From NCBI GenBank assembly GCA_030429345.1, contig JAUIFJ010000004.1, positions 118,916-182,915 on the forward strand: DNA of 64,000 nt, read 5' to 3'. Shown piece by piece: positions 1 through 64,000 of this stretch; within the stretch, counting starts at the first letter, position 1, and every line of letters begins with the position of its first letter. Source of the stretch: a bacterium (GTDB lineage: Bacteria > CAIWAD01). Under the pieces are notes generated by a model. The model saw only the letters and a list, made by a program, of their open reading frames with translations, searched no databases and was not told the DNA's origin. Made by a program: the position numbers and the translations under genes.

Positions 1-259
1 GGATCTCCAGCTGCCGGATGCCCTGCGGCAGACGGTGGTCGTAGCCCTTGTAGGACGAAGCCGTGGTATCGCGACCGGGACGCTGGACGGGAGCGACAAG
101 GGTCATCGCCTCTACGGCTTCGGCGATTCCTTCCAGGTAGGACCCTTCGGTGGCCGGAAAACACCATCTCCCGTCCTGCAGCACCGCCTGTGCCCGGGCA
201 ATCGTCAGGATGCGCAGGGGCAGGACGCTTCCGGAAGGCCCGTCATTCTCAGGAGGCAT
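1..259 (-). CDS. Glycosyltransferase-like protein, N-terminal part (runs off window)
   Basis: Open minus-strand frame starting at ATG 259-257, inside the last codons of the aminotransferase gene (11-nt overlap), and running past the window edge; 86 residues are visible. After about 14 polar residues comes a hydrophobic strand (LRILTIARAQ), then a segment with GSYLEGIAEA and MTLVAPVQRP. This resembles the N-terminal Rossmann half of GT-B glycosyltransferases, where a strand, a donor-side loop and an 'ea...vtlvaPv' strand follow each other. The overlap and the polysaccharide neighbours support translational coupling with the aminotransferase. The family call rests on pattern and context only; no catalytic residues lie in the visible part. 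Confidence 0.5.
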   Translation of the reverse strand, partial: MPPENDGPSGSVLPLRILTIARAQAVLQDGRWCFPATEGSYLEGIAEAVEAMTLVAPVQRPGRDTTASSYKGYDHRLPQGIRQLEI

Positions 260-1355
260 GGAACTCGCGGATCGTCTCACAGACCAGGCGGATCTGCTCC
301 TCCGTCAGTTCCGGATACATGGGCAGCGAGACGATCTCATCGCAGATGCGCTCGGTGAGCGGCATGTCGCCCTGCTTGTAGCCGAACTCCGCCAGGGGCG
401 CCTGCATGTGGACCGGAATCGGGTAGTGCAGGCCGCTGGCGATGCCGCGCTCCTTCAGGAACTCCATCAGCTCGTCGCGCCGCTCGCTGCGGATGATGTA
501 GAGGTGGTATACGTGGCGGTAGCCTTCGCGGGCCACGGGCGCCTGGATGCCGGGGATGCCGCGCAGGTACTCGTCGTAGTACAGGGCGTTGCGGCGGCGG
601 GCGTCGCTCCAGGCGTCGATGTGCTTCATCTTGACCTCGAGCACGGCTCCCTGGATCCCTTCCATGCGGTAGTTGTGGCCCCAGACCTGGTGGTGATACT
701 TCTGCGCCATGCCGTGGTCGCGGATCATGCGCATGGTCTTCGCCAGATCTTCGTCGCGGGTCAGCACGGCCCCGCCTTCGCCGTAGGCACCCAGGTTCTT
801 GCCGGGGTAGAAGCTGAAGCCGGCGGCGACGCCGAACCCGCCGATCGGCGTGCCCTCGATGGCTGCCGTGTGCGCCTGCGCCGCGTCCTCGACCAGCTGC
901 AGGCCGTGTGCGTCGCAGAGCGCTTTCAGCGCCGGCATGTCGGCGGGCTGGCCGTAAAGGTGGACGGCCATCACGGCCTTCGTCTTCGGCGTAATGGCGG
1001 CCTTGACCGCTGCCGGGTCGATGGTGTAGGTCTTCTCATCCACCTCCACCAGCACCGGAGTGGCGCCGGCCAGATGCACCGCTTCCGCGGTGGCGAAGAA
1101 GGTGTGGCTGGGAAGGATCACCTCGTCTCCGCGGCCGATGCCGAGAGCCCACAGGATCAGGTGCAGGGCCTGGGTGCCGTTGCCGCAGGAAACGCAGTGC
1201 GGCACCTTGTGCGCCTTGGCGAAAGCCTCTTCGAAGCGAGCCACCGTAGGCCCGGTGACGAACTCGGTGTTGGTGAGGATGGCCTGGATTGCGGAGTCTA
1301 TTTCCGTCTTGATTGAGCTATATTGGGCTTTCAGATCGACAAAGGGCACCTTCAT
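249..1355 (-). CDS. DegT/DnrJ/EryC1-family sugar aminotransferase (WbpE-like)
   Basis: A 368-aa PLP enzyme, the normal length for sugar-nucleotide 3- or 4-aminotransferases, starting MKVPFVDLKAQY as the family typically does. The PLP lysine is in PGKNLGAYGE near residue 186, and the helix with VEDAAQAH lies upstream. ATG at 1355 is chosen over upstream in-frame starts because AGGAGA sits about 6 nt before it. The neighbouring Gfo/Idh/MocA dehydrogenase and left-handed-beta-helix acetyltransferase form the classic trio that oxidises, transaminates and N-acetylates C3 of a UDP-GlcNAc-type sugar (WbpB-WbpE-WbpD). Substrate identity is inferred from this context; a GnnB-like role in lipid A is the main alternative. 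Confidence 0.88.
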   Translation of the reverse strand: MKVPFVDLKAQYSSIKTEIDSAIQAILTNTEFVTGPTVARFEEAFAKAHKVPHCVSCGNGTQALHLILWALGIGRGDEVILPSHTFFATAEAVHLAGATPVLVEVDEKTYTIDPAAVKAAITPKTKAVMAVHLYGQPADMPALKALCDAHGLQLVEDAAQAHTAAIEGTPIGGFGVAAGFSFYPGKNLGAYGEGGAVLTRDEDLAKTMRMIRDHGMAQKYHHQVWGHNYRMEGIQGAVLEVKMKHIDAWSDARRRNALYYDEYLRGIPGIQAPVAREGYRHVYHLYIIRSERRDELMEFLKERGIASGLHYPIPVHMQAPLAEFGYKQGDMPLTERICDEIVSLPMYPELTEEQIRLVCETIREFHAS

Positions 1356-1688
1356 CGGTTTCTCCTGTGCGTTGGTCTGGATGGGAAGGCGGGAACAGGA
1401 CCTGTTCCCTTTGTTTGACACCTCGACTGACAGACTGCACCGGGCGGGCCTACCATGGACCCGCTGCCGCAGCCTGTGCCTGCAAGGTGCCAGATTGATA
1501 CAGCTTCCGCCACCCCTTTCAAGGTTTTTCACCGGCGAATGCGGCGAGCTTCAATTCCGCTTCCGGATCTGCCGACAAAAGAGGGGATTGGGCACACAGC
1601 GCCCAAACGGGTCATCCCCCCGACCCAGTCTGGAACCTGAAGCGAGAGTCCGCCGACCGCTTGCATGCGGAAGATCACGAGGTAGTCC
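1356..1688. other. Divergent intergenic region, 333 bp
   Basis: Lies between the divergent aminotransferase (minus) and sugar transferase (plus) genes, so it should hold promoters for both. A TTGACA-like word occurs near 1417 but without a good -10 at usual spacing. No RNA gene or strong hairpin was recognised. Confidence 0.5.
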
Positions 1689-3128
1689 GTGAAGACCCCA
1701 CGCTACAAGTACCTGCTGGCCTTGATTGACTGGCTGTTTCTCAACCTGACCTTTGTCCTGGCGCTCAAGCTGCGCACCGCTTCCCGCATCGACGTCTTCT
1801 TCTCGGAACCGCCCTTCATTGCTCCGGAAGTGATTTTCTTCCTGCTCTACGGCTTCGTGGCCGTTCTCATTTTCCATCAGCAGAAGCTCTACAAGATCAA
1901 TGTCTTCCTGACGGCGGGCGAGCATGCCTGGCGTCTGATTAAGGCCCTGTCGCTGGTGCTGACGGGCATCGCCCTGCTTTCCTTCTTTACCAAGTCGGAC
2001 TTCATTGTCGACAGCCGCCTGGCGCTGCTCTATTTCTCGGCCTTCAGCATGGCCCTCTTCCTCTTCGTGCGGGTGATCTTCTTCCGCAGCATCTTCATCC
2101 TGTTCACCAATTTCCGCATCTACAACCGGCGCGTGCTGGTGGTCGGCACGGGGGAGACGGCCCGCGAACTGGTGACCCGCCTGGGCCGCTACAATCCCTA
2201 CGGCCTGAAGCTGGTCGGTTTCATCGACGACGCGCTGCCGGAAGGGCATGTGGTGATGCAGGGCCTGAAGGTGCTCGGCGCCACATCGGGGATCGAGGGG
2301 CTGGTGCGCCAGAACCGCGTCAACGAGGTGCTGATCTGCCTGGATCACGGCGACCACAACGCGCTCTTCAACGCGGTGGAGATCGCCATGCAGTCGCCGG
2401 CCACGGTCAAGATCGCCAGCCCGCTCTACCGGGTGATTCCCGAGCGCATGTTCACCGACAAGTACGCCAACATTCCCGTGGTCGATGTGACACGCTACGG
2501 GCAGCAGATGCCGCATCGCCTCTTCAAGCGCGGCCTGGACCTCTTCCTGGCCACGATCGGGCTGGTCGCGCTCAGCCCGGTGTTTGCCGTCATCGCCATG
2601 GCCATCAAGCTGGAAAGCCGCGGGCCGGTCTTCTTCGCCCAGACGCGCATGGGCAAGGACGGGCAGAGCTTCCGCTTCTTCAAGTTCCGCTCCATGGCCA
2701 TGGGCAGCAACTCGGACAGCGAGCGCGAGGCGGCGGTCAAGGCCTTCATTTCCGGAGGCGGCTCCGCCGGCAGCGACACGAAAATCGTCAACAACAAGCG
2801 CATCACGAAGACCGGCGCTTTCCTGCGTCGCACGAGCCTGGACGAGCTGCCGCAGCTCTTCAATGTGCTCAAGGGCGACATGAGCCTGGTGGGGCCGCGT
2901 CCCTGCCTTCCCTTCGAATACGACAACTACAAGCCATGGCACCGGAAGCGCCTCAGCGTCCTGCCCGGCTGCACGGGAGTGTGGCAGGTCAACGGCCGCA
3001 GCGAGGTGGGCTTCGATGATATGGTGATTCTGGACTTGTACTACATCCAGAACCCTTCGATCCTGCTCGACCTGAGCATCATTTTCAAGACGATTCCCGT
3101 AATGGTCTTCGGCAGGGGCGGGGGTTGA
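1689..3128 (+). CDS. Undecaprenyl-phosphate sugar-1-phosphate transferase (WbaP/CpsE-type initiating transferase)
   Basis: 479-aa membrane enzyme that starts repeat-unit synthesis by transferring a sugar phosphate from a UDP-sugar to undecaprenyl phosphate. Four N-terminal hydrophobic segments (about residues 5-130) precede a Rossmann-like domain opening with VLVVGTGETAREL. The C-terminal bacterial sugar transferase domain has a membrane re-entrant helix after KRGLDLF, then FRFFKFRSM, DELPQLFNVLKGDMSLVGPRP and GVWQVNGRS, all hallmark motifs of the polyprenyl-phosphate hexose-1-phosphate transferase family. The start is GTG with a weak GAGG upstream. The gene ends 16 nt before the dehydrogenase ATG, so the two are probably co-transcribed. 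The transferred sugar is not determinable here. Confidence 0.93.
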   Translation: MKTPRYKYLLALIDWLFLNLTFVLALKLRTASRIDVFFSEPPFIAPEVIFFLLYGFVAVLIFHQQKLYKINVFLTAGEHAWRLIKALSLVLTGIALLSFFTKSDFIVDSRLALLYFSAFSMALFLFVRVIFFRSIFILFTNFRIYNRRVLVVGTGETARELVTRLGRYNPYGLKLVGFIDDALPEGHVVMQGLKVLGATSGIEGLVRQNRVNEVLICLDHGDHNALFNAVEIAMQSPATVKIASPLYRVIPERMFTDKYANIPVVDVTRYGQQMPHRLFKRGLDLFLATIGLVALSPVFAVIAMAIKLESRGPVFFAQTRMGKDGQSFRFFKFRSMAMGSNSDSEREAAVKAFISGGGSAGSDTKIVNNKRITKTGAFLRRTSLDELPQLFNVLKGDMSLVGPRPCLPFEYDNYKPWHRKRLSVLPGCTGVWQVNGRSEVGFDDMVILDLYYIQNPSILLDLSIIFKTIPVMVFGRGGG

Positions 3129-3144
3129 TCCCTTGGAGCGTTCA

Positions 3145-4149
3145 ATGAAAGCCGGTGTGATCGGACTGGGCTACTGGGGCCCCAACCTGGTCCGCAACTT
3201 CCTCAGCACCCCTGGAATCGACGGGGTGGTGGTCTGTGACAAGGACGAGTCGCAATTGGCGAAGATCCGCCAGAAATTCCCGATGGTCGAGACCGTCGGG
3301 GACCTGGAGGGCCTGCTCAAGCGCGACGACGTCACCGCCTGCGCGGTGGCGACGCCGATCTCGACGCATCATCCCATCGGGATGAAGGTCCTGCAGGCGG
3401 GCCGGCACCTGCTGCTGGAGAAGCCGATGGCCGCCTCGACGGCCGAATGCGACGAGCTGATCAACACGGCGGAGCAGAAGAACCTGCGCCTGATGGTGGA
3501 TCACACCTTCATCTACAATGGAGCGGTGCGCAAGGTCAAGGAGCTGGTCGACGACGGCACGGTCGGCGACATCCTGTACTTCGATTCCGTGCGTGTCAAC
3601 CTGGGCCTCTTCCAGCACGACAGCAACGTGATCTGGGACCTGGCGCCCCACGACATCTCGATCATGGATCACCTGATGGACGAGCGGCCGGTGGCCGTCA
3701 GCGCCACGGGCATGAGCCATTTCAACGGCTTCGAGGACATGGCCTACATGACCGTGCACTTCGCCGGCAACAAGATGGCCCACTTCCATGTCAACTGGAT
3801 CTCGCCGGTCAAGATCCGCCAGATCCTGCTGGGCGGCACCAAGCACATGGTCGTATACGACGACATGGAGCCCAGCGAGAAGGTCAAGGTCTACGACAAG
3901 GGCGTGGAGATCCACGAGCGCGAAGAGGTCTACAAGGCCCTGGTGCAGTACCGCACGGGCGACATGCATTCGCCGAAGATCGACCAGAGCGAGGCCCTGA
4001 GCCGCATGACGGGGGAATTCGTTTCCGCCATCAACGAAGGCCGCGCACCGCTGACGGACGGCATCTCCGGTCGCACGGTAGTCAGCGTGCTCGAAGCCGC
4101 GGACCGCAGCCTGCGCGCCGGCGGCAGCCGGGTCGAGATCACCGGCTAG
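3145..4149 (+). CDS. Gfo/Idh/MocA-family sugar-nucleotide 3-dehydrogenase (WbpB/WlbA-like)
   Basis: 334-aa NAD(P)-dependent oxidoreductase. The N-terminal dinucleotide fold begins VIGLGYWGPNLVRNF, the motif LLLEKPMA supplies the family's catalytic-region lysine (EKP), and HDISIMDHL contains the conserved H/D region of the substrate domain. ATG 3145 is preferred over the in-frame TTG at 3133 because GGAG lies 6 nt upstream. It is the likely C3-oxidising partner of the DegT aminotransferase and of the acetyltransferase downstream. UDP-GlcNAcA or UDP-GlcNAc as substrate is inferred from gene context. Confidence 0.88.
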   Translation: MKAGVIGLGYWGPNLVRNFLSTPGIDGVVVCDKDESQLAKIRQKFPMVETVGDLEGLLKRDDVTACAVATPISTHHPIGMKVLQAGRHLLLEKPMAASTAECDELINTAEQKNLRLMVDHTFIYNGAVRKVKELVDDGTVGDILYFDSVRVNLGLFQHDSNVIWDLAPHDISIMDHLMDERPVAVSATGMSHFNGFEDMAYMTVHFAGNKMAHFHVNWISPVKIRQILLGGTKHMVVYDDMEPSEKVKVYDKGVEIHEREEVYKALVQYRTGDMHSPKIDQSEALSRMTGEFVSAINEGRAPLTDGISGRTVVSVLEAADRSLRAGGSRVEITG

Positions 4150-4173
4150 GCCGGCCACAGCGTATACTCCGGA

Positions 4174-4199
4174 CGCCCCGAGCTATCGGGGCGTTTTTT
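4174..4199 (+). terminator. Rho-independent terminator
   Basis: Perfect 7-bp stem CGCCCCG/CGGGGCG with a 6-nt loop followed by six T residues, 25 nt after the dehydrogenase stop. It separates the dehydrogenase from the acetyltransferase gene, so the latter probably has its own promoter or depends on read-through. Confidence 0.9.
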
Positions 4200-4266
4200 C
4201 TCCCCGGGAGCTCTTCCGGGGGCTTCGTATGTTTGCAGGCGTTCCCGAACACAGAGAGGAATCCCA

Positions 4267-4752
4267 ATGGACATGTATCAGCGCATTGCCGACGATGTGG
4301 TGCTCGAGGAAGGCGCGCGCGTCTTTGCCTTCGTCAATCTCTACGGCTGCCGCATCGGCGCCGGCAGCAAGGTCGGCTCCTTTGTCGAGATCCAGAAGGG
4401 CGCCCGCATTGGTGCCAATTGCAAGGTCTCGAGCCACAGCTTCATTTGCGAAGGGGTCACCATCGAGGACGAGGTCTTCGTGGGTCACAATGTCAACTTC
4501 ATCAACGACAAGTATCCGCGCAGCGCCAACGCCGACGGCAGCCTGCAGACCGAAGAGGACTGGAGCTGCGTGCCGACCACGGTGAAAAGGCGCGCCTCCA
4601 TCGGCACGGGCTCGACGATCCTCTGCGGTGTGACAATCGGCGAAGGCGCGATTGTCGGAGCCGGCAGCGTCGTCACGAAGGATGTGCCGGCGGGAACCGT
4701 CGTCGCCGGCGTACCGGCCCGCGTGATCCGTCAGCTGGAGCCGGGCGAGTGA
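4267..4752 (+). CDS. Left-handed beta-helix acyltransferase (WbpD-like sugar N-acetyltransferase)
   Basis: 161 aa built almost entirely of hexapeptide repeats (for example IGAGSKVGSFVEIQKGARIGANCKVSS) that fold into a left-handed beta-helix and trimerise to bind acetyl-CoA. The stretch VFVGHNVNFINDKYPR contains the His/Asn region typical of WbpD/WlbB-type UDP-3-amino-sugar N-acetyltransferases, and the C-terminus has GSVVTKDVPAGTVVAGVPARVI. AGAGAGGAATCCC upstream provides a ribosome site. With the dehydrogenase and aminotransferase it completes a 3-acetamido sugar pathway. The GNAT gene begins within its stop codon (GTGA). Confidence 0.87.
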   Translation: MDMYQRIADDVVLEEGARVFAFVNLYGCRIGAGSKVGSFVEIQKGARIGANCKVSSHSFICEGVTIEDEVFVGHNVNFINDKYPRSANADGSLQTEEDWSCVPTTVKRRASIGTGSTILCGVTIGEGAIVGAGSVVTKDVPAGTVVAGVPARVIRQLEPGE

Positions 4753-5306
4753 GCTCCCTGCCGGATCGCGTGCCCGGAGTCCTGCTCTTGTCGCTGGAGG
4801 AGGAGCGGGGCCAGGAGCTCTTCGCACTGGTCGAGCGCAACCGCTCCTGGCTGCGGCAGTGGCTGCCCTGGCTCGATCGGACGAAGAGCCTCGAGGACAG
4901 CCTGACCTACCTGCGCGCGGTGCGCAAGCGCGTGCTGCTCTACGGCGAAGCCCACGAAGGGATCCACTACCACGGACGGCTGGTCGGCGTCATCGGGACG
5001 CATGCCATCGACATGGCCAATCGCCGCACAAGCCTCGGCTACTGGATCGAGGAGCAGAGCCGGGGAAGGGGAATCGTCAGCGAGGCGGTGAGACAAATGC
5101 TGGACCGGCTTTTCGGGACGGGCAACATGCACCGCGTGCAGATCCAGTGCGGCGAGCACAACCGGGCCAGCCGGGCGGTTCCCGAAAGGCTGGGCTTTCG
5201 CGAGGAAGGGCTGCTGCGGCAGAACGAGTGGCTCTACGACCACTGGGTGGATCACGTGGTCTACGCCATGCTCAAGCCGGAGTGGGAAGAGCTCAACCGC
5301 TCCTAG
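4749..5306 (+). CDS. GNAT acetyltransferase, RimJ/RimL type
   Basis: 185 aa; GTG start overlaps the preceding TGA. The GNAT core is visible: SLGYWIEEQSRGRGIVSEAV carries the Q/R-x-x-G-x-G/A acetyl-CoA pyrophosphate loop, and NRASRAVPERLGFREEG is the C-terminal half shared with ribosomal-protein serine/alanine acetyltransferases. The N-terminal RSWLRQWLPWLD matches RimL-like proteins. Its substrate is unknown; the overlap with the sugar acetyltransferase could mean a surface-polymer role or simply operon compaction. The stop overlaps tail-to-tail with the next gene at CTAG (5303-5306). Confidence 0.85.
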   Translation: MSSLPDRVPGVLLLSLEEERGQELFALVERNRSWLRQWLPWLDRTKSLEDSLTYLRAVRKRVLLYGEAHEGIHYHGRLVGVIGTHAIDMANRRTSLGYWIEEQSRGRGIVSEAVRQMLDRLFGTGNMHRVQIQCGEHNRASRAVPERLGFREEGLLRQNEWLYDHWVDHVVYAMLKPEWEELNRS

Positions 5307-6337
5307 CCGCCGAAGAGCCTGCGGAAGAGGCGGCGCGCCCCGCGCTCCAGGGGCTCGCGCAGGGAATCGCCGTCGAGGACCGCTTGCGGCCGTGCCAGGC
5401 TTCCCTGCAGCGTGAAGCTCAGTGTGATACGACCCTGGTCGTCGGCCATCCATTCGGCGGCGCGGCGCAGGTCGCGGGGCAGGTCGGCCTCCTGCAGCGC
5501 CGCCGCGTCCAGGTCCCACTCCAGCTCCAGGTCCAGGGCCGCGCTGTCCGCGCGGGCGTGCGGCGTGATCCAGCCACTCCCGCTCAGGACGCCTTCCCGG
5601 CCGGACAGGCGCAGGGAGCGGATCGACCAGGATTCGCCATGGTATACGGCGTCGGCGGAGAGGCTGTCCGCGCGGTAATCGGCCGCCGATCGCAGGCCGA
5701 TGCGTTCTGCCAGCTCGCGCAGGGGCGGCCAGTCGGATAGCCGGCAGGCCCCCGATTCCAGGCGGATCACCAGGCTGTCGGGCCTGGCGCGCAGATCCAG
5801 GGCGAGCTCCCCTTCCAGGCGGCCATCGATGCCGCTCATCGCCCACAGGGAATCCATGGGCAGCGTGTTCGCCATCAGGTTCAGGCGCCAATCGCCCTTC
5901 GGCTCCACGCTCCAGTTGCCTTCCACCTTCTCGCCGAAGAGAAGGCCCGCCATGCCCGGGCCCACCAGGCGGGAGCCTTGCAGCAGCAATTCACTTTCCA
6001 CCTGCCGGAAACGCAGATCCTTCCAGCGCAGCTCGGCGAGCTCGAGCGCTTCCAGGCGGATCTCCTCGTCCAGGGTGTCGCCCAGGGCCAGTGTCCACAG
6101 GGAGCGGATCGATCCCAGGCTTCCGCCGCTTCGAAGATGCTCTGCCTTCAGTCCCGCCCGTGGCAGATGCAGCGAGTCGGCGCGCAGCGTCAGACGCGGC
6201 AGCAGCTTCAGCCGGCCGCCGAAAACCTGTTCGGACCAGGGGGCAGGCAGCACCCTTTCCAGAGGCCACCAGATGAACAAAGCACCGGCAGCCAGCAGGA
6301 CGAGTACCAGAAGAGATGAGAGGAGAAGTCGGCGCAC
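5303..6337 (-). CDS. AsmA-like/GspN-like membrane-anchored protein
   Basis: About 344 aa from GTG 6337 (VRRLLLSS); an N-terminal transmembrane helix (LLLSSLLVLVLLAAGALFIW) is followed by a periplasmic region of alternating amphipathic beta strands such as LRADSLHLPRAGLKAEHLRS and DSAALDLELEWDLDAAAL. This single-anchor, beta-rich design is typical of AsmA-family and GspN-like proteins connected with the cell envelope. No enzyme motif is visible. The listed frame extends upstream to 6412, but that part is low-complexity and less likely coding. The 3' end overlaps the GNAT gene tail-to-tail. Family assignment is tentative; lipid-transport function would be an inference. Confidence 0.6.
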   Translation of the reverse strand: MRRLLLSSLLVLVLLAAGALFIWWPLERVLPAPWSEQVFGGRLKLLPRLTLRADSLHLPRAGLKAEHLRSGGSLGSIRSLWTLALGDTLDEEIRLEALELAELRWKDLRFRQVESELLLQGSRLVGPGMAGLLFGEKVEGNWSVEPKGDWRLNLMANTLPMDSLWAMSGIDGRLEGELALDLRARPDSLVIRLESGACRLSDWPPLRELAERIGLRSAADYRADSLSADAVYHGESWSIRSLRLSGREGVLSGSGWITPHARADSAALDLELEWDLDAAALQEADLPRDLRRAAEWMADDQGRITLSFTLQGSLARPQAVLDGDSLREPLERGARRLFRRLFGG

Positions 6338-6383
6338 CGTCGGTTCCGTTCCGCGAGTTGGCCGGCCATGTCGGCCGGATCGT

Positions 6384-6845
6384 TCAGGCGGCCTGGTGCT
6401 CCAGTTTGGCAAGGAAATCGTTCCACTCGGAGCGATTCATCGTGCGGGCCACGCCCAGGGCCAGAGCCAGGCCATCAAAGGTCTGCTGCCGTTCGCAGAG
6501 GGCTACGATGCGGCGGATGTCCTCGTCATTGGGCGTGATACGCAGCGGATTGGCGGTGAACCATTGCTGGACATCGTCTTCGAAATCGATGCCGCGCACA
6601 AGCACCCAGACGCCCTTCAAGTTGAAATATCTGGCCAGCCGATCAAGGACGCGAATGCTGGGGCTGTGATCCGGATCATTGAGAATCGCCTGGACGCTGC
6701 CGACGCCGATGCCGGCCTGCTTGGCCAGGCGAATGATGCCGATGCCTTTTCCGCCCTCGGCCTGGTTCATCAATCGACGTAGCGTCCTGCCGATAGTGCT
6801 GTGGGCTTCACGGGCCTGGGAGTCGATGCGTTTGCGTTTGTGCAT
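6384..6845 (-). CDS. XRE-like helix-turn-helix DNA-binding protein
   Basis: 153 aa. A lambda-repressor-like HTH covers about residues 35-80: GIIRLAKQAGIGVGSVQAILND is a clear helix-turn-helix, followed by SIRVLDRLARYFNL, which is typical of XRE regulators. The C-terminal half (DDVQQWFTANPL, NDFLAKLEHQ) has no recognised domain. Residues 1-20 are basic (MHKRKRID). ATG 6845 is chosen; an in-frame ATG at 6893 is an alternative with no better ribosome site. No toxin partner is adjacent, so an antitoxin role is unsupported. The upstream gap contains a TTTGG-N4-CCAAA dyad that might be an autoregulatory operator. Confidence 0.75.
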   Translation of the reverse strand: MHKRKRIDSQAREAHSTIGRTLRRLMNQAEGGKGIGIIRLAKQAGIGVGSVQAILNDPDHSPSIRVLDRLARYFNLKGVWVLVRGIDFEDDVQQWFTANPLRITPNDEDIRRIVALCERQQTFDGLALALGVARTMNRSEWNDFLAKLEHQAA

Positions 6846-7201
6846 GGGCTCTGGTTCCTGCGAGGTTGCTGTGCGAGGAGGTGCCGGATTCATTCCAGTG
6901 ATCAATGTTGAAACAGCAAAACTTTGGCCTGCCAAACAAGTTTCAGTGAAGATAAGCCGAAAAAGATCCCTCTTGACTGCCAAGAGGGGGCTGAAGCTGA
7001 AAAGATCGACCCGGATTCCCGCACATTCCAATAACTGTACGACCCTTCGCTTGTTCCCGGGCAAAGCGGAACTGTTGCCGTGCCGATAGACCCTGAACGG
7101 GCGGTGAACCAGCGTCATGGCCGGCCAGGATGAAAGACTGAATTGATACATTCCGCCAACCCGTCCGGAGGGGCGGATCACAAACCGGGAGATCTACATC
7201 C
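6846..7201. other. Divergent regulatory region, about 355 bp, with dyad and hairpin
   Basis: No gene seen. It separates the XRE gene (minus) from aldolase (plus). It holds the dyad TTTGG-CCTG-CCAAA at 6923-6936 and, at 6968-6988, a hairpin CCCTCTT/AAGAGGG. Read on the minus strand, that hairpin is followed by ATCTTTTT, so it could act as an attenuator ahead of the XRE gene. No perfect sigma-70 promoter was recognised. Confidence 0.45.
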
Positions 7202-8257
7202 ATGATGGACAAACTTGCCGAACTGCTGGGCGCCGACGATGCCCGCAGCCTGCTGGAACACCGCTGCGAGGGCATTCCCCAGGAACGCATTCATTCGCCC
7301 GGACCGGGCCATCTCGATTCGGTCTTCAGCCATTCCAACCGCAACAACCGGGTGCTGCGCAACCTGCAGTGGATGCATGACACCGGTCGCCTGGGCGGCA
7401 GCGGCTACCTGTCGATCCTGCCCGTCGACCAGGGCATCGAGCACACGGCGGCCGCCAGCTTCGCCCCCAATCCGGACTACTTCGATCCCGAGAACATCGT
7501 CAAGCTGGCCCTCGAGGCCGGCTGCAACGGCGTCGCCAGCACCCTGGGCGTGCTGGGCATCGTCAGCCGCCAGTACGCGCACAAGATTCCCTTCATCGTC
7601 AAGCTGAATCACAACGAGTTGATGACCTATCCCAACACCTACGACCAGATCCAGTTCGCCAACGTGGACCAGGCCGTCGACATGGGAGCGGCCGGCGTCG
7701 GCGCGACGATCTACTTCGGCAGCGAGGAGAGCAATCGCCAGATCGTCGAGATCAGCGAAGCCTTCGCCTATGCCCACGAGCAGGGGCTGTTCACCATTCT
7801 GTGGTGCTACCTGCGCAACAGCGCCTTCAAGAAGGACGGCACGGATTACCACACCGCCGCCGACTTGACCGCGCAGGCCAACCACCTGGGCGTGACCATC
7901 GAGGCCGACATCATCAAGCAGAAACTGCCGGAGAACAACGGCGGCTTCACGGCGATCAACTTCGCCAAGACCCACAAGCTGGCCTATGGCGAGCTGAACA
8001 GCGGGCATCCCGTCGATCTGGTCCGCTGGCAGGTGGCCAACGGCTACATGGGCCGTTGCGGGCTGATCAACAGCGGCGGCGCCAGCGGCGCCAACGACCT
8101 GGCCGACGCTGTGCGCACCGCGGTGATCAACAAGCGCGGCGGCGGCATGGGCCTGATCCTGGGCCGCAAGGCCTTCCAGAAGCCCCTCAAGGGCGGCGTC
8201 GAGATCATCAACGCCGTGCAGGACGTCTACCTGGACGAGGGGATCACGATCGCCTAG
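7202..8257 (+). CDS. fbaB: Class I fructose-bisphosphate aldolase (DhnA/FbaB type)
   Basis: 351 aa, the archaeal-type class I aldolase that cleaves fructose 1,6-bisphosphate to DHAP and glyceraldehyde 3-phosphate through a lysine Schiff base. Recognisable segments are [12 protein letters not shown] near the N-terminus of the barrel, [12 protein letters not shown], the strand [10 protein letters not shown], and the phosphate-binding SGGASG and [10 protein letters not shown] near the C-terminus. ATG 7202 and ATG 7205 are adjacent; GGGAG at 7187-7191 gives better spacing to the latter. It is a monocistronic unit ending in a strong terminator. Confidence 0.93.
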
Positions 8258-8285
8258 AACGGGCGCTTATCCAGGTGTGTGACAA

Positions 8286-8313
8286 GGGCGCTGCCGTGTG
8301 GCAGCGCCCTTTT
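8286..8313 (+). terminator. Rho-independent terminator after aldolase
   Basis: Perfect 10-bp stem GGGCGCTGCC/GGCAGCGCCC with a GTGT loop followed by four T residues, 28 nt after the aldolase stop. Confidence 0.92.
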
Positions 8314-8393
8314 CCCTCCGCACGAATCACGATCGTCGATTGCTACGCGGGACGATATGCGCAATGGGATGCATTGCGATTTGCGTTCCGTTT

Positions 8394-8594
8394 CCGCACG
8401 AGAATCGTGCGGCTTTATGCAACGACCGCTACGCGGTCGAATACTCTTACATGAATCTACAGCTGTCTTGAAGCAAGCACAGCCTTCTAGGTTTATGCGG
8501 CGTCGATTCCGTTTTGCATCCTGAAACTCTCGGCGGCAAAACCACAACCGACCGCATCGCGGTCGCTGCATGAAGCCGCACGTGAATCGTGCGG
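8394..8594. repeat. REPIN/MITE-like inverted-repeat element
   Basis: Two 46-bp arms in inverted orientation, 8394-8439 and 8549-8594, about 110 bp apart. Each arm is itself two hairpins: CCGCACGA/TCGTGCGG-like and CGACCGC/GCGGTCG-like, joined by CTTTATGCAA or its counterpart. Arm differences fall mainly in hairpin loops and the linker, as expected if structure is conserved. A partial third copy begins near 8319 (CCGCACGAATCACGATCG), and a further hairpin CGCAATG/CATTGCG lies at 8360-8378. The 392-bp gap between aldolase and the MATE gene is otherwise gene-free and AT-richer. No transposase for this family is adjacent. Confidence 0.8.
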
Positions 8595-8650
8595 GCCCCT
8601 AATGCAACACAACACGAGATCCCTGGTCCATTCGCTAGACGCGTTCCGCG

Positions 8651-10000
8651 CTAGTCTTGTGTTTCCCGAAACGCGGCCAGCTTCCCTGCCGCGCGTCCCG
8701 GCCAGTCCCAGGTCTGGTATACGCCTGCCATGGCCAGCCCCTTGAGCACGGCGCTGATCAGGATCGCGATCCAGACTCCGTTGATGCCCAGGCTCGTATA
8801 CTCGACGAGTGCCCAGGCCATGGGCAGGCGCAGCAGGTTGCCGCTGATGGCGACGGCCAGCTGCGGGGCGGGCACGCCGCTGCCGTTCATCGTGTCGCCG
8901 GGGACCATTTCCAGAAGCTGGAAGAGGTTGGCCAGCGCGGCGATGCGCAGGTAGTCGACACAGAGTTCCGTCAGCACCGGGTCGCTGGTGTAGATGCCGA
9001 TCAGCGGGCGCGGGAAGAGCAGCCAGAGCAGGCTGAAGGCGACGGCGATCGGCAGGGCGCGGCGCAGGACGCGCCAGCCCACGGAGCGCGCCTCGGCAGC
9101 CTTGCCGGCGCCGATGGCCTGGCCGGCCAGGCTGGAGGCCGCCGCGCCGAAGCCGAGCAGCACCATGAAGCCGATGGACTCGATGCCGCGAATGCCGATG
9201 CCGACCACGCCGAAGGCCTCCTGGCCGAAGCGGGAAAGCAGGCGATTGAGCACCATGAAGATGCCCGAGTACATGGCCACGGAAAAGGCCGTCGGCGCCC
9301 CCACGCGCAGCATTTCCCGAATCGTGGCCCCTTCCGGCCAGGGGTGATACTTCCCGACGATGCGCAGACCGGATCGCCGCAGCAGCCACCAGCTGCGCGC
9401 CGCCGCCAGGGCCCGGGAGAGCAGGCTGGCCAGGGCGATGCCGTAGAGTCCCCAGTGCAGCACGAAGACCACCAGGCTGTTGAGACACAGATTGAGCGTC
9501 ACCGCCAGGGCCTGGTTCTGCATGGGGACACGGGAGTTGCCCCGCCCGAAGAAGACCATGTCGGCCAGCGAATGCAGGGCCAGAATCGGCAGGCCCAGGT
9601 AGAGGATGCGCAGGTAGGTCGTCGCCAGGCCGAGCACCGGCCCTTCGCCCCCCATGGCCTCCAGCAGGTGCGGCGCGATCCACCAGCCGGCCAGGCCCGC
9701 CGGCACCGTGATACCCAGGCAGAGCCAGAGCGCCTGGTATACGCTGTGGCCGACCGCCTCCTCTTGTCGCGCTCCCGTCAGCCGTGCGACAAGCGAGAGC
9801 GCGCCCCGGCTGCCGAGGATCACGAAGCCCGCGTTGAAGATCAGCACCATCAGGCAGAGGCCGATGGCATTGTTGGCGTCCACGGAAATCCGGCCGGCGA
9901 AGAAGAGGTCGTTGATGTTGTAGAAGTTTCCGAGGATGAAGCTGCCCGCCGCCGGCAGGGCCAGTCCGAGGATTCCCTTCGAGGACGGGTGCTGTGTCAC
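8651..10000 (-). CDS. MATE-family multidrug/Na+ (or H+) antiporter
   Basis: 449 aa with twelve predicted hydrophobic segments in two homologous halves, the expected size for NorM/DinF-like MATE exporters. The N-terminal ALPAAGSFILGNFYNINDLFFAGRI is the typical first-helix region (P in TM1, D in the TM1-2 loop), and the second half restarts with LRVGAPTAFSVAMYSGIFMVLNRLL. Substrate is unknown. The GTG start overlaps the stop of the Fe-S/TPR gene (GTGA), so the pair is translationally coupled. Confidence 0.88.
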   Translation of the reverse strand: MTQHPSSKGILGLALPAAGSFILGNFYNINDLFFAGRISVDANNAIGLCLMVLIFNAGFVILGSRGALSLVARLTGARQEEAVGHSVYQALWLCLGITVPAGLAGWWIAPHLLEAMGGEGPVLGLATTYLRILYLGLPILALHSLADMVFFGRGNSRVPMQNQALAVTLNLCLNSLVVFVLHWGLYGIALASLLSRALAAARSWWLLRRSGLRIVGKYHPWPEGATIREMLRVGAPTAFSVAMYSGIFMVLNRLLSRFGQEAFGVVGIGIRGIESIGFMVLLGFGAAASSLAGQAIGAGKAAEARSVGWRVLRRALPIAVAFSLLWLLFPRPLIGIYTSDPVLTELCVDYLRIAALANLFQLLEMVPGDTMNGSGVPAPQLAVAISGNLLRLPMAWALVEYTSLGINGVWIAILISAVLKGLAMAGVYQTWDWPGRAAGKLAAFRETQD

Positions 10001-11901
10001 GGCTTCTCCAGCAGGGCGTCCAGCTGGGGCAGCGCCGGGTGCCCGGAGTCGAAGCGTCGCGCCAGGTCTGCATGGCGCCGTGCCTGTGTCTCCAGCTGCA
10101 GGGCCAGGCTGGCCTTGGCGGCGAGCACGTGCAGGCCCGCGTCCCGCGGGGCTTCGGCAAGCAGTTCGCGGATCAGCGCGTAGCCCTCGTCGGCGCGCTG
10201 CAATTCGCAGAGGGCCTCGGCCAGGCGGATCTTCGCCGGGCGATAGTCCGGCTGGAGCTCGAGGGCGCTCGTCCAGTGTGTGACAGCGTCATCCAGCCGC
10301 CCCTCGCGGGAAAGGGCGTTCCCTGTGTGTGTCCACCAGCCCGGCGAGTCCGGGTGCCTGCGCAGGCCCTCTTCGAAGACCTGCCGCGCTTCCATGGCCC
10401 GTCCCTCTTCCAGATAGACGAGGCCCAGGGTCTGCCGCGCCTCCGCCGACTGCGGCCGCTTCTCCAGCACCGCTCGCAGCAGGGCCTGCGCCTCCGCCCC
10501 CCGCCCCAGGGCCAGCAGCAGGCGCGCGTGTTCCAGTTTCAGGCCGGTGTTGCGGGGCTCGGCAAGCCTTGCCTGGCGGTAGGCGGCTTCGGCCAGTCCC
10601 TGTTCGCCCAGGCGCAGCAATGCCCGCGCACGCACGGTCTGCAGCCGATGGTCGGGGAAGAGGCCCTGGCCGGCGGTCGAGGTGGCCAGCTGCAGGGCGC
10701 GGCGCACCCCCGCCTCTTCCGCGGCCGGGTCGGCGAAGTCGCCGCTGCTGGCGTGATCCAGGGCCTGCAGGGCGCGCCAGGTGTTCCATTGCACCCAGCC
10801 GCTGTGCGCCATGAAGGCCAGGGTGAGAAGCGAGACCAGGGCGTATACGCGGCCGGCCCTCGTGATCTTTCCGCCTTTTTTGAGATTCCAGTGCTGGAGG
10901 CGAAAATCCCGCCGGCGCAGAAGAAAGAGGAACTCCCGCATCAGGAAAGCCGCCATGACCGACGCGCCGAGGGCCAGCAGGAAAGAGACCTTTCCGTAGA
11001 GGCCGCGCAGGGCCAGGAAGGAGGCCAGCGCCGCCAGGGCCAGCAGGACCTCGCTGCCCCAGTCCACGGAGCGTCCGCGTCGGCTCAGGGGCTCTGCGCT
11101 ACGGAGCAGGGCCGGCCGGGCGAAGCCCAGGCTCAGAGCCTGGTTGGGGCAGGCGGCGACGCAGTCCATGGTCTTCATGCAGCCCGAGTCCACCACGTGG
11201 CCATGCTGTCTCACTTCGCGGCTCACATTGACGCCGGAAGTGCAGACCGCCGTACACAGGGCACAGCCGCGGCAGGCCTCGCTGACCGTGATCCGCAAGG
11301 GGCTGAAGCGGTCGGCGAAGCCGTAGAGCGCCCCGTAGGGGCAGGCGAAGCGGCAGAAACCCTTCGAACCGAGAAACCAGACGATGCCCGCCCCGCAGAG
11401 CAGGAAGGTCAACATGCCCAGGCCCCAGCCGGGAAAGGTCTGCCAGAAGGCGGGCGTGCTCAGTTCGAGGCGTGTTTCCAGGTCCGGATTCGTCGCCAGT
11501 CGGTAGACCAGGGGCCAGACGAACATGTAGACGAAGGCGATCCAGGGCACCCAGACCAGCAGCGTGCTCTTCAGCGGTCGGGGAGTCAGGCCCATTCTCG
11601 CCAGCAGCCAGCGGCAGCCGTCCTGGATGGCCACCAGGTGGCAGGCCCAGCCGCAGAAGAAGCGGCCGACGACCAGGGTCAGCAGGGCGCTGCCCGCCAG
11701 CAGAAGGGCACCGGCGTTGAGCAGGCCTTCGCGGGAGAAGGCGATCGCCTCCGAGGGCTCGAGGGGTGCCAGCGTATCCCCGACCCACAGCCAGTGAATC
11801 ACATGGCCCACGATGGCCAGGTGCACCAGGAAGAGCACCAGCGCGCGGCGCCGGCCCATGCGCGTGCCCGTCGGGGGGCGGTTGGCCCGCGGGGCGCTCA
11901 C
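9997..11901 (-). CDS. NapH/CcoG-like membrane Fe-S protein fused to a TPR domain
   Basis: 634 aa from GTG 11901, overlapping the NRDE stop. The N-terminal part has several transmembrane segments with paired cysteines: FFCGWAC (C83, C87) and FCRFACPYG (C183, C187), as in NapH/CcoG/NosR-type electron-transfer proteins. A ferredoxin-like region follows with C210, C213, C216, C220 (CX2CX2CX3C) and C241, C247, C251 (CX5CX3CP), so the second cluster lacks the usual spacing and one cysteine. More membrane helices follow, then from about residue 400 a run of tetratricopeptide repeats to the end. The redox partner is unknown; quinol or periplasmic electron transfer is inferred from the family. Confidence 0.85.
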   Translation of the reverse strand: MSAPRANRPPTGTRMGRRRALVLFLVHLAIVGHVIHWLWVGDTLAPLEPSEAIAFSREGLLNAGALLLAGSALLTLVVGRFFCGWACHLVAIQDGCRWLLARMGLTPRPLKSTLLVWVPWIAFVYMFVWPLVYRLATNPDLETRLELSTPAFWQTFPGWGLGMLTFLLCGAGIVWFLGSKGFCRFACPYGALYGFADRFSPLRITVSEACRGCALCTAVCTSGVNVSREVRQHGHVVDSGCMKTMDCVAACPNQALSLGFARPALLRSAEPLSRRGRSVDWGSEVLLALAALASFLALRGLYGKVSFLLALGASVMAAFLMREFLFLLRRRDFRLQHWNLKKGGKITRAGRVYALVSLLTLAFMAHSGWVQWNTWRALQALDHASSGDFADPAAEEAGVRRALQLATSTAGQGLFPDHRLQTVRARALLRLGEQGLAEAAYRQARLAEPRNTGLKLEHARLLLALGRGAEAQALLRAVLEKRPQSAEARQTLGLVYLEEGRAMEARQVFEEGLRRHPDSPGWWTHTGNALSREGRLDDAVTHWTSALELQPDYRPAKIRLAEALCELQRADEGYALIRELLAEAPRDAGLHVLAAKASLALQLETQARRHADLARRFDSGHPALPQLDALLEKP

Positions 11902-12692
11902 GAGGCGGACTCCCGGAAGCTCTCGCGGCTCGCGCCGTCTGCAAGGCCGTCGGCCAGGAAGCGGCGCTCCTCGACGCTCCACTGTCCCTTGCGATCACGC
12001 AAGATCACCGTCGAGCAGCGTGTGCCATAGGACTCGCCGCGAATGAAGAGGGAGGAGAGGAAGTGCTCCAGTTCCGCTCCGACGCCCGTGTCCGGGAGCT
12101 CGGAAGGCTCGCCCTTGCTCTCGTCAGCCAGCAGGTGGAAGAGCGCCTCCGCTTCCGGTTGCCCGTCCTGCAACAGCGCGCGCAACTGTTCCCGTCCGCG
12201 GCGCACTTTGGGCCAGTCCTCGTTCAGGCTGCCGTTGCTCAACCCATATACGCCGGCGGAGAGCTTCTGGTAGATCGCCTGCGGACGGCTGTGGGTCATG
12301 GGCAGGCGGTTGCTGAACCACCAGAACTCGCCCTTGCGGCCCAGCAGGAGGTTGCAGCCCGGGAAGCGCTCCGCCTCCTCGCTCAGCTGATCCAGGAAGA
12401 GGCCGCACTCGGCTCGCCGGTTGAGGAATTCGCGCGGCGGCGCGCCCCGCGAGAGGTCATTCGGCTGCGGCGGGCGCTTTTCGCGGACATTGGTCACCGC
12501 CGCCAGCCCGCCGTCGCGCGCCACACCGAGCCAGATGCCGCCCCGTTCCCGGTCGCGGCCGGCCAGCAGGCGCCGTTCCGGTTCCCACCAATGCAGGGCC
12601 TCGGCTTCCCGGGCGTGGAATTCGTCCCGATTGGCGGCCAGGACAAAGGGATAGTCCGGGTGGGCCTCCAGGGCGAAGAGCAGCGTGCACAT
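11898..12692 (-). CDS. NRDE (TANGO2-like) family protein
   Basis: 264 aa, beginning MCTLLFALEAHPDYPFVLAANRDEF: the near-N-terminal cysteine and the NRDE motif define the family. Further family features are GGIWLGVARDG, AVTNVRE and near the C-terminus GTRCSTVILRD. The second-position Cys resembles N-terminal nucleophile hydrolases, but bacterial function is not established; eukaryotic TANGO2 has been linked with heme and lipid handling. ATG 12692 has an excellent AGGAGGAGAAGG upstream. It heads the minus-strand operon NRDE - Fe-S/TPR - MATE. Confidence 0.85.
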   Translation of the reverse strand: MCTLLFALEAHPDYPFVLAANRDEFHAREAEALHWWEPERRLLAGRDRERGGIWLGVARDGGLAAVTNVREKRPPQPNDLSRGAPPREFLNRRAECGLFLDQLSEEAERFPGCNLLLGRKGEFWWFSNRLPMTHSRPQAIYQKLSAGVYGLSNGSLNEDWPKVRRGREQLRALLQDGQPEAEALFHLLADESKGEPSELPDTGVGAELEHFLSSLFIRGESYGTRCSTVILRDRKGQWSVEERRFLADGLADGASRESFRESAS

Positions 12693-13009
12693 CAGCCTTC
12701 TCCTCCTGCGATTCGCGCCCTGTTCCGCATGCACAGTCCTCGCGGCGCAGCGCCGGGAGGCGCCGTTCCCGCAAGGAAGTGGATCAGGATGAAGGTCGGC
12801 ATGCGCTTCCCGGAAATTGGACAGGCCCGCAAAGTACGAAGGCCGCATCAATGCGCGAGGGGGTGGGAAAGCGTTGCCTTCCTGTCGACCATTTCCTTAT
12901 TTCCCGGCGGCGGCGGCAGACCGTCGCCTGCCCGATCCACTCCGACAATCACCTTGTGCCCAGGCAATGGAATCCGCTGCCCGAGGCATCTCCATTCGCG
13001 GAGGATACC
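12693..13009. other. Divergent intergenic region, about 317 bp
   Basis: Gap between the NRDE gene (minus) and the PLD gene (plus). It contains the ribosome sites of both (GGAGG just before 13010) and no recognisable RNA, repeat or consensus promoter. Confidence 0.5.
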
Positions 13010-15427
13010 ATGCTGCGTTCCGCGCTGCTGTTGCACCTGCTGCTGGCGCTGACTGTACGCGCCGACCTTGCCGACCATGTCGTGATCGACGAAGTCTACT
13101 ACGACGGCGCCGTCAGCGGCGACACGGACGAGTTCGTCGAACTCTACAATCCCACCGGCGCGGCCGTCGACATCAGCGGCTGGTGGCTGGGGGACGAGGA
13201 GACCCAGGGCGGGGGCGAGTTCTTCGGCCAGATTCCGGGCGGAACCGTGCTCGATGCCGGCGGCCGCCTGGTGATCGCCCGCGACGCGGCGGGATTCCAG
13301 GCCGCCCATGGCTTCGCCGCGGACCTGGAGATGGGCTTTGCTCTCTCCAATTCGGGGGACGAGGTGATCCTGGCAACGGGCGAGTACACGGGCATTGTCG
13401 ACGCCGTGGCCTGGGAAAACGGCAGCTGGGCCGGAGTCGTGTCCTACGGCTCGACGCCTTCCGGGCAATCCATGCAGCGCACGCCCTCCGGAGAGGACAC
13501 GGACAACTGTCCCGCCGACTTCGTCTCCGGCACGCCGGATCCCGCAGGCGGAGGCGTTATCGAGCCGCCCGCCGAGGAGGGCGCGATCCAGGTCTGGTTC
13601 AACCGCAGTGTGAACACGGGGGTGGCCAGCTACCAGGCCGCCGCAGGCAACAGCTGGTTCTTCACACCGGCCGTGGCCTTCATCGACGAGGCGCAGTACA
13701 GCCTGGATGTCTGCCTCTACTCGTTGACGGATCACACCATCGGCAACGCCATCGAGGCGGCGCACAACCGCGGCGTCACCGTACGCGTGATCACGGAAGC
13801 CGCCAACAACGGCAGCGCCGCGATCCAGGACCTGGAGAACCTGGGCATTCCCGTGATCGATGATACCTACGGCAGCAATGACGGCGACGGCCTGATGCAC
13901 AACAAGTTCCTCATTGCCGATGCCCGCGCCGGAGCGCCGGCCGGTCTGGGCCGCGTGCTCACGGGCTCCTGGAACTTCAACTATGGCGGACAGGCCAATG
14001 ACGCCAACAACCTGCTGCGCGCCGATTCGGATGCCCTGGCTGACATCTTCGAGGCCGAGTTCGAGGAGATGTGGGGAGGCAGCGGGGATTCGCCCAACAG
14101 CTCGCAGAGCGAGTTCAGCGGCGCGAAAGAGGACACCAACAGCGAGAACACGACGATCGACTCGATCGCCGTCGAGGCCCACTTCAGTCCCAGCGATGCC
14201 GTCATGGGAGACATCGTCAGCGAACTGGCGGGAGCGGATCACGAGATCCACTTCTGCGCCTTCAGCTTCACCCGGCAGGATGTGAGCGACGCCATGCGCT
14301 CGCGCTACAATGCCGGCGTGACCGTGCAGGGCGTCTTCGACACGGATCAGAACAGCATCTATTCCGAGTATCACGACATGACCGGCAGCGGCCAGAATCC
14401 CTGGAGCCCGCCGGCGCCCGTGATCCTCGATGACCTTCCCGGCCTGCTGCATCACAAATACATCCTGATCGACGCCAACCACCCGGACAGCGATCCGGTG
14501 GTGATCATGGGCAGCGCCAACTTCTCCAGCGCGGCGCAGAATTCGAACGACGAGAACCTGCTCATCCTGCACGACGCCAACCTGGCCAACCAGTTCTACC
14601 AGGAATTCGCCGCGCGCTACGGTGCCTCCGCGCCATCGGTCACCCCGATCGCGGACATCCAGTTCACGGCCGATTCCTCCGGGGAGTCTCCCATGCTGGG
14701 GCAGAGCGTGGTCGTCGAGGGAGTGGTCACCAATGTACACACGAGCTCGCTCTTCGTGATCCAGGAAGCGGAAGGCGCCTGGAACGGCCTCAGCATTTAT
14801 TCGCCGGGCCACGCGGTCGGCATCGGGCAGCAGGTCCAGGTCAGCGGAACGGTCACCGAGTACTTCGGCCTGACCGAGCTCTCGCCGGTGAGCGCCATCG
14901 TGGACCTGGGGGCCGGCGTGCTGCCGGAGCCCGCCACCCTGGACTGCGCCTCGGCAAAGCTGGAAGACTGGGAAAGCGTCCTGGTCCGCGTGCAGGATGT
15001 GGTCGTGAGCCAGACGGACCTGGGCTTCAATATCTGGGAAGTCACGGACGGCGCCGACAGTCTGGAGATCGACGACCAGCCCTTCCTCTACGCCCCTGCC
15101 GTGGACGAGGCCTTCGGCAGCATCACGGGCACCATGACCTGGAACTTCGACAGCGCCAAACTCTCACCCAGGGATGCCAACGACCTGCTGCCGCCCCTGG
15201 GAGCGGTCTCGGACCTGCAGATCACGATCCTCGGCGGCAGCTTCGTCCAGCTGAATTGGAGTCCGCTGCCCGGCGCCACGTCCTACACGGTGCACCGCAC
15301 GACAGCGCCCTGGGAAGCGCCGACCCCGGCCAACCAGGTCGCCTCCCTGGGCGGCACCTCGCACCTGGAAGTCCTGCCGGCCCCGGAGGCGCGGTACTTC
15401 TACGTGGTCGTGGCGGTGGGGGAGTAG
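13010..15427 (+). CDS. Secreted lamin-tail/phospholipase D-like protein with OB-fold and FN3-like C-terminus
   Basis: 805 aa from ATG 13010 (GGAGG 6 nt upstream). A signal peptide (LRSALLLHLLLALTVRA) is followed by a lamin-tail domain at about 20-140 with DEFVELYNPTGAAVDISGWWL. Two PLD half-sites follow: HNKFLIAD near residue 296 with GSWNFNYGG after it, and HHKYILID near 479 with GSANFSSAAQ. Both H-x-K-x4-D motifs are intact, so the pair could form one active centre, as in PLD nucleases and lipases. A predicted OB-fold (about 550-690) and an FN3-like end (SYTVHRTT) complete it. The combination suggests an extracellular nuclease or phosphodiesterase; the substrate is not shown. Confidence 0.87.
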   Translation: MLRSALLLHLLLALTVRADLADHVVIDEVYYDGAVSGDTDEFVELYNPTGAAVDISGWWLGDEETQGGGEFFGQIPGGTVLDAGGRLVIARDAAGFQAAHGFAADLEMGFALSNSGDEVILATGEYTGIVDAVAWENGSWAGVVSYGSTPSGQSMQRTPSGEDTDNCPADFVSGTPDPAGGGVIEPPAEEGAIQVWFNRSVNTGVASYQAAAGNSWFFTPAVAFIDEAQYSLDVCLYSLTDHTIGNAIEAAHNRGVTVRVITEAANNGSAAIQDLENLGIPVIDDTYGSNDGDGLMHNKFLIADARAGAPAGLGRVLTGSWNFNYGGQANDANNLLRADSDALADIFEAEFEEMWGGSGDSPNSSQSEFSGAKEDTNSENTTIDSIAVEAHFSPSDAVMGDIVSELAGADHEIHFCAFSFTRQDVSDAMRSRYNAGVTVQGVFDTDQNSIYSEYHDMTGSGQNPWSPPAPVILDDLPGLLHHKYILIDANHPDSDPVVIMGSANFSSAAQNSNDENLLILHDANLANQFYQEFAARYGASAPSVTPIADIQFTADSSGESPMLGQSVVVEGVVTNVHTSSLFVIQEAEGAWNGLSIYSPGHAVGIGQQVQVSGTVTEYFGLTELSPVSAIVDLGAGVLPEPATLDCASAKLEDWESVLVRVQDVVVSQTDLGFNIWEVTDGADSLEIDDQPFLYAPAVDEAFGSITGTMTWNFDSAKLSPRDANDLLPPLGAVSDLQITILGGSFVQLNWSPLPGATSYTVHRTTAPWEAPTPANQVASLGGTSHLEVLPAPEARYFYVVVAVGE

Positions 15428-15533
15428 GGGTCAACCTGTATCACAGGGCGAAGTGTAGTACGATCCCGACTCCTCCTGTCCTCCCCCGCGTTGGCGGGTG
15501 AAGGTTATCGAGGGGAAGGATGGAGCGTCTGTA
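15428..15533. other. Convergent spacer with distant dyad
   Basis: Between the convergent PLD and MFS genes. GTGTAGTAC (15453-15461) and its exact complement GTACTACAC (15531-15539, containing the MFS stop codon) are 69 nt apart, and a CCCGC/GCGGG hairpin (15485-15498) lies between them. This may be a bidirectional terminator, although no T-run is present. Confidence 0.4.
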
Positions 15534-16820
15534 CTACACCCCGGTAGCCTGTTCCTCTTCGATCATGCGGTGATACGCCCGGATCAGCGGCACATAGAGC
15601 GCGACTCCCACTCCGTAGAGCACGGCCGTGACCAGGAAGATCTCCCAGTAGGGCAGCCGCAGTTCGCGCAGGAATTCGAAGATCTTGGCGCTGAGGAACC
15701 AGCTGCCGCTCCAGATACTCGAGCTGATGGCCGCCATCAGTTCCTGGTTGCGCGGGCCGATGTACTTCATGGTCAGTTCGCTGGAGAGCGGCTGGGCCAT
15801 GTTCATCAGGGGCTGGCGCACGACGAAACAGAAGGCGGCCAGGCCCAGGGCCCAGGGACGGCCGGCCTGCAGTTCCGTCAGGGCCAGCACGACCAGCATG
15901 CCGATGGCCAGGCTCTGGCTGAGCAGGATGCCGGGGCCGAAGCCGAAGCGCCGCTTGATCGACGGCGTTCCCAGCGAGGCGATGAGCACCAGCACCGCGC
16001 TGGCGCTGCCCAGCAGGCTGAATTCCTCCGACCCTAATCCGAAGACCGAGAAGAAGAAGAGGTTGATGAAGGGAATCGTCAGCCCGGCGCCGATCGCGAT
16101 CAGCAGGACCGGCAGAATGGCCCTGCCCAGCCGGCCCCAGTCATAGTCCAGCAGCCGCCTTTGGCGGTCCGGGTTGCGCGCCAGCAGCTCGGCGCGGGAA
16201 ATAGTCGGAAGGCGCCGCACCAGCGGAATCGCACCCAAGGACAGAAAAGTCAGAACGAGCAGGATGTGATGCTCGTCCCAGGCTACGGTCCAGCCGAGCA
16301 GGCTGGTCGAACCCAGGTGCCCCAGTCCGGAGATGAGCAGCCCGCAGACCAGCATGGCGGCCGGCCAGCTGGCGAAGTTCAGCGCCAGGGCCTCGCTCAG
16401 GTGCTCTTCCTTCGCGATGCGCATGATCCACGGCAGCGCGCAGACCGCCATGCCCATCAGCCCCACGCCCCAGAGCAGCACGCCGACCGAGATCCAGGGA
16501 ATGTTCTTCGCCTGGATCGCCAGCAGCACCCAGATGCTGGACAGGGGAGTCACGATTGCGCTGGCCAGGAAAAAGGGCCGCAGGGGACGGCTGCGGATCA
16601 GCAGTCCCATGGGGGTGGAAAGGGCGAGCACGCCGAGAAAGCGGTAGGAGGTGATGAAGGCGATCGCCGGATCCTGGTAGCCCTGCTTGCGCAGGTGGAT
16701 GTTGAGGATCAGCATGAAGCCCGAGTTGACCATGTTCAGCAGGAACTGGGCCAGCAGCATCTTTCGGATGGGGAGCGGCACGCAGGTGAATCGGCTCAGG
16801 GCCTGGAGAAGTGCTGCCAT
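15534..16820 (-). CDS. Major facilitator superfamily transporter
   Basis: 428 aa with about twelve hydrophobic segments. It begins with a basic patch then MLLAQFLLNMVNSGFMLILNIHLRKQGY, and the loop GLLIRSRPLRPFF resembles the TM2-3 loop of MFS carriers; the second half restarts near GRAILPVLLIAIGAGL. Substrate cannot be read from the sequence. ATG 16820 has AGGA/GGGA upstream. It stands alone on the minus strand. Confidence 0.85.
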   Translation of the reverse strand: MAALLQALSRFTCVPLPIRKMLLAQFLLNMVNSGFMLILNIHLRKQGYQDPAIAFITSYRFLGVLALSTPMGLLIRSRPLRPFFLASAIVTPLSSIWVLLAIQAKNIPWISVGVLLWGVGLMGMAVCALPWIMRIAKEEHLSEALALNFASWPAAMLVCGLLISGLGHLGSTSLLGWTVAWDEHHILLVLTFLSLGAIPLVRRLPTISRAELLARNPDRQRRLLDYDWGRLGRAILPVLLIAIGAGLTIPFINLFFFSVFGLGSEEFSLLGSASAVLVLIASLGTPSIKRRFGFGPGILLSQSLAIGMLVVLALTELQAGRPWALGLAAFCFVVRQPLMNMAQPLSSELTMKYIGPRNQELMAAISSSIWSGSWFLSAKIFEFLRELRLPYWEIFLVTAVLYGVGVALYVPLIRAYHRMIEEEQATGV

Positions 16821-17039
16821 TCGTGATCCCGGTTCCTATTTTGCCCGCATTCGATTCCGCGCCGGATGCCGAGGCAATGTAAGCAAGAGTTCCATGGAAG
16901 TGCCGGCCCCGCGGGTATACGCACGGCCTGGCATGATCAGGCCGCGGAATGTCCCGGGACGAGTCCTGCGGCGCCGCGCGGAGAAGCCGTCGCACGAGAG
17001 CAGGATGCCGACCTTCGGGCAACACGAGAGGAGACCTCC

Positions 17040-17498
17040 ATGGCCGAAATCGTTTCCGTATACATCGCCTCCGAGGAGAAGGGCGAACCCTGCTCCCAGT
17101 CGGAGGCGATCCTCGAGGCCGGCTTCGGCATTGTCGGCGACCGCTACTATCGCCGCGCGCACGAGCATCCGGAGAAGCACGCCCCCAGCCAGGAAGTCAC
17201 GCTGATCGAGGAGGAACAGGTCCTGTCCTACAACCGGGGCGCGGGACACTCCTTCGCACCGGCCGATTTCCGCCGCAACGTGATCACGAGGGGCATCGAC
17301 CTGAACGCCCTCGAAGGCCGGACCTTCCGCCTGGGCGCCTGCCTATTGGAAGGCCTGGAGCTCTGCGAGCCCTGCAGCTACCTGGCGAAGATGCTGGATA
17401 GGCCGGTCCACAAGGAGATGGTCGGCCGCTCCGGCCTGCGGGCGCGGATTCTCGAGGGCGGCGTGATCCGTCCGGGAGACCGGATCGAGGCGGCATGA
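17040..17498 (+). CDS. MOSC-domain protein
   Basis: 152 aa, a stand-alone MOSC (molybdenum cofactor sulfurase C-terminal) domain. The segments GIVGDRYY, QEVTLIEEEQV, FRRNVITRGIDLNALEGRTFRLGACLLEGLELCEPCSYL and GLRARILEGGVIRPGDRI follow the family order, with the conserved Cys in EPC. MOSC domains act on Mo-cofactor substrates or sulfur delivery. GAGAGGAGACCTCC before ATG 17040 is a strong ribosome site. It heads an operon ending in modABC, which strengthens a molybdenum connection. Confidence 0.92.
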   Translation: MAEIVSVYIASEEKGEPCSQSEAILEAGFGIVGDRYYRRAHEHPEKHAPSQEVTLIEEEQVLSYNRGAGHSFAPADFRRNVITRGIDLNALEGRTFRLGACLLEGLELCEPCSYLAKMLDRPVHKEMVGRSGLRARILEGGVIRPGDRIEAA

Positions 17499-18184
17499 GC
17501 GCCGGACTGCGCCTGCTCGTCACCGGCGGCAGCGGCATGATCGGCCAGGGCCTGTTGCGCGAGGCCCTTCGGGAGGATCGGGTGGCACGAGTCCTCTCCC
17601 TTGGGCGCCGGCCGACGGGAGTGCATCACGGGAAGCTCGAAGAGGTCCTGGTCGAGGACCTCTTCGACCCGGCGGGCTACGCGGAGGCCCTGTGTGACAT
17701 CGACGCCTGCGTCTTCTGCCTGGGCGTCTCCGCGGGGGGCGTGGACGCGGAGTCCTACAGACGGATCACCCGCGAGCTGACCCTGAGCCTGGCCCGTGCC
17801 CTGCGCAAGGCCAGTCCCGGGGCCAGCTTCCAGTATGTGAGCGGTGCCGGAACTGGCGTCGACAAGCGCGCCCGCTGGGCCCAGGTCAAGGGCCGGGTCG
17901 AGGCGGAGCTGCTGGAACTGGGCTTCCCCTGCGCCTGGATGCTGCGCCCCGGCGTGATTCGCCCCCGCGACGGCATTCGATCGCGCACCCCGGCCTACCG
18001 TCGCATGTATACCCTGCTCACGCCCTTCTGGCCGGTCATCCTGGCCCTGGGCGGGCGTTCCGTGATCGACACGCGCCAATTGGGGCGCGCCATGCTGCGA
18101 CTGGCCATCGAGCAGCCGCCCTCGGCGATTCTCGAGGCGAAGCAGCTGCATGACCTGGGAAGTACGGCGGGATCAGGGAAATGA
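17495..18184 (+). CDS. NAD(P)-binding Rossmann-fold protein (NAD-dependent epimerase/dehydratase type)
   Basis: 229 aa; ATG overlaps the MOSC stop (ATGA). The dinucleotide-binding loop is VTGGSGMIGQGLLREAL; CDIDACVFCLGVSAGG and SFQYVSGAGTGVDK follow the NmrA/YbjT-like atypical SDR pattern, and ARWAQVKGRVEAELLEL occupies the place where SDRs keep the YxxxK tyrosine. Here tryptophan replaces the catalytic tyrosine while lysine remains, so classical dehydrogenase chemistry is doubtful. Its role next to MOSC and amidase genes is unknown. Confidence 0.75.
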   Translation: MSAGLRLLVTGGSGMIGQGLLREALREDRVARVLSLGRRPTGVHHGKLEEVLVEDLFDPAGYAEALCDIDACVFCLGVSAGGVDAESYRRITRELTLSLARALRKASPGASFQYVSGAGTGVDKRARWAQVKGRVEAELLELGFPCAWMLRPGVIRPRDGIRSRTPAYRRMYTLLTPFWPVILALGGRSVIDTRQLGRAMLRLAIEQPPSAILEAKQLHDLGSTAGSGK

Positions 18185-19740
18185 AACACGGACTCTTCCT
18201 CATGCTGACCTGGCTGCTATGTCATACATCTCCCGCCGGAGCCCGGGAGCTGCACTGGCTGGGAGTGGCCGACCTGCAGCGGGCCTTTGCCGATGGCCGC
18301 CTGGGCTCCACGGAGCTGGTGGATCACCTGGCGGCGCGCGTCGACAGCCTGGATGGCCGGCTGGGCGCGCTCATCGAATGGAATCCCCAGGCCCGGGACC
18401 AGGCGCGCGCCCTGGACGAAGAACGCGCACGCGGCGTCGTACGCGGACCCCTGCACGGCGTGCCTGTGCTGCTGAAGGCCAACATCGACACGGGCGACCG
18501 CATGGCGACCAGCGCGGGCAGCCTGCTGCTGCGCGACCACAGGGCTGCAAAGGACGCGCCGCTGGTGCAGGGCCTGCGCCAGGCGGGAGCGGTGATCCTG
18601 GACAAGACCAACCTCAGTGAATGGGCCAATTTCCGTTCGACGGCCAGCAGCAGCGGCTGGAGCAGCCTGGGCGGCCAGTGCCGAAATCCCTGGGTGCTCG
18701 ACCGCAGTCCCTGCGGCAGCTCCAGCGGAAGCGCCGCGGCCGTGGCGGCAGGTTTCGCGCCCCTCGCGGTCGGAACGGAGACCGACGGCTCGATCGTTTG
18801 TCCCGCCAGCCATTGCGGCATCGTGGGGCTCAAGCCGACCCTCGGCTATGTGAGCCGTACGGGCATTATTCCCATTTCCCGCAGCCAGGACACGGCCGGC
18901 CCCATGGGGCGCAGCGTGATCGATGTGGCTTTGCTGCTGCAGGCCATGGCCGTGTACGACAAGGGCGATTCCGCCATGGAGAGCCGTCCACGGGAGCTGC
19001 CGGATCTGCTCAAGGCCCTGGAAAGGACGTCCCTGGAGGGGCTGCGGATCGGCCTGCACCTCGAGACGCTTGATCCCGTATCACAGCCCGGGCTTCGTCG
19101 TCTTGTGGAAGGCGCCGGACCCCTTCTCGAAGCCGCCGGAGCTTCTGTGACACGCGTCGAGGGAAGCCTGTCCCCGGAAGGCCTCGACGAGGCCGAATTC
19201 ACCGTCCTGCTGGGCGAGTTCCGCAGCGGCATCGAGGCCTATCTGGAGTCTCACGACTTCCCAGCCGGCCTGCGCAGTCTGGAGGACCTGGTCGAGGCCA
19301 ACCGTCGCGAAGCGGCGAGCGTGATGCCCTGGTTCGGCCAGGAGCTCTTCGAGCAGGCCCTGGAAGCCCCGGCACCGGACTCCCCGGAAGGACGCGAGGC
19401 CCTGCAGACCAGTCGCCGCCTGGCGTGGGAAGCGCTCGAGCAGCTGCTGGCCGAAGACCTCGACCTGTTGATCCTGCCGAGCAACTCTCCTTCCTGGAAG
19501 ATCGACTGGCTGCAGGGCGACCGTTTCGACGGCGGCGTGTTCACCTCCAGCCTGGCGGCGGTCGCCGGCTGGCCCAGCCTGACCCTGCCTATGGGGTTGG
19601 TTCACGGCCTGCCGGCGGGCATCAGCCTGGTGGCGCGGCCCTGGCGGGAGGACCTGTTGCTGCAGGTGGGGCGCGTGCTCGAGGAGAAACGCGGTCCCTT
19701 TCCGCACCCGGAGTTCCGGGCCAGCCTGGAGCAGCCGTGA
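18181..19740 (+). CDS. Amidase-signature family hydrolase, exported
   Basis: 519 aa with an N-terminal signal peptide (LFLMLTWLLCHTSPAGA). The amidase signature is intact: catalytic Lys in GVPVLLKANIDTGD, then the Gly/Ser-rich core SPCGSSSGSAAAVAAGFAPLAVGTETDGSIVCPAS holding the Ser-cisSer pair. Such enzymes hydrolyse amides to carboxylates and ammonia; peptide or nitrile-derived amides are possible substrates. Export suggests a periplasmic substrate. It overlaps its neighbours on both sides (ATGA before, GTGA after), within a Mo-transport operon. Confidence 0.9.
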   Translation: MKHGLFLMLTWLLCHTSPAGARELHWLGVADLQRAFADGRLGSTELVDHLAARVDSLDGRLGALIEWNPQARDQARALDEERARGVVRGPLHGVPVLLKANIDTGDRMATSAGSLLLRDHRAAKDAPLVQGLRQAGAVILDKTNLSEWANFRSTASSSGWSSLGGQCRNPWVLDRSPCGSSSGSAAAVAAGFAPLAVGTETDGSIVCPASHCGIVGLKPTLGYVSRTGIIPISRSQDTAGPMGRSVIDVALLLQAMAVYDKGDSAMESRPRELPDLLKALERTSLEGLRIGLHLETLDPVSQPGLRRLVEGAGPLLEAAGASVTRVEGSLSPEGLDEAEFTVLLGEFRSGIEAYLESHDFPAGLRSLEDLVEANRREAASVMPWFGQELFEQALEAPAPDSPEGREALQTSRRLAWEALEQLLAEDLDLLILPSNSPSWKIDWLQGDRFDGGVFTSSLAAVAGWPSLTLPMGLVHGLPAGISLVARPWREDLLLQVGRVLEEKRGPFPHPEFRASLEQP

Positions 19741-20480
19741 TCCACGCGCGCTGCTTGCTCTTCCATTGCCTGTGTCTCCTTGTGCTGCTGTCGCCCATGC
19801 GGGCCGGCGCCGGATCGGCGACGATCGCCGTGGCCGCCAGTTTCCGCGCGCCCCTGGCGGAACTGTGTTCGCTCTACGCGGCGCAGGGCGGCCAGGTATT
19901 CCAGTTGAGCAGCGGGTCCACCGGAAAGCTCTACGCCCAGATCCGCCAGGGCGCGCCCTATGCGCTCTTCTTCGCCGCGGACACGCTGCGGCCCTACCTG
20001 CTGGAAGAGGAGGGGTGGATCACGCCGGAGCAGCGTTTCCCCTATGCCCGCGGTGTGCTGGCTCTCTGGTCGCCCCGGGGAGTGCTGTCTTCGGAGCCGG
20101 CGCTACCACCCGGCGGACGGCTGGCCCTGGCGAATCCCGCGCTGGCGCCCTTCGGCCTGGCGGCGAGGAACTGGCTGGAAGAACGAGGCGAGTGGAGGCC
20201 GAACCTGGATCGCTTCGTCTACGGCGAGAACGTGGCCCAGGCCGCGCACTTCATCGCCAGCGGAGCCTGTCCGGCGGGCTTCGTCAGCCTCTCGCTGGTT
20301 CCCGTGTCCATGTGGAGCGACTCTTCGCGCTGCCGTGATCTTTCGCGCCAGGGAGCCGCGCCCGTGATGCAGCAGGCCGTCGACCTGGAGGTCTCCGAGC
20401 GCACCCGGGCCTTCCGGGACTGGCTGCGGGGCGAAGAGGCCGCGGCATGCATCACGAAGTGGGGCTTTGCCCTGCCATGA
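19737..20480 (+). CDS. modA: Molybdate ABC transporter substrate-binding protein ModA
   Basis: 247 aa starting at GTG 19737 within the amidase stop. A signal peptide (about residues 1-23) is followed by TIAVAASFRAPLAELCSLYAAQGGQVFQLSSGSTGKLYAQIRQGAPYALFFAADTL, the classic ModA opening with the oxyanion-binding Ser residues. FPYARGVLALWSP and LALANPALAPFGLAA are also family landmarks. It binds molybdate or tungstate in the periplasm and delivers it to ModB. modB begins within its stop codon. Confidence 0.93.
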   Translation: MIHARCLLFHCLCLLVLLSPMRAGAGSATIAVAASFRAPLAELCSLYAAQGGQVFQLSSGSTGKLYAQIRQGAPYALFFAADTLRPYLLEEEGWITPEQRFPYARGVLALWSPRGVLSSEPALPPGGRLALANPALAPFGLAARNWLEERGEWRPNLDRFVYGENVAQAAHFIASGACPAGFVSLSLVPVSMWSDSSRCRDLSRQGAAPVMQQAVDLEVSERTRAFRDWLRGEEAAACITKWGFALP

Positions 20481-21163
20481 CGGACCTGCTGACACCCGCC
20501 GACTGGGCCGCGCTCTGGATCACGCTGCGCCTGGCCCTGCTGACGACCCTGCTGCTGCTGGGCCTGGGTCTGCCCCTGGCCTGGTGGCTGGCCCGAGGCC
20601 GCGGGCCGCTGCGTGTCGGCGTCGAAGCGGTTGTTGCCCTTCCACTTGTCCTGCCGCCCACCGTGCTCGGTTTCTACCTGCTGCTGGCCCTGGGACCGCA
20701 GGGTTTCCCCGGAGCCTGGTGGGAAGCGCTGGGACTGCCGAGGCTCGTCTTCAGCTTTCCCGGCCTGGTCCTCGCGAGCCTGGTCTACAGCCTGCCATTT
20801 GTAGTGCAACCGCTGACGACGGCTTTCCGCGGCCTGGACGATGGCGTGCTCGATGCCGCCTCGGCGCTGGGCGCGGGGCCCCTGGACCGTTTCCGCAGCA
20901 TTGTCCTGCCGCAGAGCCGCGCCGGCATCCTGGCGGCGGCCGTGCTCGGTTTCGCGCATACGGTGGGCGAGTTCGGCGTGGTGCTGATGATCGGCGGCAA
21001 CATTCCCGGCGAGACACAAGTGCTCTCGATCGCGATCTACGACCAGGTGGAGAGCCTGGCCTACGGACGGGCCCATATGCTGTCCGGCCTGCTGCTGGCA
21101 GGCAGCCTGCTGCTCCTGCTGCTGGTCTACGGCAGCCGGGCGCGGAAGGAGGCGCGGCTGTGA
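20477..21163 (+). CDS. modB: Molybdate ABC transporter permease ModB
   Basis: 228 aa with five or six hydrophobic segments. It contains PLVLPPTVLGFYLL in the first third and the cytoplasmic EAA-type coupling loop at DAASALGAGPLDRFRSIVLPQSRAGILAAAVLGFAHTVGEFGVVLMIGGN, which closely follows ModB. ATG 20477 overlaps the modA stop (ATGA), and modC begins in its own stop (GTGA). Confidence 0.94.
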   Translation: MTDLLTPADWAALWITLRLALLTTLLLLGLGLPLAWWLARGRGPLRVGVEAVVALPLVLPPTVLGFYLLLALGPQGFPGAWWEALGLPRLVFSFPGLVLASLVYSLPFVVQPLTTAFRGLDDGVLDAASALGAGPLDRFRSIVLPQSRAGILAAAVLGFAHTVGEFGVVLMIGGNIPGETQVLSIAIYDQVESLAYGRAHMLSGLLLAGSLLLLLLVYGSRARKEARL

Positions 21164-22224
21164 GACTCCGCCTTTCCTGCCGCGTCACCTGGCCCGCCTT
21201 CGAGCTGGCCTGCGAGGCCGACTGGCCGCTGCAGGGCGTGACCGCCCTCTTCGGCGAATCGGGCAGCGGCAAGACGACCCTGCTGCGCGTGATCGCCGGC
21301 CTGCATCGGGATCCGCGCACCCGCCTTTCATTCGGGGAGGAGTGCTGGCAGGACGGGCGCCGTTTCCGGCCCGTAGACCAGCGCGGGCTGGGCTGGGTCT
21401 CGCAGCAGGGCGATCTCTTTCCGCACCTGAGCGTGAGAGGCAACCTGGACTTCGCCTTCCAGCGACGCCGCGGGCGGAAGGGGCCGGAAACGTACAGCGT
21501 GATCCACTCCCTGGGGCTGGAGGATCTGCTGGATCGCCTGCCCGCACAGCTCTCGGGCGGCCAGCGCCAGCGTGTCGCCCTGGGCCGCGCCCTGCTGGCC
21601 GCGCCGAAACTGCTGCTGCTCGACGAGCCCCTGGCCTCCCTGGATGCCGCCGGCAAGGCCGAACTGCTCCCCGCGCTGGAGCGCCTGCGCCTCGAGGCGG
21701 ACTGTCCCGTGCTCTATGTGAGCCATTCCCCGGACGAAGTGGCACGGCTGGCGGATCGCCTGGTGTTGCTGGAGCAGGGGCGTATACTCGGCGAGGGCGA
21801 AACCGTGCCCATGCTCTGCCGCCTCGACCTGCCCCTGGCCGAGCGCGAGGACGCCGAAGCCTTGCTGGAAGCCACCGTGACCGGCAGCCTCCCGGGCGAA
21901 GGACTCAGCGAACTGGCCTTGCCCGGCGGCACCTTGTGGGTCACTCAGACCGCTTTGACGCCGGGTTCGCATGTGCGCGTCCGCCTGCTGGCAAGGGACA
22001 TCAGCCTGGCGCTGCAGGAGCCGCGGGAGTGCAGCATCCTCAACCGCCTGCCGGCCGTGATCCGCGAGATCGGCGAGGCGAAACGCGGGCAGGTCACGCT
22101 CCGCCTGGACTGCGCCGGACAGCAGGTGCTGAGCCGCATCACGGAACGCAGCCGCAGGGAACTGGGGCTGGCTCCCGGCATGCGGGTCGTGGCTCTTGTG
22201 AAGGGCGTGGCAGTGCTGGCCTAG
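21160..22224 (+). CDS. modC: Molybdate ABC transporter ATP-binding protein ModC
   Basis: 354 aa from GTG 21160. The ABC ATPase has Walker A GESGSGKTT near residue 28, signature LSGGQRQRVALGRALL, Walker B LLLLDEPLASLD and H-loop VSHSPDEV. The C-terminal third (ECSILNRLPAVIREI... VTLRLDCAGQQVLSRIT) is a Mop/TOBE oxyanion-binding domain, which defines ModC among importer ATPases. It ends the MOSC-to-modC operon; no terminator is obvious after it. Confidence 0.94.
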   Translation: MRLRLSCRVTWPAFELACEADWPLQGVTALFGESGSGKTTLLRVIAGLHRDPRTRLSFGEECWQDGRRFRPVDQRGLGWVSQQGDLFPHLSVRGNLDFAFQRRRGRKGPETYSVIHSLGLEDLLDRLPAQLSGGQRQRVALGRALLAAPKLLLLDEPLASLDAAGKAELLPALERLRLEADCPVLYVSHSPDEVARLADRLVLLEQGRILGEGETVPMLCRLDLPLAEREDAEALLEATVTGSLPGEGLSELALPGGTLWVTQTALTPGSHVRVRLLARDISLALQEPRECSILNRLPAVIREIGEAKRGQVTLRLDCAGQQVLSRITERSRRELGLAPGMRVVALVKGVAVLA

Positions 22225-22298
22225 GAGTGATGTTTCGCGATGGGCATTCTCATTCAGCGGATCCTGTTCCGTGACTTGGCTCATTGGGTCTGCAGTGC

Positions 22299-22328
22299 TT
22301 GACAGCATGTCCCGTAAATGGCTATAAT
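22299..22328 (+). promoter_or_regulatory. Consensus sigma-70 promoter
   Basis: Perfect -35 TTGACA (22299-22304) and perfect -10 TATAAT (22323-22328) separated by 18 nt, about 75 bp before the beta-helix protein ATG. It is the only promoter in the window with both hexamers at consensus. Confidence 0.85.
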
Positions 22329-22403
22329 CAGTCGATTGCCCTCCCGAACGCCGGCACAGGATTCCCGCACCCTGGTCCCGCTATTCCGCAAGGAATTGAA
22401 CCC

Positions 22404-24935
22404 ATGAAGTCAATTTCTCAGCACTTTTCTGATCGACCGGTTGACAACTCCATGAGCTCTCTGGCGGGCACTGACTCATTTGCTCCTCTTGCATTACTGA
22501 GGACCTGGGCTTTCGTCTTGTGCCGAGCAGCACTTTGCCTCGGTCTGGCTTTGCCCGCGATGTGTGCTCGCCTTCATGTCCCTCAAGAGTACGCTGATCT
22601 GCAGGCGGCATTGGATAGTTGTGGTACAGGTGATACAGTGCTCGTTGCGCAAGGGACTTATTTCGGGAATTTCTTGATTCCCCCGCGTAGTATGTCACTC
22701 ATGTCCTACTACGAAATCAGTGGTGATAGCCTGGACTGGTTGAATTGTCGGTTGAATGGCATGAATGCGGGATGTACAATAAAGACTGTAGATGCGATTG
22801 AAGGTGGACTTACAGTTAGTGGATTCGTAGTCGAGAATGGCCTTGGATCTTTTAACAGTGCCCTGGATGCTGGCGGAATGACGATTTCAGATGGATCGAA
22901 CGCTACGATCCGCTATATCATGTTTCAAAATAACTTTCAGTTGCCAGGTGCCACACGGGCTCGTTCGCTTCATTGCAATGGGGCGGCTGAATTGCATTTG
23001 TCAGATATTTTTGTACGGAATGACTCGCTTAATATTGGGACGCGGCAGTTTATCGTCGGTGCATCTGGCGTACTCGATGCACGCAGGGTGCGCTTCTTAG
23101 GCGAGTTTGATAATGGGTTGTCAACGGTGTTTTATGGTAATCCTCTAAGTGCAGAAGAAATCCATGTGGCCGAGTATCAAAATGCATCCGAGTTCGAGGT
23201 TCGATTCTCTACTCACTCCGATATGAGCCTCAACCAGATAAAGATTACAGAGAACTCGGCCACGGAAGACTTCAGTATCGCAGTTACAGCTTACGGACAT
23301 AGGCCATCCATCCGAAACATGCTGATCGAGAACAACCAGGATCTTCGGGATTGCAGCCATCAGTCCAGTGCATCGCCGTTTTATTTTTCTGGTGATTCAC
23401 TATCCATCGACAGCCTCACCATCCGCAACAATTTCGGCTTCTGCCAGCGCCTGCTGCGCATGCGCAGCCACCATGCCACCGGCATCGTACGACACATGCT
23501 CTACGAGAACAACCACCTCGGCAGCGAGGAATGGCCCGGGCACGGCGATGGCCTGATCTATCGGGGGCAACAGACGAACATCACCGACGTGGGCTTCCAC
23601 AACTGCCGTTTCATCGGCAACGTGAGCCAACTGACCCACGATCCCGAAGCCCCCGAAGCGGCGGTCGGCATCTATGGTTCCCTGCTGAATGTGTGGCAAT
23701 TGATGGATACGGACAGCCTGATCATCGACGGCTGTGAGTTCATCGACAACTGGCTCATCGACCCGGACGACTACAGCATTCATGCCGCGATCGCGAATCC
23801 TGGCCGGGTGCTTTATGTGCGCCAATCCGGCGGTCTGGGCCTGCGCGTCAGCAATTGCCTCTTCGAAGGAAATCGCCAACCGAATCACTGTCCCGAATTG
23901 TCCTATGACGGCCTGAGTGATCTGGTTCACTTATGGGAGTCGAATGACGGCGAGACAGGGACCCTCTTCGAGAACCTCGTCTTCCGGGACAACGACGACG
24001 GCACACTGACAACCACCTGGAACAGCTTCGGCGTTATGCGAAACATCCGACTGTATGACAACCGGCGTCGAGGCCTTTCGGCCGCGGCGACTCACTGGAC
24101 GCTTGAGAATGTTCTGGTTACCGGGCAAGTAGCCCAGGATGTCGAGGTGCCGCCATCCAACAGTTGGCAGATGGCGCTTAGCATCAACGGCTATCAGGGG
24201 AGCGAGATTCGCAACTGCACTATCGTCGACTGTGATCTGCCGGTTCTGATTCGTCCGGCATTCGGCGACTATCCCCCGACACAGATCCGCAACCTGGTTG
24301 TTGCCGACTGCGAGTACACTCACCTGGAACACGGCGACCCCAACGGCTTCGTGCCCGCAGAATGGGAGCACAGCTACCTCCCCGAGCTTCCCCAAAACGC
24401 CGGCGCTGGCATCGTCGTGGACGACGCGCGCCCCTTCGAGTTGGAAATCGAGGGCGGCTTCATCCCCGCGCTGGGCAGCGCCCTGGTGGACGGGGGACAT
24501 CCGGGCCTGGAGTACAACGACATCGAGGATCCCGCCCTGCCCGGCGAGCCCCTCTGGCCGGCTCGCGGGGAGCTGCGCAACGACATGGGCTATACCGGCG
24601 GACCGGGTTATTTCCCGCTGGAGAACTGGACCGCCATCGAAGAGCAGGAACAGGAAGACTCTACGCTTCCCCGGAGCATCCGGCTCTTGCCTCCTCGGCC
24701 AAATCCCTTCAATCCGAGTACGAGCATGGACTTCCTGCTGCCCGGAATGGCGGATGTGGAACTTGCCGTCTACAACCTGAGGGGCCAGTTGGTTCGCACA
24801 CTGGTCGCCGGGCCATTGCCTGCCGGCATGCATACGGCGCGATTCCAGGGCGCGGACCTGGCCAGCGGTGTCTACATTGCCAGGCTGAAGAGCGGAGACG
24901 AGCTGCGGACGCGCAAGCTGATCCTGTTGAAATAG
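22404..24935 (+). CDS. Secreted right-handed beta-helix protein with C-terminal FlgD-like sorting domain
   Basis: 843 aa. After about 25 residues an internal export-like hydrophobic stretch (AFVLCRAALCLGLALPAMCA) precedes VPQEYADLQAALDSCGTGDTVLVAQGTY, the usual start of Pel/PbsP-like beta-helices. Repeated Asn/Asp-rich turns follow (for example IRNNFGFCQ, FIGNVSQL, LFEGNRQPN). The end is PRPNPFNPSTSMDFLLPG... VYNLRGQLVRTL... ASGVYIARL, a FlgD-like or type IX-style sorting domain common in FCB bacteria. ATG 22404 follows AAGGA. The 5' part (to about 23.4 kb) is visibly AT-richer than the rest. A surface or extracellular role is inferred; no catalytic site is recognised. Confidence 0.85.
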   Translation: MKSISQHFSDRPVDNSMSSLAGTDSFAPLALLRTWAFVLCRAALCLGLALPAMCARLHVPQEYADLQAALDSCGTGDTVLVAQGTYFGNFLIPPRSMSLMSYYEISGDSLDWLNCRLNGMNAGCTIKTVDAIEGGLTVSGFVVENGLGSFNSALDAGGMTISDGSNATIRYIMFQNNFQLPGATRARSLHCNGAAELHLSDIFVRNDSLNIGTRQFIVGASGVLDARRVRFLGEFDNGLSTVFYGNPLSAEEIHVAEYQNASEFEVRFSTHSDMSLNQIKITENSATEDFSIAVTAYGHRPSIRNMLIENNQDLRDCSHQSSASPFYFSGDSLSIDSLTIRNNFGFCQRLLRMRSHHATGIVRHMLYENNHLGSEEWPGHGDGLIYRGQQTNITDVGFHNCRFIGNVSQLTHDPEAPEAAVGIYGSLLNVWQLMDTDSLIIDGCEFIDNWLIDPDDYSIHAAIANPGRVLYVRQSGGLGLRVSNCLFEGNRQPNHCPELSYDGLSDLVHLWESNDGETGTLFENLVFRDNDDGTLTTTWNSFGVMRNIRLYDNRRRGLSAAATHWTLENVLVTGQVAQDVEVPPSNSWQMALSINGYQGSEIRNCTIVDCDLPVLIRPAFGDYPPTQIRNLVVADCEYTHLEHGDPNGFVPAEWEHSYLPELPQNAGAGIVVDDARPFELEIEGGFIPALGSALVDGGHPGLEYNDIEDPALPGEPLWPARGELRNDMGYTGGPGYFPLENWTAIEEQEQEDSTLPRSIRLLPPRPNPFNPSTSMDFLLPGMADVELAVYNLRGQLVRTLVAGPLPAGMHTARFQGADLASGVYIARLKSGDELRTRKLILLK

Positions 24936-25028
24936 CCTGCCGGTGGAAAAGACCTCCATCCTTGCGTCTCCTGTCGTAGCTTCCATGAACAAGCCGACTC
25001 TTGCACAACACCTCCAGGAGACCCACCC

Positions 25029-25454
25029 ATGGTCGAACTGAAGACGAAGAAGAACACCGCCAGTGTCAGCGCCTTCCTGAACGCCATCGAGGATCCGCAG
25101 CGGCGCAAGGACTGCAAGGCCGTGGCCAAATTCATGCGGGAGGCCACCGGCAGCCGCGGGGCCATGTGGGGGGACGCCATTGTCGGTTTCGGATCGTATC
25201 ACTACAAGTACGCCAGCGGCCGGGAAGGGGACTGGATGCTCTGCGGCTTTTCGCCGCGCAAGCAGAACCTGACACTCTACATTATGTCCGGGTTTTCCAT
25301 GTACGACAAGCTGCTGGCGAAGCTGGGCAAGCACAAGACCGGCAAGTCCTGCCTCTACATCAAGAAGCTGGAGGATGTAGACACGGAAGTGCTGCGCGAG
25401 CTGATCCGGCACTCCGTCGAGCACCTGAAGGCCGGGGGCACGGCGGCCTGTTGA
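25029..25454 (+). CDS. DUF1801 (YdhG-like) protein
   Basis: 141 aa cytosolic protein. It matches the DUF1801 pattern: early FLNAIEDPQRRKDCKAVAKFMREATG, then MWGDAIVGFGSYHYKYASGREGDWMLCGFSPRKQNLTLYIM and KLGKHKTGKSCLYIKKLEDVD. Function of the family is unknown; it resembles iron-binding frataxin-like folds in some members, which is only background here. CAGGAGACC lies before ATG 25029. Confidence 0.88.
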   Translation: MVELKTKKNTASVSAFLNAIEDPQRRKDCKAVAKFMREATGSRGAMWGDAIVGFGSYHYKYASGREGDWMLCGFSPRKQNLTLYIMSGFSMYDKLLAKLGKHKTGKSCLYIKKLEDVDTEVLRELIRHSVEHLKAGGTAAC

Positions 25455-25485
25455 AACACGGAACAGGCACTCCCTGGATCGAAGA

Positions 25486-25528
25486 AACAGCAAAGGCTTT
25501 GGCACACAATGCCAAAGCCCTTGCTGTT
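25486..25528. terminator. Bidirectional terminator between convergent genes
   Basis: Long near-perfect hairpin: an AACAGCAA outer arm and a GGCTTTGGCA inner arm pair with TGCCAAAGCC and TTGCTGTT around a CACAA loop, interrupted by one mismatch. It lies between the DUF1801 and M4 peptidase stops, and T-rich sequence flanks both ends. Confidence 0.85.
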
Positions 25529-25550
25529 TGCGGGATCTTCGCAGGATCCG

Positions 25551-28472
25551 CTAGTTGACGATCGCCACGCGGAAGCGTTCGTGCTGGTTGCCGCCGCTCG
25601 GGTCGGCAAGGCGTCCGGTGATCTCGTAGTGCGTATTGGTGATCGTGTCCAGCAGCGTCTCGACGCCCTGCGCATCCCTCACGAAGATGGCGTACTCCGC
25701 CGCGAGGGGAGAAGACTCCCAGTCCAGCAGCAGGGTCGTTCCGTCGTAGTCGATGCTCAGCTGCAGCTCGCAGCCGTCGGGCAGGCCGTTGCCGTTGCCA
25801 TCGGCGGAGTCGTGCTCGTAGTACAGAGAACAGACCAGGTAGTTGGCGACCGCGCAAAGGGACTCGTTGACTTCCGGCGTCGAGGCGAAGGAAAGGCTTG
25901 TGTTGCCTTCGGCGCGCAGGCTGTTGAAGAGCGCCGCGTCCACGGTCAGGCTGCGGCGATTGGCGCCGCCCGGGCAGTCGCTGCCTCCATCGGCGAAGAG
26001 GCTGCCGACCGGTGTCCCTTCGATCGCCACATCCATGGACTCGCTCGCGCTGCTGAAGTCGCCGCGTGTCGTCAGCGTGATGCGTACAGGACCTTCGGCG
26101 GGCGGCAGGAAGCCCGCGTTCCAGACTTCGGGCGCGCCGGGATCCGGCACGGGCAGGATGGGACTGACGCGGGCCGTCCGCAGCTCGGCGTGATCCAGCG
26201 TGCCGTCCGTGTCGCAGTCCCCGCAGCTGACCAGGCGCAGATCGTCGACGTACCAGCCGTCGTAACCGGTGCAGCCGTCCTTGGCGAGCACGAAGTGCAG
26301 GCGCAGGCTGTCGCCGTCAAAGGCGGCCAGGTCCAGCAGGCTGCGGCCCCACTTCGAGGAGGTGCCGGTAAATCCCGCCTCCCCGGCCAGGGGATTGCCA
26401 GGGTTGAGCGGCCCCACCGGAGGATTGAAGAGATAGTCGAAGGGCTGCGGAGTCCAGAGACTGCCGTCGGGCCGCTCCAGGCGCAGCAGGTTGCCGTCCC
26501 AGCCGGCCTCCATGGAGAAATAGTGCCAGAACTCGAGCTGGTGTCCGGCGGCCTCCGCTTCCAGCGTGATCCAGTCGCTGATGAAGCTGTGCGTGCCGGT
26601 CTCGTCCTGGGCGCCGCAGTCGCCGACGGCGCGGTTCTCGCAGAAGGCCGCCGTGCCCGCGCGCCCCAGGGGCAGCGTGTCACGCAGGAACCAGCTGTAG
26701 GGCGTGGGCATTGTCGACTGTGTGGCGCTCCAGCCCGGCGCGCCGCTCTCGAAGTCCTCCGTATACAACAGGGTGCCGGTCCCGCAGGGCCCGGGGCCTT
26801 CCGCCAGCAGCAGGTCGTCGCTGGCTCCACAGGCGCCCGGCGTGTTCATCTCCACGGCGCGCAGGGCCTTTTCCAGTTCCGCCAGGTCGGCGGGCGCCAG
26901 TACTTCGCCCGAAGGCAGGCCCGTGCGCGGATCGTTGAGATCCACTCCCAGCAGGGCGGCGCCGGCCAGCTGGAAGGCGTGATACGCGTCCTCGAAGTCT
27001 GCCGCCGGCGAGAGGTACCAGTTCAGGCACTGGTACCAGATGGCACCGGCCTTGATCGCCCCGATGCCGTTGACGCTTTCGCCGTTGTAGCTCTTGCCGT
27101 CGACCAGCATGGCGAAGGCGTGGTTGGGCACGCCGCTGCCCGAGTGCACGCCGCCGCTGTCTCCGCTGGGGCAGGTCTGCAGCGGGCTGTTGGCATAGTC
27201 GGGGTGCCCTTCGCAGTCCGGCTGCCACATGTCGCGGATCGCGCCGCCGAAGGCCGCCGCGTCTTCCGCGATCAGCCAGCGTACGCCGTCGCCGCAGGAG
27301 GAGCGCAGGCTGTTGGGCGTGTCCGTGCCCGATCCGGTTCCATGCGCGGGCCAGGGAATGCCGCCCTGAGGGCCGGGCTGTGAGACATCGCCGTTGTAGA
27401 GGTCGATCAGTTCGCCGAAGACGTCGGAGAAGCTCTCGTTGAGCTGTCCCGACTGGTTCTGGTAGATCAGGCGCGCCGTGTTCGAGGTGATACCGTGGGT
27501 CAGTTCGTGCGCCACCACATCGTCGGTCACGGTGCCGTTGCAGAAGACCATCTGCTGCAGCACGCTGCTCCAGAAGGCATTGGGGCAGCTGGGGGCCGTG
27601 GAATGGGCCGTGGCCACCATGACCTGCCCCTCGTCGTCGATCGAATCCCGCCCGAAGGCGCGCTGGAAGTAGTCGTAGGTGTCGCCGTAGTAGTCGTAGG
27701 CCGCGTCGATGTCGGCGTCTCCGACTGACGGGTTCCCTTCCGAGCGCGCCAGGCTGCCCGGCAGGGAGCCGCCGCCCATGCCATCGTAGATCTCGCGCTG
27801 GCGCAGCGCGTGGCGCGTGGACCAGGCATCACGGACCTCGCCGTGGCCCGCGTCGACGAGCACGATGCGCTCGCGTCCGGCTTCGTGATCCACCAGTTCC
27901 AGTTTCCAGACCAGGCGCTGGGGTCCGGGCGCCTCGCCCAGCCATTGCGGGGCGTGCAGGGCCAGGCTGCCGTCGAGCAGCTGCGGCTGCCAGTGGGGAT
28001 CCGCCTCGAGTGCCCGCTGCAGGGCCTCGTCCAGGTCGATTTTCGCTTCCAGGGACAGGCGGGGATCGAGGGCGCGAATCGATCCGTTGACCGCCACGAG
28101 CCGCTCCGCCCGGTCAAAATGCAGCTGCAGGCTCTGGCCGATCAGCGGAAGGCCTTCGAAGACCTGGTCGAAGACCAGGTGATGTCTTCCCGCCAGGTCC
28201 TTCCCCTGCCGGTGCAGCCGATAGGAGTCCTTGAGCGGGGGAAGCCCGCGCCTGGCCAATTCCGCCTCCAGCCACTGGCTTCCGCTTTCCAGGGGCGTGC
28301 CTCCCGCCGGATGCAGCCAGTCCCCCGCGGGAGCGCTCAGGCCGCGCCATTCGCCCTGCGAGCTCAGCAGGTCCTCGCCGGGGTGCAGGGCCGCGGATGC
28401 GCTGGCCAGGGGACCCAGCAGAAGAGCCAGTGTCAGAGTCGCGCGCAATGCGCCGGCGGGCAGGGCTGCCAT
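25551..28472 (-). CDS. Secreted M4-family (thermolysin-like) metallopeptidase, multidomain
   Basis: 973 aa from ATG 28472 (AAAGGA upstream). A signal peptide (ATLTLALLLGPLASASA) is followed by an FTP/PepSY-like propeptide (about 50-230). The M4 catalytic domain has VVAHELTHGITSN near residue 320 (two zinc His and catalytic Glu) and the third ligand Glu in NESFSDVFGE about 28 residues later. GGVHSGSGVPNHAFAML contains the catalytic His of the second subdomain. C-terminal of it are a jelly-roll-like domain with DDLRLVSCGDCDTDG, a second beta-sandwich and an FN3-like end (EYAIFVRDA). The frame stays open much further upstream, but coding evidence stops at this signal peptide. Confidence 0.92.
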   Translation of the reverse strand: MAALPAGALRATLTLALLLGPLASASAALHPGEDLLSSQGEWRGLSAPAGDWLHPAGGTPLESGSQWLEAELARRGLPPLKDSYRLHRQGKDLAGRHHLVFDQVFEGLPLIGQSLQLHFDRAERLVAVNGSIRALDPRLSLEAKIDLDEALQRALEADPHWQPQLLDGSLALHAPQWLGEAPGPQRLVWKLELVDHEAGRERIVLVDAGHGEVRDAWSTRHALRQREIYDGMGGGSLPGSLARSEGNPSVGDADIDAAYDYYGDTYDYFQRAFGRDSIDDEGQVMVATAHSTAPSCPNAFWSSVLQQMVFCNGTVTDDVVAHELTHGITSNTARLIYQNQSGQLNESFSDVFGELIDLYNGDVSQPGPQGGIPWPAHGTGSGTDTPNSLRSSCGDGVRWLIAEDAAAFGGAIRDMWQPDCEGHPDYANSPLQTCPSGDSGGVHSGSGVPNHAFAMLVDGKSYNGESVNGIGAIKAGAIWYQCLNWYLSPAADFEDAYHAFQLAGAALLGVDLNDPRTGLPSGEVLAPADLAELEKALRAVEMNTPGACGASDDLLLAEGPGPCGTGTLLYTEDFESGAPGWSATQSTMPTPYSWFLRDTLPLGRAGTAAFCENRAVGDCGAQDETGTHSFISDWITLEAEAAGHQLEFWHYFSMEAGWDGNLLRLERPDGSLWTPQPFDYLFNPPVGPLNPGNPLAGEAGFTGTSSKWGRSLLDLAAFDGDSLRLHFVLAKDGCTGYDGWYVDDLRLVSCGDCDTDGTLDHAELRTARVSPILPVPDPGAPEVWNAGFLPPAEGPVRITLTTRGDFSSASESMDVAIEGTPVGSLFADGGSDCPGGANRRSLTVDAALFNSLRAEGNTSLSFASTPEVNESLCAVANYLVCSLYYEHDSADGNGNGLPDGCELQLSIDYDGTTLLLDWESSPLAAEYAIFVRDAQGVETLLDTITNTHYEITGRLADPSGGNQHERFRVAIVN

Positions 28473-28643
28473 GGGGAATCCTTTCGCTCTGGGTTTCGGG
28501 GGGCTGAGTGCCACCACTATAGAACTTCCCCAGCGCTGAAACCAGCAAGAAGAGGCTGCCGGCGGAATCCGCGGGGGGAGCTCGTTTTCTCTCTTGGACC
28601 GGAACTCCGAGATTGCGGGATCTGATTGGTTGAAGGGATCCGG

Positions 28644-29690
28644 ATGATTCGCGTGTTGATGGACTGTGTCTGCTGTCTGCTGTTCGTCCTGTCTGCCGTG
28701 GCGGCGGAGCGGGGTACGGAAGTGCCCGCGGATACTCTCGCTCCCGGGCGCGAATGGAGCGGCCTGCCCATTTTCGGCTGGGACGAGGCCACCGGCTTCG
28801 TCGGCGGCGGCATGGTGACCCTGATCCTGCCCGACAGCGCCGGCTGGACCGATACCTGGCAGCTGGTCGGAATCGCCACCACGCGCAACCAGCAGACCAT
28901 CGGCATCGATCCGGATCTGTCCTTCCAACAGGATCGCCTGCGCCTGACCGGCGAGCTGGACTGGGACCGCTGGGAGGAGGACTATTCCCTGCCCGGCAAC
29001 GACAGCCCGGATTCGCTGCTGGAACTGCAGGCCACCGGCCCGGGATTGGAACTGATCCTGACCCGCGCCTTCCTGCGGGGACATTTCGTGGGAGTGGGCT
29101 GGAAGGCGGAATGGAAAAGCCTGCGCGAGGAACTGCCCGGCTTTCGCGGCGGACGCCTGAGCGGCCCGGGACTGGTCTTCACGCGGGACAGCCGCGATCG
29201 CGCCATCTATCCGACCAGCGGCTGGTACTTCCAGGCGGAGAACTGGCATTTCAGCGAATCCGTGGGATCGACCTTCGATTACCGGGAACTGAGTGCCGAT
29301 CTGCGGCGCTACCAGTCCCTTGGATCCGACCGGGTGCTGGCCTGGCAACTAGCCTGGGCGCGCCAATGGGGCGCACCCGGCTTCCGGCATCGCCTGAGCC
29401 TGGCCGATGAGCTGCGCGCCTACGGGGACAATCGCTTCACGGACCTGCAGCGCCTGAGCGGCCGCGCCGAACTGCGCTGGCCGCTGTTCTGGAAGCTGGG
29501 GCTTTCCCTCTTTGCGGGAGCGGGGCAGGTGATCGGGGAAGAGGTCCTTGCCCTGAACCAGCTGCGGCACAGCGCCGGAGTGGGCTTCCGCTACCGGCTG
29601 GGCAAGGAACACCGGCTGAACCTGGCCCTGGACATTGCCGTAGGCCGCGACGACATGCAGCTGGCCTTCAGCCTGGGCGAGGCCTTCTAG
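28644..29690 (+). CDS. Omp85/BamA-like outer-membrane barrel protein
   Basis: 348 aa with signal peptide (VLMDCVCCLLFVLSAVAA). It lacks POTRA domains and consists of alternating amphipathic strands. The segment GPGLVFTRDSRDRAIYPTSGWYFQAE matches the bacterial surface antigen (Omp85 C-terminal) family, and the last residues LAFSLGEAF end in an aromatic, as outer-membrane beta-signals do. AAGGG lies before ATG 28644. TamA/patatin-type short Omp85 proteins are the closest architecture; the substrate is unknown. Confidence 0.85.
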   Translation: MIRVLMDCVCCLLFVLSAVAAERGTEVPADTLAPGREWSGLPIFGWDEATGFVGGGMVTLILPDSAGWTDTWQLVGIATTRNQQTIGIDPDLSFQQDRLRLTGELDWDRWEEDYSLPGNDSPDSLLELQATGPGLELILTRAFLRGHFVGVGWKAEWKSLREELPGFRGGRLSGPGLVFTRDSRDRAIYPTSGWYFQAENWHFSESVGSTFDYRELSADLRRYQSLGSDRVLAWQLAWARQWGAPGFRHRLSLADELRAYGDNRFTDLQRLSGRAELRWPLFWKLGLSLFAGAGQVIGEEVLALNQLRHSAGVGFRYRLGKEHRLNLALDIAVGRDDMQLAFSLGEAF

Positions 29691-29746
29691 CGGGCATTGT
29701 GCCGCTGGCGGTGGCTTTGCATCTTTGGCTCCAAAGCGGGAACACA

Positions 29747-30274
29747 ATGGGATTTTTCTACTTCTTCTTCCTGGGGCTGTCCATGCTGGGCAGCCTGGTG
29801 CTGGGCCTGATGCTGGGAGCGCCGCGTTTCCTGCAGATTCTCCAGCTGGGCTCGGCGCTGCTGGCCTTGTGGCTCTTCAGCCAGTGGCAGGCCGTGGCGG
29901 GGCTGGCCTGGCTGGCGGTGGTCGTCGGCCAGCGCCTGCTGCTGGAGCACAACTGGAAGCGTCGCGACCGCCAGGCCGACGGAACCCAGGACCGGGCGGC
30001 GATCTTCCTGAGCGTGAGCCGCGCCGTGGAAGACGGGAAGGCGCCCTTCGTCCTTTGGCTCACGCCCTTCAAGGGCCCGTCCTACTGGTTGGCGCGCCGC
30101 CTGAAGAATCCAGTGCCCCAGGCGGGGAACCGCCCGGCTTCCGAGTTGCTGCTTCCGCTGCTGGACCGTGTATACGGCAGCCGCAGCGGGTTCACCCTGG
30201 ACACGAGACACCTGCAGGCCGCCATGCCCCCCGGGCAGCAGGCCGGTCCGGCCCTCGTGATCCGTTGCGTCTGA
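29747..30274 (+). CDS. Small membrane protein of unknown function
   Basis: 175 aa. Two or three N-terminal hydrophobic helices (MGFFYFFFLGLSMLGSLVLGLMLG, then LLALWLFSQWQAVAGLAWLAVVV) are followed by a soluble domain containing KAPFVLWLTPFKGPSYWLARRL. The family is not recognised. ATG 29747 is chosen; an in-frame GTG at 29699 would add 16 residues and cannot be excluded, because the ribosome site before either is weak. It sits 13 nt before the rhodanese gene, so co-transcription is likely. Confidence 0.6.
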   Translation: MGFFYFFFLGLSMLGSLVLGLMLGAPRFLQILQLGSALLALWLFSQWQAVAGLAWLAVVVGQRLLLEHNWKRRDRQADGTQDRAAIFLSVSRAVEDGKAPFVLWLTPFKGPSYWLARRLKNPVPQAGNRPASELLLPLLDRVYGSRSGFTLDTRHLQAAMPPGQQAGPALVIRCV

Positions 30275-30287
30275 AAGCGGGATTGCC

Positions 30288-30776
30288 ATGCAGATCGTTC
30301 AACGCTTCCTCCTGCTGGGTCTTTTGGGCATCGTCCTTGGCCTGGCCGTCAACACCCTGCGTCCGACGGGCCTCAGCCTGGTGGCCAGGGAGCTGGTCGA
30401 AACCAGCGCGGCGGGGGTCGACACGCTCGAAACCGCCGAGAGCCCTGCCCTGGCCGTCATCGGCTTCGCGGAGGCGGATGTGCTCTTCCAGAAGGAGCTG
30501 GCCGCCTTCGTCGATGCCCGCGACGCGGAAAAGTTCGCCGCCGGCCACATTCCCGGAGCGATCAACCTGCCCACCTCGGCCTACCGGGACGGGGAAGCCG
30601 ACCTGCCGCTGCCGAAGGGCTTCCTGGTCGTGATCTACTGCGACGGCGGGCATTGCGAACTGTCGCACGAGCTGGCCGACCTGCTGGTCGACGACGGCTA
30701 CCGCAAGGTCCGCGTATACGAGGGCGGCTACGAGGAATGGGATCAGCTGGGCATGCCGCTGGAAAGCGGGGAATAG
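30288..30776 (+). CDS. Membrane-anchored rhodanese-domain protein
   Basis: 162 aa. An N-terminal helix (FLLLGLLGIVLGLAVNTL) anchors a rhodanese domain with VDARDAEKFAAGHIPGAINLP, the active-site loop YCDGGHCELS and VRVYEGGYEEWDQLGMPLE. The catalytic Cys is present, but the loop is CDGGHCE instead of the usual C-x4-R/T, with a second Cys, so a variant sulfur-transfer or redox site is possible. It stands 3 nt before the MauE/DoxX gene, a pairing seen in many genomes. Confidence 0.88.
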   Translation: MQIVQRFLLLGLLGIVLGLAVNTLRPTGLSLVARELVETSAAGVDTLETAESPALAVIGFAEADVLFQKELAAFVDARDAEKFAAGHIPGAINLPTSAYRDGEADLPLPKGFLVVIYCDGGHCELSHELADLLVDDGYRKVRVYEGGYEEWDQLGMPLESGE

Positions 30777-30779
30777 GCG

Positions 30780-31208
30780 GTGAGCCATCCGCTGCTGCTC
30801 TGGGCCTGCCGGCTTGTGCTCGCCGGGCTCTTCCTGCTTGCCGCCACGGGCAAGATCCTCGAACCCCACGACTTCGCCGGCGTGATCCGCAATTTCCAGC
30901 TCCTGCCGCGGGCCCTCTCCAACCTGCCGGCGATCACCGTTCCCTGGATCGAGGCCCTGGCCGCCCTGGCGGTCCTTGCAGGCGGCCGCTGGTTCAGCGC
31001 CGGCCTGGCCTGGATCACGGCGATGCTCGCCGGCTTCACGCTGCTCTTCTTCTACGTGATGGCCCTGGGGATCGAGGTCGACTGCGGCTGCTTCGGCCAG
31101 CTGGGCGCCCTGCTGGCCGGCGAAGTCGGCCCGGGCAGCGTCCTGCGCAACCTGGTGCTGCTGGGCATGTGCGTCATTCTTTGGCGCAGCCCTCTCGCTC
31201 GCTCGTGA
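30780..31208 (+). CDS. MauE/DoxX-family membrane protein
   Basis: 142 aa with four transmembrane helices (WACRLVLAGLFLLAATGK at the start is typical) and the conserved periplasmic VDCGCFGQLG motif. MauE-like proteins support disulfide or cofactor handling in the periplasm. GTG 30780 follows the rhodanese stop by 3 nt. The hydrolase gene starts within its stop codon (GTGA). Confidence 0.85.
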   Translation: MSHPLLLWACRLVLAGLFLLAATGKILEPHDFAGVIRNFQLLPRALSNLPAITVPWIEALAALAVLAGGRWFSAGLAWITAMLAGFTLLFFYVMALGIEVDCGCFGQLGALLAGEVGPGSVLRNLVLLGMCVILWRSPLARS

Positions 31209-31945
31209 ACACTCCGCTCAGCCTCTTCGCCACCCTGACCGCTTCCCGTCTGCATTTCGAGGTGCTCGGAAATGGGCCGCTGCTCCTGCTGCTGCACAGC
31301 GGCGGTGGCGGCTACACTCCGGGGGACTGGGACGAGGGCTGCCGCCGGCTGGCCAGGCGTTTCCGCCTGCTGCGCGTGGAAAGGCGCGGCTACGGCTTGA
31401 GCTCGCCCCGGGACTCCTTCCCGCTCGACTTCTTCCGCGAGGAACTTCGGGAGCTGGAACGCTTCCTGGATGTGATCCATGCGCCGAAGCGTTTCGACCT
31501 GCTCGCCACCAGCGACGGCGGCACCATTGCCATGCTTTTCGCGGCCGCCTTCCCGGAACGGGTCGGCCGCCTGGTGCTGGAAGGAACACATGCCTTCTTC
31601 GAAGCCTCCATGGCCGACGAGCTGCTCCGCCGGCAGAAGAAGTTCCGCGAGAAGCACGGCAGTCCGCCCCCCGGCACCTTTCTGGCCACCATGGAGGCCT
31701 GGTTCAGGGATTTTCGTGATCCGCGCTGGCTCCAGTGGGACATCCGTTCCGAGATCGAGGCGATCCGCTGCCCGACCCTCGTGATCCAGGGGGCGGAGGA
31801 CCCCTTCGTCGACGACAGCCACAGCCAGGAGATCGCCCGCCGCATTCCCGGCGCCCGCTGCGAGATCCTCCCCGAGGCCCGTCACCTGTGTCACCGTACG
31901 ACACCGGAACGGTTCTATGGACTGGTGGAAAACTTCCTGGACTGA
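31205..31945 (+). CDS. Alpha/beta hydrolase
   Basis: 246 aa from GTG 31205, overlapping the MauE stop. The alpha/beta-hydrolase core is clear: oxyanion-strand LLLLHSGGGG, nucleophile elbow LLATSDGGTIAM (the usual first Gly is Ala), acid loop TLVIQGAEDPFVDD and catalytic His in EARHLCH. Substrate is unknown. It closes the rhodanese - MauE - hydrolase operon. Confidence 0.87.
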   Translation: MNTPLSLFATLTASRLHFEVLGNGPLLLLLHSGGGGYTPGDWDEGCRRLARRFRLLRVERRGYGLSSPRDSFPLDFFREELRELERFLDVIHAPKRFDLLATSDGGTIAMLFAAAFPERVGRLVLEGTHAFFEASMADELLRRQKKFREKHGSPPPGTFLATMEAWFRDFRDPRWLQWDIRSEIEAIRCPTLVIQGAEDPFVDDSHSQEIARRIPGARCEILPEARHLCHRTTPERFYGLVENFLD

Positions 31946-32249
31946 CCTGCCTGCGCCATAGGCCGCCTGCCTTGTTGTCATCCCGCGGCTTGACCGCGGG
32001 ATCCTGCTCCGCGTCGAAGACCGAAGTGCTGTATGACACGCTTGTGCCTACGGGGAAAGCATTGTTGGCCCTTGTGCCTTCGGCATGGAAAAGGATCCCG
32101 TGGTCAATCCACGGGATGACACTGGGTGGTGGGTGTATACAGAGCAATCCGGGCCGCAAAGAGGGGACACGCAGGAATAGCTGCGGGCGCAGGCCCGCAG
32201 ACCGGAATGGGAGAGAAGGTGTATTACACGAAGTACAGTTCGAGGTAAC
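31946..32249. other. Convergent intergenic region, about 304 bp
   Basis: No gene seen. It holds the REPIN-like element at 31977-32120 and, at about 32183-32202, a CTGCGGG-N6-CCCGCAG hairpin without a T-run. The remaining sequence shows no coding potential or RNA gene. Confidence 0.5.
31977..32120. repeat. REPIN-like element, GTCATCCC family
   Basis: Two 28-bp hairpin-forming copies in inverted orientation, 31977-32004 and 32093-32120. Each is GTCATCCCG(C/T)GG-loop-CC(G/A)CGGGATCC, and the right copy reverse-complemented matches the left at all but three positions. They enclose 88 bp. Words of this type (GTCATCCCGxx...TTGACC) recur as dispersed palindromes in many bacterial genomes. No transposase of this family is adjacent. 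Confidence 0.85.
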
Positions 32250-32861
32250 CTACACCGGTGTGACAACCAGCGTGTTGATCAGGCGGTCCATGACCAGTTC
32301 GTCCACCCGGTCCATCTGCGCGCCGTACTGGGAGGCCAGCGAGCGGTTGCGGGCTTCCAGCAGGCCATTGGCCGCGGAGATCAGGCCGACCACGTAGGTC
32401 ACTGGGTCATCGACCTGCAGCATGCCCTCGGTCTTCATTTCCTGGACCAGCTCGACCATCTGGTTGACCAGTTCCGCGCGACGGCGCAGCAGATCCATCT
32501 GGACCTCTTCCTGCAGCTCGGCGAAAACATCCGGCCGCGAAGCGACGTACATCATCAGGGAGAACAAGGAGGGATACTCGTTGCTGAAATGGCGATAGGC
32601 GCTGAAGTAGAGGCGCAGGCGAAGCAGCTTGTTCTGTTCCTGCGGAATCAGGCCCATGATCTGCGTGCGCAGCACTTCCCAGGCTTCCGTCAAAAGGATA
32701 CCAAGGATCTCGGCCTTGTTGCGGAAGTTGGAATAGATCGCGCCCGTGGTCAGTCCGGCCTCGCGGGCAATGCGGCGAACGGTGACGCAGTCATAGCCCT
32801 CACTCAGAATCAGGTCCCGCGCGGTTTCCAGTACAATGTCCTTTTGACAGGCCTTCGGCAT
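32250..32861 (-). CDS. TetR/AcrR-family transcriptional regulator
   Basis: 203 aa. The N-terminal HTH is clear: ILSEGYDCVTVRRIAREAGLTTGAIYSNFRNKAEIL is the canonical TetR signature with the Y-x-x-F end. The C-terminal ligand domain is helical and not recognisable by eye. It is divergent from the fadE-fadA-fadN operon, which suggests it controls fatty-acid degradation, as the TetR-type FadR of Bacillus does; this is inference. GGAGAACCCC precedes the ATG on the minus strand. Confidence 0.88.
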   Translation of the reverse strand: MPKACQKDIVLETARDLILSEGYDCVTVRRIAREAGLTTGAIYSNFRNKAEILGILLTEAWEVLRTQIMGLIPQEQNKLLRLRLYFSAYRHFSNEYPSLFSLMMYVASRPDVFAELQEEVQMDLLRRRAELVNQMVELVQEMKTEGMLQVDDPVTYVVGLISAANGLLEARNRSLASQYGAQMDRVDELVMDRLINTLVVTPV

Positions 32862-33164
32862 GGGGTTCTCCTTTGCAGTATGCGCTTCCGGAGTCAGCGG
32901 CAGGTGGCCCTTCAGGCCTTGCTTTGGACAGCTGCCCGGGGGCGGGAGTCCTGCCTGCGACTAATATAGTGAGGCAACCCGCCGAGCAAAGGCCTTTCCC
33001 GGCTTCGCCAAATCCATTCGGTGGCCATCCGAACCATGGAACCAGCGGGTCGGAAGGACGATATCCCTACTATGCCTTCAAGGTGGAAAGCAGGGATGCG
33101 GCTGGCAGCAATCCCCGTCTTCCACTGGACGGCCGGCCGTTTCACGCAGCCAACGAGGACGCTG
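32862..33164. other. Divergent regulatory region between tetR and fad genes
   Basis: 303-bp gap. A TAATAT near 32961 could serve as a -10, but no -35 at good spacing was seen. The acyl-CoA dehydrogenase frame stays open into this gap, without a ribosome site before any upstream start. It is the expected place for TetR operators. Confidence 0.4.
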
Positions 33165-34895
33165 ATGGCACAAGACTACCGCTATCTGCTGGATCCCGCA
33201 GGACCTTTCTTCTGTCCGGAACAGCTGGACGAGGAACAGCGTCTGTTTCGTGATACAATCCACTCCTTCGCCCGCGAGAGGCTCTTCCCGCTTCGCGAGC
33301 AGATCGAGTCCCTGGACCTCGACCTGACCCGGAGCCTGATCCGGGAATGCGCCGAACTGGGCCTCTGCGGCGTCGACATTCCCGATGAGCACGGCGGCCT
33401 GGACATGGGCTACGCCAGCACCGTGCTCTCCAGCGAGTTCCTGGCCGAATGCGGCAGCGCCAGCTTCATGGTCAGCCTTGGCGCGGTCACGGGCATCGGC
33501 CTGCTGCCGATACTGCTCTACGGGACTCCCGAGCAACGGGAGCAGTGGCTGCCCGGCATTGCCTCCGGCGAGCTCATGGGGGCCTATTGTCTCACGGAGC
33601 CGGGCTCCGGCAGCGACGCCCTCGCCGCCCGCAGCCGGGCGCGGCTGGAAGGAAACGAGTGGATCCTCGACGGCCGCAAGCAGTATATCACGAATGCCGG
33701 TTTCGCGGACTACTTCATCGTCTTCGCACAGGCGGACGAAGGAAAACGCAAGGGATTCAGCGCTTTCCTGGTTCCCCGTGAGACAGACGGCCTGTCGGTC
33801 GGCCGCGAGGAACACAAGATGGGCATCAAGGGCAGCTCGACGGGGCCCGTCGTCTTCGAAGGCCTGCGGCTGCCCGCCGACCACCTGCTCGGGCAAGTCG
33901 GGGAAGGGGCGGCCATCGCCCTGGTGACCCTGGACATGGGGCGGATCAAGCTGGGCTTGATGGACCTGGGCCTGGGGCACCTGTCGATCCGCGATGCCCT
34001 GCTCTATACGGCCGAACGCCGGCAGTTCGGCACCCGGATCCACAATTTCGGTGCCCTGCGCGGCAAGCTGGCCCGCATGGCCAGCCGCCAGCTGGCCCTG
34101 GAAAGCCTGTGCTACCGCGTGATCGGCCTGCTGGAAGAGGGCATGCAGGCCCTTTCGAAGGACCGGCGCCAGGACGGGCGCAGCCAGGCCGAGGTCCTGG
34201 AGGACCTGGCCCTGGAAGGATCGATGGTCAAGGTCCTGGGCAGCGAGACCCACGGACGGATCGTCGACGACTGCCTGCAGTGCTTCGGGGGCTACGGCTT
34301 CATCGAGGACTACGGCATCGCCGGCCGATACCGTGATACACGCATCGACCGGATCTTCGAGGGAAGCAACGAGATCAACCGCCAGGTGATCACGGGGAAC
34401 CTGCTCAAGGCGGCCCTCGAGGGGCGTTTCCCCCTGCGACGCGCCCTGTCCGGCTGGAAGGATCCGGGACGTGAGACGGACCCTGTCGTCCGGGCTCGGG
34501 AACTGTCGCGGGGTCTCCTGCTCGGGGCCCTGGATGCGGCGATCTGCGCCTGGGGCCAGGACCTGGCGCTGCGCCAGCAGGCCGCCGAGGACCTTGCCGA
34601 TCTTTGTATCACCTTCTGCGCGCTGGACAGCATGGTCCTGCGGAAGGAGCATGCCGGTCCGGCCCTGGCCGACCCCGCCCTCTTCCGCTCCGCCCTGGTG
34701 TTGACGGCCGGCGAGTCCCTGGATGCCTGCCAGCAGCACGGCGGCCGCCTGCTGGCCGCCCTGGGCGAAGCGGGACAGCGGCTGCAGAAGCTCCTGGAGG
34801 AAATGCTGGCCTGCCGCGCGCGGCTCGACAGCTACAGCGCCACCGAGGACCTGGCCGCAAGACTGATCGCACACGGGGCCCTTCCCCGGTCCTGA
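33165..34895 (+). CDS. fadE: Acyl-CoA dehydrogenase (FadE-like)
   Basis: 576 aa FAD enzyme catalysing the first oxidation of beta-oxidation. YCLTEPGSGSDA is the flavin/acyl-CoA signature, ITNAGFADYFIVFAQ and MGIKGSSTGPVVFEGLRLPADHLLG the middle beta domain, RRQFGTRI... CLQCFGGYGFIEDY the C-terminal helical domain, and RIFEGSNEINR holds the catalytic Glu. An extra C-terminal 150-residue helical extension gives the Bacillus FadE-like length. ATG 33165 is preferred over ATG 33021 because GAGGA lies 6 nt upstream. Confidence 0.93.
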   Translation: MAQDYRYLLDPAGPFFCPEQLDEEQRLFRDTIHSFARERLFPLREQIESLDLDLTRSLIRECAELGLCGVDIPDEHGGLDMGYASTVLSSEFLAECGSASFMVSLGAVTGIGLLPILLYGTPEQREQWLPGIASGELMGAYCLTEPGSGSDALAARSRARLEGNEWILDGRKQYITNAGFADYFIVFAQADEGKRKGFSAFLVPRETDGLSVGREEHKMGIKGSSTGPVVFEGLRLPADHLLGQVGEGAAIALVTLDMGRIKLGLMDLGLGHLSIRDALLYTAERRQFGTRIHNFGALRGKLARMASRQLALESLCYRVIGLLEEGMQALSKDRRQDGRSQAEVLEDLALEGSMVKVLGSETHGRIVDDCLQCFGGYGFIEDYGIAGRYRDTRIDRIFEGSNEINRQVITGNLLKAALEGRFPLRRALSGWKDPGRETDPVVRARELSRGLLLGALDAAICAWGQDLALRQQAAEDLADLCITFCALDSMVLRKEHAGPALADPALFRSALVLTAGESLDACQQHGGRLLAALGEAGQRLQKLLEEMLACRARLDSYSATEDLAARLIAHGALPRS

Positions 34896-34916
34896 CATCC
34901 ATCTGGAGAAGCAAGC

Positions 34917-36056
34917 ATGGCTGAGCACGCTGTCATTGTAGACGCCCTGCGCACCCCGATCGGCCTCAAGAAGGGCGCGCTGGTGCCGCTGCGCATGGAC
35001 GAGATCACCGCCGGTCTGGTGGGCGGACTGCTTGCCCGCCATCCGGATCTGCCGGCGGAGGCCCTGGGAGACCTGGTGCTGGGCTGCGCCTTCCCGGAAG
35101 GGGCGCAAGGCATGCTGGCCGCCCGGGGAGTGGCCCTGCTCGCCGGCCTGCCGCCGAGCGTGCCGGCGCGGGTGATCAACCGCTTCTGCGGGTCCAGCAT
35201 GGACGCCTGCCACGCCGTATCACGCGCCATCGAGTGCGGGGACATGGATTGCGGCCTGGCGGTCGGCATGGAGGACATGTTCGCCGTACCCATGGGCGGA
35301 TTCAATCCGGATTTCAATCCCCGCCTGGCTGCCGACGAGTACTACATGGGCATGGGGGAAACAGCCGAGAACCTGGCCGGCGACCTGTCCATCTCCCGCG
35401 AGGACCAGGAGGCCTTCGCTGTCGCCAGCCACGAAAAGGCCCTGGCCGCGCAGGCCGCCGGGCGCTTCGAGCGGGAAGTCCTGCCGGTCCGGCTCCAGGG
35501 AGTGGAGCTCACGCGGGACGAGGGGCCGCGGAAACCGGACCTGCAGAAGATCCGCTCGCTGGATCCGGCCTTCCGGGAAGGGGGCACGATCACGGCCGCC
35601 ACCAGTTCCCCGGTCAGCAAGGGGGCGGCCGGACTGCTGATCGCCTCCCGCGCCTTCGCCGTGGAACACGGACTGCCGATCCGCGCGGAGATTGTCTCAC
35701 GCGCCCTCGCCGGAGTCGAGCCGACACGGATGGGCGCGGGCCCGCTGCCGGCCAGCGAGGCCGCCCTTGCGCGGGCCGGACTGGGCATGGACGACCTGGA
35801 CGCCATCGAGCTCAACGAGGCCTTCGCCGCGCAGAGCCTCTATGTGATCCGCAAGGGAGGCTGGCCGCAGGAGAAGATCAACCTCTTCGGCGGGGCCATC
35901 GCCATGGGGCACCCGCTGGGCGCTTCGGGCGCGCGCATCCTCTGCACCCTGCTCAATGTGCTCGAGACGAAGGAGCTGAAGACGGGGCTGGCGACCATGT
36001 GCATCGGCGGAGGCCAGGGCATCGCCACCATCCTGCAGAGGCCCGACAATGCCTGA
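34917..36056 (+). CDS. fadA: Acetyl-CoA acyltransferase (thiolase)
   Basis: 379 aa. The nucleophilic Cys91 is in NRFCGSSMDA; the C-terminal GHPLGASGARILCT carries the catalytic His, and CIGGGQG the second Cys. The ELNEAFAAQ motif is also present. It cleaves 3-ketoacyl-CoA in the last step of beta-oxidation. GGAGAAGC lies before ATG 34917. It overlaps the next gene by 8 nt. Confidence 0.94.
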   Translation: MAEHAVIVDALRTPIGLKKGALVPLRMDEITAGLVGGLLARHPDLPAEALGDLVLGCAFPEGAQGMLAARGVALLAGLPPSVPARVINRFCGSSMDACHAVSRAIECGDMDCGLAVGMEDMFAVPMGGFNPDFNPRLAADEYYMGMGETAENLAGDLSISREDQEAFAVASHEKALAAQAAGRFEREVLPVRLQGVELTRDEGPRKPDLQKIRSLDPAFREGGTITAATSSPVSKGAAGLLIASRAFAVEHGLPIRAEIVSRALAGVEPTRMGAGPLPASEAALARAGLGMDDLDAIELNEAFAAQSLYVIRKGGWPQEKINLFGGAIAMGHPLGASGARILCTLLNVLETKELKTGLATMCIGGGQGIATILQRPDNA

Positions 36057-38391
36057 GATCCACTGCGTGGCCGTCCTCGGCGCCGGCGTGATGGGCGCCC
36101 GCATCGCCGCCCACCTGGCGAACACGGGACACCGGGTGCTGCTCTACGACCAGGACCGCTCCCGGGCCGAAGCCGGACTGCAGGGCGCGCTCAAGGCAAA
36201 GCCCGCGGCCTTCTTCCTGCCGCAGCTTGCCCGCGCTGTCACACCGCTGGGCATCGACGACGACGCGGCCCGTGTCGCGGAAGCCGACTGGGTCTGCGAG
36301 GCGATTCCCGAGGTGCTGGAATGGAAACAGCAGCTCTTCCGCCAGCTGGTGGAGCACATCCGCCCCGACGCCGTGCTCAGCACCAATACCAGCGGCCTGC
36401 CCGCCGAGGCGATCGCAGCCGGGATGCCGGAAGACCTGCGTCGGCGTTTCCTGGTGACCCATTTCTTCAATCCCCCGCGCTACCTGCGGCTGCTCGAGCT
36501 GGCCGCCCTGCCGGAAGGGGATCCGCAGGTGCTTGCCGCCTTCCGGCGCTACGCGGAGGAGCGCCTGGGCAAGGGAGTGGTCGAGGTCTGTCACACGCCG
36601 AACTTCATCGCCAACCGCGTCGGCGTCTTCAGCATGCTGCACAGCCTGCATACCGCCCTGGCCCAGGGCCTGGGTGTGGAGGAGGTGGACGCTTTGAGCG
36701 GGCGCCTCATCGGACGGCCGAAGAGCGCCACCTTCCGCACGGCCGACGTGGTGGGACTGGATACCCTCGTGCATGTCACACAGGCGACGCACGCGGCCTG
36801 CGCCAACGATCCCTGGCGTTCGACCTTCGAGCTGCCGGACTTCCTGCCGCGGCTGGTCGAACGCGGCGACATCGGGCAGAAGGCCGGCCGCGGTTTCTAC
36901 CTCAAGGAGGGGCGGGAGATCCGCCAGCTGGACATGGGCAGCCTGGAGTACGTGCCCCAGCGGAAGCCACGCTTCGACAGCCTGAGAAGCTGGCGAGGCT
37001 GGAAGGATCTTCGCCAGCGCCTGCACAAGCTGTATTACGAGGATGATCGCGCGGGGACCTGGCTGCGCGCCGTCATCGGGGAATCCCTGTGCTACGCGGC
37101 CTGGCACCTGCAGGAGATCGCCGGGGGCCGCATCGAGCGCGTGGACCAGGCCCTGCGCGAGGGCTTCGGCTGGGACCTTGGGCCCTTCGAGCTCTGGGAC
37201 GCCATCGGACCCGAACGGAGCCTGGCCCTGCTCAGGCGGGAAGGGCGACGCCTGGCCCCCTGGCTCGACTCCTTTCTGCAACACGGCGATAACCGTTTCT
37301 ACCGCTGGCAGGGAGCGCGCCTGCAGGTCTGGCGTCCAGGGCGCGAGGCCTACGAGGAGGTGGTACAACCCTCGGAAACCCTTCAGCTGGAGAGCTGCCG
37401 CCGCCTGCATCCGGCGGCCTATCGCAGCTGGTCGGCAAGTCTGCAGGACATCGGCGAGGGAGTGGGCTGCCTGCACCTGCACAGCGTGCTGCAGCCGGAG
37501 CTGAATCCCATCGACGAGAGCGTGATCGAGACCTTCGAGGCCGCTCTGCAGGTGGTTCCGGACCGGGGCTGGAAAGGGCTCGTGATCACGCACGATGGTC
37601 AGAACTTCTGCGCCGGCGCCAACCTGCAGATGATTCTCGGCCTGGCGCGGGGCGGAAAGGCCTCCCGCATCGAGCAGGTCTGCGCCCAGTTCCAGGAAGC
37701 CATTCGCCGCCTGCGCTTCGCGCCCTTTCCAGTGGTGGCCGCGCCCTTCCAGATCTGCCTGGGCGGCGGAGTCGAATTGTCCACCAGCATGGACCGGGTC
37801 GTGGCGCACGCCGAACTCTACGCCGGGCTGGTCGAGGCGGGAGTCGGCGTGATCCCCGCGGGTGGCGGGTGTCTGCGCGTGTTGCAGCATGCCGCCAAAG
37901 GGCTTGCCGGGCGGCGACCGGGACCCTTTCCCCCGGTGCAGAGGGCCTTCGAGGCCATCGGCTTCGCCCGGGTCAGCAGTTCGGCGGCCGAAGCCTTCCG
38001 CATGGGCCTCTTCGATCCGGAATCGGAGATCGAGATCAACCGCGAGCGGCTGCTGGCAAGGGCGCGCCGCAGCGTGCTCGAGCTCGCTGCGGAGTATACG
38101 CCGCCGGAGACGGTGGAGCTGCAGTTGCCTGGGATCGGCGGACGGACGGCACTGGAGCAGAGCGTGATCGCCTTTCGGCGCTCGGGGAAGATCAGCGAAC
38201 ACGACGCCCGCATCGGGCACTCGCTGGCCCGTGTGCTCAGCGGAGGAGAGTCCGCCGCCCCTGGCCGTCCCGTCGGCGAAGACGAGCTGCTGGCGCTGGA
38301 GCGCGAGGAGTTCGCCCGCCTGGCCCTGACGAAGGAGAGCCAGGCGCGCATGGAGCACATGCTGAAGAAGGGCAAGCCGCTCAGGAACTAG
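36049..38391 (+). CDS. fadN: 3-hydroxyacyl-CoA dehydrogenase/enoyl-CoA hydratase (FadN-type fusion)
   Basis: 780 aa bifunctional enzyme. The N-terminal NAD-binding dehydrogenase begins VAVLGAGVMGARIAAHLANTG, with the catalytic region around FLVTHFFNPPRYL (His) and NFIANRVG (Asn). The C-terminal crotonase domain starts near residue 460 with VITHDGQNFCAGANLQMIL and CLGGGVELSTSMDRVVAHAELYAGLVEAGVGVIPAGGG. This order (dehydrogenase then hydratase) is the reverse of E. coli FadB and matches Bacillus FadN. With fadE and fadA it reproduces the B. subtilis fadNAE gene set, in the order E-A-N. Confidence 0.92.
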   Translation: MPEIHCVAVLGAGVMGARIAAHLANTGHRVLLYDQDRSRAEAGLQGALKAKPAAFFLPQLARAVTPLGIDDDAARVAEADWVCEAIPEVLEWKQQLFRQLVEHIRPDAVLSTNTSGLPAEAIAAGMPEDLRRRFLVTHFFNPPRYLRLLELAALPEGDPQVLAAFRRYAEERLGKGVVEVCHTPNFIANRVGVFSMLHSLHTALAQGLGVEEVDALSGRLIGRPKSATFRTADVVGLDTLVHVTQATHAACANDPWRSTFELPDFLPRLVERGDIGQKAGRGFYLKEGREIRQLDMGSLEYVPQRKPRFDSLRSWRGWKDLRQRLHKLYYEDDRAGTWLRAVIGESLCYAAWHLQEIAGGRIERVDQALREGFGWDLGPFELWDAIGPERSLALLRREGRRLAPWLDSFLQHGDNRFYRWQGARLQVWRPGREAYEEVVQPSETLQLESCRRLHPAAYRSWSASLQDIGEGVGCLHLHSVLQPELNPIDESVIETFEAALQVVPDRGWKGLVITHDGQNFCAGANLQMILGLARGGKASRIEQVCAQFQEAIRRLRFAPFPVVAAPFQICLGGGVELSTSMDRVVAHAELYAGLVEAGVGVIPAGGGCLRVLQHAAKGLAGRRPGPFPPVQRAFEAIGFARVSSSAAEAFRMGLFDPESEIEINRERLLARARRSVLELAAEYTPPETVELQLPGIGGRTALEQSVIAFRRSGKISEHDARIGHSLARVLSGGESAAPGRPVGEDELLALEREEFARLALTKESQARMEHMLKKGKPLRN

Positions 38392-38449
38392 AGTCCCGCT
38401 TCCTCCGCCTGGACACTCCTTGCCAGTGGCCGGCACCGCGACCTGGAAG

Positions 38450-38491
38450 CCCCGTAGCGGGGAGAATCGCCCCGGCGGGGAAATCCGCCCC
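38450..38491. repeat. GC-rich hairpin cluster after fadN
   Basis: CCCCG-TAG-CGGGG at 38450-38462 and competing CCCC/GGGG and GGCGG/CCGCC hairpins at 38470-38489. No T-run follows, so termination is uncertain. Confidence 0.4.
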
Positions 38492-38558
38492 ACATTCCAC
38501 GGAAAGATCCTGCAAGATCAGTTCTTGTTTTACATGAACTTGGGGCCTTCTCCGAAAG

Positions 38559-38574
38559 TGGCCCGTCCCTTGCC
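38559..38574 (+). promoter_or_regulatory. Sigma-54 (-24/-12) promoter candidate
   Basis: TGGCCCG-TCCC-TTGCC: the GG and GC elements are at exact sigma-54 spacing, 40 nt before the ATG of the Cys-rich protein. A dyad (AGTTC...GAACT, 38520-38540) lies upstream, where an activator could bind. The downstream operon encodes a sigma-54 activator. Confidence 0.65.
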
Positions 38575-38613
38575 TTCCCCTGTGGCAACGTCCTACAGGA
38601 GAAGGAGTTCCTC

Positions 38614-38982
38614 ATGTTGTACGATGGCACAACCCTGGCGCGTCCCGCCGGACGGGAGGTCCGGGAAGAGGCGCCTGCCTTGTCTCACGCAAAGAATCCC
38701 TTGAACCTCCGCGGCCTGTGCCGCACCTGCGAAGAAGCGGAACACTGCGCTTTCCGCGAGCGAGCGGAGGTCATCCACCACTGCAACGAGTATCGCGTCG
38801 TCGAGTCCGACGGAGCCGCCATGCGCCTTGCGTTGCTCGTTCCGGAGACCTGCGCCACGGTCGACGTGGACGCAGCGGTCGGACTGTGCTCCAATTGCCA
38901 GCACCGCGAGGACTGCGGCATGCGGCGCCTTCCGGGCGGCGTGTGGCATTGCGAAGAGTACGCTCTCAGGAAGGAGGCCTGA
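38614..38982 (+). CDS. Cys-rich protein with tandem CX2CX5CX11C motifs
   Basis: 122 aa with two copies of one motif of identical spacing: C36-C39-C45-C57 followed by NEY, and C92-C95-C101-C113 followed by EEY. Both follow CX2CX5CX11CxEY, preceded by LC(R/S)xC. Four cysteines per unit suit a zinc or Fe-S site. Isolated copies of the second motif (GVWHCEEY) are familiar from small deltaproteobacterial and acetogen proteins, but no function is known to me. AAGGAG precedes ATG 38614. It is the first gene of the glutamate dehydrogenase operon, 2 nt before GDH. Confidence 0.8.
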   Translation: MLYDGTTLARPAGREVREEAPALSHAKNPLNLRGLCRTCEEAEHCAFRERAEVIHHCNEYRVVESDGAAMRLALLVPETCATVDVDAAVGLCSNCQHREDCGMRRLPGGVWHCEEYALRKEA

Positions 38983-38984
38983 TC

Positions 38985-40331
38985 ATGGGCATGCACCCCT
39001 ATCCCGCGCAGGTCCTGAATTCGCTGCGCGGCCGGAATCCCTGGGAAACCGAGTTTCTCCAGGCCGTCGAAGAGGTCTTCGAATCCGTCTCGCCGCTCTT
39101 CGAGCTGAATCCCCAGTATGCCTCGGAGGCGATCCTGGAGAGGATGACGGAGCCCGAGCGCATCATCAGTTTTCGTGTGCCATGGACCGATGACCAGGGG
39201 AGGCATCGCGTCAATCGCGGCTTCCGTGTACAGTTCAACAGCGCCCTGGGCCCCTACAAGGGCGGGCTGCGCTTCCATCCTTCCGTAACACAGAGTTCGC
39301 TGAAGTTCCTCGGTTTCGAGCAGGGCTTCAAGAACGCGCTGACCGGATTGCCGATGGGCGGCGGCAAGGGGGGCGCCGACTTCGACTTCCGCAACTGCAC
39401 GGATCGCGAGCGCATGGCCTTCTGCCAGAGCTTCATGAGCGAACTCTACCGCCATATCGGACCGGACATCGATGTGCCGGCGGGAGACATCGGCGTCGGG
39501 GCCAGGGAGATCGGCTATCTCTTCGGCCAGTACAAGCGCCTGACCGGTTCGTTCCATGGAGTCCTGACAGGCAAGAGGCTGGAATGGGGCGGCAGTCTTT
39601 TGCGCCCCGAGGCAACGGGCTACGGCATTGTCTATCTTGCCGATGCCATGTTGCGCGCCGCGGGCGAAGGGCTGGAAGGCAAGCGCATTGCCCTTTCCGG
39701 CTTCGGCAACGTGGCCTGGGGAGTTGCCCGCAAGGCCGAGGAGCTGGGCGGAGTGGTGATCAGCCTGTCCGGGCCGGACGGTTCGATCCATGATCCGGAA
39801 GGAATCCGCGGAGAGAAACTGGAGTACATGCTTGAGATGAGGCTCAGCCCCCGCGACGAGATCCGTCCCTACGCGGACCGTTTCAAGGTGGAGTTCCGCC
39901 CGGGACGCCGCCCGTGGGATCTTCCCTGCGAGCTGGCGATTCCCTGCGCCATCCAGAACGAACTGGACGAGGACGATGCGCGCTCGCTGGTCCGGAACCA
40001 GTGCCGCTACGTGGTCGAAGGGGCCAACATGCCCTGCACGGCGGGAGCCGTCGAAGTCCTGCAGGGAGCGGGCCTGGTCTTCGTTCCCGGCAAGGCGGCA
40101 AACGCAGGTGGCGTGGCGGTGTCGGGGCTGGAGATGGCGCAGAACAGCGCAAGGCGCAGCTGGCCGGCGGAGGAGATCGACACCCTTCTGCGGGCGACCA
40201 TGGAAACGATCCATGACACCTGCCTGCAGGTGGCGGAAGAAGTGGGGCAGGCCGGGGACTATGTCGTCGGCGCGAACATCGCCGGCTTCCGCAAGGTGGC
40301 CGACGCGATGATCGATCAGGGACTTGTATGA
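38985..40331 (+). CDS. gdhA: Glutamate dehydrogenase (probably NADP type)
   Basis: 448 aa, the length of the hexameric GdhA group. The active-site region PYKGGLRFHPSV, QGFKNALTGLPMGGGKGGADFDF (catalytic Lys) and DIDVPAGDIGVGAREIGYLFGQYKRL are all typical, as are GYGIVYLADAML and the dinucleotide loop ALSGFGNVAWG. It converts 2-oxoglutarate and ammonia to glutamate, reversibly. AAGGAGG is 8 nt before ATG 38985. It sits between the Cys-rich gene and a two-component system, all in one direction. Confidence 0.95.
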   Translation: MGMHPYPAQVLNSLRGRNPWETEFLQAVEEVFESVSPLFELNPQYASEAILERMTEPERIISFRVPWTDDQGRHRVNRGFRVQFNSALGPYKGGLRFHPSVTQSSLKFLGFEQGFKNALTGLPMGGGKGGADFDFRNCTDRERMAFCQSFMSELYRHIGPDIDVPAGDIGVGAREIGYLFGQYKRLTGSFHGVLTGKRLEWGGSLLRPEATGYGIVYLADAMLRAAGEGLEGKRIALSGFGNVAWGVARKAEELGGVVISLSGPDGSIHDPEGIRGEKLEYMLEMRLSPRDEIRPYADRFKVEFRPGRRPWDLPCELAIPCAIQNELDEDDARSLVRNQCRYVVEGANMPCTAGAVEVLQGAGLVFVPGKAANAGGVAVSGLEMAQNSARRSWPAEEIDTLLRATMETIHDTCLQVAEEVGQAGDYVVGANIAGFRKVADAMIDQGLV

Positions 40332-40344
40332 CAGACGGATCGCG

Positions 40345-41871
40345 ATGAATGGAGTACGAATTCTGGAAGAGGCCCTGGTAGGTGCCCAGGGCACTCTGCT
40401 GGATCTGGCCGCGGCTGGACTGCCGCGGCCTCTTTTCCTTGAACGGGCCCTGGCCGCGCTTCGCGACCTGACCGGTGCCGAAATCCTGCGCCTGTCCTAC
40501 GAGGACGGCGGCGAGAGGGTCGAATGGCGCGAGGCGCGGGGCGCGGTCGAAGAGATCCGGTTCCATGTCCGGCCCCCGGAGGATTCCGTGGAACCGGACA
40601 ACCCAGACGCCCTGCGGTTCCGCATCGATCCCTCCCACACCGGCTGGCTCGAGCTGGAACCGCTCTGGGCCCCGGGCGAGGAGATGGAGCCTTTGCGCCG
40701 GCGGCTTGCCAGGACCCTGGGCGTCGTGCTCGCGATCCAGCGCAGCCAGTCGGCCCTGGCCGAGCGGGTGAAGGAGATCACCTGCATGTATCACATCGCC
40801 CAGGTCGCGGCGGACGCCGGCCTGTCGCTCAAGGAGTCCTGCCGGATGGTGGTGCGGGACCTGCCCGCCGCCTGGCAGTACCCGGAGGTCGCCCGGGCGC
40901 GTATCCTGCTGGACGGATTCTGCTTCGTCTCCGAAGGCTTCTGCGAAGGCCCCGCGCGCCTGCAGGCGCCGATCCGTGTCGGCGGGGTCGAACGCGGACG
41001 GGTCGAGATCTTCTATTCCTCCACGGAACTGCGTCTGGCCGGCCGCCACGTGGAGAACGCCCGGACCTTCCTGCCGGAGGAACATGCCCTCATCGAGGGC
41101 GTCGCGCGCGAGCTGGCGCACATCGTCGAGCGGCGCAGCGCGGAGGCCGAAAGGAAGAAGCTCCAGGAACAGGTCCTGCACGCGGACCGCCTGGCGACCA
41201 TCGGACAGCTGGCGGCCGGCCTGGCCCACGAACTCAACGAGCCCCTTGGCGGCATTCTGGGCTTTTCCCAGCTGCTGGGCAAGTCCCCGCGCCTCTGCGA
41301 GGAGGACCGAACGGATGTATACAAGATCCGCGATGCCTCGCTGATCGCGCGGGAAGTGGTGCAGAAGCTCCTGCTCTTCGCCCGCCAGGCCCCGCCCCGC
41401 CGTTCCGCCGTGGACATGGAAGAACTCTTTCGCTCCGCCCTGGGACTCCTGGAGTCCCGCGCCCGTTCCTCGGGAGTCGCGTTTCAGCGAAGCGGGGTGC
41501 AGCCTGCGCCGCGCGTATACGGAGACAGGGCCCAGCTGCTGCAGGTGCTGGTGAACCTGCTGGTCAACGCCGTGCAGGCATCGAAGCCCGGGCAGACGGT
41601 GGAGCTGGACGTCACGTGCACGGAGAGGACCCTGCGCCTTTCCGTTTCCGACAGCGGGGAAGGCATTCCAGCGGAGAACCTGGAGCGCATCTTCCTGCCC
41701 TTCTTCACGACCAAGAGCCTGGGCGAAGGAACCGGGCTCGGTCTCGCGGTGTCTCACGGAATCGTCCTGGCGCACGGCGGCACGATCCATGCGGAGAACC
41801 GGCCGGGAGGAGGCGCGCTCTTCCGGCTCGCGCTTCCTCTGGGCCCGACAAGGAAACAGGAGCAGGCATGA
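40345..41871 (+). CDS. Sensor histidine kinase, soluble
   Basis: 508 aa with no transmembrane segment, so a cytosolic sensor. The N-terminal about 270 residues look like a GAF-type sensory region. The HisKA box is GLAHELNEPLGGILGFSQLL with His near residue 295, followed by VNLLVNAVQASKPG (N-box), VSDSGEGIPAENLERIFLPFFTTKSLGEGTGLGL (G1, F, G2 boxes). ATG 40345 is chosen; TTG 40324 overlaps the GDH end. It overlaps the response-regulator start (ATGA), so the two are a cognate pair. Confidence 0.9.
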   Translation: MNGVRILEEALVGAQGTLLDLAAAGLPRPLFLERALAALRDLTGAEILRLSYEDGGERVEWREARGAVEEIRFHVRPPEDSVEPDNPDALRFRIDPSHTGWLELEPLWAPGEEMEPLRRRLARTLGVVLAIQRSQSALAERVKEITCMYHIAQVAADAGLSLKESCRMVVRDLPAAWQYPEVARARILLDGFCFVSEGFCEGPARLQAPIRVGGVERGRVEIFYSSTELRLAGRHVENARTFLPEEHALIEGVARELAHIVERRSAEAERKKLQEQVLHADRLATIGQLAAGLAHELNEPLGGILGFSQLLGKSPRLCEEDRTDVYKIRDASLIAREVVQKLLLFARQAPPRRSAVDMEELFRSALGLLESRARSSGVAFQRSGVQPAPRVYGDRAQLLQVLVNLLVNAVQASKPGQTVELDVTCTERTLRLSVSDSGEGIPAENLERIFLPFFTTKSLGEGTGLGLAVSHGIVLAHGGTIHAENRPGGGALFRLALPLGPTRKQEQA

Positions 41872-43235
41872 ACGCGGATCCCTCGGCGGCGTCGATCCTG
41901 ATCGTGGACGATTCCGCCAACATGAGAGAAGTCCTGCGCCGGAACCTGGAGGCCGAAGGGTTCCATGTGCGGCTGGCGGGAGAGGTCGGCGAAGCCCTGC
42001 GCAGGCTCAAGGAGGCCCCCGCCGACCTGGTGATCACCGACGTGCGCATGCCGGGCGTCAGCGGCCTGGAGCTTGTGCGCCATGTGCGCGAGAACGAGAC
42101 GGACACGGAGATCGTCGTGATCACCGCCTACCCGGAAGTGGACGGCGCCTTGCGCGCGATGAAGCTGGGCGCCATCGACTACCTGGGAAAGCCCTTCACC
42201 GACAGCGAGCTGCTCGGCGCTGTATCACAGGCCATGGACCGGCTGCGCATGCGCCGGACAGGAAGCAGCGGCGAACCCTCCCCGCCGGAGGTGCACGGCC
42301 TGATCGGCGACTCGGCGGCCATGCAGGGCCTCGCCCGCCAGATCCAGCGCGCCTCCCGAACGGAGGCCACGGTCCTGATCACGGGGGAAAGCGGCACAGG
42401 CAAGGAACTGGCCGCGCGGGCCGTGCACTATTCGGGAAGCCGCGCGGCCGCGCCTTTTGTCCCGATCAACTGCGGCGCGATTCCGCGGGAGCTGATGGAA
42501 AGCGAGCTCTTCGGCCACCTGCGCGGATCCTTCACCGGGGCCAGCGAGAGCCGCGCCGGCTTCTTCATCACCGCGGACGGCGGCACGATCTTTCTGGACG
42601 AGATCGGCGAGACGGATCCCGCCATGCAGGTCAAACTCCTGCGCGTGCTGCAGGACAAGGAGGTCCGCATGGTCGGCAGCACGGAGGCGCGCAAGGTCGA
42701 TGTGCGGATCATTGCCGCCACGAACCGGGATCTCGAACTGCTGGTGAAGAAGGGGCAGTTCCGGGAGGACCTCTATTTCCGCCTGAACGTGATCGGCCTG
42801 CGCATGCCTCCGCTCCGCGAGCGCGGGGAGGATGTCACACGGCTGGTCCGCCATTTCGCGGAACGGTTCGCGGCCGAACTGGGCCGGAGCGTTCCGCGAT
42901 TCACGGATCACGCCCTGCAGCTGCTGCGACAATATGCCTGGCCGGGCAATGTCCGGGAACTGGAGAACGTGATCCAGCGCCTGCTGGTGATGACCGACGG
43001 GGAACAGATCGAGGCCGTTGATCTGCCGGCCGGAATGAAACAGGCCTCTTTCGCCCTCGACCACGGCGAGGACCTGAGCCTTGCCCAGCTGGAGGAGCGG
43101 CACATCCTGTCCGTCCTGGAGCGGACACGCGGCAACAAGTCGCGCGCCGCGCAGATCCTGGGAATCGACCGCAAGACCCTTCGCCACCGCCTGCAGCAGA
43201 TCAGCGGTTCCGGGGAAAGCGACCCGGGCGCCTAG
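41868..43235 (+). CDS. Sigma-54-dependent response regulator (NtrC type)
   Basis: 455 aa. A receiver domain (VDDSANMREV; phospho-Asp in VITDVRMPG near residue 57; Lys in GKPFTDSE) is followed by a sigma-54 AAA+ domain: Walker A GESGTGKE, GSFTGA loop at 220-225 (normally GAFTGA), Walker B GTIFLDEIGE and arginine region YFRLNVIGLRMPPLRER. A Fis-type HTH (NKSRAAQILGIDRKTLRHRLQQ) ends it. It probably activates the sigma-54 promoter of its own operon. Its stop overlaps the next gene tail-to-tail in CTAG. Confidence 0.93.
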   Translation: MNADPSAASILIVDDSANMREVLRRNLEAEGFHVRLAGEVGEALRRLKEAPADLVITDVRMPGVSGLELVRHVRENETDTEIVVITAYPEVDGALRAMKLGAIDYLGKPFTDSELLGAVSQAMDRLRMRRTGSSGEPSPPEVHGLIGDSAAMQGLARQIQRASRTEATVLITGESGTGKELAARAVHYSGSRAAAPFVPINCGAIPRELMESELFGHLRGSFTGASESRAGFFITADGGTIFLDEIGETDPAMQVKLLRVLQDKEVRMVGSTEARKVDVRIIAATNRDLELLVKKGQFREDLYFRLNVIGLRMPPLRERGEDVTRLVRHFAERFAAELGRSVPRFTDHALQLLRQYAWPGNVRELENVIQRLLVMTDGEQIEAVDLPAGMKQASFALDHGEDLSLAQLEERHILSVLERTRGNKSRAAQILGIDRKTLRHRLQQISGSGESDPGA

Positions 43236-43765
43236 CCTTCCTCGCAGACCGCCTTCAATTTCGCCAGGCCGTCCTCGAACATGGGGCCGACCATGCCGTC
43301 GAAGAGCAGGGCGAACCAGCCGCCGACGAAGGGCATCTCCATTTCGCCTTCCATGCGCCAGGTGACCTCGGTTCCCTCCGGCAGTTCCCTGTAGTACAGA
43401 CCGCCAGTGCTCGGCGTGCGGGTCTCGCCTTCGATGAAGGCCATCTCGTAGCCGACTCCGCGCTCCGCGTCGCACAGGGTGAAGGTCAGTTCGCCGCTGC
43501 CGCTTTCCCCGGTCCAGCTCTGGTGCGCGCCGACCCCGCCGGTCTTCGCTCCGAGTGTAGTACGAATGGTCGGGTCGGCCTCCAGCCAGGGCGTCCACGC
43601 GGGCCAGGAGCGCAAGTCGCCGACCTGGGCGTGCACTTTGTCTACATCGGTCCGGATCGTGATGCTCCGTTCGACCAGGTAGGCCTTCGGCAGGAGCAGG
43701 CCGATCACCAGGAGCAGCACGATCACGACGGCCAGTCCCTGCAGGACGCGTTTCAGAATCTGCAT
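43232..43765 (-). CDS. SRPBCC-family protein, membrane anchored
   Basis: 177 aa. An N-terminal transmembrane helix (GLAVVIVLLLVIGLLLP) is followed by a START/Bet-v1-like SRPBCC domain: RSITIRTDVDKVHAQVGDLRSWPAWTPW is the usual first helix-grip segment, and EVTWRMEGEMEMPFVGG the later strands. Such domains bind hydrophobic ligands; the ligand is unknown. The stop codons of this gene and the response regulator share CTAG. Confidence 0.82.
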   Translation of the reverse strand: MQILKRVLQGLAVVIVLLLVIGLLLPKAYLVERSITIRTDVDKVHAQVGDLRSWPAWTPWLEADPTIRTTLGAKTGGVGAHQSWTGESGSGELTFTLCDAERGVGYEMAFIEGETRTPSTGGLYYRELPEGTEVTWRMEGEMEMPFVGGWFALLFDGMVGPMFEDGLAKLKAVCEEG

Positions 43766-43833
43766 GTTTCCTTCCTTTCAACTGCCGGCCCGGCTTCCCG
43801 ACCGGATGAAGAGCGGAACTTGGCACTCTTTGT

Positions 43834-43852
43834 TTCCTTGTGAAACAAGGAA
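43834..43852. promoter_or_regulatory. 19-bp dyad in divergent promoter region
   Basis: TTCCTTGT-GAA-ACAAGGAA, perfect 8-bp arms, midway between the SRPBCC (minus) and EamA (plus) starts. It could be an operator for both; no regulator can be assigned. Confidence 0.5.
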
Positions 43853-43893
43853 CTCCGCCCCCCGTCCGGCGAAACCGCTTTGCTCAAAGGATC

Positions 43894-44778
43894 ATGCGTC
43901 CGATTCACGCCCTTCTTCTGGCCACCTCGATCTGGGGTCTGACCTTCAGCCTGATCCAGGACGCCCTGCGGGAACTGGACCCCGTGCTCTTTGTCTGCCT
44001 GCGTTTCGCCCTGGCGGCGCCTTTCGCCCTGCTCCTGTTCCGGAAGAGGGTGCACCTTGCCGACCGCGCCGTGATGCGCAAGGGGGTGTTGCTGGGCCTG
44101 AGTCTCTATGCGGGCTACATGCTGCAGACAATCGGCCTGCTTCATACGACCGCAGCGCGATCCGGCCTCTTCACTTCGCTGTGCGTGGTTTTCGTGCCTC
44201 TGCTGTTGGCCATCATGCAGCGTCGTCGTCCTCGCGGGGGCGTGCTGCTGGCGCTGGCCCTGGTCGGCCTGGGGCTGGGGCTGCTCAATCCCGGCGCTTT
44301 GCAGGGAGACTGGGGACCGACGGCCCTGGGCGATTTTCTTACTTCCCTGGCGGCACTCAGCTTTGCCGTGCAGGTCCTGCTGATGGACCGTTTGCCCGGC
44401 AAGGGGGAAGCCTACACGCTGAATTTCTGGCAGATCAGCACGGTGGCGGTTCTGGCGGCTTTCAGCCTGCCCTTCCGGGATCTTTCTGAACAGAGTTATG
44501 GACCCGTGGTCTGGCTGGCGCTGCTGTTTTGCGGCATCCTGGCGACGGTCGTCGCCCTGGGCCTGCAGGTGCGCTACCAGCCGGAAGTGGCTCCGGAAAA
44601 GGCGGCGGTGGTCTATACGATGGAGCCGGTCTTCGCGGCGCTCTTCGCCTGGGCCTGGCTGGGGCAGGCCCTGAGTCCGCTGGAGTGGGCGGGCGGGGTC
44701 CTCTTGTGCAGCGGTCTCTGGGTGATCGAACTCAACCGCAACCACCTGCGCGCGCTGCGGAACCGCCTCCTGTCCTAG
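43894..44778 (+). CDS. EamA/DMT-family transporter
   Basis: 294 aa with ten transmembrane helices in two EamA repeats, the standard DMT length. Landmarks are SIWGLTFSLIQDAL at the start of the first repeat, RFALAAPFALLLF, and in the second TMEPVFAALFAWAWLGQALSPLEWAGGVLLCSGLW. AAAGGA is 6 nt before ATG 43894, which is better supported than the upstream ATG 43840. Substrate unknown. Confidence 0.9.
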   Translation: MRPIHALLLATSIWGLTFSLIQDALRELDPVLFVCLRFALAAPFALLLFRKRVHLADRAVMRKGVLLGLSLYAGYMLQTIGLLHTTAARSGLFTSLCVVFVPLLLAIMQRRRPRGGVLLALALVGLGLGLLNPGALQGDWGPTALGDFLTSLAALSFAVQVLLMDRLPGKGEAYTLNFWQISTVAVLAAFSLPFRDLSEQSYGPVVWLALLFCGILATVVALGLQVRYQPEVAPEKAAVVYTMEPVFAALFAWAWLGQALSPLEWAGGVLLCSGLWVIELNRNHLRALRNRLLS

Positions 44779-45084
44779 CCTTACAATAAAGATCCCGTAT
44801 ACCTTGGGCCGGGCTGCTCGTATCACGACAGGAAAAGGAAACTTTTTCGCGAAAAAGGCATGACAGTGTCTTTGCATTTCCGCTCAAGAGCATTATCGTT
44901 GGCGATTATGCTTCGAATGATTCTCGCACATATCACCCTCTAGAACCCCCCGCAAGGGTCGCGTTCTCTTTTTTGCACCGTCGGGGTCTCGCTGATATCC
45001 GCTGCGGTGTCTTCCAATCCATTTCATTCATCCATTTTTCGTTCGACCCATTCGTCGTCGAACTTCCAGTCGAAGGAGTCTCTC
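44779..45084. other. Intergenic region, about 306 bp, AT-richer
   Basis: No gene seen. It carries the exact 16-bp palindrome CTTTTTCGCGAAAAAG (44842-44857), GTATAC at 44797, GTATCAC at 44820, and a T-rich stretch at 44969-44977. It should hold the promoter for the ABC exporter, though no full consensus was recognised. Confidence 0.45.
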
Positions 45085-46950
45085 ATGTGGTGGGATGACG
45101 ACCCTCATGAAGAGCAGGAAGCGGATCACAGGCTTCCGACCCGGGAAATGTTCGTTCGCGTCTGGCCCTTCCTGCGGCCGCATCGCTGGACCTTCCTCGC
45201 CGCGCTGCTGCTGACCCTGGTCGGCGTCTCGCTGGTCCTGGCGCAGCCGGTGATCTTCCGCCTGATCGTGGATCACGATTTTCCCGAGAAGGACCTGCAG
45301 TCGCTGCTGCGTCACGCCTCGATCTACCTGGGCCTGATGATCGGCGGCAGCGCGATCTCCGCGTTGGCCACGGTCCTCATGGGGCGCGCCGGCGTGCTGG
45401 TGATCAACCGCATCAAGCGGGTGCTCTTCGGCCATTTCATGGGCCTGGGACTGGGCTGGCTGGAAAAGCACCCGGTGGGCAGCCTGGTCTCCCGGGTCGA
45501 AAGCGACAGCCAGCGCCTGGTGCACCTCTGCAGCACCATGGCGATGCGCATTCTGAGTCCGCTGGTCATGGTGCTGGGCGCTCTGGTGGTGATCGGCACC
45601 ACCGACCGGCGGCTGCTGCTGATCGCCGTGATTATGCTGCCGCTGATGGTCACCGGAACGGTCTTCATGTTCAGCCGCATGCGCAGCCGCTTCCGCGAGG
45701 AGCGCAAGCTCTACGCCAAGCTTTCGGGGCAGGTGGCGGAGGTCGTGCCGGCGGCCCGCCTGCTGCAGGCGCTGGGACGCCTGCGCTGGGCCGAGGCCCG
45801 GGTCGCCCTGGCCAACCGGATCTACAAGTCCTTCACCACGCGCCTGATGTTCCTGGAGTACGCCTTCTGGAGCGGCATCGGCCTGATCGAGATCGCGATG
45901 ACGGCGATCGCGCTCTGGCTGGGCGCGGGCTGGATCGCCGACGGCAGCATGACGCCCGGCACCCTGGTGATGTTCGCCCAGTATGCCTCGATGATCTACT
46001 GGCCGCTGATGCAGCTCAGCGAGCAGCTGGCGGAGATCCAGCGCGCCGGCGGGGCCGCGGACCGCATCTTCAGTTCGCTGGACACGCAGCCGACCGTGAG
46101 CGCCCCGGAGACGCTGACACCTGTGCCGCAGCAGCCGCGGAGCATCGAGTTCCAGAACGTGCACTTCGAGTACGAGGAAGGCAAGCCCGTGCTGCAGGAT
46201 GTCAGCTTCCGGCTGGATCACGGACGCACGGTGGCCCTGGTCGGCCCGACGGGATCCGGCAAGTCGACGATCATCAACCTGGTGACACGCCTGCGGGATG
46301 TCACACAGGGACGGATCCTGCTCGACGGGATCGATGTGCGGGACTTCGATCCGGTGGACTACCGGCGGCGCTTCGGGCTGGTGCTGCAGGACCTCTACCT
46401 CTTCCCGGCGCCCGTGCTGGACAACCTGCGCGCCTTCCGCGACGAGATCGACGAGGACGCCGTGAGAGAGGCGGCGCGGACCGCCGGCATCCTCGAGGTC
46501 CTGGAGGCGCGGCCCGGCGGCCTGCAGGCCGTGCTGGCCGAGCGCGGCGGTGACTTGTCCTACGGACAGCGCCAGCTGCTGGCTTTCGCCCGCGCCCTGG
46601 CCGTCGATCCTCCCCTGCTGATCCTCGACGAGGCGACCAGCAGCGTGGATCCGGGCACGGAGCGGAGAATCCAGAAGGCGCTCGAGGCCTTGACCCGGGA
46701 CCGCACGACCCTGCTGGTGGCCCACCGCCTGAGCACGATCCGCCACGCGGACCGCATTCTCGTGCTCCAGGAGGGGCGGATCGTCGAGGAGGGCGCCCAT
46801 GCCGAGCTGCTGGCGCTGGACGGCGTATACGCCGAGCTGGTGCGCCTGCAGGAGAACGAGAACGGAACGGAAGCGGATTCCTCCGGACACCGAAACGGCG
46901 GCAGCGCCGAGAACCTGCCGCAGGGAGAGACCCATGAACGTATTGACTAA
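45085..46950 (+). CDS. Heterodimeric ABC exporter, subunit 1 (MdlA/BmrC-like)
   Basis: 621 aa half-transporter: six transmembrane helices (about 35-330) and an ATPase domain with Walker A GPTGSGKST, Q-loop GLVLQDLYLF, Walker B LLILDEATSSVD with catalytic Glu and H-loop LLVAHRLS. The signature is LSYGQ instead of LSGGQ, near residue 490. ATG 45085 follows AAGGAG; the frame extends upstream without a ribosome site. It overlaps the second subunit by 17 nt. Confidence 0.9.
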   Translation: MWWDDDPHEEQEADHRLPTREMFVRVWPFLRPHRWTFLAALLLTLVGVSLVLAQPVIFRLIVDHDFPEKDLQSLLRHASIYLGLMIGGSAISALATVLMGRAGVLVINRIKRVLFGHFMGLGLGWLEKHPVGSLVSRVESDSQRLVHLCSTMAMRILSPLVMVLGALVVIGTTDRRLLLIAVIMLPLMVTGTVFMFSRMRSRFREERKLYAKLSGQVAEVVPAARLLQALGRLRWAEARVALANRIYKSFTTRLMFLEYAFWSGIGLIEIAMTAIALWLGAGWIADGSMTPGTLVMFAQYASMIYWPLMQLSEQLAEIQRAGGAADRIFSSLDTQPTVSAPETLTPVPQQPRSIEFQNVHFEYEEGKPVLQDVSFRLDHGRTVALVGPTGSGKSTIINLVTRLRDVTQGRILLDGIDVRDFDPVDYRRRFGLVLQDLYLFPAPVLDNLRAFRDEIDEDAVREAARTAGILEVLEARPGGLQAVLAERGGDLSYGQRQLLAFARALAVDPPLLILDEATSSVDPGTERRIQKALEALTRDRTTLLVAHRLSTIRHADRILVLQEGRIVEEGAHAELLALDGVYAELVRLQENENGTEADSSGHRNGGSAENLPQGETHERID

Positions 46951-48640
46951 GGTCTTCCGCTGGTTCTGGCCCTTCTGGCGCCAGCACCGGAGGATTCTTG
47001 GCCTGGTCCTGGGCCTGACCGTGCTCGCCGTGGCGGCGCGGACGCTGTATCCGCTGCTCTTCAAGTTCGTGCTCGACGCGCTGGTCGTCGACTTCGATCC
47101 CGGGGACGCGCGGCAGTGGGTGCTGGCGCTGCTCGGCGCCGGGCTGGCGCAGCAGGTGATCCAGTGGCTGCTGCCCGTGACACGCGCCAAGGCCAACCTG
47201 GACCAGGGCATGTCGATCCGCATGCGGACCCTGGCGACGATCCTGCGCAAGCGGCCCGGATTCTACACGCGCTACCGCAGCGGGGACCTGGTGACCCGGC
47301 TGACCGACGACCTGGACAACGAGGACAAGCTGCTGTGGTACAGCTGCAGCGGCGTGCTGCGCCCCATCGAGGCCAGCCTGGTGCTGGTCTTCAGCCTGGT
47401 CGTGATGATCAGCCTGGACTGGCGCCTGACGCTCTTCGCCACCCTGCCCCTGCCGATCGTCGTCTGGGCGCTCTCGCGCACGGAGCACATCCAGGAGAAG
47501 CACTACACCGAACGGCAGAAGCGCACCAGCGAGACCGTCGATGTGCTCGAGGCCGCCTTCAGCGGCGTGCGCATCGTGCTGAGCTACGTCGCCGAGAAGG
47601 CCCAGAGCCGGTTGCTCGACGATGTGCTTCGAAGGCGCGAGCACAGCGAGAGGAACGTGCTCACCCTGCGCGCCGTGCTCGAGGGGCTGGGCGCGCTGCT
47701 CAACCAGCTCGGCGTGATCGTCGTGCTCTTCGTCGGAGGCTACTACCTGATGAAGGGACAGATCACGCTGGGGGACTTCTACGCCTTCGTGACCTACCTC
47801 TCCAGTCTCACGGAGCCCCTTTGGACCATCAGCTGGTTCTTCGTCTCGACGACCCTGGTCGGTTCGAGCGTCGATCGCATGCAGGAGGTGGAAAAGGAGG
47901 AGGAGCGCACACCGGGCAACCGGCACCCGGAGCAGGAAGGGCAGCTGGTGCTGGAGGACCTGGCCTTCAGCTACCCGAACGGAGCACAGGTCCTGGAGCA
48001 GGTCGCCCTGCAGGTGCAGCGCGGGGAAATGGTGGCGCTTGTCGGCCCCGTGGGCTGCGGCAAGAGCACGCTGCTGGACCTGGCGGCCGGGCTGCTGCCG
48101 CCGGACCGGGGCGAGGTGCGACTCGACGGCCTGCCGGTGCGGGAGCTGAAGAACGACCTGCGCAGCCGTTGGCTGGGCTACGTGCCGCAGGAGAACCTGC
48201 TCTTCTCGGGAAGCGTATACGAGAACGTCTCCATGGAACGCGAGGGCATCGGCGAGCACGAGGTCGCGCTCAGCCTGAAGACGGCCTGCGTCCGGGACGA
48301 GTTTCCGCCGGAGCGGGAAATCGCCCAGGGGGGCACCGGGCTCTCGGGAGGCCAGCGGGCACGCGTGGCCATTGCGCGGGCGCTTGTCACACGCCCCGAG
48401 TTCCTGCTGCTCGACGACGTGACCTCGGCGCTCGATGCCTCCACCGAGCAGAGCTTCTGGACGGAACTGCGCAACTGGCTGCCTCGCGCGGGAGTGCTGG
48501 TCAGCACCCACCGCGAAGCGACGGCGCGCGTGGCCGACCGGGTGCTCTGGCTGGACCGGGGTCGGATCGCGCACAGTGGTCGCCATGAGGAACTACTGCA
48601 GGCCCATCCGGAATACCAGGAGCTTTTCGCCCACCACTAG
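46934..48640 (+). CDS. Heterodimeric ABC exporter, subunit 2 (MdlB/BmrD-like)
   Basis: 568 aa half-transporter with six transmembrane helices and an ATPase domain: Walker A GPVGCGKST, intact signature LSGGQRARVAIARAL, and Walker B FLLLDDVTSALD, where Asp replaces the catalytic Glu (near residue 493). This Asp-bearing site pairs with the LSYGQ signature of subunit 1, so one composite ATP site is degenerate and the other canonical, as in TM287/288, TmrAB and BmrCD. Substrates of such exporters are usually hydrophobic drugs or lipids. Confidence 0.9.
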   Translation: MNVLTKVFRWFWPFWRQHRRILGLVLGLTVLAVAARTLYPLLFKFVLDALVVDFDPGDARQWVLALLGAGLAQQVIQWLLPVTRAKANLDQGMSIRMRTLATILRKRPGFYTRYRSGDLVTRLTDDLDNEDKLLWYSCSGVLRPIEASLVLVFSLVVMISLDWRLTLFATLPLPIVVWALSRTEHIQEKHYTERQKRTSETVDVLEAAFSGVRIVLSYVAEKAQSRLLDDVLRRREHSERNVLTLRAVLEGLGALLNQLGVIVVLFVGGYYLMKGQITLGDFYAFVTYLSSLTEPLWTISWFFVSTTLVGSSVDRMQEVEKEEERTPGNRHPEQEGQLVLEDLAFSYPNGAQVLEQVALQVQRGEMVALVGPVGCGKSTLLDLAAGLLPPDRGEVRLDGLPVRELKNDLRSRWLGYVPQENLLFSGSVYENVSMEREGIGEHEVALSLKTACVRDEFPPEREIAQGGTGLSGGQRARVAIARALVTRPEFLLLDDVTSALDASTEQSFWTELRNWLPRAGVLVSTHREATARVADRVLWLDRGRIAHSGRHEELLQAHPEYQELFAHH

Positions 48641-48664
48641 ACGGATTCAGCCTTATAACCATCC

Positions 48665-48696
48665 GGGGCAGACGCATCTCGTCTGCCCCTTTTTTT
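48665..48696 (+). terminator. Rho-independent terminator after ABC exporter
   Basis: Perfect 10-bp stem GGGGCAGACG/CGTCTGCCCC with a CATCT loop and seven T residues, 25 nt after the stop. Confidence 0.95.
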
Positions 48697-48823
48697 GTCT
48701 CCTATACGCAAGGTGCCGTACAGATTTCCCGATGAGAAGCCCCTACTCTGGGCTGCGTCGCTTCCCCCGGCAGCGGAGGAGTCTGGAGCGTCGGACACTA
48801 GCAATCAATCCTGGAGAGTTTTC

Positions 48824-50458
48824 ATGAAGAGTCCCTTTCACTGTTGGATAAGCCTTCTGGCCCTGCTGATCGGCAGTGCCCTGGCACAGGCCGCCACGGT
48901 CGAGCCCGAGTGGAGCAAGGAATTCGACAAGACCATCGAATGGCAGAAGATCAGCGATGCCGGCTACTTGATCCTCGGCACCAAGGAGGCGCTCTTCGGA
49001 CTGGATCCCGCCACGGGCGAGACCGCCTGGTCCCTGGAGCAGTTCAAGAAAATGCCGGACGATTTCCTGGAGATGATTCCCAACACGCAATTCGGCGTCA
49101 TCACCTACAAGGGCGGCGCCTTCGGATTCGGCACCACGACCTACATCGTCAACATGATCTCCGGCGAGATCCTCTGGGACACCAGCCAGATCGAGCTGGG
49201 CAACTGCTTCGGGCAGTACTACCTGCCCCAGGCCGGCGGCCTGCTGATCTTCGGCATGGACAAGAAGGGCCATCACATGGTCAAGCTGGTGGACCTGGCG
49301 GAAGGCAGCGTCTTCTGGGAGACCAGCGAGTGGTACAAGCCCGGCAAGACGCCGGCCATGTTCTCGATCAGCGACGAGAAGAAGCTGCGCATGGCCGTCA
49401 TGGGCAACCAGGAACCCACCTTCACGCCCGACGGCAACTTCCTCGAGATGATGTCCACCATGGGCCTGCGCAAGATCAGCACCGAGACCGGCGAAATCAT
49501 GTGGACGGCCGACATCAAGTTCAAGCAGGTGCCCGCCCCCCGCTGGGGCTACGCGCCGATGACGCTCTCGGAAGACGGATCCGTGATCTATGTTCCCTAC
49601 GACCGCTATGTATACGCCGTCAGCACGGAGGACGGCCGCGTGCTCTGGGAAAAGCCGGACAAGCTGAAGGGCATGGCCTACCAGATGGAGGCGACCGAGG
49701 CCGGGCTTGTCGTACGCGGCGGGCCCGGCGGCAGGAAGGGCAAGGGCAAGCCTTTCATCACCGTGATCGACTATGCCAGCGGAGAGGAAAGCTGGAAGAA
49801 GCCCTTCAAGGACCTGGACAATGCCAGCTCCTTCGTGATCGACGGCGACCGGATCGTGCTCTACGCCGACCGCGAGATCCACTCGATCGAGATCGGCGAC
49901 GGAACGGATCACGAGATCGCCGACAAGATCAAGTTCAAGGACAAGGAGATCCCGCACACGCTCTCGGCGATGAATGACGGCTATCTGCTGCAGAGTTCCC
50001 AGAACCTGATGTTCTTCGACAGGAAGGGCAACGAGAAGTGGCATACCTACAACAAGGCCCCGCAGGCCAACCTGCTGGCCAAGGTGGCTTCCACGGCCGT
50101 GATCATGGCCGTCAATGTCGGTTCCGCCGCCAACGCCTACAGCCGTGCCAGCGCGCAGGCCTCGCAGTCCGTCTCTGGACGCGGCAGCGCCAGTTATTCG
50201 CTGATCACGAGCAATCCGGTGATGTCCGAACGCTTCAGCCAGACCCAGGAATCGGCGAACTTCGTCTACATGCTTTCCGTGGTCGGCAAGGGATCGCACA
50301 AGAGCGGCGCCGGCGTGGTCCAGGTCGACAAGCGCACCGGCGAGAACGCCAAGAGCGTGGTGCTGGGCACGAAGAAGCCCAACTACGAAGTCGACGAGGT
50401 CGGCCAGCGCCTCTTCTTCCTGGACGGCAAGAAGGAACTGAAGTGCTTCAAGTTCTAG
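48824..50458 (+). CDS. Secreted PQQ-type beta-propeller protein
   Basis: 544 aa. A signal peptide (CWISLLALLIGSALAQA) precedes repeated blades of the PQQ-like type: LFGLDPATGETAWSL, TYIVNMISGEILWDT, RKISTETGEIMWTADI and YAVSTEDGRVLWEKP each end in the G-x-x-x-W pattern that marks propeller blades. No PQQ-dehydrogenase catalytic Asp/Glu set is evident, so a binding or scaffold role is more likely than an enzyme. A ribosome site GGAGAG lies before ATG 48824. It is monocistronic. Confidence 0.82.
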   Translation: MKSPFHCWISLLALLIGSALAQAATVEPEWSKEFDKTIEWQKISDAGYLILGTKEALFGLDPATGETAWSLEQFKKMPDDFLEMIPNTQFGVITYKGGAFGFGTTTYIVNMISGEILWDTSQIELGNCFGQYYLPQAGGLLIFGMDKKGHHMVKLVDLAEGSVFWETSEWYKPGKTPAMFSISDEKKLRMAVMGNQEPTFTPDGNFLEMMSTMGLRKISTETGEIMWTADIKFKQVPAPRWGYAPMTLSEDGSVIYVPYDRYVYAVSTEDGRVLWEKPDKLKGMAYQMEATEAGLVVRGGPGGRKGKGKPFITVIDYASGEESWKKPFKDLDNASSFVIDGDRIVLYADREIHSIEIGDGTDHEIADKIKFKDKEIPHTLSAMNDGYLLQSSQNLMFFDRKGNEKWHTYNKAPQANLLAKVASTAVIMAVNVGSAANAYSRASAQASQSVSGRGSASYSLITSNPVMSERFSQTQESANFVYMLSVVGKGSHKSGAGVVQVDKRTGENAKSVVLGTKKPNYEVDEVGQRLFFLDGKKELKCFKF

Positions 50459-50489
50459 CCCTCCGGCAACCAGACTGAACTCATTCGAA

Positions 50490-50538
50490 GGGGGCCGCCC
50501 CACCGCTCGCGATACCCCCGGGGCGGTCCCGTTCTCTT
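50490..50538 (+). terminator. Probable terminator after beta-propeller gene
   Basis: An 11-bp GC-rich stem (GGGGCCGCCCC paired with GGGGCGGTCCC, one G-T pair) with a long loop, followed by GTTCTCTTT, about 35 nt after the stop. Confidence 0.65.
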
Positions 50539-50707
50539 TCCGACTCGATTCCCCTTGGGAGTATCCAGGCCTGCTGACAGATGCGCCCGGACAAGAGTCT
50601 GTACGACATTTCCCACATCGCCCACCTTCCAGAGCCGACCCTCGCCGATCCTGGAGGATTTCTCCCTTGTGTTCCATAGGATGTCCACCAACTTGCAGGG
50701 GGACTCA

Positions 50708-51202
50708 ATGGGATTCCGACGACGGAAACAAATGCGTTGTCCGGGGCACGACTACGCGGCCGGAGGAGTGTATTTCATCACGATCAAGACGAATGCACCC
50801 TGGAATCCCTTCGGCCTGCAACTGCGCAATGGTGTACGACTGAATGAGGCAGGAAGGATTGCCCGGGAGGAATGGGTACGCACATCCGCCTTGCGTCCGG
50901 GAGTCCGACTGGATGCACACGTGATCATGCCGGATCACATGCATGCCCTCCTTGTAATCCACCGAAGCGGGACGATCGGTGCGGCCAGGGAGAAGAATGC
51001 ACAAACCCTGCCATCCGGATCCCTGGGCGCCATTGTCACGGGGTACAAATCCGCCGTCACACGGCGAATCCGGAACGAAATCCCGTGGGGCGGATTGTTC
51101 GAATGGCAACGCGATTACCACGATCGCATCGTACGGGACCCCGGCGCCATCCACCACATTCGAAAATACATCCAAATGAACCCATATCGCCACCCCCGGT
51201 AG
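50708..51202 (+). CDS. REP-associated tyrosine transposase (RAYT)
   Basis: 164 aa, typical RAYT size, of the IS200/IS605-like Y1 HUH superfamily. The metal-binding HUH is H77-M-H79 in VIMPDHMHALLVI; candidate nucleophiles are Tyr137 (QRDYHDRIVRD) and Tyr154 (IRKYIQMNP). The N-terminal GGVYFITIKT matches the family's first beta-strand. AGGGGG precedes ATG 50708. RAYTs bind and cleave REP hairpins; unlike IS200 they usually stay as single copies. Here the stop codon TAG (51200-51202) lies inside the GTAG tetranucleotide of a REP hairpin, and a large repeat array follows. An upstream in-frame ATG (50681) is less likely. Confidence 0.9.
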   Translation: MGFRRRKQMRCPGHDYAAGGVYFITIKTNAPWNPFGLQLRNGVRLNEAGRIAREEWVRTSALRPGVRLDAHVIMPDHMHALLVIHRSGTIGAAREKNAQTLPSGSLGAIVTGYKSAVTRRIRNEIPWGGLFEWQRDYHDRIVRDPGAIHHIRKYIQMNPYRHPR

Positions 51203-51221
51203 GGGCGGCCTGCGGCCGCCC
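51199..51221 (+). repeat. REP hairpin overlapping the RAYT stop
   Basis: GTAG (51199-51202) directly followed by an 8-bp hairpin GGGCGGCC-TGC-GGCCGCCC (51203-51221). A 5' GTAG at the foot of the stem is the established recognition tetranucleotide of RAYT/REP systems. The RAYT stop codon is part of it. Confidence 0.9.
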
Positions 51222-52280
51222 TTTCCCCCCACCCACCGATCACGGCACGCCCCCGCGACATTGTACGAACCCGCGCGCATGGTAATTCGTGGATGGAACG
51301 GGTGATTGCATTGCCCAATTACGCGCCCACCCATCACGGCACGCCCCCGCGACACCGTCCGGCCCCGCGCACGGTGTTGCGTGGACGGAACGGGTGGGAT
51401 TCGCGGACGGTGGTTGGGGCGTGTGGGGGAGGGCGGCCGCAGGCCGCCCCTACCGGGGGGCGGTTGAAATGGTGTGGGTGGATGCATGCCGGTGTAATTT
51501 GCGATCAACCCGTAACGGCACGCCCGCGCGAAACCGTTCGATCCACGCATGGTTTTGCGTATACGGATCGGGCGGATGCGTCGCCCATTTCCCACCCACC
51601 GATCACGGCACGCGCCCGCGACATTGTACGAACCCGCGCGCATGGTAATTCGTGGATGGAACGGGTGAATGCATTGCCCAATTACGCGCCCACCCACACA
51701 CGGCACGCCCCCGCGACATCCTCCGGATCCGGATACGGTGTTGCGTGGACGGAACGGGTGGGATTCGCGGACGGTGGTTGGGGCGTGTGGGGGTGGGCGG
51801 CCGCAGGCCGCCCCTACCGGGGGCCGGTTGAAATGGTGTGGGTGGATGCATGCCGGTGTAATTTGCGATCAACCCGTAACGGCACGCCCGCGCGAATCCG
51901 TTCGATCCACGCATGGTTTCGCGTATACGGATCGGGTGGATGCGTCGCCCATTTCCCATCCGCCGATCACGGCACGCGCCCGCGACATTGTACGAACCCG
52001 CGCGCATGGTAATTCGTGGATGGAACGGGTGAATGCATTGCCCAATTACGCGCCAACCCACACACGGCACGCCCCCGCGACATTGTACGAACCCGCGCGC
52101 ATGGTAATTCGTGGATGGAACGGGTGAATGCATTGCCCAATTACGCACCCACCCACACACGGCACGCCCCCGCGACACCGTCCGGCCCCGCGCACGGTGT
52201 TGCGTGGACGGAACGGGTGGGATTCGCGGACGGTGGTTGGGGCGTGTGGGGGAGGGCGGCCGCAGGCCGCCCATACCGGG
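51222..52280. repeat. Higher-order palindromic repeat array downstream of RAYT
   Basis: Nine modules share a header close to ACGGCACGCCC(C/G)CGCGA, each followed by a different hairpin: type a at 51241, 51604, 51968 and 52063; type b at 51335, 51699 and 52158; type c at about 51514 and 51878. The order is a-b-c, a-b-c, a-a-b, so a 363-364-bp unit is repeated twice and then truncated (a3 to a4 and a4 to b3 are 95 bp). Each type b module carries a REP hairpin in reverse orientation (51431-51449, 51795-51813, 52254-52272). Type a and b modules end CGTGGA(T/C)GGAACGGGTG. The copies are nearly identical, so expansion is recent. No coding capacity is supported. Confidence 0.92.
52254..52272 (-). 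repeat. REP hairpin closing the array
   Basis: GGGCGGCC-GCA-GGCCGCCC in reverse orientation to the RAYT-proximal copy, so the array is bounded by inverted REP hairpins. Its flank reads GTAT instead of GTAG on the relevant strand, so the recognition tetranucleotide is degenerate here. Confidence 0.85.
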
Positions 52281-52285
52281 TTGGA

Positions 52286-53374
52286 TTAATATTCCCGCAT
52301 GATCCGGAAGAAGGCCTCGTTCTCCTCCGGGAGGCCGAAGGTGACACGAATGCAGTGCGGCAGGCCGAAGGCCGGCAGAGGGCGAATGATCACGCCCCGT
52401 TCCAGGCAGTGTTGCGTGAAGTCCGCCGCCCGTTCCGACGACTCCATGGGACACATCAGGAAATTGGCCTGGCTGGGCAGGGTGCGCCAGCCCTTGGCGG
52501 CGAAGGCCTCCGCCATGCGCGGCTTTTCCTGTCTCACAAGGCGCAGGTATTTCTGCAGGAAACCCGTGTCCGCCAGCGCGCCCAGGCCGGCGGCGGCGGC
52601 GGGGATCGAGGGTTCGAAGGGCAGTTTCACCTTGAGCAGGTTGTGGATCAGGGCCTCTGCGGCGAATCCGTAGCCGATGCGCAGACCGCCCAGTCCATAG
52701 GCCTTCGAGAAGGTGCGCAGGGTGAGCACGTTGTCATAGCGGTAGAGCAGGCTGTCCGGGTAGCTGGCTTCCGGATCGACGAACTCGATGTAGGCCTCGT
52801 CGAGGATGATCAGCGTGTGTTCGGGAACGCTTTCCATGAAACGGTCGAATTCGGCGCGGGTGAAGATTGTTCCGGTGGGATTGTTCGGATTGGCCAGGTA
52901 GACGATCCGCGTCCTGGGACCGATGGCCGCGGCCAGGGCATCCAGGTCGAAGTGATAATCCTTCAGCGGAACCGTCTTCAGGCCCAGGCCCCGGCTGTTG
53001 GCCAGCACGTAGAATCCGACAAAGGTCCCTTCGCTGGTCAGCACCTCGTCATCGTGCTCGAGGAAAGTGCGCAGGATGTTGGCCAGGATGCTCTCGCTTC
53101 CCGAGGCGGCGATCACGTTCTCCTTGTCCAGGTGAAAGCGGCGCGCCAGCTCCTGCCGCAGCGGCACGGTGCCGATGGCCGGATAGCGATGCAGTTCCGC
53201 CAGGCTGTCCTGCAGGGCCTTGACCGCCAGGGGACTCGGCCCCAGGGGATTTTCGTTGGAGGCGAGTTTGTAGACCGTCTCCAGCCCCAGCTCGGACTTC
53301 ACTTCCTCAATGGGCTTTCCGGGCTTGTAGGGGATCAGTTTCTCGATGTAGTCAGGTACCAGGGGGCGTTTCAT
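52286..53374 (-). CDS. hisC: Histidinol-phosphate aminotransferase
   Basis: 362-aa fold-type I PLP aminotransferase. KLASNENPLGPSP is the typical HisC opening, YLANPNNPTGT and DEAYIEF bind PLP, the Schiff-base Lys is in FSKAYGLGGLRIGYG (near residue 224), and the C-terminal GVIIRPL...LPHCIRVTFG holds the carboxylate-binding Arg. It transaminates imidazole-acetol phosphate in histidine synthesis; activity on aromatic amino acids is also common in stand-alone copies. No other his gene is present in the window. Its 3' end abuts the repeat array. Confidence 0.92.
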   Translation of the reverse strand: MKRPLVPDYIEKLIPYKPGKPIEEVKSELGLETVYKLASNENPLGPSPLAVKALQDSLAELHRYPAIGTVPLRQELARRFHLDKENVIAASGSESILANILRTFLEHDDEVLTSEGTFVGFYVLANSRGLGLKTVPLKDYHFDLDALAAAIGPRTRIVYLANPNNPTGTIFTRAEFDRFMESVPEHTLIILDEAYIEFVDPEASYPDSLLYRYDNVLTLRTFSKAYGLGGLRIGYGFAAEALIHNLLKVKLPFEPSIPAAAAGLGALADTGFLQKYLRLVRQEKPRMAEAFAAKGWRTLPSQANFLMCPMESSERAADFTQHCLERGVIIRPLPAFGLPHCIRVTFGLPEENEAFFRIMREY

Positions 53375-53528
53375 GCGGGAATCCCATCCTCAACGGTTTC
53401 TTGCAACAGGATCGAAGATAGGAGTCTTTCCGCATCATCCGGCAGGGACGTCGCTGGCTTCTTGCGGCAAGCTGGGGCTAATGCGATACTGCAATGATGG
53501 AACGACCGATCAGGAGCAGAGACACAAG

Positions 53529-54383
53529 GTGAATCCCCTGGGACTGGTCCTGGGGGGCGGCGGAGTGCGCTGTCTTTCCCACCTGGGTGTGGCCCAGTGC
53601 CTGCAGGACCATGGACTGCGGCCGGATCACATTACCTGTTCCTCGACAGGCACACTGGTCGGCATCCTGCTCGCCGCCGAGATTCCCCCCGCCGACATCC
53701 GCCGCGTGCTCGATTCCTTCCGCATTCGCTGGGGCTGGCTCTGGCCGACCCTTCGCAGCGGAGGCCTTTTCAACCAGCAGAACTTCCTGCGCATTCTCGA
53801 CGCCTTCGGGATTCCCGAACGCCTGGAGGACCTGCGCCTGCCGGTACAGGTCCTGGTCACTGATCTGGTCAATGCACAGCCGATCGCCCTCAGCGAAGGC
53901 AACACCCGCCTGTTGACCCTGGCCTCCTGCGCGCTCCCGGGCATCTACGCGCCGGTGCGGCACCAGGGAACGATCCTTGGCGACGGCGGCGTGACCAACA
54001 ACGTGCCCGCGGATGTCTGCCGCGCCGCGGTCGGCGAAAAGGGCATCGTCCTTTGCAGCAGCCTGGAAATGGACACCAGCATGCCGCCGGAGGAGATCCG
54101 CAGTTTCGCCCAGGTCGTCTACCGTTCGATCTACCTGCCGATCGTCAATGAGCGCTACCGCAACTTCCGCCGCCACGCGGACATCCTCATCGAACCCTTC
54201 AAACAATGCCCGCTCTGCTTCAGCCAGTGGCGGGAAATCCTCCGCTTCCAGAACCGGCAGGCCATGGAGAGGCACTTCCGCGCCGGCTATAAGGAAATGG
54301 AACAGGAACTGCCCACGCTGCGCCGCCTGCTGCAGGTCGAATCAGCCGCGGAATCCCCTCTTCGCAGCAGCTTCGGATCCTAG
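53529..54383 (+). CDS. Patatin-like phospholipase family protein
   Basis: 284 aa from GTG 53529, which has AGGAG 11 nt upstream; ATG 53481 is an alternative start. The oxyanion motif LVLGGGGVRCLSHLGV and the catalytic Asp motif LGDGGVTNNVP are intact. The nucleophile elbow is TCSSTGT, so the first Gly of the G-x-S-x-G consensus is Cys while Ser and the last Gly remain. Activity is plausible but not certain. It is divergent from hisC. Confidence 0.85.
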   Translation: MNPLGLVLGGGGVRCLSHLGVAQCLQDHGLRPDHITCSSTGTLVGILLAAEIPPADIRRVLDSFRIRWGWLWPTLRSGGLFNQQNFLRILDAFGIPERLEDLRLPVQVLVTDLVNAQPIALSEGNTRLLTLASCALPGIYAPVRHQGTILGDGGVTNNVPADVCRAAVGEKGIVLCSSLEMDTSMPPEEIRSFAQVVYRSIYLPIVNERYRNFRRHADILIEPFKQCPLCFSQWREILRFQNRQAMERHFRAGYKEMEQELPTLRRLLQVESAAESPLRSSFGS

Positions 54384-54488
54384 GCCTTCCGCCCGCCATT
54401 CTGCTCCTTATATTGGGCGCGGCGGCCCGGGGATTCCAGTTGCAGCAAGAGAGCCTTGTTCTTCCCCGGGCGGATTTCGAGGACTTGT

Positions 54489-54827
54489 ATGCATCCCATG
54501 ATCAAGCGCAGCGGTGTGAGTTTCTTTGCCATTCTGGCCGTCATGCAATTCTATTCGGGCATGCAGGGAAGCTTCGTCGGGGCGCTTCTTGCCGCCTTCG
54601 TGCTCAGCCTGATCAATGTCAGTCTCAAACCGGTGCTGCTGGTGCTGACCCTGCCGATCAACATTCTGACCCTGGGCATCTTCACCCTCTTCGTCAACGC
54701 GATCTGCCTGTGGCTGACGGATGTGATCGTTCCCAGATTCGCCGTCAACAGCGCCTTCTGGGGCGCGTTCTGGATCTCCATTATCACCCTGTTCATCAAC
54801 ACCTTCATCGTGGATCGGCGCTCCTGA
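54489..54827 (+). CDS. Phage-holin-family (DUF360/YvlD-like) membrane protein
   Basis: 112 aa with four hydrophobic segments. The central SLINVSLKPVLLVLTLPINILTLGIFTLFVNAICLWL is the family's diagnostic region (NxxxxPxxxxxxxPxxxxTxGxF). Despite the name, these proteins are widespread in chromosomes and are not a sign of a prophage. GAGGA precedes ATG 54489. Confidence 0.9.
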   Translation: MHPMIKRSGVSFFAILAVMQFYSGMQGSFVGALLAAFVLSLINVSLKPVLLVLTLPINILTLGIFTLFVNAICLWLTDVIVPRFAVNSAFWGAFWISIITLFINTFIVDRRS

Positions 54828-54921
54828 TCCTCCCTCGGGCAGCGGGAAACTCCTTGTGGCGGTGATTGATACCTTGCCCGCTCGCCGGCATTCGACCCCT
54901 TCAATGAAACGGAACCAAGGC

Positions 54922-57405
54922 ATGACCCCTGAAACACTTCGCCAGGAACTGCTGGGCCTGGCTGACAATCTGGTCTGGGTATGGAAGCCCCGACTGCGGA
55001 CCTTCCTCGCCTCGTTGGGCGACGACAAGCTGGCGAATCCCCGAGCCCACGTGCGCCGATTGCCGGAAAAGACCCTCAAGGAATGGACGGCCGACAGCAC
55101 CTTCCTGGATCGCCTGGAAGAGGCGAAGCAGGAACTGGCCGCGGAACTGCAGAAGGCGCGCGAGCGCTGTCCGCAGGAACTCGCCGAGAGCTGCATCGCC
55201 TATTTCAGCGCCGAGTACGGCATTCACCAGAGCCTGCCGATCTACAGCGGCGGCCTGGGCGTCCTTTCCGGGGATCACACGAAGAGCGGCCACGACCACG
55301 GCCTGCCCCTGGTCTGCGTCGGCCTTTTCTACCGCCAGGGCTACTTCGTCCAGCGCATCGACGCCCAGGGGCAGCAGCAGGCCGGCATGGACCTGCTGTC
55401 GACGGAGGACCTGCCGGCGAATCCCGTGCTCGACGGCGAGGGAAAGCCGCTGTGTATCACGGTGGACCTGCCCGCCGGCGAACTGATGCTGCATGTCTGG
55501 CTGGTCATGGTGGGCAACACGCGGCTCTACCTGCTCGACAGCGACGTGGAGGGCAATCCCTCCGAGTGGCGCAGCATCACCTGGCAGCTCTACGGCGGCG
55601 ACCGCGACATGCGGATCCGCCAGGAGATCGTGCTCGGCATCGGCGGCGTGCGCGCCCTGCGGGCCATGGGCATCCAGCCCGAAGTGTGGCACATGAACGA
55701 GGGCCACAGCGCCTTCCTGGCCGTCGAGCGCGTCGCCGAGTACCTGGCCCGGGGCCTGGCCTTCGACGAGGCCGTCGAGACCGTCAGCTCGAACACGGTC
55801 TTCACGACGCACACGCCGGTCTCGGCGGGCAACGAAGCCTTCATTCTGCCGCGATTGCACAACTACTTCCAGCCCTGGTGCGAGAAGCACGGCATGGACT
55901 TCGCCCGCCTGCTGGAGCTGGGCACGCTGACCGACAATCATGGCTACAAGAACTTCAGCCTGACGGCGCTCGCCGTCCGGTTGAGCCGCTTCGCCAACGG
56001 CGTCAGCAAGCTGCACGGCGAGGTCAGCCGCAAGATGTGGTATCACCTCTGGCACCAGTTGCCCATCGAGGAAGCGCCCATCGGCCACGTGACCAACGGC
56101 GTGCACATGGGGACCTGGATCAGCTCTCCCTTCCGCGCGCTCTTCGAGCAGGCCCTCGGCGAGGAGTGGGAAGAGCGCCTGGCCAGCGGCGAGATCCTGG
56201 AAGAGTTGTATACGCTTCCTGCAGAGGGCGTCTGGAACGCGCACGGCATGCTCAAGCAGCGTCTGTACGACGTGCTGGCCGAGAACCAGCGTCGGCGCTT
56301 CGCCGGCAGCCCGATCGACGCCGAAAGCATCGTCCGCGGCCTGCGTCCCGAAAGCCTGACCATCGGCTTCGCCCGCCGCTTCGCCACCTACAAGAGGGCC
56401 GACCTGCTCTTCAGCGACCTGGACCGGCTGGATCGCATCGTCAACGACCCCGAGCGGCCGGTGACCTTCCTCTTTGCCGGCAAGGCCCACCCGGCGGACA
56501 AGCCGGGGCAGGAAATGATCCGCCGCATCCACGAAGTGAGCCTCATGGAGCGCTTCCGCGGACGCATCGTGCTGCTGGAAGGCTACGACATGGAGGTGGC
56601 TAGCCACCTGGTGCGCGGAGTGGATGTCTGGATGAACAATCCGCGCCGCCCCCTGGAAGCCAGCGGCACCAGCGGGCAGAAGGTTCCGCCCAACGGCGGA
56701 CTGAACTTCTCGATCCTGGACGGCTGGTGGGTCGAGGGATTCGATCCCGCCCGCTGCAACGGCTGGGTGATCGGGCGCGAGAAGGATTATGGCGACGACC
56801 GCATCCAGGACTACTACGACGTCAAGAGCCAGTACGACGTGCTCGAAGGGAAGATCGTCCCGCTCTTCTTCCGTCGCGACGCGAAGGGGCTGCCGCAGGA
56901 CTGGATCGAGTGCATGAAGCACAGCATGGCCAGCCTGAGCGGCCGCTTCAGCACCCGGCGCATGGTCGGGGACTACATCGAGCAGTACTACAAGCCCGCC
57001 CGCCTGCGCGGTCGCCGGGTGCGCAGCGAGAACCTGGGCCTGGTGCACGCATTCATCGAATGGCGCCGCCACCTGATGGCCTATTGGTATCACATGACCG
57101 ATACTTTCCTGCACGCCCATCGCGGGGAGAACCGCGTCGAGGTCGAGGCGGGCCTCTACCTGGGCCTGCTGCACCCGGAGGACGTGCGCGTCCAGCTGCA
57201 CATGCAGCACAATGGCGATTTCCGCACCGTGACCGTGCCGCTGGACGGTCCGACCGGCGAGCCGGGCGAGTACCGCTACAAGCTGGTCCTGGAGGACGAA
57301 CTGCTGCGCGACAGCCAGCTGCGGCTCCGGGTGCTGCCGAATCACGATTTCCTCGAGCGCCCCATCGAAATGGGCATCTGCTTCTGGTTCAGCAAGAAAC
57401 TCTAG
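54922..57405 (+). CDS. glgP: Alpha-glucan (glycogen) phosphorylase
   Basis: 827 aa, the shorter DUF3417-bearing GlgP type. The N-terminal domain (ELLGLADNLVWVWKPRLR) is followed by the glycosyltransferase-35 fold: AYFSAEYGIHQSLPIYSGGLGVLSGDH, VWHMNEGHSAF, GHVTNGVHMGTW, TIGFARRFATYKRADL and the PLP-lysine region EASGTSGQKVPPNGG. The last is usually SGQKAALNGG in this group, so VPP is an odd local change. It releases glucose 1-phosphate from glycogen. ATG 54922 is preferred, with AAGG just upstream. It leads an operon with glgX. Confidence 0.93.
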   Translation: MTPETLRQELLGLADNLVWVWKPRLRTFLASLGDDKLANPRAHVRRLPEKTLKEWTADSTFLDRLEEAKQELAAELQKARERCPQELAESCIAYFSAEYGIHQSLPIYSGGLGVLSGDHTKSGHDHGLPLVCVGLFYRQGYFVQRIDAQGQQQAGMDLLSTEDLPANPVLDGEGKPLCITVDLPAGELMLHVWLVMVGNTRLYLLDSDVEGNPSEWRSITWQLYGGDRDMRIRQEIVLGIGGVRALRAMGIQPEVWHMNEGHSAFLAVERVAEYLARGLAFDEAVETVSSNTVFTTHTPVSAGNEAFILPRLHNYFQPWCEKHGMDFARLLELGTLTDNHGYKNFSLTALAVRLSRFANGVSKLHGEVSRKMWYHLWHQLPIEEAPIGHVTNGVHMGTWISSPFRALFEQALGEEWEERLASGEILEELYTLPAEGVWNAHGMLKQRLYDVLAENQRRRFAGSPIDAESIVRGLRPESLTIGFARRFATYKRADLLFSDLDRLDRIVNDPERPVTFLFAGKAHPADKPGQEMIRRIHEVSLMERFRGRIVLLEGYDMEVASHLVRGVDVWMNNPRRPLEASGTSGQKVPPNGGLNFSILDGWWVEGFDPARCNGWVIGREKDYGDDRIQDYYDVKSQYDVLEGKIVPLFFRRDAKGLPQDWIECMKHSMASLSGRFSTRRMVGDYIEQYYKPARLRGRRVRSENLGLVHAFIEWRRHLMAYWYHMTDTFLHAHRGENRVEVEAGLYLGLLHPEDVRVQLHMQHNGDFRTVTVPLDGPTGEPGEYRYKLVLEDELLRDSQLRLRVLPNHDFLERPIEMGICFWFSKKL

Positions 57406-57418
57406 AGAGGGGGGCTTC

Positions 57419-58714
57419 ATGCCGTCGTCCGACGCCACACGGGACATGTTGTCATACATCGAGCGGGGACCCTCTCCCTGGCATGTGATCGACGAGAGCA
57501 GGGAGCGCCTCGAGCGCGGCGGATTCCGCAAGGTGGAGGAAGGCGCGCCCTGGGACGGAACGGGCGAGGAGCCTTTCTTTGTCGTACGCTACGGAGCGGC
57601 GCTGCTGGCCGTCCGGCCGGGCACGCGGCCGCCCGCCGAGAGCGGCTTCCGCATTGTCGGGGCGCACACGGACAGCCCGACCCTGCGGCTGAAGACCCTC
57701 GGCGTGCGCGGCGAGGACAGGCAGATGCTGCTCGACGTGGAAGTATACGGCGGGCCGATCCTGGCCACTTTCGCCGATCGCGACTTCGACCTGGCCGGCC
57801 GCGTGATGCTGAAGAGCGGACCGACCGCCCGCGAGATCCTGCCGAAGCTCTTCCGGTTCGGGCGCGCCGTGGCGCACCTGCCGACCCTGGCGATCCACAT
57901 GGACCGCGGCGTCAACGACAAGGGCTTCGTGCTCGACAAGCAGACGCATCTGCCCCTGCTGGCCGGGGAACTGGAAGGCAAGGCCCCGCCCCGCGAGCAG
58001 TTCCGCGCGATCCTGGCCCGCGAACTGGACACGCTGCCGGAGAACGTTTTGGCCTGGGAACTGAACGCCGCCGACTGCCAGGCCCCGACGGAGATCGGCC
58101 TGCACGGCGAGTTCGTGCAGTCGCCGCGCCTGGACAACCTGGCGTCGTGTCACGCCGCCCTCGCCGCGCTGCTGGACACCCCTGCCGGGGAGGCGACGGC
58201 GGTCGTGGCCCTCTTCGACCACGAGGAGATCGGCAGCCGCAGCGGACGGGGGGCGGACAGCCTCTTCCTGCGCGACTTCCTCCTGCGCCTCTGCGAAGGC
58301 TCGGCGCAGAACCTTTCGCGCGCCCTGGCGCACAGCCTGCTGGTCAGCGTGGACATGGCGCACGCCTATCACCCCAACCGCCCCGAGGCCTATGACGGCG
58401 AGCATCATGTATCACTCAACGGCGGCCCGGTGATCAAGATCAACGCCAACCGCCGCTACTCGACCGACGCCTGGAGCGAGGCCTGGTTCAGCCGCCTCTG
58501 CGAGGAAGCGGATGTCCCGGTGCAGAAGTACATCCATCGTACGGATCTTCCCTGCGGCAGCACCATCGGCCCGATGAGCGAGTCCCTGCTCGGGGTGCCG
58601 GCGATCGACGTGGGCAATGCCCTGCTGGGCATGCACAGCATTCGCGAGACCGGTGGATCACGGGACCAGGAATACATGATCCGCGTCCTGGGCCGCTTCC
58701 TGGCGACGGGCTGA
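57419..58714 (+). CDS. M18-family aminopeptidase
   Basis: 431-aa dizinc aminopeptidase (aspartyl aminopeptidase group). Metal and catalytic segments: VGAHTDSPTLRLK near residue 82 (His, Asp), FDHEEIGSRSGRGADS near 267 (catalytic Glu pair), SVDMAHAYHPN (Asp, His) and GSTIGPM near the end. It removes N-terminal, often acidic, residues from peptides in the cytosol. AGAGGGG precedes ATG 57419. It is 13 nt after glgP, in the same direction. Confidence 0.93.
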   Translation: MPSSDATRDMLSYIERGPSPWHVIDESRERLERGGFRKVEEGAPWDGTGEEPFFVVRYGAALLAVRPGTRPPAESGFRIVGAHTDSPTLRLKTLGVRGEDRQMLLDVEVYGGPILATFADRDFDLAGRVMLKSGPTAREILPKLFRFGRAVAHLPTLAIHMDRGVNDKGFVLDKQTHLPLLAGELEGKAPPREQFRAILARELDTLPENVLAWELNAADCQAPTEIGLHGEFVQSPRLDNLASCHAALAALLDTPAGEATAVVALFDHEEIGSRSGRGADSLFLRDFLLRLCEGSAQNLSRALAHSLLVSVDMAHAYHPNRPEAYDGEHHVSLNGGPVIKINANRRYSTDAWSEAWFSRLCEEADVPVQKYIHRTDLPCGSTIGPMSESLLGVPAIDVGNALLGMHSIRETGGSRDQEYMIRVLGRFLATG

Positions 58715-58745
58715 TTCCAGCAGTTCAAATCCGAAAGGGTGCGGC

Positions 58746-60194
58746 ATGAGTCCTGCGCTGGGCGGTTTCCTGTTCTATCTCCTGGTGATCCTGGTGGTCG
58801 GCCTGTGGAGCCTGCGCCGCACGCGTGATTCAAAGGACTACCTGCTGGCGGGCCAGAAGCTGGGGCCCTTTGTCGTTTCCCTGAGCGAGCGCGCTTCCGG
58901 CGAGAGCTCCTGGCTGGTGCTGGGCCTGCCCGGCGCGGCCATGGCCCTGGGCCTGATCGAGTTCTGGACCGCTCTCGGCTGCCTGGCGGGCATCGTCGCC
59001 AGCTGGATGCTGATCGCCCAGCCCCTGCGACAGGCCAGCGCCGACACCGGAGCCCTGACCCTGCCGACCCTGATCCAGCGCCGTGTCGCGGGCGGGACCT
59101 CGGACGAGGATCGCCGCTGGGCCTTTCGCCTGCGCACCAGCGCCTCCCTGATCATTCTCTTTTTCTTCGTGTTCTATGTCAGCGCCCAGTTCCTGGGGGC
59201 GGGAAAGGTCCTGCACACCACCTTCGGCCTGGAACCCTGGCAGGGCATGCTGGTCGGCGCGCTGCTGATCGCCTTCTACACGGTGCTCGGCGGATTCTTC
59301 GCCGTCGCCTGGACGGATGTGATCCAGGGCCTGATCATGTTCGCCACGCTGGTGGTCCTGCCCCTTGTCGGCATCATCGAGCTGGGCGGGCTGGCGGCCC
59401 TGCGCGAAGGGGTTGTCACACACGCCGGGCCCGACCTGCTTTCCTGGAGCGGAGGCAGGACAGGCTGGGCGGCCGTGGCCGCGATCATCGGCGGCCTCTC
59501 CTGGGGCTTCGGCTACCTGGGGCAGCCGCACCTGCTGATCCGCTACATGAGCCTGCGCAGCGCGGAGGATGTGCCCCTCGGGCGGCGCATCGCCTTCGCC
59601 TGGGCCTTTCCGGCCTTTTTCGGCGCCCTGCTGCTGGGCTTAGTCGGCCTGGCGCTGACCGGCGGCGGCCTGGAGGACCCGGAACAGATCATGCCCATGC
59701 TGGCCCTGCGCCTGCTGCCGGCCTGGCTGGCGGGGCTCTTCCTTTCCGGCGCCATTGCCGCCATGATGTCCACGGCCGACAGCCAGCTGCTGGTCTGCAG
59801 CAGCGCGCTGACGGAGGACTTGTATACGGGCGAGCGGGGAGACGCCCGCCGCATGTTGCTGTATTCCCGCCTGGGCACGCTGGCCGTTTCGGCCCTGGCC
59901 TTCGCCATGGCGCTGTTCAGCGAGTCGCTGATCTACGCCATGGTCAGTTTCGCCTGGGCCGGGCTGGGAGCCAGTTTCGGCCCGCTGCTGCTCTACGTGC
60001 TCTTCCGGAGGGGCCTGGGGCCGGTCACGGCCCTGGCGGCCATGTGGACCGGCGCCCTGGTCACGGTCATCGGCCAGAACCTGCCGGCGCTCGATGCCCT
60101 GGTCAGTGTGCGTGTGACCTCCTTCCTGGTCGCCCTGCTCGTGCTGGAGGCCGGCTGCCGGCTGGAAACCCGTCCGGAGGCCGCCCGCGGATGA
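58746..60194 (+). CDS. Sodium:solute symporter (PutP-like)
   Basis: 482 aa with about thirteen transmembrane helices. SERASGESSWLVLGLPGAAMALG contains the sodium-site helix of the SSS family (PutP has SxxASxxSxW here), and FLSGAIAAMMSTADSQLLVCSSALTEDLY is the TM8 motif with the sodium-binding Ser and Thr/Ser pair. Proline is the best guess for a substrate. It overlaps glgX (ATGA). Confidence 0.9.
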   Translation: MSPALGGFLFYLLVILVVGLWSLRRTRDSKDYLLAGQKLGPFVVSLSERASGESSWLVLGLPGAAMALGLIEFWTALGCLAGIVASWMLIAQPLRQASADTGALTLPTLIQRRVAGGTSDEDRRWAFRLRTSASLIILFFFVFYVSAQFLGAGKVLHTTFGLEPWQGMLVGALLIAFYTVLGGFFAVAWTDVIQGLIMFATLVVLPLVGIIELGGLAALREGVVTHAGPDLLSWSGGRTGWAAVAAIIGGLSWGFGYLGQPHLLIRYMSLRSAEDVPLGRRIAFAWAFPAFFGALLLGLVGLALTGGGLEDPEQIMPMLALRLLPAWLAGLFLSGAIAAMMSTADSQLLVCSSALTEDLYTGERGDARRMLLYSRLGTLAVSALAFAMALFSESLIYAMVSFAWAGLGASFGPLLLYVLFRRGLGPVTALAAMWTGALVTVIGQNLPALDALVSVRVTSFLVALLVLEAGCRLETRPEAARG

Positions 60195-62311
60195 ATCACC
60201 GACTGCACCTGCTGGCCGATCCCTCGCCCCTGCTGGAGGACGCCACCCTGGAGCTCCGCGTGGAAAGCGGGCGGGCCCAGCCCTACGGCGTGACACAGTG
60301 CGGCCCGCTGGTGAACTTCAGCGTGCCCTGCCGCCGCGCCCGCAGGATGACCCTGCGGCTCTTCGCCGCCGAGAGCGGGACGGAGCTGCTGCGTCTCGAG
60401 CTCGACAGCCTGCGCCATCGAAGCGGGGACGTGTGGCACGTGGCGCTCGGCAACCTGCGGAAACCCGTGCGCTACAGCTGGTTCATCGCCGGGCAGGTGG
60501 AGGCGGCGGGCCCGGGCCAGCCGGAGGATCCGGAGCGCGGCGTGCTCGATCCCTGGGCCGTGGCGATCGTCGAGGATCCGGCCCGGCCCGGCGAGTGGCA
60601 CGGACTCTTCCCGCTGCCCGAGTACACCTGGCGCAACCCTTCGCCGCCCCTGCGTCCCATGGACGAGACGGTGATCTACGAGACCCACCTGCGCGGCTTC
60701 ACCGCCGATCCGAGTTCCGGTGTCACACGTCCCGGCAGCTACGCGGGGCTGGTGGAGAAGATCCCCTACCTGAAGGAGCTGGGCGTCACGGCCGTCGAGC
60801 TGCTTCCGGTGATGGAATTCGACCACCGCGACAATCCGCGACGCAACCCGGAAACCGGGGAAGCCCTGGTGAATTTCTGGGGCTATGATCCCCTGGCCTT
60901 CTTCGCGCCCAAGGCGAGCTATGCCAGCGTGGGCGCGCCGCTGGGGGCCACGGTGGAGTTCCGCCGCATGGTGGACGAGCTCCACGGCGCGGGCATCGAG
61001 GTCTTCATGGACGTGGTCTTCAACCACACCGCCGAGCGGGACGACACGAGGCACCAGTACCATTTCCGCCTGCTGGACAACCCGGTGTGGTACATGGTGG
61101 ATCGCCAGGGCGTCTACCGCGATTTTTCCGGTTGCGGAAACAGTCTCAACTGCAATCATCCGCTCGTGCGGCGCTACATCATGGACTGCCTGCGCTTCTG
61201 GGTCTCGGAAATGGGCGTCGACGGCTTCCGTTTCGATCTCGCCTCGATCCTGGGGCGTGATTCGGAGGGGCGCGTGCTCGACAATCCGCCTGTCCTTGAA
61301 GCCATCGCCCACGATCCGCTGCTCTCGCGGACGAAGATCATTGCCGAAGCCTGGGATGCCGCCGGCCTCTACCAGGTGGGGCGATTTCCCAGCTGGGGCC
61401 GATGGGCCGAATGGAACGGCCCTTTCCGTGATACTATGCGGCGCCTGCTGCGCGGAGAGGCGGGACAGGTTGCCGCGGCGGCGACCCGTCTGGCCGGGAG
61501 CAGCGACCTCTACGGCAGCAGCGGCCGCTCGCCCCTGCATTCGATCAACTTCATTACGGCGCATGACGGCTTTACCCTCGCCGATCTTGTGCGCTACGAG
61601 CACAAGCACAACCTGCCCAACGGGGAAGAGAACCGCGACGGATCCAACAGCGACTATTCCAGCAACTACGGGGAAGAAGGTCCCGGCCGGGATCCCGGGC
61701 GCGAGGCCCTGCGCATGCGCCAGCAGCGCAACGCGCTGGCACTGCTCTTCCTTTCACAGGGCGTTCCCATGCTTCTGGCCGGTGACGAGTTCGGCCGCAG
61801 CCAGCAGGGGAACAACAACGCCTGGTGCCAGGACAACCGCATCTCCTGGCTGGACTGGACGCTTTGTGATACGAACGCCGACCTGCTGGAGTATACGCGC
61901 AGCCTGATCCGCCTGCGTCGCCTGCATCCCGGCCTGCGCCGCGAGGGCTTCTTCCGCCAGGGGCCGGACTCGGACATTCGCTGGCACGGCGTCACACCGG
62001 AGCAGCCGGATTTCGGCCCGAATTCCCATACCCTGGCCTTTGAACTGCGGGGGAACGGCGGACAAGGGCTGGCGAGCGCGGACCTCTACATTGCCCTGAA
62101 CTTCTGGAGCGCGGAACTGGATTTCGAATTGCCCCGCCCGCCCGGGGGCGGCGCCTGGCGCGAACTTCTGTGCACGGCAAGCGGAGAGGCGGTGATCGTG
62201 GATCCAGCGAAAGCACCGGTAGTTCGTGGCACACGCTGCAGGCGGCCTTCCAATTCGATTCTCGTCCTGGCGTCCCTGCCTGAAGAAAAGCCACCCAAGG
62301 AGAACCCATGA
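60191..62311 (+). CDS. glgX: Glycogen debranching enzyme GlgX (isoamylase type)
   Basis: 706-aa GH13 enzyme. An N-terminal CBM48 domain (about 10-140) leads to the barrel: VIYETHLRGFT, DVVFNHTAE, GFRFDLASILG with nucleophile Asp near residue 348, IIAEAWDAAGLYQVG with acid/base Glu near 385, and ITAHDGFTLADLV with the third Asp near 458. It hydrolyses alpha-1,6 branches in phosphorylase-limit dextrin, so it partners with GlgP upstream. ATG 60191 lies in the symporter stop. Confidence 0.94.
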   Translation: MNHRLHLLADPSPLLEDATLELRVESGRAQPYGVTQCGPLVNFSVPCRRARRMTLRLFAAESGTELLRLELDSLRHRSGDVWHVALGNLRKPVRYSWFIAGQVEAAGPGQPEDPERGVLDPWAVAIVEDPARPGEWHGLFPLPEYTWRNPSPPLRPMDETVIYETHLRGFTADPSSGVTRPGSYAGLVEKIPYLKELGVTAVELLPVMEFDHRDNPRRNPETGEALVNFWGYDPLAFFAPKASYASVGAPLGATVEFRRMVDELHGAGIEVFMDVVFNHTAERDDTRHQYHFRLLDNPVWYMVDRQGVYRDFSGCGNSLNCNHPLVRRYIMDCLRFWVSEMGVDGFRFDLASILGRDSEGRVLDNPPVLEAIAHDPLLSRTKIIAEAWDAAGLYQVGRFPSWGRWAEWNGPFRDTMRRLLRGEAGQVAAAATRLAGSSDLYGSSGRSPLHSINFITAHDGFTLADLVRYEHKHNLPNGEENRDGSNSDYSSNYGEEGPGRDPGREALRMRQQRNALALLFLSQGVPMLLAGDEFGRSQQGNNNAWCQDNRISWLDWTLCDTNADLLEYTRSLIRLRRLHPGLRREGFFRQGPDSDIRWHGVTPEQPDFGPNSHTLAFELRGNGGQGLASADLYIALNFWSAELDFELPRPPGGGAWRELLCTASGEAVIVDPAKAPVVRGTRCRRPSNSILVLASLPEEKPPKENP

Positions 62312-63246
62312 GAACCCTGTTGCTGACCCTGGTCTGTGCGACATCCCTGCAGGCGGTCGAAGCGCTACAGCTCGAGCCGGTCGCGCGCATCCAGTCGGAC
62401 CGGATCGACGAGTGCTCGGGCATCGTCAAGTCCGCCTTCCGGGACGACGTCTTCTGGGTGCACAACGACAGCGGCGATGCCGCTCGCATCTATGCCATCG
62501 ACGGGGAGGGCAAGCCGATCCTGCCGGGGTGGATGGAACACGCCGGGGACTACCAGGGGATTCTCGTCGGGGACGCGGTCAACATCGATTGGGAGGACAT
62601 TGCCCGCGACGATCGCGGCAACCTGCTGATCGGCGCCTGCGGCAACAACTTCAACATGCGCCGCGACCTTGCGATCTACGTGGTCCCTGAACCCGCGCCT
62701 CGCGCGGCTTCGCAGACCCGGGTCCTTCGCAAGCTGCCCTTCCGCTATCCGGACCAGAACGAGTTCCCTCCGCTGAATCGGAACTTCGACTGCGAGGCCA
62801 TTTTCTGGGCCGACGGCCGCGTATACCTGTTGACCAAGCACCGCAGTGATACAGACACCAAGCTCTACCGCATGGAGGAGCAGGTCGAAGGGCATGTGCA
62901 GGACCTGAGCTACATCGGCCGCTATCCCATCGGCGGATCCGTGACCGGCGCGGACATCAGCCCCGACGAGCGGATGCTCGCCATACTGTGCTACAACAGC
63001 ATCCACGTCTTCGAACGCGCATTGCCGGGCGAGAACTGGCTGGAAGGGCCGGCGCGCTGGCTTCCCCTGGCCCAGGTGGAGGATCGCTGGCAGTACGAAG
63101 CCCTCTGTTTCGACGGGGAGGAGCTGCTGGTGACCAATGAGCAGCGCGATATCTTCCGTATTGGCCTGGATCAACTGCTTCCACTGGAAACCGACGAAGC
63201 GAAGGAAAAACCCGGTTCAGAGCCCACCAAAGGTGACGGAAATTGA
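62308..63246 (+). CDS. Exported protein, propeller-like, function unknown
   Basis: 312 aa with signal peptide (LLLTLVCATSLQAVEA). Segments ECSGIVKSAFRDDVFWVHNDSGDAARIYAI, IDWEDIARDDRGNLLIGACGNNFNMRRDLAIYVV and CEAIFWADGRVYLLTKHRSDTDTKLYRM look like beta-propeller blades related to esterase-like or SdiA-regulated proteins. No catalytic residues are evident. It overlaps glgX (ATGA) and ends the operon. Confidence 0.7.
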   Translation: MRTLLLTLVCATSLQAVEALQLEPVARIQSDRIDECSGIVKSAFRDDVFWVHNDSGDAARIYAIDGEGKPILPGWMEHAGDYQGILVGDAVNIDWEDIARDDRGNLLIGACGNNFNMRRDLAIYVVPEPAPRAASQTRVLRKLPFRYPDQNEFPPLNRNFDCEAIFWADGRVYLLTKHRSDTDTKLYRMEEQVEGHVQDLSYIGRYPIGGSVTGADISPDERMLAILCYNSIHVFERALPGENWLEGPARWLPLAQVEDRWQYEALCFDGEELLVTNEQRDIFRIGLDQLLPLETDEAKEKPGSEPTKGDGN

Positions 63247-63265
63247 ACGATATTCTTGCTGATTT

Positions 63266-63286
63266 CAACCAGAAGGATTCTGGTTG
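63266..63286 (+). terminator. Possible hairpin after glgX operon
   Basis: Perfect 9-bp stem CAACCAGAA/TTCTGGTTG with a GGA loop, 20 nt after the stop of the exported protein. No T-run follows directly, so termination is uncertain. Confidence 0.5.
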
Positions 63287-63391
63287 CAAGGGAATGGATA
63301 GACTAAGGTCAGAAAAATCAGTCCTGTCTGCTGATGGCACAGGCATTGCGTCGTTTTTGTCAAAAATGACCTAGTCGTCCAAGGGGGATCG

Positions 63392-63622
63392 ATGGAACAT
63401 CGCCAGGAATTGGAACTCAGCAATCCGGTCACCAAAGTGGTCCTGGAGTGGTTTGTAAAGCAGGGCTATGTGGTCCTTGGAGAAGATGAACAGGGCAAGG
63501 TCTACACGATGACGGACGAAGGTCGCGCCTTCTGCAAGCGCTTTCTCTACCATGCCCAGACCCTGCAAAGCGCGCTCAGCCTGGGCGTGAAGGTCGAGGA
63601 GTTCAAGCCTCACCTGAACTAG
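63392..63622 (+). CDS. Small 76-aa protein, winged-helix-like
   Basis: 76 aa. The pattern [42 protein letters not shown] has a helix, then a beta-hairpin with 'Y.MT.EGR.F', resembling the wing of small winged-helix proteins, but the family is not recognised. AAGGGGG precedes ATG 63392, and a good terminator follows, so it is a genuine unit. DNA binding is only a suggestion. Confidence 0.7.
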
Positions 63623-63646
63623 GCGATTGAACGAAACGCCGCAGAG

Positions 63647-63678
63647 CGGGATCTCCTGTCGAGGAGGTCCCGTTTTTT
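63647..63678 (+). terminator. Rho-independent terminator
   Basis: 11-bp stem CGGGATCTCCT/AGGAGGTCCCG (one G-T pair) with a GTCG loop and six T residues, 25 nt after the 76-aa gene. Confidence 0.93.
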
Positions 63679-63693
63679 GTGCCTTGCCGAATC

Positions 63694-64000
63694 GGTGCCA
63701 GGCACGGTGCCAGGCACGGTGCCACGGACGGTGCCAGGGACGGTGCCACGGACGGTGCCAGGGACGGTGCCACGGACGGTGCCAGGGACAGTGCCAGGGA
63801 CAGTGCCAGGGACAGTGCCAGGGACGGTGCCAGGGACGGTGCCATGGACAGTGCCAGGGACAGTGCCACGGACGGTGCCAGGGACGGTGCCAAGGACAAT
63901 GCCAGGGACAGTGCCAGGGACGGTGCCAGGGACAGTGCCAGGGACGGTGCCAGGGACGGTGCCAGGGACGGTGCCACGGACGGTGCCACGGACGGTGCCA
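63694..64000. repeat. 12-bp tandem repeat (minisatellite), runs off window
   Basis: 25 complete units and a partial 26th of a 12-bp unit, consensus GGTGCCAGGGAC. The first two units read GGTGCCAGGCAC, which holds the palindrome GTGCCAGGCAC; later units vary mostly at position 1 (G/A) and at positions 8 and 11 (C, A, T or G at 8). The period keeps two frames open, giving a false LAPS-repeat protein on the minus strand. It begins 15 nt after the terminator's T-run. Confidence 0.95.

Follow-up and report, generated by a model that had tools for sequence, protein, structure and literature searches.

Repeat clusters beside RAYT (TnpA_REP) genes are well documented. Modular BIMEs lie next to one third of rayt genes; they consist of basic modules linked head-to-tail, and four of them include the 3' end of the gene (Nunvar 2010, PMC2817692). 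In SBW25, tandem REPIN clusters lie beside each RAYT (Bertels & Rainey 2011, PMC3116915). When we recomputed the repeats next to rayT of E. coli K-12, we found an array of 2.0 copies of a 101-bp unit, beginning 4 nt past the stop codon. The unit of a classical BIME is two REPs in opposite orientation. Since tandem clusters beside RAYTs have already been published (PMC2817692, PMC3116915), the locus that we describe here has an arrangement of a known kind, and the original prediction that no described system is organized this way does not hold.

The window (the whole stretch of 64,000 nucleotides that we analyzed) forms the last part of a 182,915-bp contig from a 4.24-Mb draft genome in 92 contigs. 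The ORF call, motifs, profile matches, and an AlphaFold2 model identify a RAYT gene at 50708..51202 (+ strand), which encodes 164 amino acids. The protein has the HUH motif PDHMH (H77 and H79), a WQ motif (residues 133-134), and a tyrosine in KYIQMNP; H77-x-H79 and WQ are invariant in 17 sequences. Identity to RAYT homologues is 29-42%. Pfam's IS200/IS605-like Y1 domain (PF01797) matches with 27.4 bits, above the cut-off of 23. The protein resembles RAYTs more closely than IS200 transposases: the NCBIfam RAYT model NF047646 matches with E = 1.5e-14 (54.1 bits), as against E = 0.066 for NF033573, and among all PDB chains the top match to the AlphaFold2 model (built on a two-sequence alignment, with a mean pLDDT of 71) is 4er8, a RAYT in complex with a REP hairpin (E = 1.7e-7, TM 0.55). 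A caveat is that both this protein and the genome's second RAYT (58.6 bits) miss the curated cut-off of NF047646, which is 80 bits. The gene is single-copy and looks domesticated. We rejected a phage origin, as we searched viral contigs for relatives of the RAYT and found none.

The REP at this locus is GTAG-GGGCGGCC-TGC-GGCCGCCC. It forms the clear palindrome of the locus, GTAGGGGCGGCCTGCGGCCGCCC, which is the sole strong hairpin there. A palindrome search located four copies. The only + copy (51199..51221) sits at the left edge of the array, and its GTAG tag supplies the TAG stop codon of the RAYT gene. The other three are inverted (- strand): REP 1 at 51431..51453, after module b1; REP 2 at 51795..51817, after module b2; and REP 3 at 52254..52276, which has the tag GTAT, closes the array on the right, and lies about 10 nt from the hisC stop. 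REPs in opposite orientation do stand at both ends, as had been claimed, but they are not a feature of the ends alone, as there is an inverted copy after each b module (n = 3). No REP was found 5' of the RAYT gene; the downstream one overlaps the stop codon. Across the genome, we found 24 sites for the palindrome with at most 1 mismatch, four of them at this locus (a reversed control pattern gave 6), and many copies keep the GTAG tag. It is common for GTAG REPs to provide neighboring ORFs with their TAG stop (Di Nocera's group 2013, PMC3733652). A REP also provides TAG as the RAYT stop in four surveyed relatives (L111, L113, L124, and L125), and this genome's second RAYT also has a REP next to the gene, with TAA as the stop. 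Elsewhere in the genome (L046:5040-8410, or G000:C11:31-34.4 kb), the window's REP occurs three times next to a 78-bp composite of other palindromes, itself in three copies; we found no Y1 gene near this cluster.

Downstream of the RAYT gene, tandem repeat detection finds an array of a 364-bp unit at 51228..52280 (unstranded). TRF reports a period of 364 with 2.4 copies and 96% matches at 51228-52083, as well as 2.7 copies of 95 bp at 51968-52219. A short segment follows the + REP (51222..51241, + strand; from edge alignment), and the array contains nine modules of ~90 bp, all on the + strand. Each module opens with an exact match to a 17-bp header (n = 9), and we assigned the types from the header matches and from alignments of the bodies: a1 (51242..51335), b1 (51336..51430), c1 (51515..51604), a2 (51605..51699), b2 (51700..51794), c2 (51879..51968), a3 (51969..52063), a4 (52064..52158; assigned by its body, which comes directly after an a tail), and b3 (52159..52253). 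Thus, a single RAYT gene is followed by about 1 kb of higher-order array in which an a-b-c unit occurs twice and then gives way to a-a-b, just as the original prediction had it. The header array is not due to chance: with up to 3 mismatches allowed there are 12 matches, of which nine are perfect and in the array, while shuffles are expected to give 4.05. Outside the array, matches within the window have at least 2 mismatches, as chance predicts.

Each 364-bp unit consists of one inverted REP and three related modules. Even without their headers, the module bodies align above shuffles (z = 4.7, 7.5, and 4.9; no score from 500 shuffles was as high). Identity is about 50-70% between types and 92-100% within a type. 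Judging by these alignments, the three types are paralogues that diverged from a single module. Because the bodies align above shuffles, the array has three levels: an ancestral module, three diverged versions of it, and duplication of the whole unit. Module b2 also has a short diverged patch at 51719-51734, with seven changes in 16 nt relative to b1 and b3 and near identity in the rest, which suggests template switching or gene conversion.

The three types had been taken for three different hairpins, which is not supported for module a. Whether treated as DNA or RNA, module a folds worse than most of its shuffles (191 of 200 were at least as stable on the + strand). Structure in modules b and c is no more than moderate, with some excess folding, and the folding z-score of the entire unit as DNA is about 0 on both strands. 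A search of the region against Rfam matched no family. We therefore rejected a structured RNA. A genome-wide search for the modules, as proposed with the original prediction, found the modules and the unit at this locus only, which rules out, as far as this genome goes, that they occur at many loci. We also rejected a dispersed mobile module on this basis.

The edges of the array coincide with the edges of REPs. On the left, a CGCCC that both share joins the sequence to the right of the + REP to the tail of module c. On the right, homology ends a few bases beyond the last inverted REP. Published TnpA_REP enzymes cut at CT dinucleotides close to the REP structure (PMC8266576), and a CT sits right at the foot of three REPs here (the + REP and inverted REPs 1 and 3). 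We are confident that the locus is a REPtron, in which a TnpA_REP/RAYT gene is accompanied by cognate GTAG REPs and an adjacent BIME-like tandem cluster. That the RAYT drove the growth of the array is a separate claim, which concerns one genome and extends to it what is known of REP cleavage by other RAYTs, and we give it an even chance. By analogy with those enzymes, the RAYT would recognize the GTAG-tagged hairpin in single-stranded DNA, nick near its foot, and rejoin the ends. REP-bounded segments beside the gene would be repeatedly excised, joined, and re-inserted, leaving head-to-tail copies, and later unequal crossover between the 17-bp headers would alter the number of modules. Most likely, the modules are inter-REP DNA that is carried along as a passenger and not further substrates of the transposase.

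Several observations count against this explanation. There is one REP per unit, always in the same orientation, and none upstream of the gene; the profile cut-off is missed; and kilobase arrays are rare at 34 other RAYT loci (see below). Also, header recombination explains the duplication of module a. In a4, an a body follows an a tail, so the crossover behind one duplication falls within the module's first 19 bp (the header). If the C at header position 10 of a4 derives from a b module, then the interval would narrow to positions 10-19. Such a crossover needs no transposase, as ordinary recombination can do it. This favors the main alternative, which is that ordinary tandem duplication (by slippage or RecA-dependent unequal crossover) merely took place beside a RAYT and its REPs, with the transposase uninvolved. 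We consider this alternative a substantial possibility, if not one that we would bet on. The match between the array edges and the REP edges speaks against it.

Other Y1 genes in the genome bear on this alternative as well. A search with PF01797 found ten matches besides the window's RAYT. We scanned sampled stretches of the genome for arrays, including 400 kb of control sequence, and arrays of ~1 kb lie within 2 kb of 3 of the 11 Y1 transposases, with none in the control. At one of these genes (L048:3241-5499, in G000:C44), which is IS200-like, repeats with a 443-bp period lie on both sides, and another IS200-like gene (L052, in G000:C46) adjoins an array of 306 bp x 3.0. (On the same contig, a 1,013-bp tandem duplication with 84% matches, L052:9764-11885, is 2.3 kb from the IS200-like gene.) That the sampled ~1-kb arrays all adjoin Y1 transposases argues against ordinary duplication: by a rough, post hoc estimate on few events, the probability of finding all three near Y1 genes by chance is about 6e-4, or ~7e-3 without the window's array. 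Smaller arrays, on the other hand, also occur away from Y1 genes, as ordinary duplication would have it. The control holds six of them (172-406 bp, none larger), and four of the six contain palindromes that are repeated with the unit. The second RAYT (L055, G000:C55:1-370; 34% identical) has its last codons and stop inside a downstream repeat of ~75 bp, which carries a REP of its own and is cut short by the end of the contig.

We then asked what lies beside RAYT genes in other genomes. RAYT relatives were present in 68 of the 386 genomes searched, and we compared 35 RAYT loci, including the window, with up to 9 kb of flanking sequence. (Close relatives are few, with no more than five genomes in the family, class, or phylum. 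hisC is present in the three other genomes of the family, but when we looked there for an empty site we found no conservation of the neighboring genes within 1.5 kb.) Among these loci, a kilobase array directly at the gene is unique to the window. Small arrays are close to the gene at L107, L108, L111, and L117. As for larger tandem repeats, there is a tandem copy of the RAYT gene at L115 and a 700-bp array 2.7 kb downstream at L105. L045, from another lineage, has 2.4 kb of repeats with three hairpin types after its RAYT, in a unit that includes the 3' end of rayt. This locus, the second RAYT of the window's genome, and rayT of E. coli show a similar arrangement, which supports the REPtron reading. 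Large arrays are thus absent from most other RAYTs, as expected if ordinary duplication made this one. We rejected the general rule that RAYTs carry large arrays, as the 34 other loci mostly have small near-gene arrays at most.

Two side observations come from the same survey. A contig ends within 170-740 bp of seven of the surveyed RAYT genes (L093, L097, L108, L111, L114, L120, and L122), which fits with repeats breaking short-read assemblies. And a GTAG REP palindrome lies inside the ORF in 37 of 55 RAYT relatives (L093-L127 and L152-L171), at a position that is nearly always 11-26 residues after the HUH motif, and in most cases above shuffles of synonymous codons; in genome G145, the intragenic REP is the sole copy of that palindrome. 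REPs inside TnpA_REP genes have already been published for subclass 2.4 (Quentin 2018, PMC6006769), so we do not consider them to be new.

A bolder version of RAYT-driven growth is that the RAYT and the IS200-like Y1 transposases of this lineage actively assemble any DNA between REP hairpins into kilobase-sized satellites next to the genes that encode them. The array would then record strand-transfer activity, and the header would be a preferred site of strand exchange. We think that this is improbable.

The remaining explanations fare worse still. The header modules might be a second substrate, or a structured DNA or RNA element, that is maintained by the RAYT. The nine copies do keep the header nearly exactly while the bodies diverge to about 50-70% identity, and there is the excess folding in b and c. 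But no copy of a module occurs elsewhere in the genome, module a folds worse than shuffles, the unit as a whole folds no better than expected, and there is no match in Rfam, so we consider this very unlikely. Slightly less probable again is that collapse or expansion in a short-read assembly made the apparent order of units: this is a draft in which repeat copy number may be wrong, and the array at L055 ends its contig, but here the contig passes through the array, the flanks are unique, and the units are 95% alike with private variants, and the copy number of the array is less certain.

The locus offers a concrete test of whether RAYT-driven or recombination-driven amplification forms REP clusters. 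Its value as a test is that its edges match REP edges, that one duplication is mapped to a few bases, and that the genome has three such arrays. The locus also shows that clusters adjacent to RAYTs can be multi-module and kilobase-sized outside of the well-studied Gammaproteobacteria.

How does the REPtron described here compare to known ones? A REP-bearing module is repeated head-to-tail, as in BIMEs, but REP orientation does not alternate within the unit: there is one REP per 364 bp, always inverted. Nor is this a REPIN (two inverted REPs as one dispersed hairpin), as the modules and the unit are confined to this locus. In the open-licence literature, we found no description of a one-REP unit with three paralogous modules. 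Most of the RAYT relatives resemble, by description, TnpA_REP subclass 2.4 (PMC6006769), with long GC-rich GTAG REPs, several double-foot REPs, and REPs inside the gene; unlike these, the window's RAYT gene has no internal REP. The clusters of SBW25 (PMC3116915) are likewise tandem repeats that include flanking DNA beside each RAYT, but they are made of REP doublets that are also dispersed, and the window's module unit is not. In the Smal4 RAYT-BIME of Stenotrophomonas (PMC2817692), the REP downstream of rayt is similarly within a modular head-to-tail cluster, but its inter-REP segments have no mutual homology, whereas the window's unit has three related modules with a common header. The REPtron of E. 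coli (rayT/tnpA_REP with flanking BIME-2) also has head-to-tail, REP-bearing units directly downstream of the RAYT, but its units are ~100 bp and have REPs in both orientations. Overall, the array in the window is an unusually elaborate case of an arrangement that is known beside RAYT genes, including that of E. coli.
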